From positions 2,318,001 to 2,382,000 of the forward strand of contig NZ_CP042467.1 in assembly GCF_007993755.1 (NCBI RefSeq): a DNA stretch of 64,000 nucleotides. Direction: 5' to 3'. A model generated the notes under the pieces. It was not told the origin of the DNA and made no database searches. It was given only the letters and a program-made list of their open reading frames with translations. Source of the stretch: Microvenator marinus (lineage in GTDB: Bacteria > Myxococcota_A > Bradymonadia > Bradymonadales > Bradymonadaceae). The position numbers were made by a program, and so were the translations under genes. Within the stretch, counting starts at the first letter, position 1; each line of letters opens with the position of its first letter. This document shows positions 1 to 64,000 of the stretch, piece by piece.

Positions 1-86
1 TAGAGTACCAACTCCAGATGACCATCAAAGGCGTGACCGCCACCGTGTCGGGAAACACGGCATTCGTGGTTGACCAACTGAACTGA
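1..86 (+). CDS. C-terminal end of an unrecognised protein (5' truncated)
   Basis: An open frame enters from the left edge (first full codon at base 3) and stops at a TGA at 84-86. The visible tail ends in NTAFVVDQLN and alternates hydrophobic and polar residues like a beta-strand-rich C-terminus. About 28 residues are visible, too few to assign a family. It lies about 100 bp before the DUF4398-like lipoprotein gene on the same strand. The reading frame itself is plausible but unproven. Confidence 0.45.
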   Translation, partial: EYQLQMTIKGVTATVSGNTAFVVDQLN

Positions 87-192
87 GGGGCGTTTTCATG
101 GACCGTTGTGGTTGACACGAAATTTTTCTGTCTGCTACATGTTTCGAGGCTTGTCCAAAGTATTGCGAACGCCAAAAGGCAAGGTTAGCGCC

Positions 193-642
193 ATGAGAAA
201 TTCCTCGAAGGTGTGGTGGACTCGTTCAGCACTATGCTGTCTGGGCGGATTAACTTTCGTGTTGAGTGCGTGTGGACCCGTTCAGTCCACACAAAGAGTT
301 AGTGAAGCAGCGGTTGCGCTAGAGCGTGCTCGTGTGGCTGAGGCTGACCAAAAAGCGCCTTACGAATATTATAGTGCCAAGTTCTATCTGCATAAGTCGC
401 GTGAAGAATGGGGTTATTCGGATTTCGAAGCCTCGTATGACTACGCGACGGAGGCCAAGAGAGCTGCGGAAGCCGCACTTTTGAAGGCCAAAGAGGATCC
501 CTGGGCCGGCTCTCCAGTCAATCCCAAGATCAAGCCCGTCACCATGCGTGATACCGGTCGACGCGAAGGAAATCCTGCAAAGGATCCTGTACTCGCTGAA
601 ATGCCTGAACCCAATGAAGTACTTGAGGGAGGCGAACAATGA
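193..642 (+). CDS. DUF4398-like outer-membrane lipoprotein
   Basis: A 149-residue protein. I start it at the ATG at 193 because this gives a clean lipoprotein signal: basic MRNSSK, a hydrophobic core, and lipobox LSAC. AAGG lies about 8 bases upstream. The frame is open back to 106, but that extension would bury the signal peptide. The mature part is a helical Ala/Glu/Arg-rich region (about residues 30-100) with the regular A-x-Y spacing of DUF4398 proteins, then a Pro-rich tail. Its stop overlaps the start of the OmpA-like gene (ATGA). DUF4398 proteins commonly sit beside or are fused to OmpA domains, so an envelope role with its neighbour is inferred. The exact function is unknown. Confidence 0.75.
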   Translation: MRNSSKVWWTRSALCCLGGLTFVLSACGPVQSTQRVSEAAVALERARVAEADQKAPYEYYSAKFYLHKSREEWGYSDFEASYDYATEAKRAAEAALLKAKEDPWAGSPVNPKIKPVTMRDTGRREGNPAKDPVLAEMPEPNEVLEGGEQ

Positions 643-1757
643 GACGTGTGATCATCAGCGGGCTCGCCATTTCCACGCTCTTCTCCCTCGGCTGCACCAC
701 CGGTGCAACGCTTCGTGGACGAGCGCTGGAAATTCAAGAGATCAATAAAGACATCCACGTTCGGGCGTACAATTGCGCGCCGAAGCATATTGCATTTGCC
801 GAGTCGAATGTTGAGTTCGGGCTTTATGAGCTCGGCCAGGGCAACTTCGTCCGCGCCCGTGAGCACTTGGACCTCGCCGAAGAAAATGCGAGATTGGCTG
901 ATAAACTCTCGGATTTCGAGAAGTGCGTCGACCAAAGCGTGGCCGTGGTGGTGGAACAGAAAGAAGTTGTTGAACTTGAACCAGCGCCTGGCGATCAGGA
1001 CGGTGATGGCATCCTCGACGATGTCGATCAGTGCCCTCTCGATCCGGAAGACTTCGACGGATATCAAGACGAAGATGGTTGCCCAGACCCCGATAATGAC
1101 GGTGACGGCATCCTCGATATCAACGATCTCTGCCCGAATGTCGTTGAAGATAAGGACGGCTTCCAAGATGAAGACGGATGTCCTGACTTCGACAATGACC
1201 TCGACGGAATCGCGGATATCAACGACCAGTGCCCAATCGCGGCCGAAGACTTCGATGGCTTCCAAGATGAAGACGGGTGTCCGGACCCCGATAATGATGG
1301 TGATGAAATCGCTGACCTTATCGACGAATGTCCGTTCGAACCTGAAACCTACAATGGCCATCAGGATGAGGATGGATGCCCTGACAAGGAGCCGAAAGCC
1401 AAAGTGGACGGCGGACAGATCCGACTCAATGAGAGCGTCTTCTTCAAGACCGCCAAGTCGGACATCCTTCCGCAGAGCTACCCGCTACTCAACGAAGTGG
1501 CGCAGATTCTCAAGGATAATCCGTCCATCAACATTCGAGTCGAAGGACACACGGATAACCGTGGGCGCGCAGCCTACAACAAGAAGCTCAGCGACCAACG
1601 TGCCGCAAGCGTCAGGACCTACCTCATCCAGCAGGGTGTGGAACCAAGCCGCATGACTTCCGTAGGCTTCGGTCTTGAGCGTCCGATCGATGATAATACG
1701 ACGGAAGCCGGCAGAGCTGCCAACCGACGTGTTGAGATTCACATCACAAGCCAGTAA
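639..1757 (+). CDS. OmpA-family lipoprotein with thrombospondin type 3 calcium-binding repeats
   Basis: A 372-residue protein. The signal peptide ends in lipobox SLGC (Cys about 19). Residues about 25-110 are helical and resemble the DUF4398-type spacer. Residues about 115-260 hold tandem acidic repeats such as DQDGDGILDDVDQCP, the thrombospondin type 3 pattern, each expected to bind Ca2+. The C-terminal about 100 residues are an OmpA domain with the peptidoglycan-binding signature EGHTDNRG near residue 302. It probably sits in the outer membrane and anchors it to the cell wall. It is translationally coupled to the lipoprotein gene before it (ATGA overlap) and is followed by an intrinsic terminator. 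The family call is firm; the partner is inferred. Confidence 0.92.
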   Translation: MRRVIISGLAISTLFSLGCTTGATLRGRALEIQEINKDIHVRAYNCAPKHIAFAESNVEFGLYELGQGNFVRAREHLDLAEENARLADKLSDFEKCVDQSVAVVVEQKEVVELEPAPGDQDGDGILDDVDQCPLDPEDFDGYQDEDGCPDPDNDGDGILDINDLCPNVVEDKDGFQDEDGCPDFDNDLDGIADINDQCPIAAEDFDGFQDEDGCPDPDNDGDEIADLIDECPFEPETYNGHQDEDGCPDKEPKAKVDGGQIRLNESVFFKTAKSDILPQSYPLLNEVAQILKDNPSINIRVEGHTDNRGRAAYNKKLSDQRAASVRTYLIQQGVEPSRMTSVGFGLERPIDDNTTEAGRAANRRVEIHITSQ

Positions 1758-1770
1758 GGTGGCGCGTCTA

Positions 1771-1797
1771 ATGGGGCTTCGGCCCCACTTTTCTTTC
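1771..1797 (+). terminator. Intrinsic terminator with UUCG tetraloop
   Basis: TGGGGC (1772-1777) pairs with GCCCCA (1782-1787) around a TTCG loop closed by C-G, the exceptionally stable cUUCGg hairpin. It is followed by the T-rich run CTTTTCTTTCT. It starts 14 bases after the OmpA-like stop codon and ends before the next start at 1810. Confidence 0.85.
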
Positions 1798-1809
1798 TGG
1801 TTGGTTGCT

Positions 1810-3237
1810 ATGCGTGCTCTTTCCCGTGTTCTCCTTATTCTCTGCCTTGGCACCTCCTTCACACTCGTGGGCCCCCAAGGTGTTCCCGCGGCCTTTGCCC
1901 AGTCTTCAGTTGAGAAGAAGCTTCAAAGCTCCCTTTCCGACGCCATCGACGACTACGATATCCTGCAGATTCAAGACGCCGAGAAACGGCTTGAAGACGC
2001 CATCGCACTCGCTGAGAAGGAGAAGTACACCGGGCCAGTACTCGCCAAGATATACGTGATGCTTGGCATTGTTAGGTTTGCGGCTACGCGTGACGAAGCC
2101 GTAACCGAAGATGCCTTCGCGTCTGCGCTAGAGAACGATTATAGCGCTGTTCTGGACCCTGCCTACGCGACGCCTACGCTTGAGGACTTGATGGCACGCG
2201 CCAAAAAGCGCGTTCCGCCTCCTCAGACTAGCACCACCGTTTCCGAATTCACCCACACGCCCGTCAAAACGACAGAGGGCGGCCAAGCGCTCGTACTCAA
2301 AGCTCAGGCCCCTGCAGACTTGAACGTGGCCAAGATGATGGCGCTCTATCGGCGGTTTGATGAGCAACAATACCAGCGCATCGAAATGAAAGCCCAGGGC
2401 ACCGAGTACACTGCGACCATCCCGGGCTCTGAGGTTCGCACCTCACAAATCGAGTACTTTATCTTCGTTGAAGACCAGAACGGCGACATCGTGGCGCGCG
2501 CTGGCTCAGACCAGGCACCATTCAACGTCACTGTACTTGGGTCATCCAACGTAAAGACAGACCCGGATCCAGACCCGATCGAGCCGGACCCAGAGCCAGG
2601 TGCTTCACGAAAGTACGCGTACGTATCGGTGTTTGGCGGCACAGGCGGCGGACTCTTGCTCTCCGGAAGTGCCACAGCGAACCCTAGCGTGGTTCCTGGC
2701 GTTGGCACCGCGCCAGCGTTTGGACACACCACCATCGAAGCCGGCGGTATGATCACGGAATCCGCACATCTCGGCGTCTTCTTTAAGTTTCAGTTCGCGC
2801 CGGCACAAGACTTTTCGAGCCTCAATCCTGACCCAGGTTCTGGGTTCTGGGATACCGAGGAGCCTTGCTTCGGGCTCGGGCTGCCTGGCGACTGTATGCT
2901 TGGACTCAAGTACAAATGGTCCTTCGTCAAGACGGATTCCCTGCGTGTGTACTCGTCGTTCGGCTCCGGCATTGGTCGCGTCCGAAACTGGATTCAGTTC
3001 AAGCAGCGAAATGTTCAGAGTTGTGGCGGCAAGGAGATCCTCTCGGATTCCACCAGCTCGTACTGCTACCTTCGTGACACCGTGCGTAACGGCTGGTTCC
3101 ACGCCGGAGCTGGTGGTGGTGTGGGCATCCCGCTCACCGATTGGCTCGAGTTCACCGGCGACCTCTACGTCATGGTCTTGCTCCCAAAGACCTCGATCAA
3201 CGCCGACCTCAACGCTGGCTTCACGTTCCTCTTTTAG
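1810..3237 (+). CDS. Exported protein with predicted C-terminal outer-membrane barrel
   Basis: A 475-residue protein starting at the ATG at 1810. The frame is open to 1675, but an earlier start would lie inside the preceding terminator and OmpA gene. MRALSRVLLILCL begins a signal peptide with a likely cut after AFA. Residues about 30-150 are helical and TPR-like. About 175-265 form an Ig-like beta domain, followed by a DPDPDPIEPDPEPG linker. The last about 200 residues have alternating beta strands and Gly/aromatic content, ending in FTFLF with a terminal Phe as in outer-membrane barrels. I do not recognise a named family. The stop overlaps the mfd stop on the other strand. Confidence 0.7.
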   Translation: MRALSRVLLILCLGTSFTLVGPQGVPAAFAQSSVEKKLQSSLSDAIDDYDILQIQDAEKRLEDAIALAEKEKYTGPVLAKIYVMLGIVRFAATRDEAVTEDAFASALENDYSAVLDPAYATPTLEDLMARAKKRVPPPQTSTTVSEFTHTPVKTTEGGQALVLKAQAPADLNVAKMMALYRRFDEQQYQRIEMKAQGTEYTATIPGSEVRTSQIEYFIFVEDQNGDIVARAGSDQAPFNVTVLGSSNVKTDPDPDPIEPDPEPGASRKYAYVSVFGGTGGGLLLSGSATANPSVVPGVGTAPAFGHTTIEAGGMITESAHLGVFFKFQFAPAQDFSSLNPDPGSGFWDTEEPCFGLGLPGDCMLGLKYKWSFVKTDSLRVYSSFGSGIGRVRNWIQFKQRNVQSCGGKEILSDSTSSYCYLRDTVRNGWFHAGAGGGVGIPLTDWLEFTGDLYVMVLLPKTSINADLNAGFTFLF

Positions 3238-6200
3238 GGAACGAACTTCTCCAAAGTTTTGAGCAAGTCATCGCATGTGGCTAGTGGCTTAGAGCTCTCA
3301 TCCGGCGACAAGCTGTAAAGGAGCTTCATCTCAGGCGTAAGCTTGAGTTTGCCACGCGTAGTCTGAATAAAGTCCAACAACTTTGCTGGCTCAATAGGCG
3401 TGTCCGGCAAAAGATCGATCCTGACGGACGAAGGTCCGATATCGAGGCGAGAAGCCTTGAGATGCCTCAGGCGCACCTTGATTCCAATCACATCTCGCAG
3501 CGTCAAGACCTCTGCCGGAGGCTCGCCAAAACGGTCGACCATCTCACCGAAGGTCTCGTAGAGCTCATCGAGTGAACGCGAGAGCGAGAAGCGCTTGTAG
3601 AACATCAGGCGCAACGACGTAGCCGGAATATACGTATCGGGAAGCGAGGCTTCGAGAGGAATATTGACCTCGGGCTCCACATCGCTCTCGTGCACGTTCC
3701 CTCGAATCTCGGCCACGGCCTCTTCCAGAAGTTCGTTGTAGAGGTCGAGCCCCACGGCGGCCACGTGCCCGCTCTGGTCATCGCTTAGAAGATTGCCGGC
3801 ACCACGAATCTCAAGGTCGTAGGTGGCCACCTGGAAACCACTTCCGAGCTCAGTATAGGTCTGGATCACCTCGAGGCGTTTCTCAGCATCAGGCGTAGGC
3901 TTCTGCCTCGCCGGCACCAACATGTAAGCGTACGCACGCTCCTTGCCACGACCCACACGTCCACGCAGCTGATAGAGCTGCGCGAGCCCGAACATATCGG
4001 CGCGATTGATAAGGATGGTATTGGCATTTGGTATATCCAAACCCGACTCGATGATACTCGAAGCCAAGAGCACGTTGGTATCGCCCTGAACATACGAAAC
4101 CATGACTTCTTCAAGCTTGGTCTCGTCCATCTGGCCGTGCGCAATCGCCACCCGAGCCTCAGGCACAATTTTGCCCAGGTGCTCATAGATTTCAGGAATC
4201 GTTTGAACACGATTGTGGACAAAGAAGACCTGACCGCCGCGATTGAGCTCGCGCATGATGGCTTCACGTATGAGCACGTCGTTGAACTTCGCGACATGCG
4301 TTCTGACGGGCAGACGATCGTGTGGAGGCGTCGCAATGACCGAAAGGTCTCGGATCCCAAGCAGGCTCATCTGTAGGGTTCGCGGAATCGGGGTGGCAGT
4401 GAGCGTCAAACAATCCAGGTTTGTTCGCAATTGTTTGATCTTCTCTTTATGCGCCACTCCGAATCGCTGCTCTTCATCCACAATCAGAAGTCGCAGGTCG
4501 CGAAACTCCACCGACTTGGACAAGAGTCGGTGCGTACCGATCAAGACATCAACCTTGCCGGCCTTGGCGGCGTCAATGATCTCCTTCGTCTCTTTGGGCG
4601 ACCTGAAGCGGCTCAAGGCCTCCACGCGTACACCGAAGGGCTCACATCGCTTTCTAAACGAGACGAGGTGCTGTTCCGCTAGAATGGTCGTCGGCACGAG
4701 CACGGCGGTCTGACGCCCGTCCAGAGCCGCCTTCATCGCTGCCCGGATCGCGACCTCGGTCTTACCAAAGCCCACGTCCCCACAAACCAGCCTATCCATG
4801 GGTCGCGGACGACACATATCGGCCAGTACGTCTTCGATCGCACGCGCCTGGTCGGGCGTTTCATCAAAGGGAAACGCGTCCTCAAACTCGCGGAAATGCT
4901 CGTCCGGAGGCGAGAACGCAAAACCTTTGCGAAGCTCGCGCTCGGCGTAGAGCTTCAGGAGATCAGCCGCGATCTCACGAATATTGGCTTTGACCTTCTC
5001 CTTGGTCTTCGACCACGTCTGGCCGCCGAGTTTATCGACCCGCACGCCCTCGGTAGATCCGATGTACTTTTGAATCCGGCTCAGGCGGTAGATCGGAAGG
5101 TAGAGCTTATCGGTCCCGTGGTATTCAATGAGAAGGAATTCGTTCGAAACACCTTCGACCTCAAGGCGGACAAGCCCCTGATACTTCCCGATTCCAAAGT
5201 CGAGGTGCACCACGAGGTCGCCAATACTCAAGTCGCGGAAGTGACTGATCGCAGCGTGCTCGAGTATTGAAGGGCTCGATGGCTTTTGCGCGGCGCCAGC
5301 CCTATGACCAAAGAGGTCCTGCCCGGAAATCAGGGCGAGGCTCAAGAGCTCGGAGCGAAAGCCGTCTGCGAGATTGCCTTGATAGATCTCGATCACGCCT
5401 GTCGGCGGAGGAATCGGCTCGCTCACATCCACCGGAGGTTCGAGCACCAGCGGATCTTCGTCGTACTCTCGCAAGAGCGCGACTAGCCTGTCGACCTGCC
5501 CTCGCGTCTTGCACACAAAGCAAATACGACCGTAGAGCTCCCGCCATTGGTCGATCTCCGGCATGAGGTGCTGAATCGTCTCCTCCACCTTCCCGGTGCG
5601 CTTTCGAAGCGCGACCACATCGGCGTTTGTCCGAGCCGAGAACTCAAGGACCTCCACACCGTCTTCCACCGACTCGATGACCCGAAGTCCATGTTCTATG
5701 CGTTGAAAACGCTCAAGGTCTGCAAACACGGCATCGGCGCTCAAGTAGTGAGACTCCACCGGGAACACCAATTCAGACTCTTCAAGGCAGGCCGCATGTT
5801 CTTCATGGCGCAACGCCTCAAGATGCGAAGCCGCTTCATAGCCGGTAGCGCGGTCCATCAGCACAATTGTTGTGTTCGGCCTCAGGTGTCCGGCGAGCCC
5901 GGTCATCTCCTCGTAGAACCCAGGGAGCAGCGCATCGATCCCCGCAAAATGCATGCGCGCATCCAGATCTTGGACCATCTGCGAGACCCGTTTTGACGGA
6001 TAGTTCAGGTCGGCCCCAAGCACTCGAATCGCATCACGAGCGTGTTTGACATGAGCATCCGTAAGGATCTCCTCCCGAATCGGGAAGGTGTGGATCGCCA
6101 TGACCTCCGTGACTGTGCGCTGTGTTTGAGGATCAAAACTACGCAGCTCACTTACGTCATCGCCCCAGCGCTCCATACGAATCGGGTGGGGATGTGCAGG

Positions 6201-6788
6201 TGAGTAAACATCCACGATATCGCCACGAATCGCGAAGGTGCCGGCGTCCTCAACCAGAGGAACCTCCGAGTAGGCGCAGGCTTGAAGGTGCGCACGAATC
6301 TGCTCGTTGGTCAGGACATCGCCGACTTTCCAAAGCGCAGAATGCTCACGGACGAGTTCTGCCGTCAGAGTCTTTCGCATCAAGGCGCCCGGAGTCGTGA
6401 TCAGGATGCGAGGCGCTGCCGGCTGTGCGAGCGTCCAGAGCGCGGTCATGCGTTGAAGGGCCAGGCGCCGGTCTGGGCTCGTGAGGTGGTAGGGGCCCAC
6501 TTCTTCCTCTGGATAGAGGAGCACGGTGTCCACCAAATCCTCATCCGCATAACCACTGACAAAGATCTCAAAATCGCGAAGCAACGCCTGCGCCTCGTCA
6601 TTCGACGGCGCGACCACACAGATAGGTCGCTGCGTCTTGACGCTATAATCGCTCAACGTGGCCACCATCAACGAGCGTGTCGACGCTTGCGTGTACGCCA
6701 CCTGATCACTTTCAAGCGACTCGATCAGGCGAGCGATCGGATAGGCTTCTCTGGCTTCGTGGGGTTTGATGTCCATAGGGGTGTGCAC
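3234..6788 (-). CDS. mfd: Transcription-repair coupling factor Mfd
   Basis: A 1184-residue DNA translocase that removes RNA polymerase stalled at DNA lesions and recruits UvrA. E. coli Mfd has 1148 residues, so this copy is full length. The N-terminal third is the UvrB-like region. The RNA-polymerase-interacting domain starts near residue 523 (GDLVVHLDFGIGKYQG). Walker A GDVGFGKTEV lies near residue 670, the DEEQ box with LLIVDEEQRFG near 770, and the motif TATPIPRTLQMSL follows. The QLRGRVGRG motif and C-terminal TRCF domain are present. It is monocistronic and converges with the upstream exported-protein gene, sharing stop bases TTAG. Confidence 0.98.
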   Translation of the reverse strand: MHTPMDIKPHEAREAYPIARLIESLESDQVAYTQASTRSLMVATLSDYSVKTQRPICVVAPSNDEAQALLRDFEIFVSGYADEDLVDTVLLYPEEEVGPYHLTSPDRRLALQRMTALWTLAQPAAPRILITTPGALMRKTLTAELVREHSALWKVGDVLTNEQIRAHLQACAYSEVPLVEDAGTFAIRGDIVDVYSPAHPHPIRMERWGDDVSELRSFDPQTQRTVTEVMAIHTFPIREEILTDAHVKHARDAIRVLGADLNYPSKRVSQMVQDLDARMHFAGIDALLPGFYEEMTGLAGHLRPNTTIVLMDRATGYEAASHLEALRHEEHAACLEESELVFPVESHYLSADAVFADLERFQRIEHGLRVIESVEDGVEVLEFSARTNADVVALRKRTGKVEETIQHLMPEIDQWRELYGRICFVCKTRGQVDRLVALLREYDEDPLVLEPPVDVSEPIPPPTGVIEIYQGNLADGFRSELLSLALISGQDLFGHRAGAAQKPSSPSILEHAAISHFRDLSIGDLVVHLDFGIGKYQGLVRLEVEGVSNEFLLIEYHGTDKLYLPIYRLSRIQKYIGSTEGVRVDKLGGQTWSKTKEKVKANIREIAADLLKLYAERELRKGFAFSPPDEHFREFEDAFPFDETPDQARAIEDVLADMCRPRPMDRLVCGDVGFGKTEVAIRAAMKAALDGRQTAVLVPTTILAEQHLVSFRKRCEPFGVRVEALSRFRSPKETKEIIDAAKAGKVDVLIGTHRLLSKSVEFRDLRLLIVDEEQRFGVAHKEKIKQLRTNLDCLTLTATPIPRTLQMSLLGIRDLSVIATPPHDRLPVRTHVAKFNDVLIREAIMRELNRGGQVFFVHNRVQTIPEIYEHLGKIVPEARVAIAHGQMDETKLEEVMVSYVQGDTNVLLASSIIESGLDIPNANTILINRADMFGLAQLYQLRGRVGRGKERAYAYMLVPARQKPTPDAEKRLEVIQTYTELGSGFQVATYDLEIRGAGNLLSDDQSGHVAAVGLDLYNELLEEAVAEIRGNVHESDVEPEVNIPLEASLPDTYIPATSLRLMFYKRFSLSRSLDELYETFGEMVDRFGEPPAEVLTLRDVIGIKVRLRHLKASRLDIGPSSVRIDLLPDTPIEPAKLLDFIQTTRGKLKLTPEMKLLYSLSPDESSKPLATCDDLLKTLEKFVP

Positions 6789-7096
6789 TTTAGGCTCAGT
6801 TGGGATCGCGACGCGTGCGCTTGGGGGGTGTAGTCAAGGCCATGAACTCTGTCAAATGCCCACTCTCTGAGATGCGCGGAAATGTTGGATCGGTGTTTGC
6901 ATTTGTAAATGGTCAGGAAGACAGGGTCTTCGCTCAAAAGCGGCTAAGAAAAAAATTCGCCTATTTTGAGTAAAAGAGTTGAAGACCTGATTTCTGTCTG
7001 TTACTTTGATTTTAAGACGATTTCACAACAACGAAAAAAGCGGTTCCAAATCGGTCCAAGGACCAAAAAACCGAGTTGGCGTGAAGAGGAGAACAC
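6789..7096. other. 308-bp intergenic region between divergent mfd and pilin genes
   Basis: AT-richer than its surroundings, with no convincing coding frame. It must hold the mfd promoter (minus) and the first pilin promoter (plus). It contains a candidate sigma-54 promoter (listed separately), an inverted repeat GAAGAC-3-GTCTTC at 6917-6931, and a clear ribosome-binding site AGAGGAG ending six to seven bases before the pilin ATG. Confidence 0.6.
6885..6901 (+). promoter_or_regulatory. Candidate sigma-54 promoter of first Flp-like pilin
   Basis: TTGGATCGGTGTTTGCA has GG at 6887-6888 and GC at 6899-6900 separated by exactly 10 bases, the invariant sigma-54 spacing. The -12 element TTTGCA matches the consensus. 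The -24 element keeps TGG but departs from TGGCAC in the next bases. It lies about 195 bp before the pilin start. It was found by eye, without a background test. Confidence 0.35.
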
Positions 7097-7285
7097 ATGA
7101 CTGGTAAAGCGAAACAAATGCTTAAACGCTTCCATAGCGACGAGTCGGGTGTTGCGATGACCGAGTACATCATTGTGTTCAGCTTGATTAGCTTGGGCGC
7201 AACCATCTCTCTCTTGAGTACGGCGGTGTACGTGAAAGGTTATCGAGATTTCCTGGTCTGGTGGTTAGCGCACCCAGCTGTTTGA
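7097..7285 (+). CDS. Flp/Fap-type pilin-like small protein (first copy)
   Basis: A 62-residue protein with a strong ribosome-binding site. The short basic leader (MTGKAKQMLKRFHSDESG) is followed by VAMTEYIIVF. This matches the class IVb Flp prepilin pattern, where prepilin peptidase cuts after Gly and an E-Y pair follows at positions 5-6 of the mature protein. A single hydrophobic segment spans about residues 24-46. The C-terminus (DFLVWWLAHPAV) is unlike ordinary Flp pilins and much more hydrophobic. A second paralogue lies 250 bp downstream. No tad/cpa assembly genes are in the window, so assembly partners must be elsewhere. Confidence 0.75.
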   Translation: MTGKAKQMLKRFHSDESGVAMTEYIIVFSLISLGATISLLSTAVYVKGYRDFLVWWLAHPAV

Positions 7286-7340
7286 GGTCGTGAATCCCCC
7301 TTGTGTGTCTTTATGGCACACAGCCGGCCGTGAGGGTCGG

Positions 7341-7358
7341 GTGAGACCTAGGTCTCAC
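7341..7358. repeat. Perfect 18-bp palindrome between the pilin genes
   Basis: GTGAGACCTAGGTCTCAC is a perfect inverted repeat with no spacer, 16 bases before the candidate sigma-54 promoter of the second pilin. The position and symmetry fit a dimeric regulator operator. It is not followed by a T-run, so a terminator role is less likely. Confidence 0.5.
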
Positions 7359-7373
7359 GCTTGATGGAAAGTA

Positions 7374-7390
7374 TGGCACGTAACTGGCAC
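7374..7390 (+). promoter_or_regulatory. Candidate sigma-54 promoter of second Flp-like pilin
   Basis: TGGCACGTAACTGGCAC carries a perfect -24 element TGGCACG. The GG (7375-7376) and the GC (7387-7388) are 10 bases apart, as sigma-54 requires. The -12 element reads TGGCA instead of TTGCA. The same TATGGCAC octamer also occurs 60 bp upstream at 7312-7319. This would give a leader of about 135 bases before the ATG at 7536. Confidence 0.4.
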
Positions 7391-7535
7391 TACTAACCAT
7401 CGACACTCTAAACCGAGCTTCCACCCGTGTTGGGTGTTTGCTGACTGGGAAACCAGTCTTATAGAGTGCGAAGACATTATGTCTTCACAAAACTGAAAAC
7501 ACGGCCCTTAGGCCAATAAAAATTTGGAGACTCTC

Positions 7536-7721
7536 ATGGACCTCAAAAACTTGCTTATCGCATTTCACTCGGACGAAGACGGAGCAACAGCAACTGAGTA
7601 CATCATTCTACTCATCCTCATCGCTTGCTTCGTGATCGCTATCGTCAAACTCTTCGGTAACACTGTCTCCGAAAAGTTCAACGACGCTAACGACGCCGTT
7701 GTGAGCGAAGTGACCTTCTAA
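7536..7721 (+). CDS. Flp/Fap-type pilin (second copy)
   Basis: A 61-residue protein. I use the ATG at 7536, six bases after GGAG. The leader MDLKNLLIAFHSDEDG is followed by ATATEYIILL, the Flp cleavage and E-Y motif, then one transmembrane segment to about residue 41 and a short polar tail (NDANDAVVSEVTF) typical of Flp subunits. It is the more canonical of the two copies. It has its own upstream regulatory stretch and a strong terminator downstream, so it is probably expressed as a single abundant transcript. Confidence 0.85.
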   Translation: MDLKNLLIAFHSDEDGATATEYIILLILIACFVIAIVKLFGNTVSEKFNDANDAVVSEVTF

Positions 7722-7741
7722 TCCGGTCTCGGATAGAATAC

Positions 7742-7770
7742 AAAAAGGCTGCTCTCGAGCAGCCTTTTTT
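7742..7770 (+). terminator. Intrinsic terminator after second pilin
   Basis: AAAAAGGCTGCTC and GAGCAGCCTTTTTT form a near-perfect hairpin with a very short TCGA centre, starting 20 bases after the pilin stop. The A-run and T-run flanks would allow termination from either strand, but only the plus strand has a gene ending here. Confidence 0.93.
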
Positions 7771-7801
7771 GTTTCTTGTACACCTACCCAAAAGGAGACC
7801 C

Positions 7802-8146
7802 ATGTCAGAAAACAACACCATCTTCGGCAAGATCATTCGTGGTGAGCTGCCGGCCGATGTCGTTCACGAAGACGACCACGTCATGGCGTTCCGAGACATC
7901 AATCCCGCGGCCCCTACACATATCTTGGTGATCCCCAAGAGATACATCGTGAACACCCTCACAGCCGACTCTGATGACAAAGAACTGCTGGGTCACCTTG
8001 TGCTCGCCTGTGCAGAAGTCGCGCGAAAAGAAGGCCTAGACGGCTACAGACTGGTCATCAATAACGGTGAAAGCGCCGGGCAAACCGTGTTTCATCTGCA
8101 CGCGCACGTTATTGGGGGCCGCTCCCTTTCATGGCCTCCAGGCTAG
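7802..8146 (+). CDS. HIT-family nucleotide hydrolase (HinT-like)
   Basis: A 114-residue protein, the normal length of HinT/PKCI-type purine nucleoside phosphoramidases. I start at the ATG at 7802, preceded by AAAGGAGA, rather than at an upstream codon inside the terminator. The histidine triad HLHAH is at residues 98-102 inside QTVFHLHAHVIGG, with the middle His region catalytic. The conserved N-terminal IFGKIIRGELPA and DINPAAPTHILVIPK are present. Its last 18 bases overlap the 3' end of the convergent oxidoreductase gene. A general cytoplasmic housekeeping role is likely. The physiological substrate is unknown. Confidence 0.93.
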   Translation: MSENNTIFGKIIRGELPADVVHEDDHVMAFRDINPAAPTHILVIPKRYIVNTLTADSDDKELLGHLVLACAEVARKEGLDGYRLVINNGESAGQTVFHLHAHVIGGRSLSWPPG

Positions 8147-8800
8147 ATTCGTGAAGATGTTTTTGCGATTAGCTCCGCGGCTGATCAAAAGCTCGGAGAA
8201 ATAGTCGATAGACGCCTCCGAGCCGCACAGAATCACCGCGGTCCCGTCGTGAACCACTACATCCATCTCTTCGATTCGCTGGCCGTTTGAGACGAGCCTG
8301 AGGCCAATACCTGCCCTTTGCGTGAGCCGCTCGAGTTCTTGGCGCCACGCAAACTCGGTGTCCAAAGCCTCCGCGTATATGAGCTCAGACGGCAGCGCCG
8401 AAGGCCAATTCTCGAGCATGCCCATCACGCTCGCCACGCCGCTTCCGGTACAAATCACAAGAATGTTTTGAAAACGTTCAAAATCTGCCGGGTAGCCAGG
8501 GCCCTCGGGATAAGAAATCTCCAACCCCGCGTTCGGCTCCAGCCTCTTGAGAATCGGCTCGAGCCCACCTTTGGAGGGGTCCACAAGAAATCGCCAAACT
8601 GAAGCACCAGGCGCCGAGGAAATCGCCAGAAAACGCGGAGACGCGCCCGGAAACCTAACCACAGCGTACTGGCCCGGACGCTCATGCATTTTGAAAAACG
8701 GCCCGGGGTCCACATTCACGGCCAGATAGCGCCCGGTAGGCTCCAGGTCGATCACTCGACCGTCAAAACTCTCCCTTTCATGTAGGTGCAAGGTACTCAT
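8129..8800 (-). CDS. Ferredoxin-NADP reductase-type oxidoreductase
   Basis: A 223-residue protein with a two-domain FNR fold. The N-terminal beta-barrel contains RPGQYAVVRF and PRFLAISSAPG, where a flavin would bind. The C-terminal Rossmann half begins with ILVICTGSGVASVMGMLE, the NAD(P)-binding turn, and ends near ILCGSEASIDYF. There is no iron-sulfur cysteine cluster, so it is the flavin/NAD(P) module alone and its electron partner is unknown. It is the last gene of the minus-strand run after dtd (35-base gap) and overlaps the HIT gene tail to tail by 18 bases. Confidence 0.78.
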   Translation of the reverse strand: MSTLHLHERESFDGRVIDLEPTGRYLAVNVDPGPFFKMHERPGQYAVVRFPGASPRFLAISSAPGASVWRFLVDPSKGGLEPILKRLEPNAGLEISYPEGPGYPADFERFQNILVICTGSGVASVMGMLENWPSALPSELIYAEALDTEFAWRQELERLTQRAGIGLRLVSNGQRIEEMDVVVHDGTAVILCGSEASIDYFSELLISRGANRKNIFTNLAWRP

Positions 8801-8835
8801 GCGCTTAAGATGATCGAATTCGAGATTCAGTTCAT

Positions 8836-9285
8836 CTAGTCTCGTTTGGAATCGATCATTATGGTCACAGGACCTTCGTTCAGAATCTCCACGTCCATCA
8901 TTGCGCCAAAGACGCCGGACTCTACTTTTGACACACCCAGTGCCTTTGCTGCGTCGATGAACCTCAAATAGTAGTCCTCTGCAAGGCCGGGCTCCATGGC
9001 TTTGACAAAGCTTGGGCGCCTACCCTTTCGTGTGTCGGCCATAAGCGTAAACTGCGAAATCACCAGTAGTTCGCCCCCGACATCCAGCAGGCTGAGGTTC
9101 ATCTTCCCCGCGTTATCTGCGAAGATTCTCAGATTGACGACCTTCTCGACCACGTAGGCGAGGTCTTTCTCCGTGTCTCCTTCTTCGGCTCCGAGAAGAA
9201 GCACGATTCCACCCGAGATTTGGCCGACGGTGGTGCCGTCCACGGTGACTTTTCCGTATTTTGCGCGTTGTATTAATGCTTTCAT
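8836..9285 (-). CDS. dtd: D-aminoacyl-tRNA deacylase Dtd
   Basis: A 149-residue protein, the usual length. It hydrolyses D-amino acids (and mischarged Gly) off tRNA. Both signature motifs are present: SQFTL at residues 77-81 and GPVT at 138-141, which form the cross-subunit active site. The N-terminal MKALIQRAKYGKV is typical. It follows the FadL-like gene with a 15-base gap in the same transcript. This link looks positional rather than functional. Confidence 0.97.
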   Translation of the reverse strand: MKALIQRAKYGKVTVDGTTVGQISGGIVLLLGAEEGDTEKDLAYVVEKVVNLRIFADNAGKMNLSLLDVGGELLVISQFTLMADTRKGRRPSFVKAMEPGLAEDYYLRFIDAAKALGVSKVESGVFGAMMDVEILNEGPVTIMIDSKRD

Positions 9286-9300
9286 AAGTAAACTAGCTGA

Positions 9301-10665
9301 CTAGAACTCCACGTTCACCCCAAGACCCGCAGCGATGTAGGTCTGGCTGTACTCCCCGTTCCCTACCACCAACGTCAGTTCGTTATCCGCATCGGTGGGG
9401 TTGATTTGCCTGACCTTAGAGTTCGTGATCGAACGATCTGGCATCAGATACGCCGCCAGTCCAGCGTCCAGTGACCACGCGCCCAATCGCCACGAAACAC
9501 CTCCAGCTAGCATATGCTTGTCTCCATCAGCAAGAAACACGCTGTAGCGTTCATCCGGAATGGCACCCAATTCAAATCCGTAGCCCGCACGAACCACCCA
9601 CGCAGGTGAAAGTTCGATATCCGAACCAATGTGAACGCCAACCGTATCCGTCCAATCTTGCTGGATACTCAAGGGCCCAACAGGGATGGCGCCAATGCCA
9701 GGCACGCCTGTCACGGCAATATCATTGGGCGTGGCAGCGATCTCCGAGAACGAGTTCCAATTCTCATAGTTGACCATGAGCTCGAGGTCCCAGCCCGCCC
9801 CGACATACCGAAGGCCGGCCCTCGCCATCCACGGAAAACCCATGGAGCTCGAGACCGAATCATTGTCCAGCGCAGCGTTATTGAAGGCCGGACTCGAAGG
9901 TAGACGCACTCGCAGCTTTGCATCCTCATCATCGAAGGTCACCGGGAGCTGCACGGCGGCACCGAACTCCAAAAACGGCGCTATCCCTACCCAAATGCCT
10001 GCGTTTCCTGAAAAGCTCGTCAGCGACGTCACCGTGACCTCGGAGAGGATGTCCAGGTCTCGGTCCTCGGGGTCCCCATAGAGCCCCGTATAGCCCGATG
10101 TCACCGTGATAAAGTTGAAGCTCGCCGGAACCCATTGAACGCCCGCGCCGAGCCTAAAACGTTTTCCTACCTCGTAGGCGAGCGCCAGATGGAAGTAGCC
10201 GAGCACCGAGGAATCGTTGTCCACCTGAACGTAGCGTTGCGCACCGTCTTCGGGAAACCGATGGCCAGAGAGGTAGGGAGCATAGACGCCAAACGCCCAG
10301 GCGAGCCCTTCGACCCCCGTTGGGCCTCCAATCAAGACTTGTGGATCCGTCTTAATGGGCGCGTCGTTCTGGACGGGCTCGTACGTTCGAATCTCCCCAT
10401 TTGGCATCTCCCTGGGCGCCCGCTGGAACTCAAAGCTGAGGTTGATCAACGCGAGATCCACCGTCAGTTCAAACTCCGACTTACCGGCGAGGTTTGCCGG
10501 GTTATGCCAGAGACTGTTGAGATTTTGCCCGCCGGACGCCACAAAGGCGCCAGCTCTACCGAGCGGCCGAACGCCATGTCCAGGCAAGTGAAAACCCGCC
10601 GCAAACGCGTCTGAGGCAAAAGCTAAAAGCCCAAGACACACCAAAAGACCAGTTGTGTTCTTCAT
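9301..10665 (-). CDS. OmpP1/FadL/TodX-family outer-membrane transporter
   Basis: A 454-residue protein with a signal peptide cut after AFA. The mature N-terminus is AGFHLPGHGVRPLGRAGAF, the FadL hatch signature with its G-x-x-x-x-G-R-A-G-A element, followed by NLNSLWHNPANLA. The rest shows the alternating strands of a 14-stranded barrel, ending in GLGVNVEF with terminal Phe. FadL channels move long-chain fatty acids or other hydrophobic compounds across the outer membrane; the substrate here is unknown. The start overlaps the stop of the large lipoprotein gene by 4 bases, suggesting the two work together. Confidence 0.88.
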   Translation of the reverse strand: MKNTTGLLVCLGLLAFASDAFAAGFHLPGHGVRPLGRAGAFVASGGQNLNSLWHNPANLAGKSEFELTVDLALINLSFEFQRAPREMPNGEIRTYEPVQNDAPIKTDPQVLIGGPTGVEGLAWAFGVYAPYLSGHRFPEDGAQRYVQVDNDSSVLGYFHLALAYEVGKRFRLGAGVQWVPASFNFITVTSGYTGLYGDPEDRDLDILSEVTVTSLTSFSGNAGIWVGIAPFLEFGAAVQLPVTFDDEDAKLRVRLPSSPAFNNAALDNDSVSSSMGFPWMARAGLRYVGAGWDLELMVNYENWNSFSEIAATPNDIAVTGVPGIGAIPVGPLSIQQDWTDTVGVHIGSDIELSPAWVVRAGYGFELGAIPDERYSVFLADGDKHMLAGGVSWRLGAWSLDAGLAAYLMPDRSITNSKVRQINPTDADNELTLVVGNGEYSQTYIAAGLGVNVEF

Positions 10666-13600
10666 CGCCGCCGCAGACTGACGAGTTCGTAGAGCCGCTC
10701 GATTCCGTGGACGTCATCTTCCACGTACTTCGCCAATTCGAGCAGGAACGCTTGATAGTCCTGCGGGGTCTCGAGCTTCGCGCTCATCGGTGCCGGGCTG
10801 AAATAAGCCGCGATGATTTCCGCAATGACCGAAATCGGTGACGGCATTCCGGGGGTTTCGTTCAGCGCCCGATGAATCATAAAAATCCCGGTATTTTGTG
10901 GGTCATTCTTGAGCGTGCCGTCCAGAAGTTCGGCTCCGAGCGTCAAAATCGGCTTTTGAGCAAATGGTTCGGTATTCCAAACACGGTCGGGATCGAGCGC
11001 ATTGGCCAGGAACTGAGCCACCGGCAGCCACACATCGATATTGACCGAATTCACCAGAAGTTGATGCACGGCCAAGAGTAGGTTCGTTCGCCCCACTTCC
11101 GTTCCGAAAAGGTAGTTCACAAAATCGTCGATGAGCACCTTATCTTGCGGGTCAGCGAGAACGTCGGCGCCAAGGTCAACAAAACTCGTGAGGAGTCTAG
11201 ACGTCCACAAATCTTCCAAGAACTCCACCACATCGCCCCTCAACCACGTGCTCAACTCGCCGCGGTCGATACGTTCGCGAGCCTCCTGCCCGAGATAAGA
11301 CGTCAGGTGCGTAGCCAGAACGGGTGAGCCTGTTCGGATGAAGCGCGGGCGCCCAGCAGAATCCTTCTCAGCTCCGACGGCCACATCCACGATATTACCG
11401 AGGGACTCGATCAGGCGCTCTCGGCTTTCAGGAACTTCGTTGATTCGGTCGCCTGCTTCTCCAATCGCATGCGCCAAAAAGTGCAGGCGGCTAGGATTCG
11501 AGACCGTCCGGGTATCATTGAGCACGATGAAGTTCTCGCCGCGATGATTCGCAAAACCATCTTCCTTAAGCGTGTGCCTCAGAAGCTCTCCGAGGTCGTC
11601 GCGGATTGGTTTTCCGGTGATCAGCTCCACTTCGTGAACGGCGATGGCGAAGTCGTTGAGCGCCTCAAAGAGCTCTCCGGCCAAGAGTATATCGCGCAAG
11701 GCCGGCTCATAGCTTCGCAAATTGGCGGCCTTCATCGGCGACGGGTCGCCGTCTACGTCTTGGTATAGTGCGGCATCGGCGGCGTAATGGTCGTGAAGCA
11801 CCGTGAAGATACCTGCCAGAACGTGCTCTTTCTGATTGTCCGAAAATGCCTTAGCGAGTGGCACCATCGTATCGATGACACCGGCAGCCTCGCCCACAAA
11901 GAGCCCGTAAGCCAGGTGATGCGCCAAAACAAAGCGGTCACGCCCTTTCGGGTCGGCCACGTCCAGAACCACACGCTCGGTCTCCCAACGAAGATTCTGC
12001 TGGTTGAAGAGTCGCGTAATCTGGTGCGGCTTAGCCATCACCTCAAGCTCGGCGCCGAAGAGTGGGCTCAGCGTGGACAAGAGCGCAGCCACATTGCCGG
12101 AATCGATACCCCAATACTCCAAGAGAACGCCGAGATCCGAATTCCAAAGTGTATCGGGCACGTAATCGGCGAGGTTGAGATTGCCGGCGATTGACGCCAA
12201 AAAAGCTTCGCCCGAGCCAGGCAGCGAGAGGAGCGGCGGCAGCGCCGGAAGCGGCTCACCGTCGTAGAGCGCCTGTTCAATGTCCATGGTGTAGGGCACG
12301 CCAGCGGTATCCCAGATCAAGTGAAGGAACTTCTGAAGCAGGCTTCGGCCGCGTGCTGTCTCCGAAGCCGTGTAATCCATGGGCTGCGAGAAAATCTCGG
12401 TGTTGGGGCAATTGCGAATACACGAGTAGCGCGGGAGCGTTCCGAGCTCGTGCTGAGCCGCACAGGCTTGGAAACACGCGTCGTAAGGCCCACCGGGGGT
12501 CGGAACGGTGTCGCTATCGCTGTAGAGCAGAAGGGTTCCGAGCGCCTCGCCCGTTTTTCGATTGATCGGGTCGCGAAGCTCGTCCATCAGGTCGCGCCAA
12601 AGCTCCGGATCATCCACGATCTCTTTGAGATAGGGCAAGAGGTCGTAAATCATGGTCTGATCGTCGTCCATCTCGGCGCCGGGATATTCGCGAATGGTCC
12701 GAACCACGTTCGTGATCGCCAGAATGAGTCCAGCGACCTGGTCAGGTCGATGTTCGAGCAAGGCACCAATGCCTTCCATGACGTCAGGCAATACGGGCGT
12801 GTCCACCGCATGAACAGCCGCGTAGCTGATATCCATGAGAGGCTGATTCAACGCATACCCGCTATAGGCGCCAATTTCGTCGGTATGCACCACTTTTGGC
12901 CCCAAAATGGCCTGAAACGCGTTCAATAGGTCGTAGAGCGTGTCTTCGTTTGAGAGTCCTCTAAACTCACGAATCAAGAATCCGAGTCCGGTAGAATGTA
13001 TGTCTACGTACTGAAAGACCGGCCCGCCTGGAGCCACAGCACGTCCCGTGGCATCGCGTGTGGTCGGTTCTTCAACCGCGCTCTGCAACGAGAATGGCAC
13101 GATTTTCCCGGCCCCGCCGTTTTGAAAGATGAACTCGCCCTCCGCGTTGATATCCGCGAGGCCGTCGCTGTCGTTGTCCACAAATGGATAGCTCAGCGAA
13201 TCGCCGTATTTGGCCGCCAAAGGCAGGCCGCGCTCATCGTAGAGCACCACGTAAACCGGCGAGATATCCTCGTCAGCCATATACTTCGAGTCCGCCTCAA
13301 GCGCGAGGTCCCGCACCATCACCGCCGCTGAGTCCGACCCGCTCAAATCGGCTTCACGTAGCGTCTTGACCAGGACACGCGTCATATCGGTCAGGGCCGA
13401 CGGCTCCTCAAAAGTCAGGACGCCGTCTTCATTGAGCCCATCGTTTCTGAGGCCCACACGAGCGACGAGCGAGAGCATTTCGGGAAGTCGCGGATAGGCC
13501 GTGGCATACCCCAATAAGTTCGGGACGCTCTTAAGCTCAATAAACTCGCGCGCATCCGGGCCCGTTGGGGTCACCAACGCATTGAGCAGCGCCTGATTTG

Positions 13601-13940
13601 CCGCGGCTTCCTCCATCAAGACTCGCAATTTGCGGCTCAAGGCCGGCAGGATGCCCTCGTCCACCAAGGTCAAAAGCCGCTGCAGAAAGAGGTCAACAGC
13701 CGCGTATTCTGACTCGGGAACGATGGTATCCACGGCGTCCACGAAAGGGCCGTAGTTCGCCTCGAGCATAGCCGCCTTCTCATCAGCGAGAACGGCCGCA
13801 CGTTCGGCGTCCTTCTTCCAAATGATGAAGAGTTCATGCCCAAGCGTCTGAACCGGGGTGGGTTCACGCTCGAACTCATACTCACGTTGGCAGGCGCTGA
13901 GTAGGATTGTCAGGGCGAGCAAAAAACACGTCCGCCGCAT
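10662..13940 (-). CDS. Very large lipoprotein of unknown function
   Basis: A 1092-residue protein. I choose the ATG at 13940 (GAGG five bases upstream). The frame extends to 13964 without a comparable ribosome-binding site. MRRTCFLLALTILLSAC is a lipoprotein signal with lipobox LSAC. The mature protein is mostly helical, rich in Leu/Asp/Glu, with an acidic Ca-binding-like stretch DNDSDGLADINAEG near residue 265 and a small group of cysteines near residues 490-510. I recognise no domain. It is translationally coupled to the FadL-like porin, so it may deliver or process the porin's substrate at the outer membrane. That is inference only. Confidence 0.75.
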   Translation of the reverse strand: MRRTCFLLALTILLSACQREYEFEREPTPVQTLGHELFIIWKKDAERAAVLADEKAAMLEANYGPFVDAVDTIVPESEYAAVDLFLQRLLTLVDEGILPALSRKLRVLMEEAAANQALLNALVTPTGPDAREFIELKSVPNLLGYATAYPRLPEMLSLVARVGLRNDGLNEDGVLTFEEPSALTDMTRVLVKTLREADLSGSDSAAVMVRDLALEADSKYMADEDISPVYVVLYDERGLPLAAKYGDSLSYPFVDNDSDGLADINAEGEFIFQNGGAGKIVPFSLQSAVEEPTTRDATGRAVAPGGPVFQYVDIHSTGLGFLIREFRGLSNEDTLYDLLNAFQAILGPKVVHTDEIGAYSGYALNQPLMDISYAAVHAVDTPVLPDVMEGIGALLEHRPDQVAGLILAITNVVRTIREYPGAEMDDDQTMIYDLLPYLKEIVDDPELWRDLMDELRDPINRKTGEALGTLLLYSDSDTVPTPGGPYDACFQACAAQHELGTLPRYSCIRNCPNTEIFSQPMDYTASETARGRSLLQKFLHLIWDTAGVPYTMDIEQALYDGEPLPALPPLLSLPGSGEAFLASIAGNLNLADYVPDTLWNSDLGVLLEYWGIDSGNVAALLSTLSPLFGAELEVMAKPHQITRLFNQQNLRWETERVVLDVADPKGRDRFVLAHHLAYGLFVGEAAGVIDTMVPLAKAFSDNQKEHVLAGIFTVLHDHYAADAALYQDVDGDPSPMKAANLRSYEPALRDILLAGELFEALNDFAIAVHEVELITGKPIRDDLGELLRHTLKEDGFANHRGENFIVLNDTRTVSNPSRLHFLAHAIGEAGDRINEVPESRERLIESLGNIVDVAVGAEKDSAGRPRFIRTGSPVLATHLTSYLGQEARERIDRGELSTWLRGDVVEFLEDLWTSRLLTSFVDLGADVLADPQDKVLIDDFVNYLFGTEVGRTNLLLAVHQLLVNSVNIDVWLPVAQFLANALDPDRVWNTEPFAQKPILTLGAELLDGTLKNDPQNTGIFMIHRALNETPGMPSPISVIAEIIAAYFSPAPMSAKLETPQDYQAFLLELAKYVEDDVHGIERLYELVSLRRR

Positions 13941-13979
13941 AATACCTCGATATACAAGCTTCATGGTTCGGCGATTCTA

Positions 13980-15548
13980 TCAGGAACCGGACGTCGGGAC
14001 ACGCGTTTTTTGAGCCCAGAGCAATCGGCGAAGCTCCACCGTCTTAATCCCGGGTGGAACCTCGCGAGGGGCGCTTAAAACCTCGGGTTCAAGGTAGTGA
14101 ACACCCTCCGAGAGGGTCATGGCATGGATGGCATCGGACTCTTGACCCTCGCCGATTCCAGATTCCAACTCAATATAGATGGTCTGACCGACCTCGGGGA
14201 GAGGCTTTCGAAAAAGGTAAATCGTCTCCTCAAGACCGGGCTCGGGAGCGCACGCCAAGTAGCCCGTGGCCATGAGAGACGCTTCATCCACGTGCTCCAG
14301 CTCCGAGAGCTCAATGGCCTCGAGCTGCCAAATGGCCTCCACGATTTCGAAGTCTGCAAAAACTTCCGCCCATTCGGGCGAAATCTCGCACCGCGGCGGA
14401 ACGGCCAGAATCTGCGTATGCAATCCGAACTTCACCGGCTCATCGTTTAGATCCACGCACTCCGCGCTCTCGTCCACCCTAAACTCCTGCACAAGCTCTC
14501 CGTAGCCATTGAACTCGCCCCAAATCACACGTTGAGCAACCTGCAAACAGGGTGGCTCAAGCCAGTGAGCCCTGAAAAATCCGACCGAAAACCCGAGTTC
14601 ATAACCCTTTAGCTCCTCAAGATAAGGCGCGATCCGCTCGGGACGGGCTGACATCCCTTCCAGGATCAACCAGTGAACTGGTGTTTCGCGCGCCTCGGCG
14701 AGCGCATTCAGTGTTTTCCATGCGCGTTCGCGGGTCATTGGCTCGGAGTTTTCGCGCAGCTCGTAGAGTTCAAGCGGGTTCGAGCCAAGGCTCGGCGAGT
14801 CGGGCTCAGAATCGACGGGGAGAGGGTTGGAGTTGAGCCATATCTGCCAATGGCGGAGCGCCGCGCTATCCGGGAGTCCTTGAGCGTGGCGCTCGCGGAC
14901 CGCCCAACGAACGATCTCCCGATCGAGGGGACTCTGGTCAAAATCATTCGGTGTACACGTTGGCGCGATATCCTTGAGGATCAGCGCACGGACGGTTATG
15001 AAAACAAGCCCCCAAAGTCCAAAAAAGGGCACAAAGCTCAGCGTCTGGATTTGATAAGCCCCCACAGCCACGAGTCCACCTACAACACCCGGTGGGCCAA
15101 TAAATCCGCGGGCCCCAAAGAGGAGAGCATCTAGCCCGGGCCCAAAGAGCCTATCTGACCAAGTCCACTTTCGGCCAAAGAGGCGCAAGAGCACGTATTT
15201 CGCATGAGGCTCAAGGCCCGTCGCGACATAATTTCTAAACTTCGCGTCAGCCTTTCTAAGTAGCGGGATAACTTCGGTTTCATCGGCGAAATAGAGACAC
15301 GTCGAGAGCAATTCCTCGCTCTTTATTTCAGGAACTCGGAGCGCGTGAGTCGCCAGTAGCGGGCCGACGTAGGTGTGGGGGTGCGTCTGAAGCCATGCGT
15401 CTCTCACGCCGCGGGAAGCCGGCCAATTCTCAACGATATAGGCTGCAATCTCCCCTTCATTCTCTTCGGAGCGTGCCCCGTCCAACCAATCCCAAACAGC
15501 CTGCGTTCTCGGGTCCCTTTCAATTTCTAGTCGTGTCTCGGAGCCCAA
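13980..15548 (-). CDS. Unrecognised protein with a short central membrane region
   Basis: A 522-residue protein. The first in-frame start is a TTG at 15548; no stronger start or ribosome-binding site is visible, so the N-terminus is uncertain. Residues about 1-135 are helical and HEAT-like. Two hydrophobic segments follow at about 140-190 (GPPGVVGGLVAVGAYQ, PFFGLWGLVFITV). The C-terminal about 320 residues are soluble and rich in Trp/Glu. No known motif was recognised. It lies 18 bases after the zinc-ribbon gene and 39 bases before the large lipoprotein gene, in the same transcription direction. Confidence 0.6.
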   Translation of the reverse strand: MGSETRLEIERDPRTQAVWDWLDGARSEENEGEIAAYIVENWPASRGVRDAWLQTHPHTYVGPLLATHALRVPEIKSEELLSTCLYFADETEVIPLLRKADAKFRNYVATGLEPHAKYVLLRLFGRKWTWSDRLFGPGLDALLFGARGFIGPPGVVGGLVAVGAYQIQTLSFVPFFGLWGLVFITVRALILKDIAPTCTPNDFDQSPLDREIVRWAVRERHAQGLPDSAALRHWQIWLNSNPLPVDSEPDSPSLGSNPLELYELRENSEPMTRERAWKTLNALAEARETPVHWLILEGMSARPERIAPYLEELKGYELGFSVGFFRAHWLEPPCLQVAQRVIWGEFNGYGELVQEFRVDESAECVDLNDEPVKFGLHTQILAVPPRCEISPEWAEVFADFEIVEAIWQLEAIELSELEHVDEASLMATGYLACAPEPGLEETIYLFRKPLPEVGQTIYIELESGIGEGQESDAIHAMTLSEGVHYLEPEVLSAPREVPPGIKTVELRRLLWAQKTRVPTSGS

Positions 15549-15566
15549 AATCTCAAGCCTAAGGAG

Positions 15567-16850
15567 TTAAGTCAGGGTCCACGCGTAGATTCCAGCCACG
15601 AGCATCAGGAACACCACCCCTGCGGCTAGACCAATCACCAGGTAAGGCGGCTTCGACTTGGGGCCGAGGTCGCTCAGGTCACCGGGTTCGTCGGCCGTAG
15701 CCGCGGCCGCAACTTGGGCGCTCGACTTGAAGAAATCATCGGCCTGTTCGCGGGCGATTTCAGACGAGAAGTCATCAATGCGCAGCATTTCGAGGCTTTG
15801 TTCTTGGTCGTTCGAAAGGGAGATTGGCCCGGTAGATGGGCGTTCTAATGGTTTGTCTAACTTCGGCAAAACAGGGTGCTCATCATCGTCGGAAGAAGGA
15901 ACTTTCTCGGGGCTCGAAGCCGTTTTGGTCTCACGACTCACTCCTAACCCGGGAAGGTCGAGTTTGCCTTTTAACTCAGGCTTTTTCAAACTTGGAAGCT
16001 TCAAACTCTCCCGAAGCTTTGCATCACGGTCCGGTGGCCCTGTTTTTGAAGGGCTCGGAAGCCCGGGCGGCTTAGCCGGCCGTGTCTGAAGCTCACCTTC
16101 TTTGACCGTCTCGTCCTCGAAATCGACCATAAACTCGGCCAGTTCCTCGCTGATATCCTCGGGTTCTTGAGGCTCTGGCGGTGTGATCAGAGTGACATCT
16201 TCTTTTGGCGGTTCTGCCGCATCATCTGGCTCATCCTGAGGTTGGGCGTCAGGAGTCAAGAGTGTGACCTCATCCTCCGACTGAAACACCTTGGCGAGCG
16301 CGGAATCTACTGAGAGATCCTCTTGAATTGCTTGTTCACCTGACGTGTCAGACTTCACGGCCGGATACCGATTGGTGTCCACGGAGCGGCGAAGAGGGGC
16401 GTCTGGCCGAGCCATAGCACCCGACGTGGGTTCTCTGAGGGATTCGGAACTCGTGGCGCCCAACTCGGGAAGACTTTCAAGCTCTGGGCTCTCAGCGGGC
16501 GTATTCGGCTCAACCTCAGAGATTTCACTGAGCGGCTCTAGTTCAATCTCCGGCAGATCCATGGGTTCTTCCACAGAGTCCTGAGACGAACCGGCCTCGC
16601 GAAAAATCTCTTCTGAGGGCTCGGGCGGCTGGGATTTCGGCTGAAAGAGTCCATTTAGGCGCGCAAAGAACTCATCGACCTTAAAGCTTCGCTGCACCAC
16701 CGATGCTCGGTCTAGCCTGGCCAAATCCCAGGCAAACTCACAATTCGGGCACGCAATAACGGCCTGCGGAATGATTCCGGTTTTTAACTTTATCCAGAAC
16801 GACTGCTTGCACTGTGTGCAATCGACGCGAATGCTTGGAATGGATGACAT
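15567..16850 (-). CDS. Zinc-ribbon, disordered, tail-anchored membrane protein
   Basis: A 427-residue protein. The N-terminus carries two CxxC knuckles (DCTQCKQSFW and ACPNCEFAW), the MJ0042-type zinc ribbon. Residues about 60-390 are Pro/Glu/Ser/Asp-rich and disordered. A single membrane span (YLVIGLAAGVVFLMLVAGIYAW) ends the chain, so the zinc ribbon and linker should face the cytoplasm. This architecture (zinc ribbon, acidic linker, C-terminal span) is common in Myxococcota and usually unannotated. It follows rarD with a 10-base gap. Function is unknown; a scaffold or sensor role is possible. Confidence 0.72.
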   Translation of the reverse strand: MSSIPSIRVDCTQCKQSFWIKLKTGIIPQAVIACPNCEFAWDLARLDRASVVQRSFKVDEFFARLNGLFQPKSQPPEPSEEIFREAGSSQDSVEEPMDLPEIELEPLSEISEVEPNTPAESPELESLPELGATSSESLREPTSGAMARPDAPLRRSVDTNRYPAVKSDTSGEQAIQEDLSVDSALAKVFQSEDEVTLLTPDAQPQDEPDDAAEPPKEDVTLITPPEPQEPEDISEELAEFMVDFEDETVKEGELQTRPAKPPGLPSPSKTGPPDRDAKLRESLKLPSLKKPELKGKLDLPGLGVSRETKTASSPEKVPSSDDDEHPVLPKLDKPLERPSTGPISLSNDQEQSLEMLRIDDFSSEIAREQADDFFKSSAQVAAAATADEPGDLSDLGPKSKPPYLVIGLAAGVVFLMLVAGIYAWTLT

Positions 16851-16860
16851 GGCTTAAGAT

Positions 16861-17781
16861 CTAAACCATGTTTTGACCTTGGTCAACGAGGGCCTCCTGC
16901 TTGGCCATTCTGGCTCGCCTCGTCAAGATACCCTCGACACTAAAGACCGCCAACGCAGTCCAAATCAGGATGAAGCCCACCAGGCGCGTGGCGTCCATGG
17001 GCTCGTTGTAGAGAAGGACCCCAATCAGAAATTGTAGCGTCGGGGCGATGTATTGCATGACCCCCAAGACGGTGAGCGTCAGGCGGCGAACGGCAGCCGC
17101 AAAGCATAGGAGCGGCAGCATGGTCGCCACACCAGATAGCGCCAGCAAGGTTTGCGTGAGCCCGTCCCCGCCCAGGAAGTACGAGTGCTCCATCTCAGAC
17201 CAGATGATGAAGCCAAGCGCCGGAATGAAGAGGAGCGCGGACTCGAGCGTCACGCTCTCGAGCGCGCCGAGCGGCGACATCTTCTTGATCAGCCCGTAGA
17301 GTCCAAAGGTGCTGGCCAAAATCAGAGCGATCCACGGCACTTGCCCATAGAGGAACGCCAGATGGAAGACACCCATCGCCGCCAACAAGATGGCTATCCA
17401 CTGCCCCTTGCGCGGCCGCTCGCCCAGCACCAATGCGCCGAAAACCACGTTGATGAGTGGATTGATGAAGTAGCCGAGCGCGGTCTCCACCACAAACCCG
17501 GCATTGACCGCCCAGATATACGTTCCCCAGTTAGCTGCCAAGAAGAGCGACGCACCAAAATACGCAAAGACCACCTTGCGGTTGAGCTTTGAAATCCACG
17601 ACCAGCGTGAGCGAACGGTCAATAGCACCAGGAGAAACGCCAGCGACCAGACCATGCGATGCGCCAAAATGTTCAGCGCGGGGATATCGATCAGGAACTT
17701 CCAATAGATCGGAAAGACTCCCCACATCAGGTACGCACCGAGGGCAAAGAGCAGGCCGCCCTTTGATTCTGAAGTTGACAT
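16861..17781 (-). CDS. rarD: RarD-type EamA-family permease
   Basis: A 306-residue membrane protein with about ten hydrophobic segments. I start at the ATG at 17781 (MSTSESKGGLLFALGAYLMWG). The open frame to 17874 runs through the tRNA gene and is spurious. GLLFALGAYLMWGVFPIYWK is the RarD N-terminal signature, and the central ALGYFINPLINV matches the second EamA repeat. RarD was named for chloramphenicol sensitivity, but most members are uncharacterised drug/metabolite exporters, so the substrate is unknown. It is the first gene of the long minus-strand run. Confidence 0.9.
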   Translation of the reverse strand: MSTSESKGGLLFALGAYLMWGVFPIYWKFLIDIPALNILAHRMVWSLAFLLVLLTVRSRWSWISKLNRKVVFAYFGASLFLAANWGTYIWAVNAGFVVETALGYFINPLINVVFGALVLGERPRKGQWIAILLAAMGVFHLAFLYGQVPWIALILASTFGLYGLIKKMSPLGALESVTLESALLFIPALGFIIWSEMEHSYFLGGDGLTQTLLALSGVATMLPLLCFAAAVRRLTLTVLGVMQYIAPTLQFLIGVLLYNEPMDATRLVGFILIWTALAVFSVEGILTRRARMAKQEALVDQGQNMV

Positions 17782-17816
17782 GTTCTGTGTGTTTCGCCCG
17801 AGGGAGGGAGGAAAAA

Positions 17817-17888
<72 letters not shown>

Positions 17889-17900
17889 GAACTCGCGATG

Positions 17901-17930
17901 AATATTGTTTTAAACTCTTCGTACTGTCAA
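17901..17930 (-). promoter_or_regulatory. Probable sigma-70 promoter of tRNA-Gly
   Basis: On the minus strand there is a perfect -35 TTGACA (17930-17925), an 18-base spacer, and AATATT (17906-17901) at the -10 position. The -10 ends 12 bases before the mature tRNA 5' end, leaving a short leader. Confidence 0.5.
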
Positions 17931-17985
17931 CTCGGTAGGATTGTATTGTAGACTTAAGTCAAAAGTTGAAGATTCGGAGATCGTT

Positions 17986-19986
17986 GTGCTCTCATATGGC
18001 CCGTACAAAGTAATCCGCGAGCTTGGAAGTGGTGGTATGGGCCGCGTTTATCTGGCGGAGGGGCCGCGTGGAGAGCAGGTTGCGGTCAAGAGCCTGAAGG
18101 ACCTTGGACCATCCCGTATTGAGGCCATTCGCCGCGAAGTGACGCTTCTTCGCGACCTGCACCATCCAAATATTGTGCGATTCTTCGACGAGGGTTTGGA
18201 CGAGGAGCAACCCTGGTACGCCATGGAGTTTATCGAGGGCATCTCGCTCCGCGATATGATCGACGGTGAGACTATGGAAACGGTGGTCGACGCCTCGCTT
18301 TTGTCCACAAATATTGTTGGGAAAGGCCCCGCAGCCGAGCCTGCGGGCGTCAAGAACTGGCGCGAGCTCATGCCTGTGATCTGCGACGTCCTGAGCGGGC
18401 TCAACGCCATTCACGCTGTCGGAGTCATCCACCGCGATATTAAGCCCGAAAACATCCTCGTTCGCCCCGACCATAGTGCGGTCCTCTTGGATTTTGGCGT
18501 AGCCGGAAAGCTGACGGGAATCATTGATCGCGAAGAACTCTCGGACTCGACTGACGTGGGCGCTACGCCTGCTTACGCCCCGCCGGAACAACAAGTGGGC
18601 GAAGCAGTGGACGCGAGGGCGGACATGTACGCCCTTGGCGGAACGCTCTTCGAGGTGCTCACGGGCATGCTCCCCTATCGCGCGCGCACTGCCATCGCCA
18701 TGTATACGGCGCATGTGGAGGAGCCGATTCCGTCAGTACGCGACTTCAACCCGGAGGTGCCCGCCTCGCTCGACCGCCTCGTAGGCCGACTCCTGGCCAA
18801 GGCGCCGCGGGACCGCCCTGGATTTGCATTCGATGTGGACCTCGAAATGCGCGAGATCCTCGGCATGCCTGCCCCTGAGTACAAGCCCGCGTCGTATATC
18901 TACCACCCAATGTTTACCGGACGTGCCGCGGAGCTCGACCAGCTCCGAGATTTCCTGCGCGGAACCGCCCAGGGCAAGTCACTACTGGCCACAGTGAAGG
19001 GGATTGCGGGGATCGGGAAGACCCGGCTCCTTCAAGAGCTGGTGCGCGACGCGCAGGAACGCACCCAGATTGTAGTGGTGCAAAGTCGCGGGGCACGGAC
19101 CGCGGTGGAGCGCGCGTGGGATCGAATCAGTTTTGAGAGGCAATCGGCATTTGAAGCGCTGGATCTGAGCCAGATTCACGACCCGACCTACGTCGAGTGG
19201 ATGCGAAGCGTGCTGGTGCGTGCCGTCAAAGAAAAGCCGCTCGTGATCGTGTTTGATGACGCACCGAATCTGGACGACGACTCCATTCACGCGATTGTGG
19301 CGCTGGCTGGCGCGCCGATTCCGGGTATGAGCGTGATTTTGAGTATGCGAAGTGATGACCCGGAGACGCCGGCCTTCGCTGATATGCCCGTGGACCTTTC
19401 ACTACACCTCAAAGAGCTCACCCGCGCGGACGTCGAGCTCATGCTTCGCTCCATGCTCGCCCTTAAAACCGTGCCCGAGAGGCATCTGGACTTTGTGATC
19501 CGGCAGTCACAGGGAAACCCTTTTGTGGTGGCGGAATTGGTGCGCTACGGCATGGAGCTCGGCCTTATCTGGCGGCGCGATGGCATGTGGGAGTTTAAGC
19601 CGGACGCGAACGTGGACGTCTGGAAGGATATCCCGGTACCCGACAGGCTCGCGCGCATGTACTTCAGGCGTTTTGTGCGGCTGCCGAGCAAGGAGCGCGA
19701 CATTCTCTACGCGATTTCGATTGCCGGGGATGGTGCGCCCGAAGAGCTCATCCGCTCGATTTGCCTGGACCTCACTTCACTCGGGGCATTGGTCGCACGC
19801 GAGATTGTGCTTCCGGTGGACGACGGCACGGTCCGTCTCTATCAGCCGCGTATGGTGGAGATCATTTTGGAGTCGATGGATGCGCATAAGCGCGAGCTTT
19901 ATGAGGAACGCGCGACCCATTGGTGGAAAGCGTTTTCGAAGGCTCGGACCAAGCGGTTGGGAGCCGTCAAAGGTCCAAAGAGCTAG
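17986..19986 (+). CDS. Ser/Thr protein kinase fused to a P-loop NTPase domain
   Basis: A 666-residue protein. I choose the GTG at 17986, six bases after GGAG. The frame is open from a TTG at 17941 without such a site. The kinase domain fills about residues 1-290: GSGGMGRVYLA, VAVKSL with the ATP lysine, catalytic IHRDIKPENILV (Asp about 151), LLDFGVAG and TPAYAPPEQ. A short insert follows the hinge. A linker leads to a second P-loop, GIAGIGKTRLL (Lys about 345), in an AAA/STAND-like domain. The PknK-like families with this order usually continue into TPR repeats; this one ends soon after the NTPase, so it is a short form. It probably phosphorylates targets in the cytoplasm under control of the NTPase module. 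Confidence 0.88.
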   Translation: MLSYGPYKVIRELGSGGMGRVYLAEGPRGEQVAVKSLKDLGPSRIEAIRREVTLLRDLHHPNIVRFFDEGLDEEQPWYAMEFIEGISLRDMIDGETMETVVDASLLSTNIVGKGPAAEPAGVKNWRELMPVICDVLSGLNAIHAVGVIHRDIKPENILVRPDHSAVLLDFGVAGKLTGIIDREELSDSTDVGATPAYAPPEQQVGEAVDARADMYALGGTLFEVLTGMLPYRARTAIAMYTAHVEEPIPSVRDFNPEVPASLDRLVGRLLAKAPRDRPGFAFDVDLEMREILGMPAPEYKPASYIYHPMFTGRAAELDQLRDFLRGTAQGKSLLATVKGIAGIGKTRLLQELVRDAQERTQIVVVQSRGARTAVERAWDRISFERQSAFEALDLSQIHDPTYVEWMRSVLVRAVKEKPLVIVFDDAPNLDDDSIHAIVALAGAPIPGMSVILSMRSDDPETPAFADMPVDLSLHLKELTRADVELMLRSMLALKTVPERHLDFVIRQSQGNPFVVAELVRYGMELGLIWRRDGMWEFKPDANVDVWKDIPVPDRLARMYFRRFVRLPSKERDILYAISIAGDGAPEELIRSICLDLTSLGALVAREIVLPVDDGTVRLYQPRMVEIILESMDAHKRELYEERATHWWKAFSKARTKRLGAVKGPKS

Positions 19987-20696
19987 AAGGTGACGTCTAC
20001 ACCGCTCAAGAATCCCACAAAATGCGCGTCGCGGTCAGCATCCATGATGTACGTGCCTGAGAAGCCGCCCCATGGCTCAATCTTAACGCCGGGAGAGACC
20101 TGAAGGGGTACGCGCAAACCTAGTGACCAGAGCACCCCGTACGAGGTCTGAGGGGTTTGCCGGAAAGTCCCCGCCTCTTCTCCGATAGGTGTAAAGTCGA
20201 TCTCTTGAGCGTTCACGGGTTGACTCAGAAACCCCGAGACATTGATCGCCGGCACGAGCACTGGGTTTTCTAGGGCGAGCACGATGCCGAGGTCTGGGCT
20301 AATGAATTGGCCGGCATCGCTGGTGCCGGCACCTACGCCGCCGCGAAGGGCGATATAGTCCTCCAAGATGGTGTACTTTCCACCGACATGGCCGGTGAAA
20401 AAGAGCGGACTCAGGTCTTCATCGATGGGCTCGTAATCCGCATCGATTTGCCCCAACGCAAACTCTGCCCCAATTTCCAAGCCACTACCGAGCCCCTGAC
20501 GGGCGCGAAGCGCGCCACCCAAAATGCTCGGGTCGAACGACTCCTGCTGCGTGAGGAACATGCCGCCGACTTGCGTTTCCCCACTCTTGAGCGCATTCGC
20601 TCCCTCAAGCCCACCAATCTTGGCAGGCGGTGAAAACACATGGGCCACACAACCGGTGCCCAAAAGAACAACAACCAAAAATAGTAATTTCTGCAT
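19983..20696 (-). CDS. Small envelope lipoprotein, probably beta-rich
   Basis: A 237-residue protein. MQKLLFLVVVLLGTGC is a lipoprotein signal with lipobox GTGC. The rest is Gly-rich with alternating strands (for example GLEIGAEFALGQ and YGVLWSLGLRVPL) and ends in VDVTF, so a small barrel or beta sandwich at the outer membrane is likely. No family was recognised. Its stop shares the bases CTAG with the stop of the convergent kinase gene. It lies 31 bases after the RCC1 lipoprotein gene and may be on the same transcript. Confidence 0.65.
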   Translation of the reverse strand: MQKLLFLVVVLLGTGCVAHVFSPPAKIGGLEGANALKSGETQVGGMFLTQQESFDPSILGGALRARQGLGSGLEIGAEFALGQIDADYEPIDEDLSPLFFTGHVGGKYTILEDYIALRGGVGAGTSDAGQFISPDLGIVLALENPVLVPAINVSGFLSQPVNAQEIDFTPIGEEAGTFRQTPQTSYGVLWSLGLRVPLQVSPGVKIEPWGGFSGTYIMDADRDAHFVGFLSGVDVTF

Positions 20697-20727
20697 TCCA
20701 AACCGTTACGCCGCATTCGCAGGGCAG

Positions 20728-22443
20728 TCAATTGGAGCCAGAGAACTCTACCTTTTTTGCGCTTGCACTCGAAACATAAGTGCCATCTCCCAATTGCCCG
20801 CTTGAGTTTCGCCCCCAGCAGTAAAGCCTTCCTTCAGAATCGATAGCACAAGCGCCCCCAGAACCAGCGTCCACACGTGTGGCATTGGGCACCTCTGTGT
20901 TGAGGGTGGGCTGCATCAGTGTTTGGGCGGAACCACCACCTGCAAACTCGCCCCAGCAATAAAGTTGGTCAGACACAGTTACAAAACACCGGGTCGTCTT
21001 GCCAATCGAGAACTCGGCGATATCGAGAGTAGTAATCTCTGTAGGAAACTCGAAAAACTGGTTGAAATCCATTCCGATACAGCTGGTCCCGAACGCGACG
21101 TCGGCAGATATCATGCACGTTAACTCGTCCCCAGCCGCCACGGCCTTTATGTTAGCAATGCTATAGACCGATCCAGGAGACGTCCTTTGTTCAACCGGAG
21201 GATTGCTTTGATCGCCGAGTTTGTTGAAGCCATTTGCTCCCCAGCATTTAACAATTCCGTCGAAAAGGTCCTCGATCACGCATGTATGGTCATCTCCCGC
21301 ACTAACTGCCAATACGTTGGAAAGCCCTGTTACCTCCATCGGAGAAAACTGAGTATCCGTGTTACCAATACCCAACTGGCCGTCGACATTGGCCCCCCAA
21401 CAACTTGTTTGGCCGTCGATTAGAACGCAGGCATGGGAGGCGCCACAAGAAAAGGAGTCTACGCCTGACGCTACCATGCGTGGCACGTGGTCACTCGTCG
21501 AACCCCCAATTCCAGTTCCCAAAGCACCACTTTCGTTTGATCCCCAACACCGCAAGACGGCGCTGGTATCCAATGCACAAGTGTAATTGCGACCCGCATT
21601 GATACTAACAACATCAGTCAATCCCTCCACGAGGACAGGTGTAGGAGATCCGGGACCGTCGTAGCCAAGTTGATCGAAGTCATTGCTGCCCCAACAATAA
21701 ACGCGCCCTGTTGAAATCAGCGCACAAGCGTGCTCCTCGCCCAATGCCACATCGGTTGCCCCAACACACTCGCCCTCATCACATAAAGTGTCACAGATAT
21801 TGGAGCAAACCCCGCAGTTTTCCGAGTTGGAAAGGAAAAACTCCGGCGCCCTACAACTTCCTCCGCAAAGGACCTGATTTGACGGACACTCACAATTTCC
21901 TTGGTCACACACTTGACCCATCTCACACGCGTTCCCGCATGTTCCACAATTTTGAGTGGAGTTAAACCAGACTTCTTCCCTGCATTCCCCTTCACAAAAA
22001 AGGCTAGGTACCGCATCACAGAAACTTTGGCTGCCGTCACACCGAATGACACCGTTGGACCGACAATCTCCTTCTTGGATCTCACATGACTCGCCCTCAC
22101 CGATGCAGGCTGTAGACAAGTCGCACCCGGAAGGAGGTTGCTCCGTGAGATTGCAGATTGTGGACACTTGGTCGTCAGCACAAGCCTTTACACCAGGGGT
22201 TTCGCATTCGCCTTCCCCCACCAGACAAACCTCACCGACATCATGAGTTTCATCAACTTCACCATCACAGTCGTTGTCGAGACCATCGCACAGCTCGATA
22301 CCACCTGCGGTCAGTTTGCATTCTTCCGGATTGTTGGTCGTGCCAGAGCCATTCTCAGGTGATTTGGTCTCCCCCGAACAACCGCTCAAACAAAGACTCA
22401 ACACTCCGGAGATTATCAGGTTTCTATTGGTCCAATTTGTCAT
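20728..22443 (-). CDS. Cys-rich lipoprotein with a MopE motif and RCC1 repeats
   Basis: A 571-residue protein. I use the ATG at 22443, which has AGGGGAG four bases upstream; an in-frame ATG five codons earlier lacks one. The lipobox is LSGC. Residues about 45-75 contain the metal-binding-type motif DGLDNDCDGEVDE. Cys-rich segments follow (CGTCGNACE, CGVCSNICD), similar to Stig1-like modules. From about residue 230 there are RCC1 (regulator of chromosome condensation) repeats, with recurring CALxxxGRVYCWGSNxxxQLG, which fold as a beta-propeller. It is probably a surface-exposed adhesive or binding protein. It shares its N-terminal design with the MopE-type genes at 23.2-31.1 kb. Confidence 0.88.
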   Translation of the reverse strand: MTNWTNRNLIISGVLSLCLSGCSGETKSPENGSGTTNNPEECKLTAGGIELCDGLDNDCDGEVDETHDVGEVCLVGEGECETPGVKACADDQVSTICNLTEQPPSGCDLSTACIGEGESCEIQEGDCRSNGVIRCDGSQSFCDAVPSLFCEGECREEVWFNSTQNCGTCGNACEMGQVCDQGNCECPSNQVLCGGSCRAPEFFLSNSENCGVCSNICDTLCDEGECVGATDVALGEEHACALISTGRVYCWGSNDFDQLGYDGPGSPTPVLVEGLTDVVSINAGRNYTCALDTSAVLRCWGSNESGALGTGIGGSTSDHVPRMVASGVDSFSCGASHACVLIDGQTSCWGANVDGQLGIGNTDTQFSPMEVTGLSNVLAVSAGDDHTCVIEDLFDGIVKCWGANGFNKLGDQSNPPVEQRTSPGSVYSIANIKAVAAGDELTCMISADVAFGTSCIGMDFNQFFEFPTEITTLDIAEFSIGKTTRCFVTVSDQLYCWGEFAGGGSAQTLMQPTLNTEVPNATRVDAGSGGACAIDSEGRLYCWGRNSSGQLGDGTYVSSASAKKVEFSGSN

Positions 22444-22724
22444 GCTGCTCCCCTTCATTCACGCTTACGTCCTGGGAGAATTCAACAGCTTGGATTCCCC
22501 CCAAAGATCGTGGGTTACTTAGATTTCGAACACGAAGTGCACCCTAAAAATGCCTGCAGGTCAAGTCTTTAATCCATCTGGCAATCGTAGAAATTCGATT
22601 CCGCCGGCACTCATTGCGCAAGATTGCGGCGGGTTATTCGAATGTTAGGTTGGAATCGTTAGATTCGGTTGTTGCCAAAGCCACCGGCGTAAATGTTACC
22701 TCAAATCACTTAACCTTTTTCGGT

Positions 22725-23113
22725 TTATTGTGGCCGGCAGTACTCTTGTCCGACTGGACCGCAGAAGGCGCCGGTGCGACAATCTCGCTCTGCAACACAA
22801 CCGTAGGTGCAAGCGGTGGTTGGTGGATTGGTGCCAGGATCAAACACTCTACAGATTCCAGCATCTCGCGGGCAATCGTCGTCGTCGTCTGTATGGATTG
22901 TGAAGTAAGGATTAACAGCTTCCGGGGTTGTTGACCCACCATTAATCATACACACGCTGACCTGGGCGCCATTAATTGAAGATCGTCCGCACAGCATAGG
23001 TCAATGGGAGGACTGGCTTAAAGGCAGACGTCGCGCCCCTCATTCTCATTGCCACAAGATGCAGCCAAACCCAGGGTAATTGTTGCGAGTAAAATTAAAT
23101 TTTTGGCGTTCAT
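22725..23113 (-). pseudogene. Decayed copy of the Cys-rich lipoprotein gene at 27270
   Basis: The start region is intact: ATG at 23113 opens a lipoprotein signal (MNAKNLILLATITLGL, then AASC) but stops at a TAA at 23018 after 31 codons. In another frame, 22997-22725 encodes the last about 90 residues of the same family (CMINGGSTTPEA, CRVFDPG, FCGPVGQEYCRPQ), paralogous to the C-terminus of the gene at 27270-28382. The roughly 250-residue centre is missing and the frame is broken. The promoter and leader are almost identical to those of the intact gene. It is a deletion derivative unless the 31-residue peptide or the C-terminal piece has its own use. Confidence 0.88.
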
Positions 23114-23156
23114 TCATCCCCCTAAAACATCGGGAAGGTGTGTTATTGTGTCGTCA
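23101..23156 (-). repeat. 56-bp inverted repeat, copy A
   Basis: Identical over 56 bases, in opposite orientation, to 27227-27282. It covers the leader, ribosome-binding site and first codons of the decayed lipoprotein gene. The segment between the copies is about 4.1 kb and carries the four-gene operon 23209-27084. Confidence 0.93.
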
Positions 23157-23157
23157 A

Positions 23158-23186
23158 TTTATAGGTGACTCGAAAACTTGAATCAA
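23158..23186 (-). promoter_or_regulatory. Promoter of the decayed lipoprotein copy
   Basis: On the minus strand TTGATT and TATAAA are separated by exactly 17 bases. The same arrangement is found before the intact gene at 27270, and GCGCCAAAA with TTGACTTGATTC is conserved around the -35 in both copies. The -10 here (TATAAA) is closer to consensus than in the intact gene. Confidence 0.65.
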
Positions 23187-23208
23187 GTCAATTTTTTGGC
23201 GCCAATGT

Positions 23209-24639
23209 CTATCGACACACGGCAGTCCTTGTTTGCGAAGTGCGGGTTCCCTCACACTCTTGAAGAATCTGATTGTACGTAAAGGAGCACGTCGAATACG
23301 CGGCAGAAGTGCCGCAAGCGGGCAAACTTCCGGCCCATCCCTCCACGCCGTCCCTCGGAATACACGAAGACCTAAAGCGGTCAGCCACGCAATTTTGCCC
23401 GGAGCGATTTGTCACGGTATAGAGATGTTCGTTGGTCCCGTTACAGTTGTAGTCGTGGGTTCGCGTCGCGCTCGGCGGCGGGTTCATTCCATCAGCAAAG
23501 TAGGAAGTCTGACCGGGGTAGGCGTCGGGGTCCGAATCCTGACAGTCGTTGCCATTGGTCGTTCGCCAAGTAGCGGTGCTGGCGTTATTGCATTGTGCAC
23601 GCGCCGTGGAAGCTGCTGGAGCCGAACAGAACCGGCCAATCGTTCCACTCGCAAATCCGTCGCCATCACAATCTAAGTAATAGACCGTCGCGTCCGTAGC
23701 GTTCTCGTCAATATTTCCATCGCAGTTGTTATCGACGTTATCGCAAACTTCGGCGGCACCCGGGTTGATGGCCGAGTTCGTGTCGTTGCAGTCATTCCCG
23801 CCTAAGATACACACGGCGGGGTTGCCCACCACCGTCATCGACTCGTCGCAATAATTATCCCCGTCGTCATCACAGCCTTCGTCCACCTCGCCGTCACAGT
23901 CATTGTCGATTCCATCACACGTCATCTCTTCAGCCTCAGGAGGCGTGGCAGGTGAGACGCTGCAAGTTGTGGTGCCGTCTTCGGCGCAGACCAAGGCTCC
24001 CGTGGCAACACATGCGCCCACACCCACAGTGCACTCAGTGCCTAAGTCAAAACCTTCGTCCACCTCACCATCACAATCGTCGTCCGAGTCGTTGCACAAC
24101 TCGGTGCCGCCCTCTTCGCCGGCAACGGCGCTGCATGCGGCCGTGCCGTCGTCCTGACACACGATGGTGCCTTCATTGAGACACGCACCCTCCCCAGCTG
24201 AGCACGCCTCGCCCAAGTCGAAGTCTTCGTCGACCTCGCCATCACAGTCGTTGTCGATTTCGTCGCAAACTTCGGGCTCGGGCGTTCCCTCTTGGGCAAT
24301 ACACGCCACGGAAACTTCGTCGTCACCGCACACGGTCACACCCTCGGCCTGACATGCCCCGACGCCAGCCGTGCAGGCCTCTCCGAGCTCAAAACCTTCG
24401 TCCACCTCACCGTCACAGTCGTTGTCGATTCGGTCACAGACCTCAACGCCGGCCTTGGTGACCACGCAATTGGGGTCCGGCGTAGGCGTGGACTCGTTAT
24501 TCGACTCGTTGTTGGAATTATTGATGTTGTTTTGCCCATTGTTTTGAGGCTGCTGAGTCGAGGGACCATCATCTCCACAGGCAACGAACGCCGAGACAAG
24601 TACAATCAAAGCAAACGAGCGGTTCAATCGAGTATTCAT
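23209..24639 (-). CDS. MopE-type repeat lipoprotein
   Basis: A 476-residue exported lipoprotein (signal then FVACG). An Asn-rich linker (NNGQNNINNSNNESNNES) precedes at least five copies of the motif [DN]DxDNDCDGEVDE-[GD]-F-x-L-G, spaced about 50 residues with paired cysteines, the repeat seen in the copper-regulated MopE family and many Myxococcota surface proteins. Later copies take the form CNDTNSAINPGAAEVCD. The C-terminal about 120 residues are Cys-containing and not recognised. Metal binding is suggested by the family and the clustered Asp, not shown here. It is the last gene of a four-gene operon, 11 bases after the Ig-like lipoprotein. Confidence 0.9.
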   Translation of the reverse strand: MNTRLNRSFALIVLVSAFVACGDDGPSTQQPQNNGQNNINNSNNESNNESTPTPDPNCVVTKAGVEVCDRIDNDCDGEVDEGFELGEACTAGVGACQAEGVTVCGDDEVSVACIAQEGTPEPEVCDEIDNDCDGEVDEDFDLGEACSAGEGACLNEGTIVCQDDGTAACSAVAGEEGGTELCNDSDDDCDGEVDEGFDLGTECTVGVGACVATGALVCAEDGTTTCSVSPATPPEAEEMTCDGIDNDCDGEVDEGCDDDGDNYCDESMTVVGNPAVCILGGNDCNDTNSAINPGAAEVCDNVDNNCDGNIDENATDATVYYLDCDGDGFASGTIGRFCSAPAASTARAQCNNASTATWRTTNGNDCQDSDPDAYPGQTSYFADGMNPPPSATRTHDYNCNGTNEHLYTVTNRSGQNCVADRFRSSCIPRDGVEGWAGSLPACGTSAAYSTCSFTYNQILQECEGTRTSQTRTAVCR

Positions 24640-24650
24640 ACGTTACCTAC

Positions 24651-25049
24651 TTAATTTCCGATCACTTCAAAGGTGATAAACGACTCGCCTGTGCGGCCTT
24701 TTGAGTCAGTTGCGCGGGCACTTACCGTGTGTTCGCCCACGGGGAATTCATGTGTGACATCACTTCCCGTTTTAAACGGAGTCTCATTCTGAAGCCAAAC
24801 AATTCCGCTTGAGATATCGTTTTGGTCGACATCGGCCGCCACGGCCACGAGCCTGACAGGGCTCGTTACTTGAGCATTATCTCTCGGTAGCGTGATGGTG
24901 ATGATAGGGAGCATCTCCTCGACCGGCATATCTGGCTCGCTCTCGTCTGGCTCGTTCATATCGGGAACTTCCCCACCAGGAGGGTCGTACTCGAAGGTGT
25001 AACAAGAGGCGCCCAAGAGAGCGCAAAGCAACACGAGGAGAAACTTCAT
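24651..25049 (-). CDS. Small lipoprotein with an Ig-like domain
   Basis: A 132-residue protein. Signal MKFLLVLLCALLGASC has lipobox GASC. An acidic Pro/Met linker (PDMNEPDESEPDMPVEEM) is followed by one Ig-like beta sandwich of about 85 residues (ITITLPRDNAQV to HTVSARATDSKGRTG), the pattern of domains that bind sugars or other envelope parts. GGAGG lies five bases before the start and its ATG overlaps the stop of the gene before it, so it is translationally coupled. Confidence 0.75.
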   Translation of the reverse strand: MKFLLVLLCALLGASCYTFEYDPPGGEVPDMNEPDESEPDMPVEEMLPIITITLPRDNAQVTSPVRLVAVAADVDQNDISSGIVWLQNETPFKTGSDVTHEFPVGEHTVSARATDSKGRTGESFITFEVIGN

Positions 25050-26428
25050 TGGAACCTCCAGACGAAACCGTCGGCCGTGGGGGTTAGGCGACTCGCTTCA
25101 GCTTCATCATCGCCGGCCACCAAGCCATAAATGCCCCAAACGGCGAGCCCGAGCCCCGCGCCCACCAGCGAGATTCCGCCCACAGAGTAAAGGTTGGCCT
25201 TGGATTTTCGGTCGTTGAATTCGTCTTCGCTGATGAAGTCGGCTGTCCCCGAATCACAACCGGAAGCACTCTCGGTGGTAAAACCCGTACAAATCAAATC
25301 CTGAGCCTCGCCGTGCCCAAGGTAAATCAGTGCACCTCCCACGCCGGCGAGCACGATTCCACCCGATGTGAGGGCGATAGCGGACCAATTGGTGGAACCC
25401 GAATCGTCCTCGGCTGCTGGCGCGTCCACACTCACAGCGAAAGTCTGTTCTACGAATCCGACGAACGCTGGCGTGTCGCGCGTCTCGGTCCAGGTCACAC
25501 GCCCCTGTTTCATGTGCCCGAAAAGCGTGGGCGCGGTATTCATAGTCGCAGGCTGCCTTAGCCCCACAACCTCATCAAATCCGCCCCAGAATGCGACTGC
25601 GGCCATCACTTCTTCGGCACTTCTTCGGGCTTCAAACGAGTCGTCTCCCATCACGAGTGAGTCGATTTCTTTGGTGGATAGCGGAACCACCACGGACTTT
25701 CCGGCAGGGACTTTGAGTCTCCAGACGGGGCTTCGCTGGCCTTCGCACTCGATATAGAGGAATACGTCGGAGTCGGGAGCTACAGGATAGGCGCCTTCCT
25801 TGATCTGGGTGCCATTGAGGTAGCGACGGCATTCGCGGTTTTCACGCAATTCGATACCCACGCGCGAGCCCGGAGTTTCCAAGAGTTCAGCCTTGGTATC
25901 CTTCATCAAGGCAAGTATGTCAGGCGGCGAGCTCTTGAGGTTTGGGGCCATCATCGGGAAATAGCGCGCGAGCAGCGTGGCCGTGGTCTTCATGTCATCT
26001 TCGCGCTTGAGCCCTTTGTATGCCCTGACCATGATAAGCGAAGCTTCGTAGAGTTGGGCAATGAGGTCTGGACGCGTCACGACGTAGTCGAAGTGTTGGA
26101 TGCCCTTTTGAAGTACGGGCGAGAGGATTTTGAGCGCGTCTTCGTTTCCCGCATAGAAAAACTGGTTGATACCTGATGCAATTTGCTCGGAGATCCCGGA
26201 GAATTCTGCGGCAGCATCAGGATCGGGCTCGACTCGGTGTTCCAATACTCTCTGGAAGACTGGGTCGCCGAAGACCACGTCTCTTCCGCCAGCTGTTAAG
26301 AGCTCTGCCATTCGCGTGGCTACCGAGGTGGAGCCTTCGGTATCATCGAGCGGGAGGACCGCGATTCGTCCCTGAGCGTGAGCAGATGCCGAGAGAAAAA
26401 AAAGTGAAAGGAAAATCAGAATCTTCAA
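25046..26428 (-). CDS. Exported protein of unknown function with C-terminal membrane segments
   Basis: A 460-residue protein with a signal peptide cut after AHA. The mature N-terminus RIAVLPLDDTEGSTSVATRM resembles the first strand and helix of TolB-N/FlgT-type or CsgG-like periplasmic domains. Helical middle, then two Gly/Ala-rich hydrophobic segments near residues 345-370 and 410-440 (GGIVLAGVGGALIYLG, GGISLVGAGLGLAVWG). Related two-span tails occur in the next gene upstream, which suggests a shared complex. Overlaps neighbours by 4 bases on both sides. Not assigned to a family. Confidence 0.65.
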   Translation of the reverse strand: MKILIFLSLFFLSASAHAQGRIAVLPLDDTEGSTSVATRMAELLTAGGRDVVFGDPVFQRVLEHRVEPDPDAAAEFSGISEQIASGINQFFYAGNEDALKILSPVLQKGIQHFDYVVTRPDLIAQLYEASLIMVRAYKGLKREDDMKTTATLLARYFPMMAPNLKSSPPDILALMKDTKAELLETPGSRVGIELRENRECRRYLNGTQIKEGAYPVAPDSDVFLYIECEGQRSPVWRLKVPAGKSVVVPLSTKEIDSLVMGDDSFEARRSAEEVMAAVAFWGGFDEVVGLRQPATMNTAPTLFGHMKQGRVTWTETRDTPAFVGFVEQTFAVSVDAPAAEDDSGSTNWSAIALTSGGIVLAGVGGALIYLGHGEAQDLICTGFTTESASGCDSGTADFISEDEFNDRKSKANLYSVGGISLVGAGLGLAVWGIYGLVAGDDEAEASRLTPTADGFVWRFQ

Positions 26429-27084
26429 AACTGCCCCCTTAAACCAAAGGGAGACACGTTAAGGCTCATGGGCGCCGGTTCTTCGGGTGTTCCGAGAATC
26501 CACCACGCAACGCCACCACCGATGGCGAGTGCTCCGGCTGCGCTTAAACCTATCGCAAGCCCGTATTGCGGATCGCCCTCTTCAAGACAGACATTGTTGA
26601 CTTGAAGTTCACACTCAGCCTGCCAAAAAGGGATCGAGCCAAGCGCGAGACCAAGCCCGGCGACCCCGAGCACGATCGGTCCCACGGTGTTCAGCGTCGT
26701 ACGCTGCTCGGGGGTGATGACCACGGGTGGCTCCACGGTCTTGATCTCCTTTTGCTTGTCCAACTCACGGCGAGAGCGCTCCTCCATCAAGTGGAGTTCT
26801 CCGCCTTCAGGCGCCGTGAGCAACGCATCGCGATTTTGGTCGATCAGCTCAAGCACGTGGGCATGTTCACCCATGGCCTGTAGTGTTTTGATGCGCCAAT
26901 AGAGGTATTGTGGGCTCTCTTCAGCTCGCAAGGCTTGCTCAAGACTGAGCATCGCAGCCTCGTAGTTTTGAGCCTCATAGGAAGATTTGGCCTTCTCAAA
27001 ATGCTCCGAGCCCGCCCCTTGTGCAAAGGCGGTTGAGCTTAGGGCCAAGACGAATACGGCGTAAATTGTTGCGTGCTTAATCAT
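26425..27084 (-). CDS. Exported TPR-like protein with two membrane segments
   Basis: A 219-residue protein. The signal peptide ends after AFA. Residues about 25-110 look like TPR helices (AKSSYEAQNYEAAMLSLEQ). Two hydrophobic segments follow near residues 133-150 and 176-196 (GPIVLGVAGLGLALGS, GLSAAGALAIGGGVAWWIL), like the paired spans of the next gene. It is the first gene of the operon 27084 to 23209, whose members overlap by ATGA except the last. This supports a shared envelope assembly with the MopE-type and Ig-like lipoproteins; the role itself is not known. Confidence 0.68.
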   Translation of the reverse strand: MIKHATIYAVFVLALSSTAFAQGAGSEHFEKAKSSYEAQNYEAAMLSLEQALRAEESPQYLYWRIKTLQAMGEHAHVLELIDQNRDALLTAPEGGELHLMEERSRRELDKQKEIKTVEPPVVITPEQRTTLNTVGPIVLGVAGLGLALGSIPFWQAECELQVNNVCLEEGDPQYGLAIGLSAAGALAIGGGVAWWILGTPEEPAPMSLNVSPFGLRGQF

Positions 27085-27196
27085 CCCCCACCATTCTGCG
27101 GGTCCACAAAGTTGAGTCTTGAGAAAACCGGAGCGTCAGAATTCTGTCAAGCCTGAATTTTTGTTGTTGCCCAAATTTTTGCGCCAAAATCTTGAC

Positions 27197-27225
27197 TTGA
27201 TTCGAATTCTCAGTTCTTCTATACA
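27197..27225 (+). promoter_or_regulatory. Promoter of Cys-rich lipoprotein gene 27270
   Basis: TTGATT at 27197 and TATACA at 27220 are separated by 17 bases. The spacer differs from the copy at 23158-23186 but the boxes and spacing agree, which is comparative support for this being the real promoter. Confidence 0.7.
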
Positions 27226-27226
27226 C

Positions 27227-27282
27227 TGACGACACAATAACACACCTTCCCGATGTTTTAGGGGGATGAATGAACGCCAAAA
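27227..27282 (+). repeat. 56-bp inverted repeat, copy B
   Basis: Identical over 56 bases to the reverse complement of 23101-23156. It includes the leader TGACGACACAATAACACACC, the GGGGG ribosome-binding site and the first codons of the lipoprotein gene. Confidence 0.93.
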
Positions 27283-28382
27283 TTTTGATTTTATTCGCAA
27301 TGATTACCCTGGCCCTCTCTGCGTCGTGTAGCGATGAAACGCGCGACGACTGTGCAAGTCCAAAGGCCGAACATGTGGAGACGTGTTGCGCGCACGACCC
27401 AACTTACTCCTACTGCAACACAGTTGAGGATATGGACATCGACCTACCGGTGTCCGATATGGGCGGCGATGATGGCCCTGTAGAAGACATGCCTGAAGCG
27501 GATATGCCTGAAGATGAAGGCCAGCCCGACCAGAGTACACCCTGTGATAGTGCATGTGGCGGACAAACACCCATCTGTGACGTCGCCACCGACACATGTG
27601 TGCAATGCCTCAACAACAACGAGTGCGGGAACGGCGTCTGTGATACCAACGCTAAATCGTGCGTCGAGTGCCTCGGGGACGAAGATTGCACCGAGGGCGT
27701 CTGCCTCCAAGGGAATACCACACAAGATAACGCATGTGTCGAGTGCAGAGGAAATGCGCAGTGTTTAGACGCGCAGGCATCCTTGTGTAGCGCTGCAAAT
27801 GAGTGCGCACCTTGCGCAGTAGATGCCGACTGCAGCCACCTAGAAGACCTCGGCCAGTGTGTCGCAGGCACTTGCCACGAGTGTACCACCGAAACTGAGA
27901 ATGACGATTGTGGGGGTAATGTCTGCGACCCGTCCTCTTTCACCTGTACCAACCTACCCATAGGCCAGACTCAACAACTTCAAACCTGTGTCTCCGATAC
28001 ACAATGCACCACAGGAAATGCGTGCATTCCCCTTAACTACATGGGTGCACCCCATGGAAACTACTGCATGCCCATCTATGTGATGGACAGTGGACCGTGT
28101 CCAAAGCCATATGGAGCGGACCGGCGCTCTAGAACCTCTGTGAATGGTGTCGAGTTTGACGTGTGTATGATCAAAGAAGCCAACACCACCCCTGAGGCGA
28201 TCAACGCCTATGAAACGGTCTGTACGGACGACAACGATTGTCCGGGGGATGCAGGAATCTGCAGATTGCTTAACATGCAGGCAACAACCAACCGCTGTAC
28301 CTACGCGTGTGACGGACCCAGTGATTGCGTCGGAAGTGCCGTTTGTGGACCGGTTGGCTCAAAATACTGCCGGCCACAATAG
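27270..28382 (+). CDS. Cys-rich surface lipoprotein (family member 1)
   Basis: A 370-residue lipoprotein (signal then SASC). An Asp/Met/Pro-rich linker (VSDMGGDDGPVEDMPEADMP) follows. Five or more Cys-rich repeats of the form CVxCxxNxxCxxGVCDT then run through the centre, spaced about 20-25 residues. The C-terminal part (IGQTQQLQTCVSDTQC onward) is a block shared with the next gene. It lacks the MopE motif that the other two members have. The start ATG is at 27270 with GGGGG four bases before; a second ATG at 27266 is out of frame. Surface location is inferred. Function unknown. Confidence 0.87.
   Translation: MNAKILILFAMITLALSASCSDETRDDCASPKAEHVETCCAHDPTYSYCNTVEDMDIDLPVSDMGGDDGPVEDMPEADMPEDEGQPDQSTPCDSACGGQTPICDVATDTCVQCLNNNECGNGVCDTNAKSCVECLGDEDCTEGVCLQGNTTQDNACVECRGNAQCLDAQASLCSAANECAPCAVDADCSHLEDLGQCVAGTCHECTTETENDDCGGNVCDPSSFTCTNLPIGQTQQLQTCVSDTQCTTGNACIPLNYMGAPHGNYCMPIYVMDSGPCPKPYGADRRSRTSVNGVEFDVCMIKEANTTPEAINAYETVCTDDNDCPGDAGICRLLNMQATTNRCTYACDGPSDCVGSAVCGPVGSKYCRPQ
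27951..28072 (+). repeat. 122-bp duplicated coding block (also 29215-29336)
   Basis: This block and 29215-29336 differ at only four of 122 bases, all third-codon positions or neutral. Flanking coding sequence is much less alike, so gene conversion or recent duplication is likely. It encodes the start of the shared C-terminal domain. Confidence 0.88.
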
Positions 28383-28422
28383 CACTTAGGGCCGTGTTTG
28401 ATTTGAGGAAACGCAACGACTT

Positions 28423-29655
28423 ATGAATACCAACCACACGAAAACTCGGCCACACACCTCTCGGGTGTGCCTCGCCATCCTATGCGGCGCTATCCTCTCG
28501 ATGGCCCCTGGATGCTCCGATGATTCAAATCCCCCGGCAACCACCAATAACGATACCGGTACGTGCACGATTACCGCCGGTGGCATCGAGATCTGTGATG
28601 GCCTCGACAATGATTGTGACGGTGATGTGGACGAGGATTATCAGGTCGGCGAGCCGTGTAGTGTGCAAGGATGTGACGAGGCCGGCACACAGGTCTGCGC
28701 CGATGATCAAACCTCGACTCGCTGTGAGAGCCCTTTAAGCTGCGTGGGCGATATGGGCCACGTGGATATCCCTGAAGACCAAGGCCAACCCGACCAGAGC
28801 CAGCCATGTGATAATGCATGTGGTGGACAAACACCCATCTGTGACGTCGACACAGACACCTGTGTGCAATGCCTCACCAACAACGAGTGCGGCAACAGCG
28901 TCTGTGATACCTCCACCAATTCATGCGTTGAGTGTCTCGGCGACGAAGATTGCACCGAGGGCGTCTGCCTCGAAGCGAACGACACACAGGATAACGCCTG
29001 TGTCGAGTGCAGAGGAAATGCTCAGTGTTTAACCGCTGAAGCCTCCTTGTGCAGTGCGTCGAATGAGTGTGCGCCTTGTGCAGCTGATGCCGACTGCAGC
29101 CACCTAGAAGACCTCGGACAATGCGTGGCAGGAACATGCCGTGAGTGCACCACCGAGTCAGAAGACACCGATTGTGCGGGTAATGTCTGCGATCCGACGA
29201 CCTATTCCTGCACAAACCTACCCATAGGCCAGACTCAACAACTTCAAACCTGTGTCTCCGATACGCAATGCGCCACAGGAAATGCGTGCATCCCCCTTAA
29301 CTACATGGGGGCACCCCATGGAAACTACTGCATGCCGACTTACACACAGGGCGAATGCCCGAAACCCTATGGAATCGGTCCGAGCAATCGCACTTCTGTC
29401 AATGGCGTCCAAGGGCTTGTTTGCATGATCAATGAAGCAAACACCACCCCGGAAGCCATTAATGACTATTTTGAACCATGTACTCCCGCAACCGAAGCGA
29501 CAGACTGCCCCGAGATCGGCAGCATTTGTAGAGTCTTTAACGAAAGTGCAATACCACCCATCAACCGCTGCACCTACGCATGTGGTGGGGATGTAGACTG
29601 CGAGGTAGGCGCTACATGTCAAGGAAATCCAGGTGCAAAGTATTGTCGACCATAA
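28423..29655 (+). CDS. Cys-rich surface lipoprotein with MopE motif (family member 2)
   Basis: A 410-residue lipoprotein with lipobox APGC. After an Asn/Thr linker it has the motif DGLDNDCDGDVDE, then an acidic DIPEDQGQPDQSQP linker, then the same Cys-rich repeats as its upstream neighbour (CVQCLTNNECGNSVCDT) and the same C-terminal domain ending in KYCRP. It lies 40 bases after the first member on the same strand and is probably cotranscribed. It is a chimera of two modules: the MopE half found in 23209, 20728 and 29893, and the repeat half found in 27270. Confidence 0.87.
   Translation: MNTNHTKTRPHTSRVCLAILCGAILSMAPGCSDDSNPPATTNNDTGTCTITAGGIEICDGLDNDCDGDVDEDYQVGEPCSVQGCDEAGTQVCADDQTSTRCESPLSCVGDMGHVDIPEDQGQPDQSQPCDNACGGQTPICDVDTDTCVQCLTNNECGNSVCDTSTNSCVECLGDEDCTEGVCLEANDTQDNACVECRGNAQCLTAEASLCSASNECAPCAADADCSHLEDLGQCVAGTCRECTTESEDTDCAGNVCDPTTYSCTNLPIGQTQQLQTCVSDTQCATGNACIPLNYMGAPHGNYCMPTYTQGECPKPYGIGPSNRTSVNGVQGLVCMINEANTTPEAINDYFEPCTPATEATDCPEIGSICRVFNESAIPPINRCTYACGGDVDCEVGATCQGNPGAKYCRP
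29215..29336 (+). repeat. 122-bp duplicated coding block (partner of 27951-28072)
   Basis: Four mismatches to 27951-28072. See that entry for interpretation. Confidence 0.88.
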
Positions 29656-29701
29656 ATGACTTTTTGTTTCGCAGAATGCCTTGATGGGAGCGCCAAGACT
29701 C

Positions 29702-29791
29702 ATGAATACCAACCACACGAAAAATCGCCCACACGCCTCGCGCATGGGCCTCGTATTGGAGTTGCGACCTAGATTGCAAGCTAGCGACTAG
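29702..29791 (+). pseudogene. Truncated 5' copy of the family member 2 gene
   Basis: ATGAATACCAACCACACGAA and the following codons repeat the start of the gene at 28423 (MNTNHTK-RPH-SR), but the frame diverges after about 15 codons and stops at 29791. No downstream part of the gene remains before the next gene at 29893. It is the scar of a tandem duplication or recombination and could still be translated into a 29-residue peptide. Confidence 0.75.
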
Positions 29792-29892
29792 TTGTTTCAG
29801 CCCGCTTCAGGGTGATGACTACTGTCGTTGAGCAGTACGAAGGGGTGAGCACTTTTGGTTGGAAGAATTGACCTTGAAGGGACACAAAACCT

Positions 29893-31122
29893 ATGAACAT
29901 TAAGCACTTACAGAATCATCAAGACAGACTCGCCTCGTGGTTGGGAACGATACTTTTGGTTGGAATCGCAGCGCTGACCACCGGCTGTTCCGAGGATTCA
30001 AATCCTCCCGCCACCAACACCAACAACACTACGCCTTCAAATACGTGCGAAGTTAGCGCAGGCGGGATCGAGCTATGTGATGGGGTGGATAATGATTGTG
30101 ATGGTGAGGTGGACGAAGACCACGATGTCGGCATGGCATGTAGCGTAGAGGGTTGTGAGGAAGCTGGTGCCAAGGTGTGCGGGGAGGACCAGATATCGAC
30201 TCTTTGTGAGGCACCACTGAGCTGTATTGGTGATATGGGCATGCCTGACGAAGGGCAACCGGACATGCACATACCATGTGGTAATACGTGTGGCGGACAA
30301 ACACCCATCTGTGACGTCGCCACCGACACATGTGTGCAATGCCTCACCAACAACGAGTGCGCGAACGGCGTCTGCGATACCAACACCAAATCGTGTGTTG
30401 AGTGTCTCGGAGACAACGATTGTAGTGACGACTTGGCTTGCCTTGATGGGGCAACTACACAGGACAACCGATGCGTAGAGTGTCTAACCAACTCAGATTG
30501 CACGGATCAATTCGCTTCAAGGTGCGACGAAACTTCTGGCATGTGCGTGGCTTGCGAGGGGGCGTCTGATTGTTCACATCTGGATATGAGCTTCTGTGTT
30601 TACAATCCGGACAACCCAGGATTCTGTATTGAATGTTTCCCGGGCCAAGAAGACGAAGGTTGCGATGGCGATGCTTGTGACCCGCTCACGTATAGCTGTA
30701 CAGATGCCGAGATCGGCGCTGCAATGGATCTACAACCGTGTGTTTCAGATTCACACTGCCATGGGAATAGCTATTGCGTTCCCGTAAACTACCAAGGGGG
30801 TCCTCACGGGAACTACTGCATGCCGGAGTACAACGGCACCTGCCCTCCGAAGTTCGGTGGTGGACAGCAGGGCGTCGCGACTATCGACGGGAACAGCGCA
30901 ACCGTGTGCACGATCTCAGGGGACGTCGTCACACCAGAGGCGCTCGCAGGCTTTGGTCAGTCGTGTCCAAACGGCAATGCAGACTGTCCTCATGGTGGCC
31001 AACGTTGCGAACCGCTCGGGGGAGGTGACCCTATCTGCACACATGCTTGTAATACCGCCGCCGACTGCTTTGACGGACTCTCTTGTGCGCCGTTGGGCTA
31101 CTGTCATCCTGCATTCAATTAA
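29893..31122 (+). CDS. Cys-rich surface lipoprotein with MopE motif (family member 3)
   Basis: A 409-residue lipoprotein with lipobox TTGC. It has the MopE-type motif DGVDNDCDGEVDE, an acidic GMPDEGQPDMHIP linker, Cys-rich repeats (CVQCLTNNECANGVCDT) and a C-terminal domain (PCVSDSHCHGNSYCVP) parallel to but more diverged than members 1 and 2. Part of its repeat block is almost identical at the DNA level to member 1 (around 27550-27650), while its MopE half resembles member 2. A 14-bp direct repeat ACTTTTGGTTGGAA occurs before and inside the start (29851 and 29952). It converges with the BtuF-like gene and shares the bases TTAA. Confidence 0.86.
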   Translation: MNIKHLQNHQDRLASWLGTILLVGIAALTTGCSEDSNPPATNTNNTTPSNTCEVSAGGIELCDGVDNDCDGEVDEDHDVGMACSVEGCEEAGAKVCGEDQISTLCEAPLSCIGDMGMPDEGQPDMHIPCGNTCGGQTPICDVATDTCVQCLTNNECANGVCDTNTKSCVECLGDNDCSDDLACLDGATTQDNRCVECLTNSDCTDQFASRCDETSGMCVACEGASDCSHLDMSFCVYNPDNPGFCIECFPGQEDEGCDGDACDPLTYSCTDAEIGAAMDLQPCVSDSHCHGNSYCVPVNYQGGPHGNYCMPEYNGTCPPKFGGGQQGVATIDGNSATVCTISGDVVTPEALAGFGQSCPNGNADCPHGGQRCEPLGGGDPICTHACNTAADCFDGLSCAPLGYCHPAFN

Positions 31123-31823
31123 ACGCTGAACCATTTCAGGCGGGAGCCGTACCAGGAGAACGCCTCGCCATCCACGATTTGGATTTGGGCGTCTGGGCAG
31201 ATTTCGGCGAACTCCGCAAAATGGGATTCTGTGAAGGGGAAAGGTTCGCTCGAGAGCAAGATGCGGTCGGGGTTTAGGGCGCGAATTTCTTCGGCGCTGA
31301 GGGATGGATAGCGGGTTTGGTCCGCGCACACATTTTGCCAGCCAGCGCGCGAAATCATGTCGTGGATGAAGGTGTCGTGGCCCACGCTCATGTAGGGTTT
31401 TCGCCAGATGAGGTAAAGGACGCGCTCGCCAGATTTCGGCCTAGATTCTAGGTCTTGAAAGGCGGTTTGAATTTCAGTCACCAAGGCGGCTGCTTGTTCT
31501 TCTCGGCCTACCCATTGGCCTACGTCTTGAATCATTTGCAGCGCCGAAGGTAGGTCCACCACATCTGTGACTTCTACGCGGGCGAATTCCGCGATTTCCA
31601 AAACTTGTTCGCGGACATTCTCTTCTTTGTTGGCGATGACCAAATCTGGCTTGAGCTCGCGGACTCGGTCTACTTTCACACGTTTGGTTCCGCCGATACT
31701 CTGCTTCTTTTGAAGCCAGTCGGCGGGGTGCACGCAGTAGTCGGTAATGCCCACCACTTCGTCGTCTAGGCCGAGATCGGCCAAGAGCTCGGTTTGGGAA
31801 GGTACTAAGGAGATGATTCGCAT
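31119..31823 (-). CDS. BtuF-type helical-backbone metal-chelate binding protein
   Basis: A 234-residue protein. I start at the ATG at 31823 (MRIISLVPSQTELL), the conserved first strand; the frame is open a further 11 codons. GxxDxVVGITDYCVHP, PDLVIA and the second lobe (LYLIWRKPYMSVG, DRILLSSEPFPF) follow the two-lobed substrate-binding fold of COG0614. No signal peptide is present, so it probably works in the cytoplasm, unlike true BtuF. It lies four bases after the EI24 gene. Cobalamin, haem or siderophore are possible ligands; no ABC transporter partner is adjacent. Confidence 0.83.
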   Translation of the reverse strand: MRIISLVPSQTELLADLGLDDEVVGITDYCVHPADWLQKKQSIGGTKRVKVDRVRELKPDLVIANKEENVREQVLEIAEFARVEVTDVVDLPSALQMIQDVGQWVGREEQAAALVTEIQTAFQDLESRPKSGERVLYLIWRKPYMSVGHDTFIHDMISRAGWQNVCADQTRYPSLSAEEIRALNPDRILLSSEPFPFTESHFAEFAEICPDAQIQIVDGEAFSWYGSRLKWFSV

Positions 31824-31827
31824 GGTT

Positions 31828-32682
31828 CTAGCCGCTTTTGCGTTCGTCGAGCTCAAGGGCGAGCATGGTGCCGCTGATGACGTTGACGGGCATTGCGGCG
31901 AAGTTGATGATGGGCACCCACATCAGAAGGCTCGCGCCGAGGCCGAAGCCGAGGGCGATGGGCCGTTCATCAAAGATGACACGCCACTTCTGACGCCAGC
32001 CGTACTCGCGGCGCTCCAGAGACCAGTCCATGAACTCGAAGGCCAGGAAATGGGAGGAGACGAGCAGACTGAGTACACTCGAGACCAAGCTCCCAATGCC
32101 GGGAATCAGGTTCAGGGCGAGGATGGGGACCATGAGCACGCCGAGCATGACGAGGTTGCCAATCGAGTGGAGGGCTCCACGAATCACCCCGCGGATATTC
32201 GCCTTCAAGTCGTCGGCGCCCAAAACCGCCTCGCCCCTCACTCGCCGCTCGATGCGTTGAGAGAGAATATCGTTGAAAGGACCGGCCAAGATGGCGCCGA
32301 ATACCACCGCAAAAAGGTACGCGATGCCCACGGTGAGTACGGTCCAGAGGACTCGGCCCACCCACCAGAGCGCAACCCACCAGGAGTCGGGCTGGGTAAA
32401 CATGGTGGCGAAGATATCGCCGCTGAAATAGAGCAAGGTACCCGCACCGCCCACAAAGAGAAGGCTCGTGATGATGGCGGGGATGGCTGCCGACGGCCAA
32501 AGCGCGGGCGTCTTAAAGAGGTACTTCACGGTCTTGAGCGCGAGCCCAAAGCCCTTGAATGCCTGGTTGAAAGTACTCTGTCCGCGCACGTCGTGGAGTT
32601 CACGAGCAAGTTCCACCGCGCGTTGGTCAAAGTTGCTGGGGTCGAGTGCTCCCGGAGCCTGCTTTTGGATCTCGTGATTCAT
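31828..32682 (-). CDS. EI24/CysZ-like inner-membrane protein
   Basis: A 284-residue protein with about five to six membrane segments. A soluble N-terminus of about 45 residues is followed by TPALWPSAAIPAIITSLLF and the EI24-type motif AGPFNDILSQRIE, then further spans (LVMLGVLMVPILALNLIPGIG) and a final ALELDERKSG. The EI24 domain is shared with CysZ, a sulfate transporter-like protein, but most members are uncharacterised. Start overlaps the coaBC stop by 4 bases and so is translationally coupled to it. Confidence 0.88.
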   Translation of the reverse strand: MNHEIQKQAPGALDPSNFDQRAVELARELHDVRGQSTFNQAFKGFGLALKTVKYLFKTPALWPSAAIPAIITSLLFVGGAGTLLYFSGDIFATMFTQPDSWWVALWWVGRVLWTVLTVGIAYLFAVVFGAILAGPFNDILSQRIERRVRGEAVLGADDLKANIRGVIRGALHSIGNLVMLGVLMVPILALNLIPGIGSLVSSVLSLLVSSHFLAFEFMDWSLERREYGWRQKWRVIFDERPIALGFGLGASLLMWVPIINFAAMPVNVISGTMLALELDERKSG

Positions 32683-33875
32683 CGGCCGTCCGCGTGTAGA
32701 GAGATGATTTCCAGTATTTGCCGTGCGAGCTCTGCCTTTGGTGCACGTGGCAGTTCACGGTGCGAGTCCGGCTTGATGACGTATGCGCTTGATTCGTCGG
32801 CGCCAAAGCTCGAATCCGGCCCACCGACCTTGTTCGCCACCAACGCGTGCGCCTTCTTTTTGAGCATCTTCTCTCGTCCGAGCTCAAGCACGTCATGGGT
32901 TTGTGCGGCGAAACCAACGATGATTGGGCCTTCGTCTTGGTCCACGCCGTAACGCTCTCCAAGCGTCGCCAAAATGTCCGGATTTCGCTCGAGCTCCCAT
33001 GTCTGTCCGAGCTCAGCCTTAGACAATTTGCGGTCCCCGGAAGTAGCGGGTCTGAAGTCGGCTACAGCCGCCGTGCAAATCACCATATCAGCGCTAGGCG
33101 CCGCGCGCATTGTGGCGTCAAACATCTCCTGGGCGGTCGTGACGTCGATTCGAAACACGCCAGGCGGGGTCACAAGGCTCACGGGCCCGCTCACCACGGT
33201 CACCTCAGCGCCCATATGACGCGCGGCTGAAGCCAGCGCGAACCCCATCTTGCCAGTAGACGGATTCGAGATAAATCGCGCAGGGTCTGCGTGTTCTCGG
33301 GTTGGTCCGGCTGTAATCACCACGTGTTTTCCGGCCAAAACCTTGGGCGTCAAGACGTTATCCAGGGCGTCTAAAAGCACCCACGCATCGGGCAGTCTGC
33401 CCTGCCCTACCTCTTTGCAGGCGAGCTCCCCGGAATCTGGGTCCACCACGTGAATTCCGGCATCGCGCAACCTGGTTAGGTTCTGCTGAACAAGTTTGTT
33501 TCTGAACATCTCGGTGTTCATGGCCGGGCCAATCACCACGGGTGCACGGGTGGCGAGTATCACGGTGGTCAGGAGGTCGTCCGCCATTCCGGCGGCGATC
33601 TTGGCGATGGTGTTGGCGGTGGCCGGTGCCACAAGAATCACGTCGGCCCAGCGCGCGATCTCGATATGGCCTATTTCAGACTCGTAGGTCGGGTCAAAAA
33701 GCGTTGTACCTACTGGATTTCCCGAGAGCACCTGAAGGGTGAGTGGGGTGATGAATTCGGTGGCCGACGCGGTCATGATGACGCGCACTTCGTCGCCCCT
33801 CTTGGTCAGCGCCCTGACGAGCTCAGCCGCCTTGTACGCTGCGATTCCCCCTGTAACTCCCAAAACAACTTTCAT
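32679..33875 (-). CDS. coaBC: Bifunctional CoaBC (phosphopantothenoylcysteine decarboxylase / phosphopantothenate-cysteine ligase)
   Basis: A 398-residue enzyme that makes 4'-phosphopantetheine on the coenzyme A pathway. The N-terminal flavin-dependent CoaC half starts [16 protein letters not shown] and has active-site His about 70 in [14 protein letters not shown] and the motif [11 protein letters not shown]. The C-terminal CoaB half contains [18 protein letters not shown] and the ligase tail ending in [12 protein letters not shown]. Full length for the family. It lies between a CoA-type Nudix gene and an EI24 gene, with 4-base overlaps on both sides. Confidence 0.97.
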
Positions 33876-34453
33876 TTCATCATCTCCAAAAACTTCAGGA
33901 ATTCGTAGATCATGAAGCCTGTAGCGCCCCAGATATTGTGTCCCTCAAAATCGAAGGCGTGCATATCAAAAACTTTTCCCTGCCATTCGTGGCGCTCACG
34001 TGTGTAGATGGCCGGGTCGAGCAGGGCTTCAATCGGCGCGATAATCGTATGTGCGACCTCGGCCGGATTTGGCGTGAGCGTGTACGGATGCGGCAATTCC
34101 CCAACAAACGCGGTCACGTTAAAGCCGGTAACCGTTGGAAGCCGCAAGAGTGCTCCGTAGAGCCGCACGTCCTCGGGTTGAATGGCAAGTTCCTCCCAGG
34201 CCTCGCGCAGAGCTGTGGCCGCCAAGTCGACGTCCTCAGGGTCTCTACGACCGCCCGGAAACGAGATTTGACCGGCGTGTTTTCTCAGAGCCTCGGAGCG
34301 TTTTGTAAGCACGAGCTCGGGGCCGTGTGGACCGTCTCTCAGAGGGATGAGCACGGCTGATTGTGCTAGGTCCGTAAGGCCTTCGAATTTGAAATCAAGC
34401 CGCGGTTCGGGCTTCAACAATCCCAGACGGGCTCTGATTTCATCGGCATTCAT
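33872..34453 (-). CDS. CoA-type Nudix hydrolase (NudL-like)
   Basis: A 193-residue protein. It contains LTKRSEALRKHAGQISFPGG, the CoA-pyrophosphatase signature, directly followed by the Nudix box ending in REAWEEL. Members hydrolyse coenzyme A to 3',5'-ADP and 4'-phosphopantetheine. The adjacent coaBC, overlapping by 4 bases, fits a CoA synthesis and turnover pair. Activity is inferred from family. Confidence 0.9.
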   Translation of the reverse strand: MNADEIRARLGLLKPEPRLDFKFEGLTDLAQSAVLIPLRDGPHGPELVLTKRSEALRKHAGQISFPGGRRDPEDVDLAATALREAWEELAIQPEDVRLYGALLRLPTVTGFNVTAFVGELPHPYTLTPNPAEVAHTIIAPIEALLDPAIYTRERHEWQGKVFDMHAFDFEGHNIWGATGFMIYEFLKFLEMMK

Positions 34454-35397
34454 CGCTTGATCTTGACCTTAAACACATTACGTCCGCTCTTCTCCTCGAC
34501 ATGCGTAATCTCGCAGATTTCGAGGGCGAGTTTTCGGATACCACCGCGCTCGAGGCGGATGTGGGCGAAGTCTTCGTCTTCGATTCGCATCACACGGCAG
34601 CGTCCAAGCGTAGGATGATCCAAGATATCTCCGGGTTCCACAAGGGCTCGGTCGTCGTCGGCTTCGTCGAGCTGGTCGAGCCCGCGCTTACTCTTAGGCG
34701 TAGGCATGGGCTTCTTTGCAGCGCGATTGGTCTTTGAGGGCTCGGCGCTCGCTTGCACCACATCGGCCCACGACGCGGTAGGCACCGAGAGGTCTTCATC
34801 CGGGTCCACCTCGCGCGCTTTAGAAGGCGCGTCTGAGGGTTCGGGAGCTTTACCTAGCCTTGGCTCCGCAATTCGCTCAACAGGGCCCCTAACGGGCCTC
34901 TGAGGCGTTTCTGGAGGCGGTTTTGGAGCTTCGCTCTTTGCCGCTGGCGCATTGAAGGCAGGATTCGGCTTGATCTCGGCCAATCTCAACAAACCCGCAT
35001 CGAGCCGGCGTTCGGCGTGAAGGTCGTCAAACGCGGTCAAGGTGTACTCGAATTCCACCACGTCAGCGGACTTCAGGTGGCCGTAGACCAGTTGTTGGCC
35101 AGCCGGGGCATCAACACTGAGTAGGACTTCCACACGCAAGGCTGGCTCGGAGCCTACGCGCGCGATATTCCCTCTAAAGTGCACGATTCGGCACACGGCA
35201 TCGCCCAGAGAGAAGTCTTCCCAGTCTTTTCCTTTCTGCGTCAGGAGGACCACGTTCTCTAGGGTTCCCATGGCGCCGAGCGTACCAGAGACGATATTCC
35301 TCAGCTCCACAAGCCGCGTAAGCTCTTCGACTGGGTCCACGCCTGAATCGATCACCCCATAGAGGCACGACTGATATTGAGACTCTTGAAAATGCAT
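34450..35397 (-). CDS. PPC (DUF296)-domain protein with disordered middle
   Basis: A 315-residue protein. I start at the ATG at 35397 (MHFQESQYQ); the frame runs to 35430. Residues about 1-145 match the plant-and-prokaryote conserved fold: a central sheet with GVDPVEELTRLV, GTLGAMGTLENV, and the signature GQQLVYGHLKSADVVEFEYT. A Pro/Ala-rich basic linker of about 90 residues leads to a C-terminal beta domain (HPTLGRCRVMRIEDEDFAHI to KIKR) with a KOW-like feel and a basic tail. DNA or nucleic-acid binding is possible from other PPC members. Stop overlaps the Nudix start by 4 bases. Confidence 0.65.
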   Translation of the reverse strand: MHFQESQYQSCLYGVIDSGVDPVEELTRLVELRNIVSGTLGAMGTLENVVLLTQKGKDWEDFSLGDAVCRIVHFRGNIARVGSEPALRVEVLLSVDAPAGQQLVYGHLKSADVVEFEYTLTAFDDLHAERRLDAGLLRLAEIKPNPAFNAPAAKSEAPKPPPETPQRPVRGPVERIAEPRLGKAPEPSDAPSKAREVDPDEDLSVPTASWADVVQASAEPSKTNRAAKKPMPTPKSKRGLDQLDEADDDRALVEPGDILDHPTLGRCRVMRIEDEDFAHIRLERGGIRKLALEICEITHVEEKSGRNVFKVKIKR

Positions 35398-35514
35398 TAT
35401 TACTCGCCAACTTAGGGGTACACGCAACAAGGGTTTGCGCGAGATGTCCGCTGAAAACCAGTCGGACCGAACGGCCCTAAAATGAATGGCGAAGGGCCAA
35501 AAGACAAGCGGCGA

Positions 35515-38139
35515 TTAGTCGCAAAATGCGGGATTATTGATGGCCGAGACATCGACCACCGGAAGCGTGCCCGTCTCGCCCGGCGCTGTCCAACCATTGG
35601 CGTCCACGTCGATGTAGACGGGGTTGGAGAAAGCCAGGGTGGGGTTTCCATAGGGCGTTCCCTGCGGGCGAGGACCCACGGCGAAGAAAATCACCCACGA
35701 ATCTTGAGTCAGTTCCAGATCAACGGCCTGATCGAAGTCGAACTGGCCGCTGCCATCGGATTCAAACTCTTGAACGACTTGTCCATTCACGATCACGTTG
35801 AGGCGCGTGGCGCTTGACCATGAAGGCGTTTGAACCCGCACATCGAAGGTGTGCGAGCCCCCGGTCAGCGTGTCGCCAGGGAGCACGTCTCCGAGCGTCA
35901 TAAACGCGTGTGAGGCCACAATGGCCCGCCCTGCCTTAAGCGCTGCCGTGACATCATCGACTTGAATCTCGCCGGGCATCTGCACATCGATGGGCAAGTA
36001 ATTGCGCGGTGAGCCGGCTGGATCACCGTTTAGCGAGTGGGAGTCCGAGTTTCCAAGACCCGTCTTCTTCAAGCCGGTGTTGAGGAAGGTAGACCAATCG
36101 GCCACGAGCGCGCAGGTCGAGCCCACACGATTGACGATCTCCAAGGTGTCGAAATCGGTGGACCATTGTTCATGTGTGAAAGTTCGTGGGTCTTGGTCAG
36201 GCTCGTAATCGGCCGTCTCAAAGAGGCTTGAGCTTCCGCGGGGGTGGTTGAGTTGGACCACGGGATCATTTGGCATGGCGCGTGCCGCGGCAAAAATCTC
36301 AGGAATTCCACGAATCTGGACCTCGTCGTTCTCAATGTACGCAAGCTCGATGGTGCCATTGCCACGCAGCGAGCGGTCTTGGATGGCGGGATAGACGTTC
36401 ACATGGCTGATGGTTGGACTGATCTCCATGCCGGGAACGGTAGAGAAATAATCTTCAAGGCCGAGCTCATTGAGAATTGGCCTGAGGTCGGTGACCACGT
36501 CGTGGTCGGTCGCAGCGGCAAACTCTACACCTTCAGCGATATTGTCCAAAATGCGGTCGCGCACGTGGATTCGACTATCGGTGCTCGGCTCCATATGCTG
36601 ATGGAAATCCGAGGCAATCCACCCCGGCGTTGGCACGCTTTGTACCAGCTCCACATCCACTGTGGTGTCTGCGGAAACTTCAACGCTGCTCTGGAAGATT
36701 TCGTACTCCATGCCGCGCGTGACCTGCACAGAATACGTGCCTGGGACCACTTCCAACCTCAGCACACCGTTTAGTCCTTCGGGCATGGTGAAAGCTTCGT
36801 GAGCTTGGTTTTCCGGGCCACCCGCAATACGCACGAGGGCTATGCCGGGGCCGGCTGGATCGGTCACATTGATGGTGAGTTCGCGAGGGGGCTCAAGGTT
36901 GATGGTGACGTCTTCGGTCAAATCCACGTCGGTTTCAACGCTTCCTTCGCCAATCGAGCCCTGAACCTTGGCACTATACGTGCCGGGCGCGAGTTCGAAG
37001 ACTACCGCCCCGGTTTCATCGGTTACACCCAGAGTCACGGGCGTTTCGTCTTGCCAAAGCTCGACAGTTTTTCCAGCGAGTGGTGGCTCGAGCAGGATGG
37101 TTGCGGTGCGCGTTGGTGCGTCTACTTCGAGGCGCTCAAGAAGCGTTTGCCTCACAGACTCTACGCTCCCATCTCCCACCGCAAACCAGCGCCGAAGCAC
37201 GTGTTCCTCGCCGGACTGAAGGGTAATCTGCCCTGGATCGAAGATGGTGTACGGAATGTCAGACACGGGTAGCGAAAGGATGGCCGTGGACTCGCCCATG
37301 GTCCAGCCGAAGCTCGAGCCGGGGCCCCAAGTCGCAAGCCAGTCAAAGCGGCGAGAACCCGTGAATTCCGAGCCTGTCGAGGAGTAGAAAATACTCGAGC
37401 GGTCGCCAACGGCGAGCCAGTCGCCCGGGGCTACGTTCTTGAGGACTGGGTTGGGATTTTGAATCCAGGTGACGATCTCCACATCTCGACGGTCGGGCCA
37501 GAGTCGGTACTCGGTAACGACTTCGAGGCCGAGCGTGTCGAGGAAGCGGCCGCCGAGCACACCGAGCAAATACGCGATGGGGAAGTCTCGGCCGGTCACG
37601 CGCAAGACCGCAGGCCCGCCATCCGAGCCGTCGCGAACAACTTCGACCTCCTCGGCATAGAGCACGTTGAACCCGATGCGTGGCGCGAGCATATCGAAGA
37701 TATCGTCAGCCTCCGAGCCGACTTCGCGCGCGTCCACAATGAGTCCGCCGGTAAAGACTTCGTTTCGATTGGTGGTTTCGGACTGGATACACACTTCGAT
37801 GAGCGCGTTGTGCAGTTTGAAATCGCCTACCCTGCAATGTGCCCAGATGCCCGTAAAACCTGGCTCTGAGGTCAGCCTACCAACTCCTGCTTCGCCCTGG
37901 CCTAAAGGACCGGCGGGCGCGATGCCGTCCGGCGAGACGCCCTCTTGGGATGGCGTAAAGTTGAGCCCTGGGTTGAAGGGGTCTACGGGTTCGCCCATAT
38001 CGGCCATATCCCCCGCCGAGTCGGGCTCACCGGTGTCTTGCTGCATGTCGGGTTGAGACATGTCGGGCGTTGATGTTGGCGCGTCGTCTGAGCAGCTCAG
38101 GGCGGATAGAATGAGAAGTAGGGATAGATGGCGTTTCAT
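35515..38139 (-). CDS. CehA/McbA-type metallohydrolase-like lipoprotein
   Basis: An 874-residue lipoprotein. The signal ends in lipobox ALSC, followed by a linker rich in Asp/Met/Pro (DMSQPDMQQDTGEPDSAGDM). The first about 330 residues are a beta-rich region, then two Ig-like carboxypeptidase-regulatory-like domains to about residue 500. A PHP-like region starts SDFHQHMEPS (His 513 and His 515) and includes FAAATDHDVV and GMEISPTISHVN, the metal-ligand set of CehA/McbA amidohydrolase-like proteins. It probably acts at the cell surface on a phosphoester, carbamate or amide; the substrate cannot be told. The first residues of the PHP motif are intact, so the enzyme should be active. Confidence 0.85.
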   Translation of the reverse strand: MKRHLSLLLILSALSCSDDAPTSTPDMSQPDMQQDTGEPDSAGDMADMGEPVDPFNPGLNFTPSQEGVSPDGIAPAGPLGQGEAGVGRLTSEPGFTGIWAHCRVGDFKLHNALIEVCIQSETTNRNEVFTGGLIVDAREVGSEADDIFDMLAPRIGFNVLYAEEVEVVRDGSDGGPAVLRVTGRDFPIAYLLGVLGGRFLDTLGLEVVTEYRLWPDRRDVEIVTWIQNPNPVLKNVAPGDWLAVGDRSSIFYSSTGSEFTGSRRFDWLATWGPGSSFGWTMGESTAILSLPVSDIPYTIFDPGQITLQSGEEHVLRRWFAVGDGSVESVRQTLLERLEVDAPTRTATILLEPPLAGKTVELWQDETPVTLGVTDETGAVVFELAPGTYSAKVQGSIGEGSVETDVDLTEDVTINLEPPRELTINVTDPAGPGIALVRIAGGPENQAHEAFTMPEGLNGVLRLEVVPGTYSVQVTRGMEYEIFQSSVEVSADTTVDVELVQSVPTPGWIASDFHQHMEPSTDSRIHVRDRILDNIAEGVEFAAATDHDVVTDLRPILNELGLEDYFSTVPGMEISPTISHVNVYPAIQDRSLRGNGTIELAYIENDEVQIRGIPEIFAAARAMPNDPVVQLNHPRGSSSLFETADYEPDQDPRTFTHEQWSTDFDTLEIVNRVGSTCALVADWSTFLNTGLKKTGLGNSDSHSLNGDPAGSPRNYLPIDVQMPGEIQVDDVTAALKAGRAIVASHAFMTLGDVLPGDTLTGGSHTFDVRVQTPSWSSATRLNVIVNGQVVQEFESDGSGQFDFDQAVDLELTQDSWVIFFAVGPRPQGTPYGNPTLAFSNPVYIDVDANGWTAPGETGTLPVVDVSAINNPAFCD

Positions 38140-38167
38140 TGGTTTGTTCAGGTTTCTTGGGTTGTTC

Positions 38168-39637
38168 TTAGAAGAAGTCGAGGACTTTGCGACGGCGCGA
38201 CGCGCGGCGTGCGCGACCTTCGGCCCACTGCCTCAACTCCTTGATATTTTCTTCATAGGTTCTGTAGAGCGGAACTGTTTCTTTGGCAGCATATTCCAAA
38301 TCTTCTAGCGTCAAATCTCGCCCGTTGGCAAAGGCGGAATACATGCCTGCCACGATTACCTGCTCAAGCTCGGCACCTGAGAAATACTCAGTCCGTTGGG
38401 CCAACGCCTCCAATATCTGGTCGGGGAAAAATCGCCCGCGCCGAGTCAGGTGAATGCGCAAAATATCCATGCGCTCGTGAATCTCGGGCAGGTCCACGAA
38501 GAAAATCTCGTCGAAGCGGCCTTTGCGCATCAGCTCTGGCGGAAGTGCCTCAACCTGGTTGGCGGTAGCGACCAAAAACACCGGAGATTTCTTCTCCTGT
38601 TGCCAGGTCAGAAGGGTTCCGAGCACGCGCGCCGTGCCGCCGTCCTTGGTGTCCATGAAGCCTTTTTCGATCTCATCGAGCCAGAGCACGCATGGCGCGA
38701 TGGCGTCGCAGGTTTGGAGCGCAAAACGCAGTGCTTCTTCAGGAGTTTGGCGGCCCTCAAAGATGGCGCCGAGGTCCATTCGCAAAAGCGGAAGGCCCCA
38801 ATGGCGCGCAATGACCTTAGATGTGAGCGACTTTCCACAGCCCTGAACACCGATGAGCAGGAGCCCGCGCGGATGCGGCAGGCCGAACGCGCGCGCATCG
38901 TCTCCGAACGCGCGTTGACGCTCGGTCAGCCACGCCTTGAGCTCGTCTAAACCACCCACGTCAGCGAGCCCGACGTCCAGCGGGAAGAACTCCAGAACGT
39001 CGCTATTGGCCACGAGCTGCTGCTTTTCGCGAAGAATAGATTTTTCGATATCAAAAGGCTGGTTGCGCGCCACAGCCTCTTGGATTTGGAGTTTGACACG
39101 ATGAAATGCTCGGTGAGCCTCGCGCACGGTCAGGCCGCTGGCGCCCCTAACCAAGACCTCGGTGGTCTCAGCATCGATGACCCCAGAAAACACGGTTTTA
39201 CACTCTTCCAGGAGAACATCTCGGCCGGGTAAGGGCAGAGAGAGGCGAGTGATATCTTTGGAAAGCTCGGGAATCTCGATGCGCTCTGGCCCAAGAAAGA
39301 CGATGGTTTTCCCAAACGCGGCGCACGCGGCTTCCATCTCGCGAAGCCGCCGGCGCGCACGTGGCTCCTTCAAAAGTGGCGCAGCGTCCTTGAGCACGAA
39401 GATTTGCGAGAGCTGCGCGCTTTCGATCACCCCGAGTGCCTGCATGATATCGCCGGAGCTCGCCTGCCCATCAAATCCCGTCATCGCGCTCCATTCGCGC
39501 ACTTCGCGCCCATCTGCGAGGTCTCGTAAAAGGCTCAAGGCACGTTCTTCCTCAAAGGTTGTGAGGTGGATAAACGCGTACGGGCTCTTCAGGAGGGACC
39601 GAAGTTCGCGGACAAATTTGGAGTGGTTTTCGGACAT
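38168..39637 (-). CDS. Ycf46-like AAA ATPase
   Basis: A 489-residue cytoplasmic protein. The N-terminal about 230 residues have the non-AAA domain of Ycf46/COG0464 type proteins. Then follow [14 protein letters not shown], Walker A GVQGCGKS (Lys 269), Walker [13 protein letters not shown], and sensor-type residues [18 protein letters not shown]. The lid helix [15 protein letters not shown] completes the AAA module. Related proteins are involved in photosynthesis acclimation or are of unknown function. Spacing to the neighbours is 18-28 bases on the same strand. Confidence 0.9.
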
Positions 39638-39655
39638 CAGGAGCCTTAAAAAACG

Positions 39656-41125
39656 CTAATCAAAGACCAATTGTAGCAGCACATCGTTCGGGCGCACGGA
39701 AACATTTTGCACGCGGATCGCCTCCGTGCTTACCAGGGGCAGCGGAAACACAAACGCGTTTTCCAGCGCGATGACCAGAAGTCGACGGGCCCAATTTTCG
39801 GTTTGTTCGTTCAACACCACGTCGGTCCAGATGGACGAGACTTCGGCGGACTCCACCTCGAGCGATTCTACACTAAGCCGGACCACGCCACTCGTATTGT
39901 TTTGCGGCCTGAGCCGAACTTTGGCCTTGGAGCGCAGCTGAAAGACCTGAACTTTGGCGCCATTGAACGAAGAATAGGCTTCGATGGTGAAGTCTTGCCA
40001 CTGAATCTCAACGAGGCCCGAAACAGCATCAAGGCTCAAAGTCGGCAGCCCGCCTGGTCGCGAGGCCAAGGTCGAGACCTCGCCAAATTCCAAATCCTGG
40101 AGGCCGATTTCTTCGAGCAGAAGAATCTCGGTGGGTAGCGCGTTGGGATCGGATTGCAGGGTGAGTTCGCGGTCGAGACCCCGGCAGAGAAACCCGCTCA
40201 GAATGAGGCCGTTCGCCACCTCTTGGAGTACAGATTGCGAAAGCGCGAGCGTGAAGTCAGCCGAAGATGCCTCGAGCGCCGAGATATCACCGGCGGGCAC
40301 TGAAGGTAGCGTTGGCGCACTTAGCGGCGGCACGCAACGTGCCCGAGTGGCTTCGAGACCCAGCTCAAAATCAATGGAGAGCCCACCATCTCCGAGCGTC
40401 ACACCATTGAGGTCACCCCTTAGATCCGCGCTGAAAACACCGCGGCGCCCATCGAATGGAGAGAGCCGAGCAATGCGCTGCGGGCCTTCCAAGACGCCCA
40501 TCAAATCAAGCGGTGAGAGGTTTAGGTTCTGCGTGGCCGAAGCGATGAATCCAGCCTCGACGTTTGACTTGATCGCGTCCTCAAGCGTGATGGATTCGAG
40601 AGGCGTATCGAGCTGAATTGAACACGGTACAACTTCGCGAACCTCAGCGGGTTCCTGGTCGATCTCGACATTGCCGGTCAGCCCCAAGAGCGGGCGAGGG
40701 ATGGACTCGACGAGCCCGACTTGGGCGTTCAGGTCGAGGCGAGACGTGGCGTAGCTAAACCTGCAGATTTCGATTTCGACTCCACGTTGGATTCTGACGG
40801 GGACCAAGACCTGAAGGGCCTGAAACCGATTCCTCAGGATTGCAGGGTCAGACGCGAGTGTTCGAGACGTGACTTCCGCAAGGCCTTTAACGGGACCAAC
40901 GCTCAGCTCACCGCCGTCAAACGCGTAGGCCTCAGACGCAAACTCAAGGCTAAATCCCTCGGAGTACGCGAGGTCATACATGTTGGACACACCACGATTT
41001 GAGACGCGTGCCTTGACCGTATCGGGACGCCTGACACTTAGGCTCTCGCCCGAAGAAACTGAGGCCTCGTCGCATCCAAGAATCACGGCCCCGAGCCCGG
41101 CGAGCAGCAGCAGTTTCAACGCCAT
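39656..41125 (-). CDS. Lipoprotein of unknown function
   Basis: A 489-residue protein. The signal MALKLLLLAGLGAVILGC has lipobox ILGC. The mature protein is beta-rich, with amphipathic strands and few charged loops, and has no recognisable domain. Its repeated hydrophobic and Leu/Val-rich strand pattern might suit a lipid-binding (TULIP-like) fold, but I cannot show this. The start lies inside the end of the next gene upstream (10-base overlap), so it is translationally coupled to the beta-propeller-like lipoprotein. Confidence 0.62.
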   Translation of the reverse strand: MALKLLLLAGLGAVILGCDEASVSSGESLSVRRPDTVKARVSNRGVSNMYDLAYSEGFSLEFASEAYAFDGGELSVGPVKGLAEVTSRTLASDPAILRNRFQALQVLVPVRIQRGVEIEICRFSYATSRLDLNAQVGLVESIPRPLLGLTGNVEIDQEPAEVREVVPCSIQLDTPLESITLEDAIKSNVEAGFIASATQNLNLSPLDLMGVLEGPQRIARLSPFDGRRGVFSADLRGDLNGVTLGDGGLSIDFELGLEATRARCVPPLSAPTLPSVPAGDISALEASSADFTLALSQSVLQEVANGLILSGFLCRGLDRELTLQSDPNALPTEILLLEEIGLQDLEFGEVSTLASRPGGLPTLSLDAVSGLVEIQWQDFTIEAYSSFNGAKVQVFQLRSKAKVRLRPQNNTSGVVRLSVESLEVESAEVSSIWTDVVLNEQTENWARRLLVIALENAFVFPLPLVSTEAIRVQNVSVRPNDVLLQLVFD

Positions 41126-42345
41126 TGCGCCTCCCAGAGCGGCTTAATGCCTGCTTCCGAGCTGACGAATCGCGCCGACCCAACCACCTGGTTTTCGCCA
41201 GCGAAGAGCATTTGAGCCCACCATCCCACGGGGCCATCCGTGGCTATGGTACTTAGAGTCCATTCTGAACCGGCCTCAGTGGCGAGGCGCAGGCGCGCTC
41301 GGGTACCGTCCAGGTAGGCGATGGAAGGCTGATTCCCAGGGGAGAACGCAAGTGAAGGGAAGAGGCCGACCACGCTCTTTGACTCCCGAGCAAGTCCGTC
41401 GATCTCGAGGCCAGGGTCCACAATTTCAGCCGCAAAACCTCCCTCGGTGAGGACCGCAAATTTAAGCGCCGCGAGGCCTTCGTCATGGTAGGCAATACCG
41501 ATTTCGCCAGCTGACGAGCGCGCCATGGAAATATGAGCCCCGATGCGGCCGTCTTGCCCCGACGCGCCGCCCTTATCCACGATATCGATGGTCCATGTGG
41601 TTTCGCCGAGTCTTGCGAACCTGAGGTCCCCGCAATCGCGGTCTAGATACGCAACGAGCACGCTCGTAGCACCCGCCACCACTGATGGAGCGGCCCCAAC
41701 GCCACGCGCCAGTGGGCCCGGAGGCGGAGTGCAAGCTCTGAGCGTTGAGTCATGGGAGCGGTCATCCACCGTCTCCAGGGTCCATGTCCCATCGGGCGTT
41801 GAGATATCGTCGCGCCAAACCCTTTTTAGAGTGCGGTCATCATCTTGAAAGAGTACGTGGAGGCGGCCAGACGCGAGCGCAATGTCGAACTCTTGAGAGC
41901 CTTCGTAGCTGCCTCTCACGGATTCAAAGCGCCAAGTCCGTTCGCTAAAGCGCCGTGTCGCCAGGACGAATTGGTTTTGGGGGTCCAGCCAGACCGCAGC
42001 AATTCTCGACTCGTTTGCGTCTATTCTGAGCCGGGTTCGGCGAGTTGAGGTAGCTAGAATCTGGGTGTCGTGCCCGTCTTCGAAGAGCTCGCCCACAAGG
42101 ATTTGGCCTTCATCTGCGGCACCAAAGAACACGCGACCGTCCGACTCGACGAGCTGCGCTGAGCTCCCCGGCAATTCGCCTTCAAACTTGCCGACGATCG
42201 CGGGGACACATTCTACCGTCTCGGGATCGCAAACCTCTCCCATCCCGCAGGCGGGCGAGCAGACTGCGTTCGTGTTGTCGAAACATGCGCTCGACAAGGC
42301 GATGAGCAGTGAAACGATTGCGAATTGTGGAGCGTGGTTGTTCAA
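41116..42345 (-). CDS. Lipoprotein with EGF-like knot and probable beta-propeller
   Basis: A 409-residue protein. Signal ends in lipobox SSAC. A short Cys-rich segment (CSPACGMGEVCDPETVECVP) follows, then about 350 residues of repeated strand units of the kind AVWLDPQNQFVLATR and IGIAYHDEGLAALKFA, the pattern of bacterial beta-propellers. No catalytic motif was recognised. Nine bases separate it from orn. Probably surface exposed. Confidence 0.65.
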   Translation of the reverse strand: MNNHAPQFAIVSLLIALSSACFDNTNAVCSPACGMGEVCDPETVECVPAIVGKFEGELPGSSAQLVESDGRVFFGAADEGQILVGELFEDGHDTQILATSTRRTRLRIDANESRIAAVWLDPQNQFVLATRRFSERTWRFESVRGSYEGSQEFDIALASGRLHVLFQDDDRTLKRVWRDDISTPDGTWTLETVDDRSHDSTLRACTPPPGPLARGVGAAPSVVAGATSVLVAYLDRDCGDLRFARLGETTWTIDIVDKGGASGQDGRIGAHISMARSSAGEIGIAYHDEGLAALKFAVLTEGGFAAEIVDPGLEIDGLARESKSVVGLFPSLAFSPGNQPSIAYLDGTRARLRLATEAGSEWTLSTIATDGPVGWWAQMLFAGENQVVGSARFVSSEAGIKPLWEAQWR

Positions 42346-42354
42346 GGCCGTTCA

Positions 42355-42885
42355 CTATTTGAAGACTTGCTCCCGATAATAGCGCAGCTCCTCGATCGAT
42401 TCACGAATATCGTCCAAGGCACGGTGCGAGGCGCCCTTCCCGGGTGATTTGACGGTCGGGTACCAACGGCGCGTGAGTTCCTTGATCGAAGAAACGTCTA
42501 CAATTCGGTAGTGCAGGTAGGCGTCGAGCTCACGCATGTAGGCGCCGATGAAGCGCCGGTCTTGCCAGATGCTATTACCGCAAAGAGGAGCCTCACGCGG
42601 CCCAACCCACTTCTTGATGAATTCGAGCGTCTCGAGCTCGGCTTCACGCGTATCGATTTTGGACGACCTCACCTTTGCCGTTAGTCCTGATGCGCCGTGG
42701 TGTTGCACGCACCAGTCGTCCATCTTTTGGAGCTCGTCTTCAGGTTGATGAATGACGATATTGGGGCCTTCGGCCAAGACGTTGAGTTCACCGTCGGTGA
42801 CGATCGTAGCAATCTCAAGAATGACGTGATCTTCCACGTCGAGCCCAGTCATTTCGAGGTCCATCCAGACCAGGTTTCCAGCCAT
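42355..42885 (-). CDS. orn: Oligoribonuclease Orn
   Basis: A 176-residue DEDDh 3'-5' exonuclease that degrades short RNA (nanoRNA) and pGpG. I use the ATG at 42885 ([15 protein letters not shown]), with GGAG upstream. The frame extends to 42933 without reason. The catalytic set is complete: DLE in the first motif, [11 protein letters not shown] for the second Asp, and [11 protein letters not shown] for the His and last Asp. Length fits the family. Located in a mixed minus-strand run. Confidence 0.97.
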
Positions 42886-42936
42886 TAATTGTGCTCCGTT
42901 TTGGGGCGTTGAAGTTGAGCGGGTATACACCATGGC

Positions 42937-44442
42937 TCAACGTGCGACTACCTCGACTTGGCCCACATACGGCAAGGTGACGCCCTCGCCTGCAAAGACC
43001 TTGATATGCCACGTGCCAGACGCAGGAACCTTGCACGAGATTCGGGTACGGCTGGTGCGCTTTCCTTTGACGATGCAGTCGTAGGATTTGCCGCCGCCTT
43101 TGGGCTCAATATTGGCCAGAATGGAGAGCTTTTTGGCGTTGCCCAGGATCACCTCAAACGTGTCGGAAACGTCCACCGAGGACTGGGAGCGCGTGGGCGA
43201 AATCAAAGACAGACCTTTGGCGTAGAAGGCGGGCGAAATCATGGGTCGGCGCATCCATTCCCCGCGTGAGATGGGCTCGGGAACGAGTTGCCACTCGGGG
43301 TTATCGGGGAAATGCGAGACGTTGAAATACTGGGGAGGAGTGAAGAGGTAGTCGGTCCTGTAGACTTTCTTAAACTGCCCGTTTTCGTAGTAGCCGGCGT
43401 TCCAAGTCACATCCACAAGGTACCAGGCGCCCTCAATTTTGACGGCATTCCACGCGTGCCCGACGCCTTGGACTTCGCCGTTGATATCGCGCGAAACGCC
43501 CACCACGTAGACGATTTCATCGCCCGTGTACGAGCCGAGCTGCGCGAATAGTTTGGAGTAACCAGCGCAGACGGAGGCCCGGGTTTCAAAGGCGGCTTCG
43601 GCCGTCTGGCCGCGGTCTTTGGCATTCAGGTCGTAGCGGACGCGGTCGGCCACCCAATCGTGCAAGGCTTTGACACGCATGTAGGGGTCGGTTTCTCGCT
43701 CGGCAATATAGCGCGCCACCGCCTCAGGGCTTGTCTCGGCGCTAGCCGGCATATTTGCGACCACGGGATGCAGCTCGGCTGCCTGCGGCCAAATCGCGGT
43801 TTCTTTGTAGACAGGTTTGGTGGGCTCTGGTGGATCAGGCCCGTCTGGAGTCGGGGTCGGAGTTGGAACCGGGACCTTTACCTTGACCTTAACCTCGTTT
43901 GGGTTTGGGCCGGGCTCCGGATCCACATCAGGGTTCGGGGTGTCTTCACTGGTCTCGTAGGGGTTGTCACGCGTGGCGTTATGGACCCACTCCAGCGCAT
44001 CCGCGACGCCAAAAACTACGCCGCGTGTCTGCGCTATCGCGTTCTCTGAAAGGTGGCCGCTGGCATGGTCTAAGAACCAATCACCACGGGTCGAAAGGGC
44101 CGAGAACGATTGTTTTGGGAAGCTCCCAACCAGCACCACCAAGGCCAAGATATTGATGAAGAGAGTGCGGAAGATTAGCCTGTCAAAGACGCCAAACCAC
44201 GCCGTTTTGACCTTCTTTCCGGCAGCTTCGCGTTCGACTTGTTTTCGATTGAATCGCCGGGTTGCCCAGGCCTCCCAGATGAGCGGAAGACCCGGAAAGA
44301 GCAGCGCACCTGACAGAATAGCCACCCAGAGTGGACCGTTCAGGAACACGGCGAGCGAGCTTGCGAGCCATACCGCGAGGAGCGGCGTGAGGATGACTGC
44401 CGCCCACCAAATGGCGTGAAAAATATGGCCGATAACTTTCAT
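42937..44442 (-). CDS. Membrane-anchored transglutaminase-like protein
   Basis: A 501-residue protein. The N-terminus has two membrane segments near residues 8-35 and 38-55 and a third near 90-108. A Pro-rich linker (VKVKVKVPVPTPTPTP) leads to a transglutaminase core (about residues 230-400). The likely triad is Cys 292 (SVCAGYS), His 329 (GHAWNAV) and Asp 344 (LVDVTWNAG). The C-terminal about 100 residues form a KY-type beta domain. The core probably faces the periplasm. Such enzymes can act as proteases or as cross-linkers; which is not clear here. Confidence 0.85.
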   Translation of the reverse strand: MKVIGHIFHAIWWAAVILTPLLAVWLASSLAVFLNGPLWVAILSGALLFPGLPLIWEAWATRRFNRKQVEREAAGKKVKTAWFGVFDRLIFRTLFINILALVVLVGSFPKQSFSALSTRGDWFLDHASGHLSENAIAQTRGVVFGVADALEWVHNATRDNPYETSEDTPNPDVDPEPGPNPNEVKVKVKVPVPTPTPTPDGPDPPEPTKPVYKETAIWPQAAELHPVVANMPASAETSPEAVARYIAERETDPYMRVKALHDWVADRVRYDLNAKDRGQTAEAAFETRASVCAGYSKLFAQLGSYTGDEIVYVVGVSRDINGEVQGVGHAWNAVKIEGAWYLVDVTWNAGYYENGQFKKVYRTDYLFTPPQYFNVSHFPDNPEWQLVPEPISRGEWMRRPMISPAFYAKGLSLISPTRSQSSVDVSDTFEVILGNAKKLSILANIEPKGGGKSYDCIVKGKRTSRTRISCKVPASGTWHIKVFAGEGVTLPYVGQVEVVAR

Positions 44443-44452
44443 GAATTCCTAT

Positions 44453-46126
44453 CTACTGCCGCCTAACCTGCCACTCTAAACGCCGGCTAAGCCGTGGATC
44501 TTCCACGCGCGTATTTCCTGAGGTTTCCACCACTTCGGCAGCTACCACTGCCTGACCGGAGATATCACCGGCGTTGAGCTCAAAGCTTGGCCCTTGGCCA
44601 ACGGGCTCGTCGTTGACAAACCAATTCGCGGTCCAGGGGCCTTCCTCGTGAAGTGGGGCATGGAAGACGATGGAGCTGCCGTTTTCTTCGACCAGAGGCT
44701 CCTCGTTGGCAGTGATATCCACAACTGAGTAGAGGCGGCGCGTCATTTGCTCCATGCAGACCGGACAAAAATCGCCCTTTTCGTCTGTGTTCATCTTGCA
44801 TTCATAGGACGGGCGGTAGAGGAAGTCGCAGTTGTAGGCGCCTTCGTAGGCCCCGACTGGGTGAGCAATTTTCTCTGAATCCGGCGTAGGGATGGGCGTG
44901 CTTGGACCTACCCACTGGCTCCATTTCACCTCGCCGTCATCAAATGGAGCGATATTGACCGGTAGAGGCACGCGCGGCTCGTTAAAGAGGCAAGGGTCGC
45001 CCTGGACCATGTACTCGTCGCCGAGCACGCCAAAACTATGGCCGAGCTCGTGAACAGCCACATCAGGGAAGACGCTACGATCACCGCCGTAGGTGGTAAG
45101 AACCGAGATGTAGAGGCCCGCAAAGCCTGATGGGCGGCGGGTATTGGAGATGAGCACGATCTCGTCAAACTGAGCCTGAGAGGCCACATCATAGATTCGG
45201 GCGATTTCGAGCGGCATGGCCACACGGTCGGAGGCGCCGAAGTCTAGATTCAGGCGGTCCGCCAAGGCCGTCACCACAAAAGTGGTCCCAAAAACGGTGT
45301 CTCGGAGCTCGGTTCTGCAGCCCGCGTCAAGGAAAGGGTTTCCGGTACAATCGTAGCCTGCACCACGGTCAACGCTCGGCGTGAAGACCGCATGGATATT
45401 GATGATTCCCTTGTGCGAAGCGAAGGGCTCGGTGCGCAAAATCGCGTCGGAAATCGCCTTTGAATCGAGCTCAAAATTCTCGCGCTCCTGGGTGCGATAG
45501 CCGTCTCCGAGGATCACGATATCGAGACTATCTTCAGGTGGACCGGTCTCATGGTAGGTGGTGATTTCAGTTGCGATCTGTGGCGGCTCCTCACGCTCCA
45601 CCAGCTCAGCCACGCCGCCGCGAAAGACCTCTTGGAACTCGCCGTCTGCATCCGGAACTTCCAGAACGAGGTCCACTCCACCAGGAATGCCGATGGGCAT
45701 GCGCACGGCGAATTCCACAAGCGCCGGGTACTGTTCGTACACAAAGGTAAAGGACTGGAAAGGCCCGAGCGAGAGGTTGGTCTGTTGGGCGATAACCGTG
45801 CTCAAAAACTCCACCAGTTGGAACATGGTGTTGATCTGATCAGCCCATAGAATCTGGTTCTCCGCGTCTCGAATCGACACACGTGAGATCCAGAACGTGT
45901 CTCCGCTGAATTCGGTATCCCAGTCCATGTAAACGGGCGAGTCGAGCACGCGTGAGACTGTTGCCGAGTAGACGTCGCCGCGAGCAACGGCCCCCTCGAA
46001 GATCACCACGCGGGCACTTCGGTCCTCTACGTATTCGGGACTCGAGACTAACTCAAGATTACCGGGTGCATCTTCGGCACATGAGAACGCTACAAGTGCG
46101 ATAAAAAGGGCAAAAACGAACTTCAT
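44453..46126 (-). CDS. M64 (IgA peptidase)-family metallopeptidase lipoprotein
   Basis: A 557-residue protein. The signal ends in lipobox AFSC, with GAGG four bases before the ATG. The N-terminal region (about 25-190) is beta-rich. The M64 core begins DIVILGDGYRTQERENF and contains HELGHSFGVLGDEY (His 359, His 363), where the two His and a later Asp or Glu bind zinc and Glu 360 is catalytic. A further Cys-rich stretch carries CPVCMEQM. Full-length M64 members are secreted proteases; the target is unknown. It is the first gene of the minus-strand run and has a divergent lipoprotein gene upstream. Confidence 0.9.
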   Translation of the reverse strand: MKFVFALFIALVAFSCAEDAPGNLELVSSPEYVEDRSARVVIFEGAVARGDVYSATVSRVLDSPVYMDWDTEFSGDTFWISRVSIRDAENQILWADQINTMFQLVEFLSTVIAQQTNLSLGPFQSFTFVYEQYPALVEFAVRMPIGIPGGVDLVLEVPDADGEFQEVFRGGVAELVEREEPPQIATEITTYHETGPPEDSLDIVILGDGYRTQERENFELDSKAISDAILRTEPFASHKGIINIHAVFTPSVDRGAGYDCTGNPFLDAGCRTELRDTVFGTTFVVTALADRLNLDFGASDRVAMPLEIARIYDVASQAQFDEIVLISNTRRPSGFAGLYISVLTTYGGDRSVFPDVAVHELGHSFGVLGDEYMVQGDPCLFNEPRVPLPVNIAPFDDGEVKWSQWVGPSTPIPTPDSEKIAHPVGAYEGAYNCDFLYRPSYECKMNTDEKGDFCPVCMEQMTRRLYSVVDITANEEPLVEENGSSIVFHAPLHEEGPWTANWFVNDEPVGQGPSFELNAGDISGQAVVAAEVVETSGNTRVEDPRLSRRLEWQVRRQ

Positions 46127-46215
46127 AAAACCTCGGGTCGAGTCGCCGGCGAATGCTAGCCTAAAGCAAACGCTGAGGGTAGTCTTAGGGGAAATCCAGT
46201 GATAGTCTCGGCGCC

Positions 46216-47289
46216 ATGAGAGCGTATCTACTAGTCATACTCTGCTTTTTCTCGGGCTGTTCCCTCTTTGAGGACGTGGACCAGATCACCTACTTTCCGG
46301 GCAATGCCGAGGCCGATATGGACCTGGGCATGCCGGATACGCCTGTGGATATGCCCGACTCGTCAGATATGCCCGATCAAGATGCCCCGGATTCGCCAAA
46401 TGATGCGGATATGCCGGTTTTGGAGGGCTGCAATCTGGATGGATGCCCAACGCTCGCCGAGGCCTGCAATATTGAAACGGGCGAGTGCGAAGCATGTGTA
46501 GAGGGCGATGGCAACCTCATCTGCCGAAATAATACCGTCTGTGTTGCCGGCGAGTGCGTGTGCCCGGAAGGCTCGAACCTCTGCAACGGCATCTGCGTGG
46601 CGCAGTCTGCCCAGAGCTGCGGCGAGTCCTGCGAAGTCTGCCCGGGCGTTCTGAATGGCACGCCGACCTGCGAGAACAATCGCTGCAGCGCGGATTGCGA
46701 AGACGACCTCGTGCTCTCCGGCACCACCTGCGTGGAAGGTGGCGGTACATGCGGTGTTGCGGCACCTCTCGATGGGCGTTGCGATCTAGTAGTTCAGGAA
46801 GGTTGCAACGCCGCATTTGAGCTATGCAGCGCGTTTCCTACCGGTGGCTCGGACTGCCAGAGCCAGGCAGATTGTGAAATCGGCGAACTCTGTGCGGTCT
46901 TGCCTCCCCAACCTCAGACACGTTGTGTGAGCTTCACGAGCGCGTGTGCGAGTGCGGTGACCGTCATTGACCGTTGCTCCACCGCGGCGGATTGCACCGG
47001 CGGAAAGTCGTGCATGGGCGGATTCTGCGGACCATGCACTCAAGACACGGATTGTGAGGCGGAACAAAGCTGCCTCGGCGGCGTGTGCCGAGGAGTCTAC
47101 AACGCCACCCTTCAAGAGGGCGAAAGCTGCGCGGCCACCGAGGAGCGCTGTGCCCCCGGTTTGATTTGCCTCGCCAACGTCTGCAAGAAGCTCTGTGTCT
47201 CTTCAAACGGTGCCGGCTGCGAAGCCGAACAATTCTGCCGCCCGCTCCAAGAGGCAGGTTCTGTGGGTGTTTGCGAGAGTTCATGTTGA
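46216..47289 (+). CDS. Cys-rich lipoprotein with DMP-rich linker
   Basis: A 357-residue lipoprotein (signal then FSGC). The linker is acidic with repeated DMP units (PVDMPDSSDMPDQDAPDSP). The rest holds at least twelve Cys pairs in CxxGxC or CxxDxxC spacing (VCVAGECVCPEGSN, CEVCPG), similar in style to the Cys-rich genes at 27-31 kb but with no close sequence match. It precedes the sugar transferase gene by one base. No clear functional motif. Confidence 0.78.
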   Translation: MRAYLLVILCFFSGCSLFEDVDQITYFPGNAEADMDLGMPDTPVDMPDSSDMPDQDAPDSPNDADMPVLEGCNLDGCPTLAEACNIETGECEACVEGDGNLICRNNTVCVAGECVCPEGSNLCNGICVAQSAQSCGESCEVCPGVLNGTPTCENNRCSADCEDDLVLSGTTCVEGGGTCGVAAPLDGRCDLVVQEGCNAAFELCSAFPTGGSDCQSQADCEIGELCAVLPPQPQTRCVSFTSACASAVTVIDRCSTAADCTGGKSCMGGFCGPCTQDTDCEAEQSCLGGVCRGVYNATLQEGESCAATEERCAPGLICLANVCKKLCVSSNGAGCEAEQFCRPLQEAGSVGVCESSC

Positions 47290-47290
47290 G

Positions 47291-47893
47291 ATGAGACTCT
47301 ATCCACTGGCAAAACGAAGTCTGGATATCTGTGTGGCATCAGGAGCGATTGTGGCCACGTTGCCACTCACCCTTCCGGCGTCAGTCGCGATTTTGAGCAC
47401 CATGGGCCGGCCGATTTTTTTTGAACAGGAGCGCCCGGGACTTGGTGGAAAGCCCTTCAAGCTCAAGAAATTTCGCACGATGCGCCACCTTCGGCCGGGT
47501 GAGGATATGCTCGCCACGGATGCCGACCGAATCACAAAGGTCGGTCAGTTTTTGAGGTCGACGAGCATCGACGAGCTCCCGACTTTGCTCAACGTTCTCA
47601 CGGGCGATATGAGCCTTGTGGGGCCTCGTCCACTGCTTATGCGCTACTTGTCGCGCTACTCGCCTGAACAGGCGCGGCGCCACGAGGTCAAACCTGGCGT
47701 GACCGGCTGGGCGCAGGTTAACGGCAGAAACACGTTGAGTTGGGAGGAGAAGTTCAAACACGATGTGTGGTACGTGGACCACGCGAGCTTGGCTTTGGAC
47801 CTCAAGATTCTGGCGATGACGGCACTTAAGGTGGTCCAACGCGACGGAATCAGTGCAGAGGGAGCCGCCACTATGCCGGAGTTTATGGGATGA
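47291..47893 (+). CDS. PglC-like phosphoglycosyl transferase
   Basis: A 200-residue protein, the size of the small monotopic family. I start at the ATG at 47291, one base after the previous stop. The short N-terminal region forms a re-entrant membrane helix (VASGAIVATLPLTLPASVAI). The core has FFEQERPGLGGKPF and the catalytic Asp 94-Glu 95 pair in STSIDELPTL, then GDMSLVGPRPLL and PGVTGWAQVNGRN. It transfers a phospho-sugar from a UDP-sugar to a polyprenyl phosphate, the first step of many glycans. Which glycan it starts is not known; no other glycosyltransferase is adjacent. Confidence 0.92.
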   Translation: MRLYPLAKRSLDICVASGAIVATLPLTLPASVAILSTMGRPIFFEQERPGLGGKPFKLKKFRTMRHLRPGEDMLATDADRITKVGQFLRSTSIDELPTLLNVLTGDMSLVGPRPLLMRYLSRYSPEQARRHEVKPGVTGWAQVNGRNTLSWEEKFKHDVWYVDHASLALDLKILAMTALKVVQRDGISAEGAATMPEFMG

Positions 47894-48597
47894 AAGCGTT
47901 TGTTGCAGGTGCCACGGGGTATACAGGCCAAGAGGTTGTGAAGGCGTTGGTTGCGGCTGGCGTTGAAGTCGTGGCGCATATCAGACCTGATTCTACCAAG
48001 CTCGCCGAATGGACCGAGAAATTCAGGTCGTGGGGGGCCAAAGCCGATTCCACGCCGTGGGTCGAAGACGAGATCCAGAAGGCCATTAGCGTGCATAAGC
48101 CAGACCTTGTTTTTGGATTGATCGGCACAACGCGTGCCAGAAAGAAGACGTCTACCGATCCCGAGAACGAGACGTACATGAGCGTGGACTACGGCTTAAC
48201 GGCCATGCTTCTGCGCGCGGCCGAAGCCCAGAACCCGGCGCCTGGCTTCGTCTATCTTTCGTCTTACGGTGTTGGACCCGGCTCGCCGTCCGCGTACATT
48301 CAGGCTCGGCATAAGCTCGAAGAGGAGTTGCGGGCGAGCGCGCTTGATTTTCTTATCATCAGGCCTGCGGTGATTACTGGGGACCGCGATGAGTCGCGGC
48401 TTGGCGAAGAAATCGCCGGCGTGCTGGGCGACGTCATGCTCAAGGGCCTCAAAGCCGTGGGAGCCCGCAAAATTCACGACAAGTACGCCTCCCTGGACGC
48501 CCAAACGCTGGGCCGTGGCATGGTCGCGTGTGCTCTGGAATCCGAGCTCGGGCGCCGCGATGTGGACGCCGCGGAGATCCGCGAGAAGGGGCAATGA
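47890..48597 (+). CDS. NAD(P)-binding Rossmann protein (NmrA/SDR-like)
   Basis: A 235-residue protein. MKAFVAGATGYTGQEVVKAL contains the GxxGxxG turn of atypical short-chain dehydrogenases. It lacks a clear YxxxK catalytic pair, which points to the NmrA-like or divisome-associated sugar nucleotide epimerase-like side of the family. Start overlaps the sugar transferase stop by 4 bases, and its own stop overlaps the kinase start. It might modify the sugar nucleotide used by the transferase, by position only. Confidence 0.78.
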   Translation: MKAFVAGATGYTGQEVVKALVAAGVEVVAHIRPDSTKLAEWTEKFRSWGAKADSTPWVEDEIQKAISVHKPDLVFGLIGTTRARKKTSTDPENETYMSVDYGLTAMLLRAAEAQNPAPGFVYLSSYGVGPGSPSAYIQARHKLEEELRASALDFLIIRPAVITGDRDESRLGEEIAGVLGDVMLKGLKAVGARKIHDKYASLDAQTLGRGMVACALESELGRRDVDAAEIREKGQ

Positions 48598-49421
48598 ATA
48601 TGCTCGGGCGTTTTGTGGAGGACCGGTTTGAGCTCACCGGCATTGTGGGCGAAGGCGGAATGTCGGTGGTCTATGCAGCTCGGGACCGTGTGTCCGGCCG
48701 TAAGGTCGCGGTCAAAGTTCTCAAACAGGTCACGGCGGACCCCTCGATGCGTGAGCGATTCCTGCGCGAGGCTGAGAGTCAGGGCGCGATCGACAGTCCG
48801 CGAGTCGCCCAGATCTACCATTTTGGCCGTGATATGGAGCTCAACCTGCTCTTTATCGTGATGGAGTTTTGCGAGGGCGAGATTCTCTACCAGACTCTGG
48901 AGCGCGGGCCTTTGGCTTTGAGAGATGGGCTTGACGTAGCCATTCAAGTTGGCGAAGGGCTTATGGCTGCTCATGCGGTTGGCGTGATTCACCGGGACAT
49001 CAAACCCGCGAATATTCTAGTGGGCCGTTTCAGGGATGAACTTCGCGTTAAACTTCTGGATTTTGGTTATGTGCGAGTGCAGGAGAGCTCGAAGCACCTC
49101 ACTCAAGATGGGTTTGTGGGCGGCACACTCTCGTATATCTCGCCGGAGGAGCTGGAGCTTTCGCCGCTCGACACGCGGCTGGATATCTATTCGGCGGGAT
49201 GTGTGTTTTTTGAGATGTTTGAGGGGCGTCCTCCCTTTGTGGCAAAGACTCCGCAGGCGGTAGCCGTCAAGCATCTAGCGGAGCCACCGCCTCGCCTTAG
49301 CCAGGGGCCTGAAGAACTGGTGGATCTGGTGCATTGGATGATGCAAAAGTCGCCGGATAGCCGGCCTCAAACCATGGCTGAAGTCGTTGAGTATCTCAGT
49401 GCAACCCGAGCTCTGTCCTAG
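48594..49421 (+). CDS. Ser/Thr protein kinase (kinase domain only)
   Basis: A 275-residue protein. The ATG at 48594 overlaps the stop of the gene before it. Full kinase motifs are present: GEGGMSVVYAA, VAVKVL, catalytic IHRDIKPANIL, LLDFGYVR and GTLSYISPEEL. There is no transmembrane or PASTA tail, so it is a soluble kinase. The position after a lipoprotein, sugar transferase and dehydrogenase suggests it may regulate their product, but this is inferred. A hypothetical promoter is not visible. Confidence 0.93.
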   Translation: MNMLGRFVEDRFELTGIVGEGGMSVVYAARDRVSGRKVAVKVLKQVTADPSMRERFLREAESQGAIDSPRVAQIYHFGRDMELNLLFIVMEFCEGEILYQTLERGPLALRDGLDVAIQVGEGLMAAHAVGVIHRDIKPANILVGRFRDELRVKLLDFGYVRVQESSKHLTQDGFVGGTLSYISPEELELSPLDTRLDIYSAGCVFFEMFEGRPPFVAKTPQAVAVKHLAEPPPRLSQGPEELVDLVHWMMQKSPDSRPQTMAEVVEYLSATRALS

Positions 49422-49480
49422 GTAGATATGGACTTGCCCGTTTACTTGTGTTTACCCAACTCCTCGGTGATACTCCCGCC

Positions 49481-50755
49481 GTGAAACGTCTGATCACCAT
49501 CGGAGCGCTATTATTCGCTCCTTCAACGGCGTTTGCGGCACCGCAAGAGCAGCTCTTCGCCGCAAATTTGCTGGTTATCATCATCCTTGGGATAAGCCTC
49601 GCCGTGGTGTTGGGCCGAGTCTTGAAGAGTCGTGGATGGCCGAGTGGATTGGAGTTTTTGGCGCTCGGCTATCTGGTCGGGCCTGTTCTAAATCTGGTCC
49701 ACGAAGACCAACTCGAGCTCAGACATGTTGCGGAAGTGGTGGAAGTTGGGGCTGCCGGAGCCTCTTTCCTAGGCGTCATCCTCTCGATCCTCTGCGCCGC
49801 GCTGGGTCTCATCGTCGCATTCTCGCTGGACTTCAGATGGTTTCGCGATTGGGAGTTGGAAGCCAGCGCCGAGGCCGTCCCGATTTTGATCAGTGTACCG
49901 GTGGTTTTAAGCGGCGTGCTCTGGTGGGTCTACACCATGGACTTCCTGAGTGTGGAAGTTTTGGCTCTTCTCGTTGGAGCCGCGGCAGTTCTTGTGGCGG
50001 TGGACCTCAGACCCGCCCATATTTTCCTCACGCATTTCAACGTCTGGGGTGAAAACCGTCTCTTTGGTTTGCGTCTCGGAACTACACTGCAGGCGGCGGC
50101 GATCATCGCAGCCGGCGTGGCGTTTGCTATCCTTCAGAATCATCACGCGGGAAAGCCCGGCCTTCAAGCCGTGGTTTTGCTCGGTATCCAGGCGCTGATC
50201 GCGGCGGGCGTAGGACTGGTTGCTCGCTCCGTGTCCCCACTCAGAGCGCGGCCCGCCTGGACCTTGAGTGTATCCATTTGCGCGGCGCTCTTCATCGGGA
50301 CTTTTGCCCCGGCCATGAGTGCATCCGCGCTGCTCATGGGCATGGTCGCAGGTCTTGTATGGGTTCAGTTTGACCGAGACCTATCCACCATTCACCGAGA
50401 CATCGAGCCGGTTTTACACGCGTCCATCTTCGTCATCGCGGGGCTTGTATGGTCGAGCAATCCGGAGCCCTGGGTCTTCGCAGTGGTCCTCGGCTGGCTA
50501 TTGATTCGCTGGGTGGTTTTCAGGTTTTACCAAAATGTGTTCCGCCGAAAAAAGCGGCCCGTTTACGGGCTCCTTTGGCCCGCCGGCGTGCTGGGCATCG
50601 CCATCGTGCTCGAACTGCGCCTTGCCTATCCTCCCTATGAAGCCGAGTGGTCTACCGGCCTTTTGCTCGCGATCGTGGTGTCTGAGCTGATTTCAAGACG
50701 ATTGTTCCGCTACGCGATGATCGACCAGGGCACGTTCCAACGGGGTGGCACATGA
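49481..50755 (+). CDS. CPA-like polytopic membrane protein (exchanger half)
   Basis: A 424-residue protein. I start at the GTG at 49481 because VKRLITIGALLF begins a signal-like segment; a GTG at 49448 gives 11 more codons and neither has a strong ribosome-binding site. About eleven to twelve hydrophobic segments follow, in the general CPA/Na+-H+ antiporter style. I do not see the classical ND or DD ion-binding pair in a typical position. It overlaps the next gene by 4 bases. Probably one half of, or partner to, the transporter domain that starts the next protein. Confidence 0.68.
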   Translation: MKRLITIGALLFAPSTAFAAPQEQLFAANLLVIIILGISLAVVLGRVLKSRGWPSGLEFLALGYLVGPVLNLVHEDQLELRHVAEVVEVGAAGASFLGVILSILCAALGLIVAFSLDFRWFRDWELEASAEAVPILISVPVVLSGVLWWVYTMDFLSVEVLALLVGAAAVLVAVDLRPAHIFLTHFNVWGENRLFGLRLGTTLQAAAIIAAGVAFAILQNHHAGKPGLQAVVLLGIQALIAAGVGLVARSVSPLRARPAWTLSVSICAALFIGTFAPAMSASALLMGMVAGLVWVQFDRDLSTIHRDIEPVLHASIFVIAGLVWSSNPEPWVFAVVLGWLLIRWVVFRFYQNVFRRKKRPVYGLLWPAGVLGIAIVLELRLAYPPYEAEWSTGLLLAIVVSELISRRLFRYAMIDQGTFQRGGT

Positions 50756-53700
50756 AGTTTGCGCCATCGTTCGAGAACACGACCACCCAATTGATAGTGG
50801 GCACCCTTGGGCTGGTGGGAATCATGGCGCTATCGGTGTCCATGCAGTCTCCGTCATGGCCGCTGACGCTCGGACTCGCGGCGATTTCGACCATCATTCT
50901 GGCGCGATTCCTCGCGATTCTCGGCATCCCGATGCTGCTGAGCGGGTTCCTCGCGAGCGCCTTCTGGGTGGCACTCGACTTCCCGACGCCCGATATCTGG
51001 GCCGTGTTTACACCGCTCGCAATGTCGTTCTTCGGCCTTGTGATCGGAACGCGACTCGACCTCGAGCATATCAAGAAACAAGGGCCAGGGTTGGCGCTAA
51101 TGAGCGTAGTCCTCGGTCTCGCGATTGTGGCCAGCGTTGGCCTTAGCTACGTGGTCTTGGACCACACTTTCCGGCTCGGAATCGAGGCATTCTCGCCGGA
51201 ACATCGCCTTCTCTACGCGGTAGGCTTTGGCTATCTGGCCCTTTTCGGGGCCCCCGTGATCACGTTGGCCGTGTGCCAACAACGCGGAATCTGGGGAAAT
51301 CTGGCGCAGGCCACCCTGCTAGTCAGCGCCCTCTTGCCGATTTTCGGAGCCTTGCTCTACCCCTTTTTCGCCGCATGGGCCTTTGAGATTCTGGAGATTC
51401 AAACGTCCGTTACAGGCTCATGGACCGTACTCTGGCGAACCCTCGGTCTCGGTCTGGTTCTGGCCGCTCTTGCACGGCTGCTCGGCAAGATGGGCGAACG
51501 CGCCCAGGCCCCGGCCCTCGCGGCGCTATTCGCGCTCGGCTCGTGGTTCGCGGTACAATACGACGCGATTGGGTTCCTCGCCTTCATTCCCGCTGGAATC
51601 GTGCTCAAACACCTTCCGCGCACCGAACTTGCCGCACATATTCAGGAATGGACCACACCGAGCACATTGCTCTTCTTCCTGGTGCTGGGCCTCTCCATGG
51701 GGCTTGTAATCGACGAGTCGACCCTGGTCATCGCGCTAGCGCTCACGGTCGGGCGTGCTGCCGGAATCAGCCTTATCGTGGGGCGTATCGCGGCCTATAT
51801 CCCCAGGTTCTCGCAAGCTGAGGTTCGCCGCACACTATACTCCACGGGTACTTTGGCGGTCTTTTTCGCCACGGATCTGTCTCACGCTGCGCCTTTCTTC
51901 GTTCCAGTCGCCAACATCACGGCATGGGTCGTGCTCGCCTCGGCATTCTTTGGGGCGGTGACACTTGATGCCGCCCTGATGCGCACCGGCGAGGACACGC
52001 AACAGGTCGAGGAAGACGAGAAGCTCGAGGAGCTCATCCCAATCGAAGCGGTTGAGCGGGGCTGGTGGCTCGATTCACGCGGATTTAGAGACCGTTGGCT
52101 CTCAGGCCGCGTGCGCGAGTTGCGCAACGTCATGCTTGAAGCCCACAAGCCTATCTTCGAGGCCGTTCAGACCGAGTACACGGTCGTCATCAAGAGCGTT
52201 GATGAGCTCGAGGAGCGGGTCGCAAAGCTTAGCGCCCTTCTCGAAGAAGACCTCAGCGATTCCGAGCGAACGCTTCGAATCAACAAGATTATCCAGAACT
52301 TCCGACAGATGGACCTCGACGCGAGCGCCAAAGCGAGCATTGAGCCGACGATTTTGAGGCGCCTCGACGAGGCTTTAGCCGCGGCGGAATCGGAGAACCG
52401 AAGCCTGAAGGTCGAGCTAGAAGACGCGTTCTATCAGGCCCCTCTAAACGCCTCTTTTTCTCACCGCGCATTGGTCATGCTGCGCAAGATCCGCCGAATG
52501 GTTGTGGGCGATACGGTACGCAACGTGCCGCTTGGGCGCATCTGGCACTATGAGATTCGACTCGGGATGCCAAACACCCTCAAGTTCCCGATTCTTCGAA
52601 CCACACGGCGTATCGCGACCACATGGCAGCATATCGCGGAGTTGACTCGCGACGCGTCCTCATTGCTCGTGGATATCCAGACGTATTGGGAGCAAGAGGC
52701 CAACGACGAGGTCTTGGAAAGTCTCAAAGTCCGCTCCAGAGAGGTGCTCGCCGACCTCGACCTGACTCGTGAGATGCTCGAAAAGAGCTCTGACCAGAAC
52801 ATTCGTGAGTGCGCGACGCGTGGAAGCGAGAATTTCGACCGATTCCTCTTCGCGGTAGCCCGTGCAGGGACGCTAGAATGGCCGGCGTTTCGATTCCGCC
52901 TCTCGGCCAGATTTGACCAAGCTGCCCGTCAGCTTTCGTCCACGGAGCGCCAGATCACGCGCAACGTTTCTTTGCGAGACGCGAGCATTGGCCAGACCAT
53001 GCTCTGGCTCACTCGGCTCAGGTTTGATGAGTGGTATCTCGACTTTTTGACTCAAGTGGGACAGTCGGTTCAGCGGAATCTCCAACCGAATATCTATCTC
53101 GATAAACTCAAGCAATACAGCGACGCTGACGGCTCTTCGCTCGATTCCCTGCTCCAAAACACAGCCGACGTGTTGAGGGTGCGTTCGGCAAGGTTCGCGG
53201 AGAATGATGTGACGGCGGATGTGCTCAGGAGACTTGAGCGCCGCGTGGCTGGTCTTCCTAAGGAATTGCGGGTCCTTGGGCCTCAGCGCCAGCCGCAGGT
53301 TGTGGCCGTGCGAGACGCGGTTCAGAACGAGATTCTGCGCGAAGTCGCGCTCGTTCTGCTCGAAGGAAACGAGCTCGCCGAGCAGCTCCTGAGGCGCACT
53401 CACGCGAAGATTACCGAGTTAAGGCAGGATATCGCGACCAACGCGAATGAAGAGAGTCGCAGCGCTGCGCTGAATGCGCTTGTGGACAAGCACCGAGCCG
53501 AGAGTGAGGAGCTTGTCGTCGGCCTTAAGAAACGGCTGCGCGAGCGTTGTGTGGGTCTTGTTGAGCGCGTTGTGAAGCGCCCGACATTCTGGCGGCGTGC
53601 CGACCCCACGACTCAACGTGCCCGTGCGCTTTATGAAAAGTTTCGCGACTATACCCGGCCCGCCGTGCGCCGCCTTCTGGTTCAGTTTGAGTCGCGCCTA

Positions 53701-54804
53701 AATGTGCCCGACGCCGCCGAATCACGCGTTCATATCCACGATTGGAACCAACACTTCCACGAGCGGATGAACGCCCTACCCGCGATGTACCGACGCCTCT
53801 TTGACACCAACGTAGTAGATATCGCGGACTTCTACGTGGAGCGCCCCTCGCAGGAAAATCAGCTACTGATGGCGCTCCAAGAGCCCGACCTCTCGATCCT
53901 TGTGCACGGCAATCAAGGCGTTGGGAAGACGAGCCTGGTGCACCACGTTTTGGACCGGTCTGAGCTTGGCAACCTGAGGCGCGTTTCGCAGATACGACTC
54001 GTTCGCGGCATGAGCGACCAGGAAATTCTGCAAGAACTCGCGCAAGCGCTGAAGCTCACCGAGGGCAAAGACGTGGAGCGCGAAGTCTCCAAAATCACTG
54101 ACCGTCCGATCGTGATTTTGGAGAATGCTGATGAGTTCTTCTGGCGCACCCTGAACGGGTTCCGGCGTTTCTCGAGGCTTCTCGATTTTATCTCGCGCAC
54201 AAGCCCGCGTATCTCGTGGATTGTGGTCATGCGCACACCCACCGTGGTGATGTTGGATACCTGCCTCGGGCTCAAGGACTACTTCTCACATGTCTTGGAG
54301 ATTCCGGATTTCTCGGCCGAGGGCCTGCGCGAACTAATTATGAAGCGCCACCGAGCCAGTGGTTACGCGGTGGACTTCGGCGAAGAGCGTTTTTGGAATA
54401 GATGGTTCGGAAAGACGCCAAAGGACGTGGTCTTTGAGGACCTCTGGTCGCAATCAAACGGCAACCCTTTGCTCGGCCAGCTGCTCTGGCTGAGCGCGCT
54501 TGAGCGCAAGAACGAGCGAACCCTTTCCATCGAGCATATCAAGGCGCAGCCTCGCCATATGACCCGCTCATGTCAGGTGGACCAACAACATATTCTGGCG
54601 GCTTTGATACGGCATCGCTCGATGAGTGTTGAGGAGCTGCACCAGGTCTTGAGGATTTCGAGGTCGGCGATTCAACGTGAGCTCAATCACCTGATGCGCC
54701 TGGGTCTGGTGCGCCTGCACCTGGATCTGGCCGACCGATTTGAGGTCTCTTCGCTCTTCTCGATGACGCTCGAACATGAACTACGTGAGGAGAACGTTCT
54801 ATGA
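50752..54804 (+). CDS. CPA-like transporter domain fused to P-loop NTPase and winged helix
   Basis: A 1350-residue protein. Residues about 1-410 form about twelve membrane segments of the same CPA-like type as the previous gene. About 420-1020 is a long helical, highly charged region (ELEERVAKLSALLEEDL and similar), perhaps coiled coil. From about 1040 there is a P-loop NTPase with Walker A GNQGVGKTSLV (Lys 1059, Thr 1060) and the second motif IVILENADEFFW (Glu 1124, Asp 1127, Glu 1128), followed by arginine-rich sensor-like residues. The last about 90 residues look like a winged helix (MSVEELHQVLRISRSAIQRE). I know of no described family with this order. It is coupled to the next gene, a MscS-like protein, by ATGA. 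Confidence 0.72.
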   Translation: MKFAPSFENTTTQLIVGTLGLVGIMALSVSMQSPSWPLTLGLAAISTIILARFLAILGIPMLLSGFLASAFWVALDFPTPDIWAVFTPLAMSFFGLVIGTRLDLEHIKKQGPGLALMSVVLGLAIVASVGLSYVVLDHTFRLGIEAFSPEHRLLYAVGFGYLALFGAPVITLAVCQQRGIWGNLAQATLLVSALLPIFGALLYPFFAAWAFEILEIQTSVTGSWTVLWRTLGLGLVLAALARLLGKMGERAQAPALAALFALGSWFAVQYDAIGFLAFIPAGIVLKHLPRTELAAHIQEWTTPSTLLFFLVLGLSMGLVIDESTLVIALALTVGRAAGISLIVGRIAAYIPRFSQAEVRRTLYSTGTLAVFFATDLSHAAPFFVPVANITAWVVLASAFFGAVTLDAALMRTGEDTQQVEEDEKLEELIPIEAVERGWWLDSRGFRDRWLSGRVRELRNVMLEAHKPIFEAVQTEYTVVIKSVDELEERVAKLSALLEEDLSDSERTLRINKIIQNFRQMDLDASAKASIEPTILRRLDEALAAAESENRSLKVELEDAFYQAPLNASFSHRALVMLRKIRRMVVGDTVRNVPLGRIWHYEIRLGMPNTLKFPILRTTRRIATTWQHIAELTRDASSLLVDIQTYWEQEANDEVLESLKVRSREVLADLDLTREMLEKSSDQNIRECATRGSENFDRFLFAVARAGTLEWPAFRFRLSARFDQAARQLSSTERQITRNVSLRDASIGQTMLWLTRLRFDEWYLDFLTQVGQSVQRNLQPNIYLDKLKQYSDADGSSLDSLLQNTADVLRVRSARFAENDVTADVLRRLERRVAGLPKELRVLGPQRQPQVVAVRDAVQNEILREVALVLLEGNELAEQLLRRTHAKITELRQDIATNANEESRSAALNALVDKHRAESEELVVGLKKRLRERCVGLVERVVKRPTFWRRADPTTQRARALYEKFRDYTRPAVRRLLVQFESRLNVPDAAESRVHIHDWNQHFHERMNALPAMYRRLFDTNVVDIADFYVERPSQENQLLMALQEPDLSILVHGNQGVGKTSLVHHVLDRSELGNLRRVSQIRLVRGMSDQEILQELAQALKLTEGKDVEREVSKITDRPIVILENADEFFWRTLNGFRRFSRLLDFISRTSPRISWIVVMRTPTVVMLDTCLGLKDYFSHVLEIPDFSAEGLRELIMKRHRASGYAVDFGEERFWNRWFGKTPKDVVFEDLWSQSNGNPLLGQLLWLSALERKNERTLSIEHIKAQPRHMTRSCQVDQQHILAALIRHRSMSVEELHQVLRISRSAIQRELNHLMRLGLVRLHLDLADRFEVSSLFSMTLEHELREENVL

Positions 54805-55583
54805 TTGCTCTTCTCTGGTCAGAATGGATCGGACATTGGCCCACCGCGTGGTTTGCGTGGCTGGTTCTGCTTTGCGCGACCTTGTTTGAGATCGCGTATG
54901 TTCGTGTTGGCCACACTGCCCCTCACCTCTGCCGCCACCGCTACACGGTCGCGCTAAGAACGGTTTTGCTTGTCGCCGCGAGTTTGATGCCGCTTGTTCT
55001 GCTTGGCCATATTCTCGAGGCCAAGTCCTTCGGACTCATTCTCCTAGGCTCTATGCTCTTGGTCTTTGGGTTTTCTACCTGGCTCAAGGATATTTTGCTC
55101 ACGGTGGTCATCGCGTTTGACCAGCGCCTGCGCGCTTCGGACGACCCGCACGACGCGGGCACACTCAGAATAGGTCCACACGAAGGCGTTGTGGAAGGAT
55201 TTAGGCTCGGGCGAATCGTACTTCGTGATCCCAACGGCGCGCTCTACGCCATCCCATCGCGGCTCTGGTTCGAGCATACCGTCTCGGTGCCCGGCGAGGG
55301 TTTTGGAGACGCGGTGTGTGAGGTGATTTTTGAGATCGAGAATCCGGGAGATTTGGAATTCATGCGCGAGACCCTACGTTTCCTCTCGATGACCAGTATT
55401 TACGCCTCTCCGAGGCACCGTCCAGACGTCTATTGGCTCGGATCCGAAGGCGCTACACATCGTTTCCGAGTGTCGACCTTTGCGTCGAGATCTCAGCTCA
55501 AGGACCACTTCGTCGCCGATATCCAAGAGAGATTTCGGGCGTGGAAACTTGAGCTCGAACAAGAAAAAACGGAGATCTCATGA
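54801..55583 (+). CDS. MscS-like mechanosensitive channel protein
   Basis: A 260-residue protein. Three membrane segments (WFAWLVLLCATLFEIAYV, TVLLVAASLMPLVLLGHIL, FGLILLGSMLLVFGFSTWL) are followed by the MscS-type beta domain with LRIGPHEGVVEGFRLGRIVL and AIPSRLWFE, where the usual sequence has a proline-asparagine-serine motif; here it is PSR. The C-terminal alpha/beta part runs to the end. The pore helix is short and lacks the strong Gly/Ala pattern, so channel activity is not certain. It sits between the NTPase fusion and the CPA2 antiporter, overlapping both by 4 bases. Confidence 0.75.
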   Translation: MIALLWSEWIGHWPTAWFAWLVLLCATLFEIAYVRVGHTAPHLCRHRYTVALRTVLLVAASLMPLVLLGHILEAKSFGLILLGSMLLVFGFSTWLKDILLTVVIAFDQRLRASDDPHDAGTLRIGPHEGVVEGFRLGRIVLRDPNGALYAIPSRLWFEHTVSVPGEGFGDAVCEVIFEIENPGDLEFMRETLRFLSMTSIYASPRHRPDVYWLGSEGATHRFRVSTFASRSQLKDHFVADIQERFRAWKLELEQEKTEIS

Positions 55584-58060
55584 TGTCCTTGATTGCTGCC
55601 CTGCCAACCGAACTGCCGGTCACAGACCCAGTCTTGATCTTCGCGATCGTGATGCTGATTCTGCTGATCGCGCCGATCCTGATCAAACTTCTGCGGGTGC
55701 CCGCGCTTATCGGCCTGATCGCAGCTGGAACCGTCTTTGGGCCCAATGTGCTCGGCGTGCTCGACCGCGACCCCACCATCGTTCTCTTGGGAACGGTGGG
55801 CCTGCTATACATCATGTTCCTCGCGGGTCTGGAGGTAGACCTCAACGAGTTCGCGAAAGCCAAGGTGGCATCTGGATTTTACGGCATCTTGACCTTCGCC
55901 ATACCGCAGGCCGGCGGCCTCGGAATCGGACTCTTGCTTGGCTATAGCTTGCCGGCGTCTATCCTCCTGGGCTCCATTCTGGCCTCTCATACGCCTATCC
56001 CCTACCCGGTCGCGAGCCGGCTAAAAATCCACAAGACACCGAGCGCCACCATGACCATGGGTGGCACCATCATCACGAACTTCCTGGGCCTCCTCGTGCT
56101 CGCCGTAATCGCAGGGTCCGCGGGCGGTGAGATCAACCAAGAGTTCTGGATCAATCTTCTGGTGCCCCTGACCATCTACGGCCTGGTTGTCTTCTTTGGA
56201 CTTCCGAGGCTCGGCCGATGGTTCTTCTCAAAGGTCGACCCTGAGGCCACGGCCGAATACGTCTTCGTGATGGCCGCCCTCTTCGTGTGTTCTTACGGCG
56301 CTGTGGTCGCGGGAGTTGAAGCCATCATCGGGGCTTTCCTTGCGGGCCTCCTGCTCAACCGTCTGATCCCCGAATCCTCCACGTTGATGAACCGCGTCAA
56401 CTTCGTGGGTAACGCGCTCTTCATCCCATTCTTCCTGCTCTCGGTAGGAATGCTCGTGGACCCCATGGTTCTGATTTCCTCTTGGAAAGCAGGCCTCTTG
56501 ATGACACTCGCGCTCATCGTCACCAAAGTCATCGGCGCAGTGCTCGCCAAACTCACGTTCAAGTTTTCGTTCGATGAATTCATGGTCGTAGCAGGGCTTA
56601 GTATCCCGCAGGCGGCAGCAACACTCGCTGCTGTGATGATCGGTTACGAAATGGGCCTCTACGACGAAGTGGCCCTGAACGGGGTCATCATGATGATTTT
56701 GGTCTCGTGTAGCCTCGGCGTGTTCATGGTGGAGAAGTACGGCAAGAACGTAGCCGAAGCCCTGAAGGACGAGGCGCCCAAAGACGACTCAACCCCGCAC
56801 CGCATCATGCTTCCGCTTCTCAACGAAGAGTCCGAAATGACGCTCGAATTGGCCTTCGCCCTTCGCGGATCGAGCGGCGAGGAGGCTCTTTATCCGGTGA
56901 CAGTCGTACCGGATTCGGAGGATGAAGAGTCGAGCGACGAGGTTGCGAGAGCGGAGAAACTCCTCCAACAAGCTGTGACCTACATGGCAGGCGCGGATAT
57001 TCAGGCAATTCCGCTCACACGCGTTGCGGCCAATGTGCCTTCCGGCATCAAGCGTGCCGCAATCGAAAGGCGTATTTCTGACGTGATCATGCCTTGGGAT
57101 GGAAAGCTCTCGGAGGGCAGAATCTTCGGGCGAACCATCGACGTACTCTTAAGCGAGCTCAAGCCTCAGCTCCTGATCGCCAATGTTCAACACCCGATTA
57201 ACACCACACAACGCCTGGTGGTTGTGGTTGCCGAGGGCGCCGAACAGTCGGTTGGGTTCGAGCGTAGCGTCAAGGACTTGAAGCAGCTCGCAAGCCAGCT
57301 CGGGGCGATGATTACGGTGATTTCCACCCATGCCCAGCTCGACACGCTCGAAAGCACGTTCCAAAGCACGGGCGCAAGCGTTGCGGTCTCATGTGTAGGC
57401 TTCGATTCCTTCGACCTGATGCTCGCTGCAGCGGGTGAGCGTGCGGATGAAAATGACCTCACGATTTTTGTGCTCCCGCGACCGAATAACCCGACGTGGC
57501 GGCCTGAGCTTGCGGCCCTGCCGCGTAGAATTAGCGATTTGATGACCGGTTCCTACGTGTTCATCTTTCCGTCCGAAGTTGTACAGACCAAGCAAGAGTC
57601 GGCTCAAGTCGCCGAGGTTCTGGCCAAGGTACGCCTGCATCTCGGCCTGCAGGAGCCGTCCATCGAGCTCGTCATCCGAAATATCCTGGATGCCGAATTC
57701 CACCTCGACCACGAGCTGCCTCGCCGAATCGCCAAGATTTTGGGCGAGAACGGACAGTTTACGAATGTGGGCGAACAAGGAGTCGTGATCTCCGCTCAGA
57801 ATGCGGACTTCCCATGCGATGTTCATATTATCGCCACCTCGGATGTGCCGGTCCAACTTTCCCCTCGCGACAACACAGACACGCGTTTTGTAGGGCTGGT
57901 GCTCTCGTGCAAGGCTCGAACACAGCGCGAGCATCAGGAAAGAATCCAAGAGACCATCGCAGCCATCTCACATCTTCAAAGCGTACCCGGAATTCTCAAG
58001 GTCTATAGCCCGAAAGAATTCGTGCGCCGCGGTGGTGAAAAGAAAGAGAGTGAGTCATGA
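55580..58060 (+). CDS. CPA2 antiporter with USP-like and degenerate EIIA-like C-terminal regions
   Basis: An 826-residue protein. Residues about 1-400 are the CPA2 (NhaA/KefB-type) membrane part, with LRVPALIGLIAAGTVFGPNV, FLAGLEVDLNEF and GAFLAGLLLNRL. About 405-645 resemble two universal-stress-protein-like alpha/beta halves (VVVVAEGAEQSVGFERSVKDL). The last about 160 residues match the fructose-type EIIA fold (IELVIRNILDAEF to GVVISAQNADFP), but the expected catalytic His in the IPH motif is replaced (VISAQN). A regulatory rather than phosphotransfer role is inferred. Overlaps neighbours by 4 bases. Confidence 0.86.
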   Translation: MMSLIAALPTELPVTDPVLIFAIVMLILLIAPILIKLLRVPALIGLIAAGTVFGPNVLGVLDRDPTIVLLGTVGLLYIMFLAGLEVDLNEFAKAKVASGFYGILTFAIPQAGGLGIGLLLGYSLPASILLGSILASHTPIPYPVASRLKIHKTPSATMTMGGTIITNFLGLLVLAVIAGSAGGEINQEFWINLLVPLTIYGLVVFFGLPRLGRWFFSKVDPEATAEYVFVMAALFVCSYGAVVAGVEAIIGAFLAGLLLNRLIPESSTLMNRVNFVGNALFIPFFLLSVGMLVDPMVLISSWKAGLLMTLALIVTKVIGAVLAKLTFKFSFDEFMVVAGLSIPQAAATLAAVMIGYEMGLYDEVALNGVIMMILVSCSLGVFMVEKYGKNVAEALKDEAPKDDSTPHRIMLPLLNEESEMTLELAFALRGSSGEEALYPVTVVPDSEDEESSDEVARAEKLLQQAVTYMAGADIQAIPLTRVAANVPSGIKRAAIERRISDVIMPWDGKLSEGRIFGRTIDVLLSELKPQLLIANVQHPINTTQRLVVVVAEGAEQSVGFERSVKDLKQLASQLGAMITVISTHAQLDTLESTFQSTGASVAVSCVGFDSFDLMLAAAGERADENDLTIFVLPRPNNPTWRPELAALPRRISDLMTGSYVFIFPSEVVQTKQESAQVAEVLAKVRLHLGLQEPSIELVIRNILDAEFHLDHELPRRIAKILGENGQFTNVGEQGVVISAQNADFPCDVHIIATSDVPVQLSPRDNTDTRFVGLVLSCKARTQREHQERIQETIAAISHLQSVPGILKVYSPKEFVRRGGEKKESES

Positions 58061-58653
58061 AAGCCCTTATTCTAGTGGACATTCAGTACGATTTTATCCC
58101 CGGTGGCGCGCTCGCCGTGACCGATGGGGACAAGGTTGTGAGCGTGGCAAATGAGTGGATGCCCAAATTCGAGCATGTCATCGCCACCCAGGACTGGCAT
58201 CCCGCGGGTCATCAGAGTTTCGCATCCGAGCACGCCGGGAAAAACCCGGGCGATTTAGTCGACCTGCACGGCCTGCCGCAGATTTTGTGGCCCGACCATT
58301 GTGTGCAGGGAAGTCACGGCGCGGAGTTCGTTGAAGAGCTTGAGTTCCCTCCAAACCTGGAAGTCTTTCAAAAAGGGACCAATCCAGAAATCGACTCGTA
58401 CAGCGGATTCTGGGACAACGGCAGGCGCGCAAATACAGGACTTGGTGACTATCTCAAGAAGCTCGGTATCACTCAGGTCTGGGTGATGGGGCTCGCCACA
58501 GACTATTGCGTGAAGTTTACGGTTCTGGATGCCGTTTCGGAAGGGTTTGAGACCTTCGTGATCCGAGATGGATGCAGGGGCGTGAACCTCAGCGCAGGTG
58601 ATGATCAGAAAGCTTTCGAGGAGATGGAGCGTGCCGGTGCCACCCTCGTCTAG
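58057..58653 (+). CDS. pncA: Nicotinamidase PncA
   Basis: A 198-residue enzyme that converts nicotinamide to nicotinate for NAD salvage. Likely catalytic triad Asp 8 (LVDIQYDF), Lys 106 (QKGT) and Cys 151 (DYCVKF). Likely metal ligands are Asp 46, His 48 (TQDWHPAGH) and His 71 (DLHGLP). Start overlaps the antiporter stop by 4 bases (ATGA). The next gene, nadD, acts on the NAD pathway two steps later, so they form a salvage pair in the same operon. Confidence 0.96.
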   Translation: MKALILVDIQYDFIPGGALAVTDGDKVVSVANEWMPKFEHVIATQDWHPAGHQSFASEHAGKNPGDLVDLHGLPQILWPDHCVQGSHGAEFVEELEFPPNLEVFQKGTNPEIDSYSGFWDNGRRANTGLGDYLKKLGITQVWVMGLATDYCVKFTVLDAVSEGFETFVIRDGCRGVNLSAGDDQKAFEEMERAGATLV

Positions 58654-59281
58654 TGCTCGCGAACGAGCTGACGCCATTTTGCCGCGGCTCGAAGGCACAA
58701 AAGAGATCGCCATCCTGGGCGGAAGCTTCAACCCACCACACGTAGGGCATGCCCTCTTGGCGCTTGCGATTTTGGCCACCCAGGATCCAGACGAGCTCTG
58801 GATTCTGCCCGTGGCGGACCACCCTTTTGGCAAGGACTCGGCTGCTTTTGAGCACCGAATCGCGATGTGCAAGCTCGCGTTTGGCCGACTTCCGCAGGTT
58901 CGAGTCTTGGAGCTCGAAGACGTGATGGACCGACCAAACTACACGGTAAAGACCCTGCGCATGATTCGCGAGCTTCGACCGAACTTGAACCTGAGCCTCA
59001 TAATCGGGTCTGATATCCTCCCTGAGCTCGATCGTTGGAGTGAACCGTCTCAGCTACCCAATTTGGCCAGAATCATCGCTGTGCCTCGCCAGGGCGCTCC
59101 TGAGATGAAACCAGCCGTGGATATCCCCCTCCAAATCTACAAGGGATTTACCCTGCCCATGGTTTCTTCGAGCCAGATCGTGGCGTCATTGCGTAAGTCT
59201 GCGGACGTCGAGGGGCTTCTGGACCTGAGAGTCTTGGAGTACATCCGCTCGGCTGGGCTCTACAAACCTCAATCGGCCTGA
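58631..59281 (+). CDS. nadD: Nicotinate-mononucleotide adenylyltransferase NadD
   Basis: A 216-residue protein. I choose the GTG at 58631, seven bases after GAGGAG; this start lies inside pncA (23-base overlap). The frame is also open from an ATG at 58598 but without a good site. The nucleotidyl-transferase signature AILGGSFNPPHVGH and the C-terminal VSSSQIVASLRK (ISSTxIR-like) are present, with SDILPELDRWSE between. It adenylates nicotinate mononucleotide to deamido-NAD. The 13 last bases overlap the convergent M28 peptidase gene. Confidence 0.95.
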   Translation: MPVPPSSSARERADAILPRLEGTKEIAILGGSFNPPHVGHALLALAILATQDPDELWILPVADHPFGKDSAAFEHRIAMCKLAFGRLPQVRVLELEDVMDRPNYTVKTLRMIRELRPNLNLSLIIGSDILPELDRWSEPSQLPNLARIIAVPRQGAPEMKPAVDIPLQIYKGFTLPMVSSSQIVASLRKSADVEGLLDLRVLEYIRSAGLYKPQSA

Positions 59282-60657
59282 GCACGAAGGTAGTGCTCGG
59301 CAAAGCCCGTCACCTGAAGCATCCCCGGGAAGTTCAGCTTTTCGGCTCGGTCGGTGTGTTGGTGATAATCCACCGTTCTGCCGGTGGTCAGGGATACCGC
59401 CTCAAATCCAAGCCTCAGGTAGGGCCAATGGTCGCTCGGGCTTGCCGCAGGCTGGTCACAGGCGATTTCAACCTTGGTGAATTTTCCCGATTTCTGAGCC
59501 TGCAGGCATTCCTCGGCGTTTCCGTGGAACCTAAGGCCAGATTCCCGAAGGCGCCCAACCATATCGAGATTGAGCAACTTGCCTTCCTTTCCGCGAGCCT
59601 TGAGCCAATGTGCGGTGCGGCGCGAACCGTAAAGCCCGAGCTCCTCGGCATCATGAAAGACCACGTAGACGTCACGATTCTGGATGGGGTCCTTACTCAG
59701 CCGGCGCGCGAGCTCAAGCACCACCGCAACCCCAGACGCGTTATCGTCTGCTCCGGTGTAATCCTTGCCGGCACGAGCCTGGGAAAGGCCGTCATAATGT
59801 GCGGCGAGCATCAACGTGGGGCCTCTGCCGCCCGGGATTTTCGCCACAATATTTTGGGATTCGGCAAAACTTCGCTCTATCTGGAGTGTCAGTCGGAGTT
59901 CCACACTCAACGGCGAGGGAGAATTCGAATCGGCCTCAGCCTGCATGGCCGCCAAGTCTGCGCCCATATCTGCGAAAACTTCCAATGCAACTCGCTCCGA
60001 AATCCTCAGCGCCGCTATCCCTTTGAGAGGTAGCTCAACGTTGGGGAGCGCGAGCTTGTCTTCACGCTCGTCCGCGCCATCTCCGTGCGCACGAGGGTCG
60101 TTGATAAAGACGATTCCTCTCGCGCCTTTTGCAAGGGCTACGGCTGCTTTGGACTCAAGCGACGCCAGATGTTCATCTCGAACACCGAGTTCTAGGCCCT
60201 TAGGAATTCCGGTAAACGCGAGCACAACTTTGCCGGCTGGATCGATGCCTTGGTACGAATCGTGCCCAAGGTGTGCCGCGCTGATTCCATACCCCACGAA
60301 GACTGCATCGCCGCTATATTCAAGATCATCGCTAAAACCGAGAACCTGGAATTCATGGTCAGGAGCCAGAGTCTTGGCCCCCATCTGAAATGTGGATTTC
60401 GCCTTCAGGTCAACCGGAACCTGGTGGCTGACGAACCAGCCATCATCTCCAGCCGGCTCGAGCCCGAGCTCATCGAGCCTCAACACGAGCCACTCGGCGG
60501 CGAGCGGGGCTCCGACGCCCGTGGCGCGCCCTTGCCATGCGGGTTGGGTGAGTGTGTTCACATGACGTTTCATGCGCGAGATGGAATCGGGATTGGCCTG
60601 AGCCGCAAGCGTGGCAAAGAAGATTCCGCCCAAGACCAAGACCGCGATTTGCCTCAT
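59269..60657 (-). CDS. Secreted M28-family aminopeptidase-like metallopeptidase
   Basis: A 462-residue protein with a signal peptide (MRQIAVLVLGGIFFATLAAQA). A PA-type insert covers about residues 100-260 (ARGIVFINDPRAHG). The zinc site is complete: His in AAHYDGL, Asp in TGADDNASG, Glu-Glu in FHDAEELG, Asp in LLNLDMVG and His in VDYHQHTD. It most likely releases amino acids from peptides in the periplasm or outside. Start overlaps the trpS stop by 4 bases. Confidence 0.94.
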   Translation of the reverse strand: MRQIAVLVLGGIFFATLAAQANPDSISRMKRHVNTLTQPAWQGRATGVGAPLAAEWLVLRLDELGLEPAGDDGWFVSHQVPVDLKAKSTFQMGAKTLAPDHEFQVLGFSDDLEYSGDAVFVGYGISAAHLGHDSYQGIDPAGKVVLAFTGIPKGLELGVRDEHLASLESKAAVALAKGARGIVFINDPRAHGDGADEREDKLALPNVELPLKGIAALRISERVALEVFADMGADLAAMQAEADSNSPSPLSVELRLTLQIERSFAESQNIVAKIPGGRGPTLMLAAHYDGLSQARAGKDYTGADDNASGVAVVLELARRLSKDPIQNRDVYVVFHDAEELGLYGSRRTAHWLKARGKEGKLLNLDMVGRLRESGLRFHGNAEECLQAQKSGKFTKVEIACDQPAASPSDHWPYLRLGFEAVSLTTGRTVDYHQHTDRAEKLNFPGMLQVTGFAEHYLRAQAD

Positions 60658-61637
60658 GGTCTCCCGAGACCCGTGGCGCTTCGTACTCTCTCCATCACCT
60701 CTTCTACGACAGGACGCACACGTTTGGACCCGGCTTCCAAGACGTCTTCTAAGGTGTCGGGGTCGGCCATCAGGCGCTCGTAATTCTCGCGATAAGGCGT
60801 GAAGTACTCGTTCATCTTTTGGAACAACGCTTCCTTGGCGTGGCCGTAGCCGTAGTTGCCGCCGCGATAGTTCGCCTCCATTTCGGCAAGCTCGTCGGGC
60901 GTCGCAAAAAGCTTGTAGAGCGCAAAGGTCGCATCATTCGTGGGATCCTTTGGGTCCTCAAGGGATTTCGAATCCGTGATGATCTTCATACATTGCTTTC
61001 TGAGCGCTTTGGGTGGGGCGAGCGGCTCGATGATATTGTCGTAAGACTTGGACATCTTTTGGCCGTCGATGCCGGGAACCACCGCAACTTCTTTCTGAAC
61101 GAGAGCCTGTGGGAGCTTCAAGTCAGCGCCAGGGAACGCGAGGTTAAGCTTGGTGGCCATATCTCGCGTCATCTCGAGGTGCTGAATCTGATCTTGGCCT
61201 ACAGGAACCACGTCTGAATCGTAGATCAAGATATCGGCTGCCATGAGCACCGGGTACCCAAAGAGCCCGTGATTCGTCTCGTTGGACTCGCCGCGATCCT
61301 TTGCGGCCTTCCACGCGTGAGCACGCTCAAGCAAACCCATATGCGTCACACAACTTAGGATCCACGCGAGCTCTGTAACTTCAGGAATCGCCGATTGACG
61401 AAAGAACGCGGCTCGAGCTGGATCTAGCCCAAACGCGAGGAAATACGCGGTGATCATCTGGGTAGACCGCCGCATAGCTGCCGGGTCGCGCTCGGTGGTG
61501 AGCGCGTGATATTCCGCCACAAAATAGAAAGACTCGTAAGACTCCTGCAACTCAATCGCGGGCTTAATCATGCCCAGATAATTTCCAAGGTGCGGGATTC
61601 CCGTGGATTTGATTCCTGAAAGACTGCGCTTAACCAT
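60654..61637 (-). CDS. trpS: Tryptophanyl-tRNA synthetase TrpS
   Basis: A 327-residue class I synthetase. I start at the ATG at 61637 (MVKRSLSGIKSTG), with GGAG five bases before; the frame runs on to 61706. The HIGH-like motif PHLGN is at about 15-19 and KMSKS at about 194-198. The rest fits the Trp family, for example FPGADLKLPQALV. Sits in a run with M28 peptidase (4-base overlap) and a thioesterase gene 65 bases upstream. Confidence 0.97.
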   Translation of the reverse strand: MVKRSLSGIKSTGIPHLGNYLGMIKPAIELQESYESFYFVAEYHALTTERDPAAMRRSTQMITAYFLAFGLDPARAAFFRQSAIPEVTELAWILSCVTHMGLLERAHAWKAAKDRGESNETNHGLFGYPVLMAADILIYDSDVVPVGQDQIQHLEMTRDMATKLNLAFPGADLKLPQALVQKEVAVVPGIDGQKMSKSYDNIIEPLAPPKALRKQCMKIITDSKSLEDPKDPTNDATFALYKLFATPDELAEMEANYRGGNYGYGHAKEALFQKMNEYFTPYRENYERLMADPDTLEDVLEAGSKRVRPVVEEVMERVRSATGLGRP

Positions 61638-61702
61638 CACCACTCCAAACAATGACCTCGTGGTTCTACAACACGGAGGATTGCTTAGACAAGCGAGCTT
61701 GT

Positions 61703-62095
61703 TCAACCTTGTAGAGCCTGCCTGTATACGGAGGGGATCTCAATCTTCTCAAAGGTCGTGCCGTCCACAAAAACGCTCACCATCCGGACCCTCGCCGAGA
61801 CGCGTTCTCCCACCTTCACGGTATAGGCCAGCGTCATGGAGGTGGAGCCCAGTTTCTCGACCACCACCTCAACAGTCAAGACATCTCCGGGGCGCATGGG
61901 ACTTAGGTGATCGCACTCCGTGTGCACGAAGGGGACAAGGACATCTTTCCCCGTGAAGAACTCAGGAAATCCTAGGTCCCGTATGAAGGCCTCATAGGCT
62001 CTATGAGCGTAGAGATAGGCGTTCGCAAAGAATGCGATTCCGCCTGGGTCTCCCTCTTCAAAACGCACGACTTGTTCGTGGACGAAGGTCTTCAC
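61703..62095 (-). CDS. Hot-dog acyl-CoA thioesterase (4HBT type)
   Basis: A 130-residue protein, the usual single-domain size. RFEEGDPGGIAFFANAYLYA carries the Asp and Gly of the active site of 4-hydroxybenzoyl-CoA-type thioesterases, followed by a helix and the strand set HTECDHLSPMRPGDVLTV. The neighbour is the quinone methyltransferase ubiE/menG (4-base overlap), so it could be the menaquinone-pathway DHNA-CoA thioesterase (MenI), but that is inference. Confidence 0.85.
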   Translation of the reverse strand: MKTFVHEQVVRFEEGDPGGIAFFANAYLYAHRAYEAFIRDLGFPEFFTGKDVLVPFVHTECDHLSPMRPGDVLTVEVVVEKLGSTSMTLAYTVKVGERVSARVRMVSVFVDGTTFEKIEIPSVYRQALQG

Positions 62096-62784
62096 GCCAC
62101 CGTCCCGACGTAGAGGTAGGCGATGCCGCCATTGAGGCTAAAATACTTGATTTCCGAGAATTTGGCGGCCCCTTCCATAAGCTCCACAAAGGCTTCGCGG
62201 CATGGAAACGCTTCCGAGGTACGGTTCAGGTAGTCATAAGCGTCTTTCTTACCGCTCATAATGCCACCCACAGTTGGGATAACGACCTTAGAGTAGACGT
62301 TAAAAAGAGGCTTCATGATGCCTCGCGGCTGACCAAACTCAAGGATGACAAGGCGGCCACCTGGTTTGATGACTCGAGCCATCGAGGCCACGCCCTTGGC
62401 TGGGTTGTCCACATTCCGGATTCCGAACGCAATCGACGCGATATCGAAGGTGTCATCCTCAAAGCTCAAATTCATGGCGTCTTCGACAGCCCATTCGATA
62501 TCAGGGTAGCCTTCTTTGGCAGCCTTCGGCGGCGCGAAGTCGAGCATTTCCTTGCAAAAGTCGGTGCCGACTACTCGGCCCTCGGGCCCGGTCGTCTTTC
62601 GGAACTCGAGCGCCAAATCACCCGTGCCCGTCGCGCAATCAAGGACGTGGTCGCCCGCTTTGACGCCACACTCTTTTACCGCTTTCTTGCGCCAAAGGTG
62701 GTGGATTCCAAGGGAGAGCACCGTATTCGTTGAATCGTAGGATTCAGCGATTTCTGCGAACATCGAACGAACTTCTTCACTCAT
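62092..62784 (-). CDS. ubiE: Demethylmenaquinone/ubiquinone methyltransferase UbiE (MenG)
   Basis: A 230-residue SAM-dependent methyltransferase. The SAM motif VLDCATGTGDLALEF, GTDFCKEML, and the family box SIAFGIRNVDNP with RVIKPGGRLVILEFGQP identify it. It carries out the last C-methylation of the quinone ring. Starts 4 bases inside the DAHP synthase gene. The MenI-like thioesterase follows. Together they suggest menaquinone biosynthesis in this operon, though no other men gene is here. Confidence 0.95.
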   Translation of the reverse strand: MSEEVRSMFAEIAESYDSTNTVLSLGIHHLWRKKAVKECGVKAGDHVLDCATGTGDLALEFRKTTGPEGRVVGTDFCKEMLDFAPPKAAKEGYPDIEWAVEDAMNLSFEDDTFDIASIAFGIRNVDNPAKGVASMARVIKPGGRLVILEFGQPRGIMKPLFNVYSKVVIPTVGGIMSGKKDAYDYLNRTSEAFPCREAFVELMEGAAKFSEIKYFSLNGGIAYLYVGTVA

Positions 62785-63641
62785 ACATTCTCCATACGCC
62801 GTCCAACGGCTTCAACAATCGGGGCGAGGTTCGACATGAGGGTCTTGAATTGTCGGGAGGTCAGGGCCTGATCGCCATCGCTAAGCGCCTGATCTGGGTC
62901 GTCATGGATCTCGACCATGATGCCGTCCAAGCCAGCAGCAGCGGCTGCCCTTGCCAACGGGTCGATAAGCTCAGGGAGCCCGGTTCCGTGCGACGGGTCG
63001 ATGATCACCGGGAGTTTAGTCTCCTGCTTCGCCCAGATTGCACCGGCCAGGTCCAGAGTGAACCGAGTTTCCGGGTCGAAAGACCGAATCCCACGCTCAC
63101 ACAGGATGATATTATGGTTGCCACCTTTCGCGATGTACTCAGCCGCAAGGACCCATTCACGCAGCGTTGCCCCAAAACCACGCTTCAACATCACGGGTTT
63201 TTGGGTCTCGCCGATCGCCTTTAGCAGCTCAAAATTATGCATGTTGCGGGTTCCGATCTGGAACGCATCCACGCGAGGCTCGAGCTCCCAGACCTGATCT
63301 ACAGACATGACTTCCGTGATGAACGGAAGCTCAGCTTTGAGCGAAGCGCGTCGCAACAACTCGATACCCTCAAGCCCGAGGCCTTGGAAGCTGTAGGGCG
63401 AGGTTCGAGGCTTGAATGCTCCGCCACGAAGCACGCGGGCTCCGAGGGATTGGACCACTCTGGCCGCGTTCTCGATCTGGTCCTGGCCTTCTACAGCACA
63501 CGGGCCGGCAATGACCACGAACTCATCAGAGCCGAACTCCACATCGGAGATGCGCACCACGTGGGGTGCTGCTTGCCTCGCGACGAGCGGGTACGGAGAA
63601 TCTGAATTCGTGACTGGGATGGCAGCTTTTGCGTCGGCCAT
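62781..63641 (-). CDS. aroF: 3-deoxy-7-phosphoheptulonate (DAHP) synthase, type I beta
   Basis: A 286-residue protein that condenses phosphoenolpyruvate with erythrose 4-phosphate, the first step of the shikimate pathway. I use the ATG at 63641 (MADAKAAIP), with GAGGA about five bases before; the frame extends to 63707 with no such site. FVVIAGPCAVEGQDQ, LRGGAFKPRTSPYSFQGLG and IDPSHGTG match the family. No feedback ACT domain is present, so it is the short form. Chorismate also feeds menaquinone synthesis, which fits the neighbouring ubiE. Confidence 0.94.
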   Translation of the reverse strand: MADAKAAIPVTNSDSPYPLVARQAAPHVVRISDVEFGSDEFVVIAGPCAVEGQDQIENAARVVQSLGARVLRGGAFKPRTSPYSFQGLGLEGIELLRRASLKAELPFITEVMSVDQVWELEPRVDAFQIGTRNMHNFELLKAIGETQKPVMLKRGFGATLREWVLAAEYIAKGGNHNIILCERGIRSFDPETRFTLDLAGAIWAKQETKLPVIIDPSHGTGLPELIDPLARAAAAAGLDGIMVEIHDDPDQALSDGDQALTSRQFKTLMSNLAPIVEAVGRRMENV

Positions 63642-63701
63642 AAGTTCCTCGGGGGAGCGGAGCATCGCCCGCACTCTATCAACAATCCGCGGAAGACAAA
63701 A

Positions 63702-63719
63702 TTTCAAAAATTTTTGAAA
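63702..63719. repeat. Perfect 18-bp AT palindrome upstream of DAHP synthase
   Basis: TTTCAAAAATTTTTGAAA, centred about 70 bases before the aroF start and without a spacer. A regulator site or part of the promoter is possible; no hairpin with a T-run suggests it is not a terminator. Confidence 0.4.
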
Positions 63720-63769
63720 ACCGTGAATCCGGCCGCATGACTAGCAGGGCGTCACGCGTGATGCAAGTA

Positions 63770-64000
63770 TCACGAGCACCCGGACTTTGCGGCCGCGGGT
63801 TTGGGTTTTGGAGCCGGTTGTGGCTCTGTTGCTGGAGTCGTTTCCCTTTTGAATGCGCGCACTTTGACCTCCTCTTCTGAGGGGCTTCCCGGGCTATCTT
63901 CGCACGCTTGGAAAGGCAGATTCGCGGAGTCCGACCACACGATTTTGGCGTCCTTTGGACTTTGAGTTCGGCTCCCTAGAAAAAAGATCCCCGGCTCGCC
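63770..64000 (-). CDS. C-terminal end of an unrecognised protein (5' truncated)
   Basis: An open frame enters from the right edge of the window on the minus strand and ends at a TGA (63772-63770). The 76 visible residues include DAKIVWSDSANLPFQACED and an acidic PSEEEV stretch, and end in a low-complexity tail TEPQPAPKPKPAAAKSGCS. No family can be named from this piece. It lies upstream of aroF on the same strand, about 130 bases apart. Confidence 0.6.
   Translation of the reverse strand, partial: GEPGIFFLGSRTQSPKDAKIVWSDSANLPFQACEDSPGSPSEEEVKVRAFKRETTPATEPQPAPKPKPAAAKSGCS

Follow-up and report, generated by a model that had tools for sequence, protein, structure and literature searches.

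Genes and features of the island

The analysed window is a stretch of 64,000 nucleotides from Microvenator marinus (contig NZ_CP042467.1, positions 2,318,001 to 2,382,000), whose genome comprises 5.85 Mb in one contig. It holds an island of three genes named A, B and C, together with decayed copies and a series of neighbours on the opposite strand (Table 1). From position 27084 down to 20728, the minus strand carries the genes for the TPR-like protein, p460, a small Ig-like lipoprotein, the MopE-repeat protein, the decayed copy F and an RCC1/MopE protein. The last of these (20728-22458) adjoins the island; it has RCC1 repeats, an N-terminus of the MopE type and a weak Cys-rich match of the MXAN_6577-like type. 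An earlier note on this DNA had counted three intact and two broken members between 22725 and 31122, and this count is borne out by the intact genes A, B and C and the decayed F and B-like start. The members do lie within that span, but the MopE-repeat gene that it also encloses has neither a Cys stalk nor a head and is not one of them.

Table 1. Features of the island and tracts shared between its genes (positions in the window)
Feature	Positions	Strand	Description	Basis
Gene A	27270..28382	+	370 aa; 'ECC'-type signal/lipobox-like N-terminus, Cys-rich stalk, C-terminal head	ORF, alignments
Gene B	28423..29655	+	410 aa; single MopE-type motif in the N-terminus, then Cys-rich stalk and head	ORF; PF11617 match just above cut-off (genome scan)
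Gene C	29893..31122	+	409 aa; single MopE-type motif in the N-terminus, then Cys-rich stalk and head	ORF; PF11617 match
Head of A	28068..28379	+	silent-site differences between copies near saturation	
Head of B	29332-29652			
Head of C	30820-31119			
TPR-like neighbour	26425..27084	-	divergent from A; homologue also flanks the array in genome G010	
Neighbour p460	25046..26428	-	homologues also flank the G010 array and two family genes in genome G012	
MopE-repeat-only neighbour	23209..24639	-	outside the stalk-head family	PF11617, E 3.4e-27
F, inverted decayed copy	22725..23114	-	upstream region and start, internal deletion of ~730 bp, head fragment	
Remnant of B-like gene start, between B and C	29681..29753	+	frame stops at ~29790	
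A-B tract	27501..28067 (B side 28765-29331)	+	same codon 76% inside, 38% outside	p=0.0001
A-C tract	27528..27722 (C side ~30262-30459)	+	same codon 82% inside, 34% outside; holds the 58-base match	p=0.0001
B-C tract	28714..28989 (C side ~30196-30462)	+	weaker, not secure	p=0.005

The TPR-like, p460 and small Ig-like lipoprotein genes (window 24651-27084; L063:8918-11381) form a trio that is kept in another genus (G004), where they are present without a family gene beside them. No Pfam name was obtained for any of the three, and p460 was also without an NCBIfam match. In G010, the order is MopE, MopE, TPR-like, g1, g2, g3 and p460, where g1 to g3 are family genes, so the island and this array both have homologous neighbours; in G012, p460 occurs twice with a family gene immediately upstream. 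Since p460 also stands in other genomes with no family gene alongside, its association with the family, as judged from gene order, is suggestive only.

Ahead of A and F, a promoter scan gave no site at its threshold. Both do have the looser pattern TTGATT-N17-TATA(A/C)A upstream, which is a lead only. Carriage of the island by a phage or plasmid was also considered, and the searches gave no matches.

Architecture of the protein family

Judged by their sequences, A, B and C are tandem paralogues of a family that has no description in Pfam or NCBIfam, and scans of the family against both collections gave no model above threshold. The architecture consists of an N-terminus, a stalk of Cys repeats with dense invariant cysteines, and a C-terminal head of ~100 aa. 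The clade of the own genome is without the first cysteine of the CxxC at the top of the stalk and without the cysteine of the TCEA motif in the head, both of which are present in 27/27 other sequences. This paired loss is compatible with the disappearance of a stalk-head disulfide, but is a single evolutionary event.

By eye, the signal ends in a cysteine in A (SAS-C), B (APG-C) and C (TTG-C), and all three lipoboxes are imperfect. A, B and C are probably lipoproteins, and their lipobox-like signal peptides are the only indication that they would be exposed at the surface. An AlphaFold model of B with A and C reached a mean pLDDT of 42.6, too poor for use, and a search for relatives with solved structures found none.

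The single MopE-type motif in the N-termini of B and C resembles Cu-binding_MopE (PF11617, cut-off 27 bits), which in the genome scan scored 29.9 bits in B and 28.3 bits in C and gave no match in A; a scan of the whole proteins reported no family for B or C. PF11617 is widespread in the own genome, with 86 matches. The copper site of MopE consists of two histidines and a kynurenine and is distinct from the PF11617 motif (PMC3423442). Copper binding by the 'MopE half' of the earlier note is not implied, as this is a common short motif.

Patchy identity and silent sites in A, B and C

All quantitative statements of the earlier note held on recount. Exactly four differences were found in 122 bases between 27951-28072 and 29215-29336, and the reported near-identity of the repeat blocks at 27550 and 30290 corresponds to an exact match of 58 bases between A and C (27555-27612 = 30289-30346). 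The patchy identity behind its mosaic picture is thus real, but the divergence sits at the two ends of the genes, and the N-terminus of A differs in type from the MopE-bearing N-termini of B and C.

As patchiness at the protein level might reflect constraint, silent sites were used: the share of identical codons was counted only at identical, degenerate amino acids, inside versus outside a tract. The proportion of silent differences (pS) between A and B was low in the stalk (0.33-0.44) compared with the N-terminus (0.80) and the head (0.82); between A and C it was 0.26 in the first Cys block and 0.72-0.89 in the remainder. Heads and N-termini of all three genes are near saturation at silent sites. 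In one block A resembles C rather than B, though A and B are closer elsewhere, and the triplet pattern AB|C was significant (p=0.0002). In comparisons with the unlinked family gene 3611 of the same genome, no patchiness was found for A (p=0.80), B (p=0.32) or C (p=0.58). The unlinked pairs A/3180 (p=0.13) and 3611/3180 (p=0.07) likewise gave no tract, nor did the linked pair 4245/4246 (p=0.50). Two ordinary orthologue pairs from the genomes G018 and G016 reached p=0.007-0.01 with a mild contrast (0.86-0.88 versus 0.64-0.70), so the scan alone is unspecific at this level and the B-C tract cannot be regarded as secure.

The patchiness of A-B and A-C is not explained by protein constraint. Both tracts are internal with diverged sequence at either end, which points to gene conversion or a double crossover of the stalk; a recent duplication of the whole gene would leave no internal tracts with diverged flanks, and the tracts therefore count for conversion. 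Gene conversion of the Cys-rich stalk among A, B and C is very probable, and the recombination proposed in the earlier note is supported by these silent-site tests with their controls and by a parallel array in G010.

An independent array and other relatives

G010, which belongs to another genus, has three intact tandem members, g1, g2 and g3, with similar stalks and with heads near silent saturation. The share of identical codons was 0.92 inside and 0.39 outside the tract for g2-g3, and 0.91 inside and 0.41 outside for g1-g2, with an overall range of 0.91-0.93 within tracts. The heads are 45-60% identical and the stalks ~95%, and the intergenic DNA after g1 and g2 is 85-93% identical. In a tree of the heads, one clade (100/96) unites A, B, C, F, 3180 and 3611 and leaves out the G010 heads, which indicates that the two arrays arose separately.

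Conversion is not general across the family, as the tandem pairs in G001 (p=0.45) and 4245/4246 show none. Two unlinked copies in G004 have a tract in common, but only close to the N-terminus. A two-gene branch, pa/pb, lies at 4.245-4.247 Mb of the own genome, and recognisable pa and pb types are inherited in Lujinxingia and relatives; by its sequences, this branch evolves as ordinary orthologues. A scan with the pb set matched Lujinxingia vulgaris and three MAGs; a first scan of genome contigs had given no matches. For the Bradymonadia group, complete genomes of three strains (FA350, V1718 and YN101) have been published (PMC7460792). Gene 3611 of the own genome (~3.61 Mb; L048:7637-9403) has a much longer stalk of several units, with 588 aa and 79 cysteines in total.

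Decayed copies and the search for head cassettes

The upstream region and start of F are 83% identical to A over 160 bp (A side 27178-27337), with a stop after 31 codons, and a further part is 68% identical to the last 165 bp of A, the ~730 bp in between being absent. Its head fragment (22725-22997), open over 90 aa, is the only long open part. The B-like remnant is 82% identical to the start region of B over 73 bp, after which the match ends.

Outside the island, a further copy at ~3.18 Mb of the own genome (3180; L047:8308-9126) is broken inside its head and adjoins an ORF that by eye resembles an AbiEi-type antitoxin. In G012, a family gene has a headless tandem partner of 175 aa (L037:7866-8393), without a conversion tract with its neighbour (p=0.81).

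In the own genome, a head profile picked up no heads beyond those of A, B, C, F, the broken 3.18 Mb copy, 3611 and the conserved pair. No head library emerged when four genomes were searched for heads, and the idea of a library of silent head cassettes was dropped, F being the single detached head fragment found.

Comparison with known systems

TraA (PMC6372800, PMC3820747), with which myxobacteria recognise kin, is a polymorphic receptor on the cell surface and shares with the family its occurrence in Myxococcota, Cys-rich repeats, a variable part and, probably, the surface location. The Cys blocks of A, B and C scored 38.5, 24.8 and 18.7 bits against the TraA model NF033759, in the Cys region only, and membership was rejected as these scores are far under its cut-off of 750 bits. 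For A, B and C, the Pfam scan gave no PA14 domain and the NCBIfam scan no MYXO-CTERM; their C-terminus is formed by the Cys-rich head. The diverging head is C-terminal here, whereas the variable domain of TraA is N-terminal, and several copies per genome stand against one polymorphic locus. The spacing of the stalk repeats resembles Myxo_Cys_RPT (TIGR04201), with A (23.3 bits) and C (21.3 bits) just below the cut-off of 25.

The pa/pb pair belongs to the same stalk-plus-head family and is also arranged in tandem, but forms stable pairs in several genera and shows no conversion between its two copies in the own genome. Antigenic variation through silent cassettes is known from pilS/pilE of Neisseria and vlsE of Borrelia. 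The island shares with these the segmental recombination among paralogues for probable surface proteins, but is without a silent donor library and gave no evidence that variation is ongoing, and all three complete copies have intact starts. In the concerted evolution of prokaryotic paralogues, linked copies are held alike by conversion (PMC6053082), whereas the island keeps only the middle of the genes alike. The type of process is already known, and the family in which it is seen here is undescribed in Pfam and NCBIfam. A literature search for gene conversion in myxobacterial lipoproteins found nothing.

Interpretation

Taken as a whole, the best explanation, with a probability of roughly 0.65, is that these are lipoproteins of Bradymonadia whose disulfide-rich stalk is interchangeable and whose heads evolve separately. 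After old duplications within the lineage, stalk tracts of ~0.2-0.57 kb passed between the linked genes A, B and C by gene conversion while N-termini and heads went on diverging, and further copies decayed through deletion and stop codons. In the protein, a signal peptide and lipid anchor would be followed by a rigid disulfide-rich stalk and a small Cys-rich head. The stalk would act as an interchangeable display platform held alike by conversion, and the heads and the two types of N-terminus would carry differing binding specificities at the cell surface, perhaps in joint action with the neighbouring MopE, TPR-like and p460 proteins. That the heads are functionally distinct binding modules is a tentative proposal, and a specific part in prey or kin contact is doubtful.

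The same mechanism might also operate with no functional part, in that conversion takes place where sequences are similar, heads escape once they are divergent, and copies turn over and decay. The two broken copies among the five of the island, the broken 3.18 Mb copy and the headless partner in G012 fit such a turnover, tandem pairs without conversion exist, and pN/pS is below 1 everywhere with positive selection not seen. In both independent arrays the same tract boundary falls close to where the head begins, and three intact copies are retained in each, which argues against a mere by-product; the chance of the by-product reading is put at somewhat less than even. The heads may nevertheless be too diverged to recombine, selection being uninvolved; pN is lower than pS in all segments, and saturation makes this selection test weak.

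Exchange of cassettes, in which recent duplicates received heads from divergent donors and the surface was diversified, is unlikely. Heads do appear as islands between similar sequences, the fragment F retains its head as the sole long open part, and g2 and g3 of G010 are near-identical from the upstream DNA to aa 260 and differ only beyond. However, the head searches of four genomes revealed no donor, the window-type heads cluster together and not with foreign donors, and A/B, A/C and g1/g2 diverged at both gene ends, so the shared part is an internal tract. Plain old duplicates without recombination, with a Cys stalk more constrained than the ends, would suit its dense invariant cysteines and the slightly higher silent conservation in mid-gene of pa/pb-type orthologue pairs, but are very improbable given that linked copies use the same codon for identical amino acids at 76-93% inside versus 34-54% outside the tracts (p<=0.0001), that this pattern is absent against 3611, and that A matches C over B in one block.

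The conversion of stalks with separately evolving heads also qualifies the earlier description of the island as diversifying. The heads are diverse, but recombination demonstrably homogenises the stalk, and neither a sign of positive selection nor a silent head library was seen; the heads differ because they escaped homogenising recombination.

Bradymonadia are a class with described predators, and to our knowledge little is known about their surface proteins. A homogenised stalk with distinct heads, found in two genera next to homologous neighbours, makes these proteins candidates for contact proteins. It is rather improbable that they amount to a Bradymonadia receptor family with recombination partitioned by domain, in which the stalk is interchangeable, the heads form a repertoire for recognition of prey or kin, and this state was reached independently in at least two genera. 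The island is a clean case of domain-wise concerted evolution, and trees of whole proteins of the stalk-head family blend two histories.
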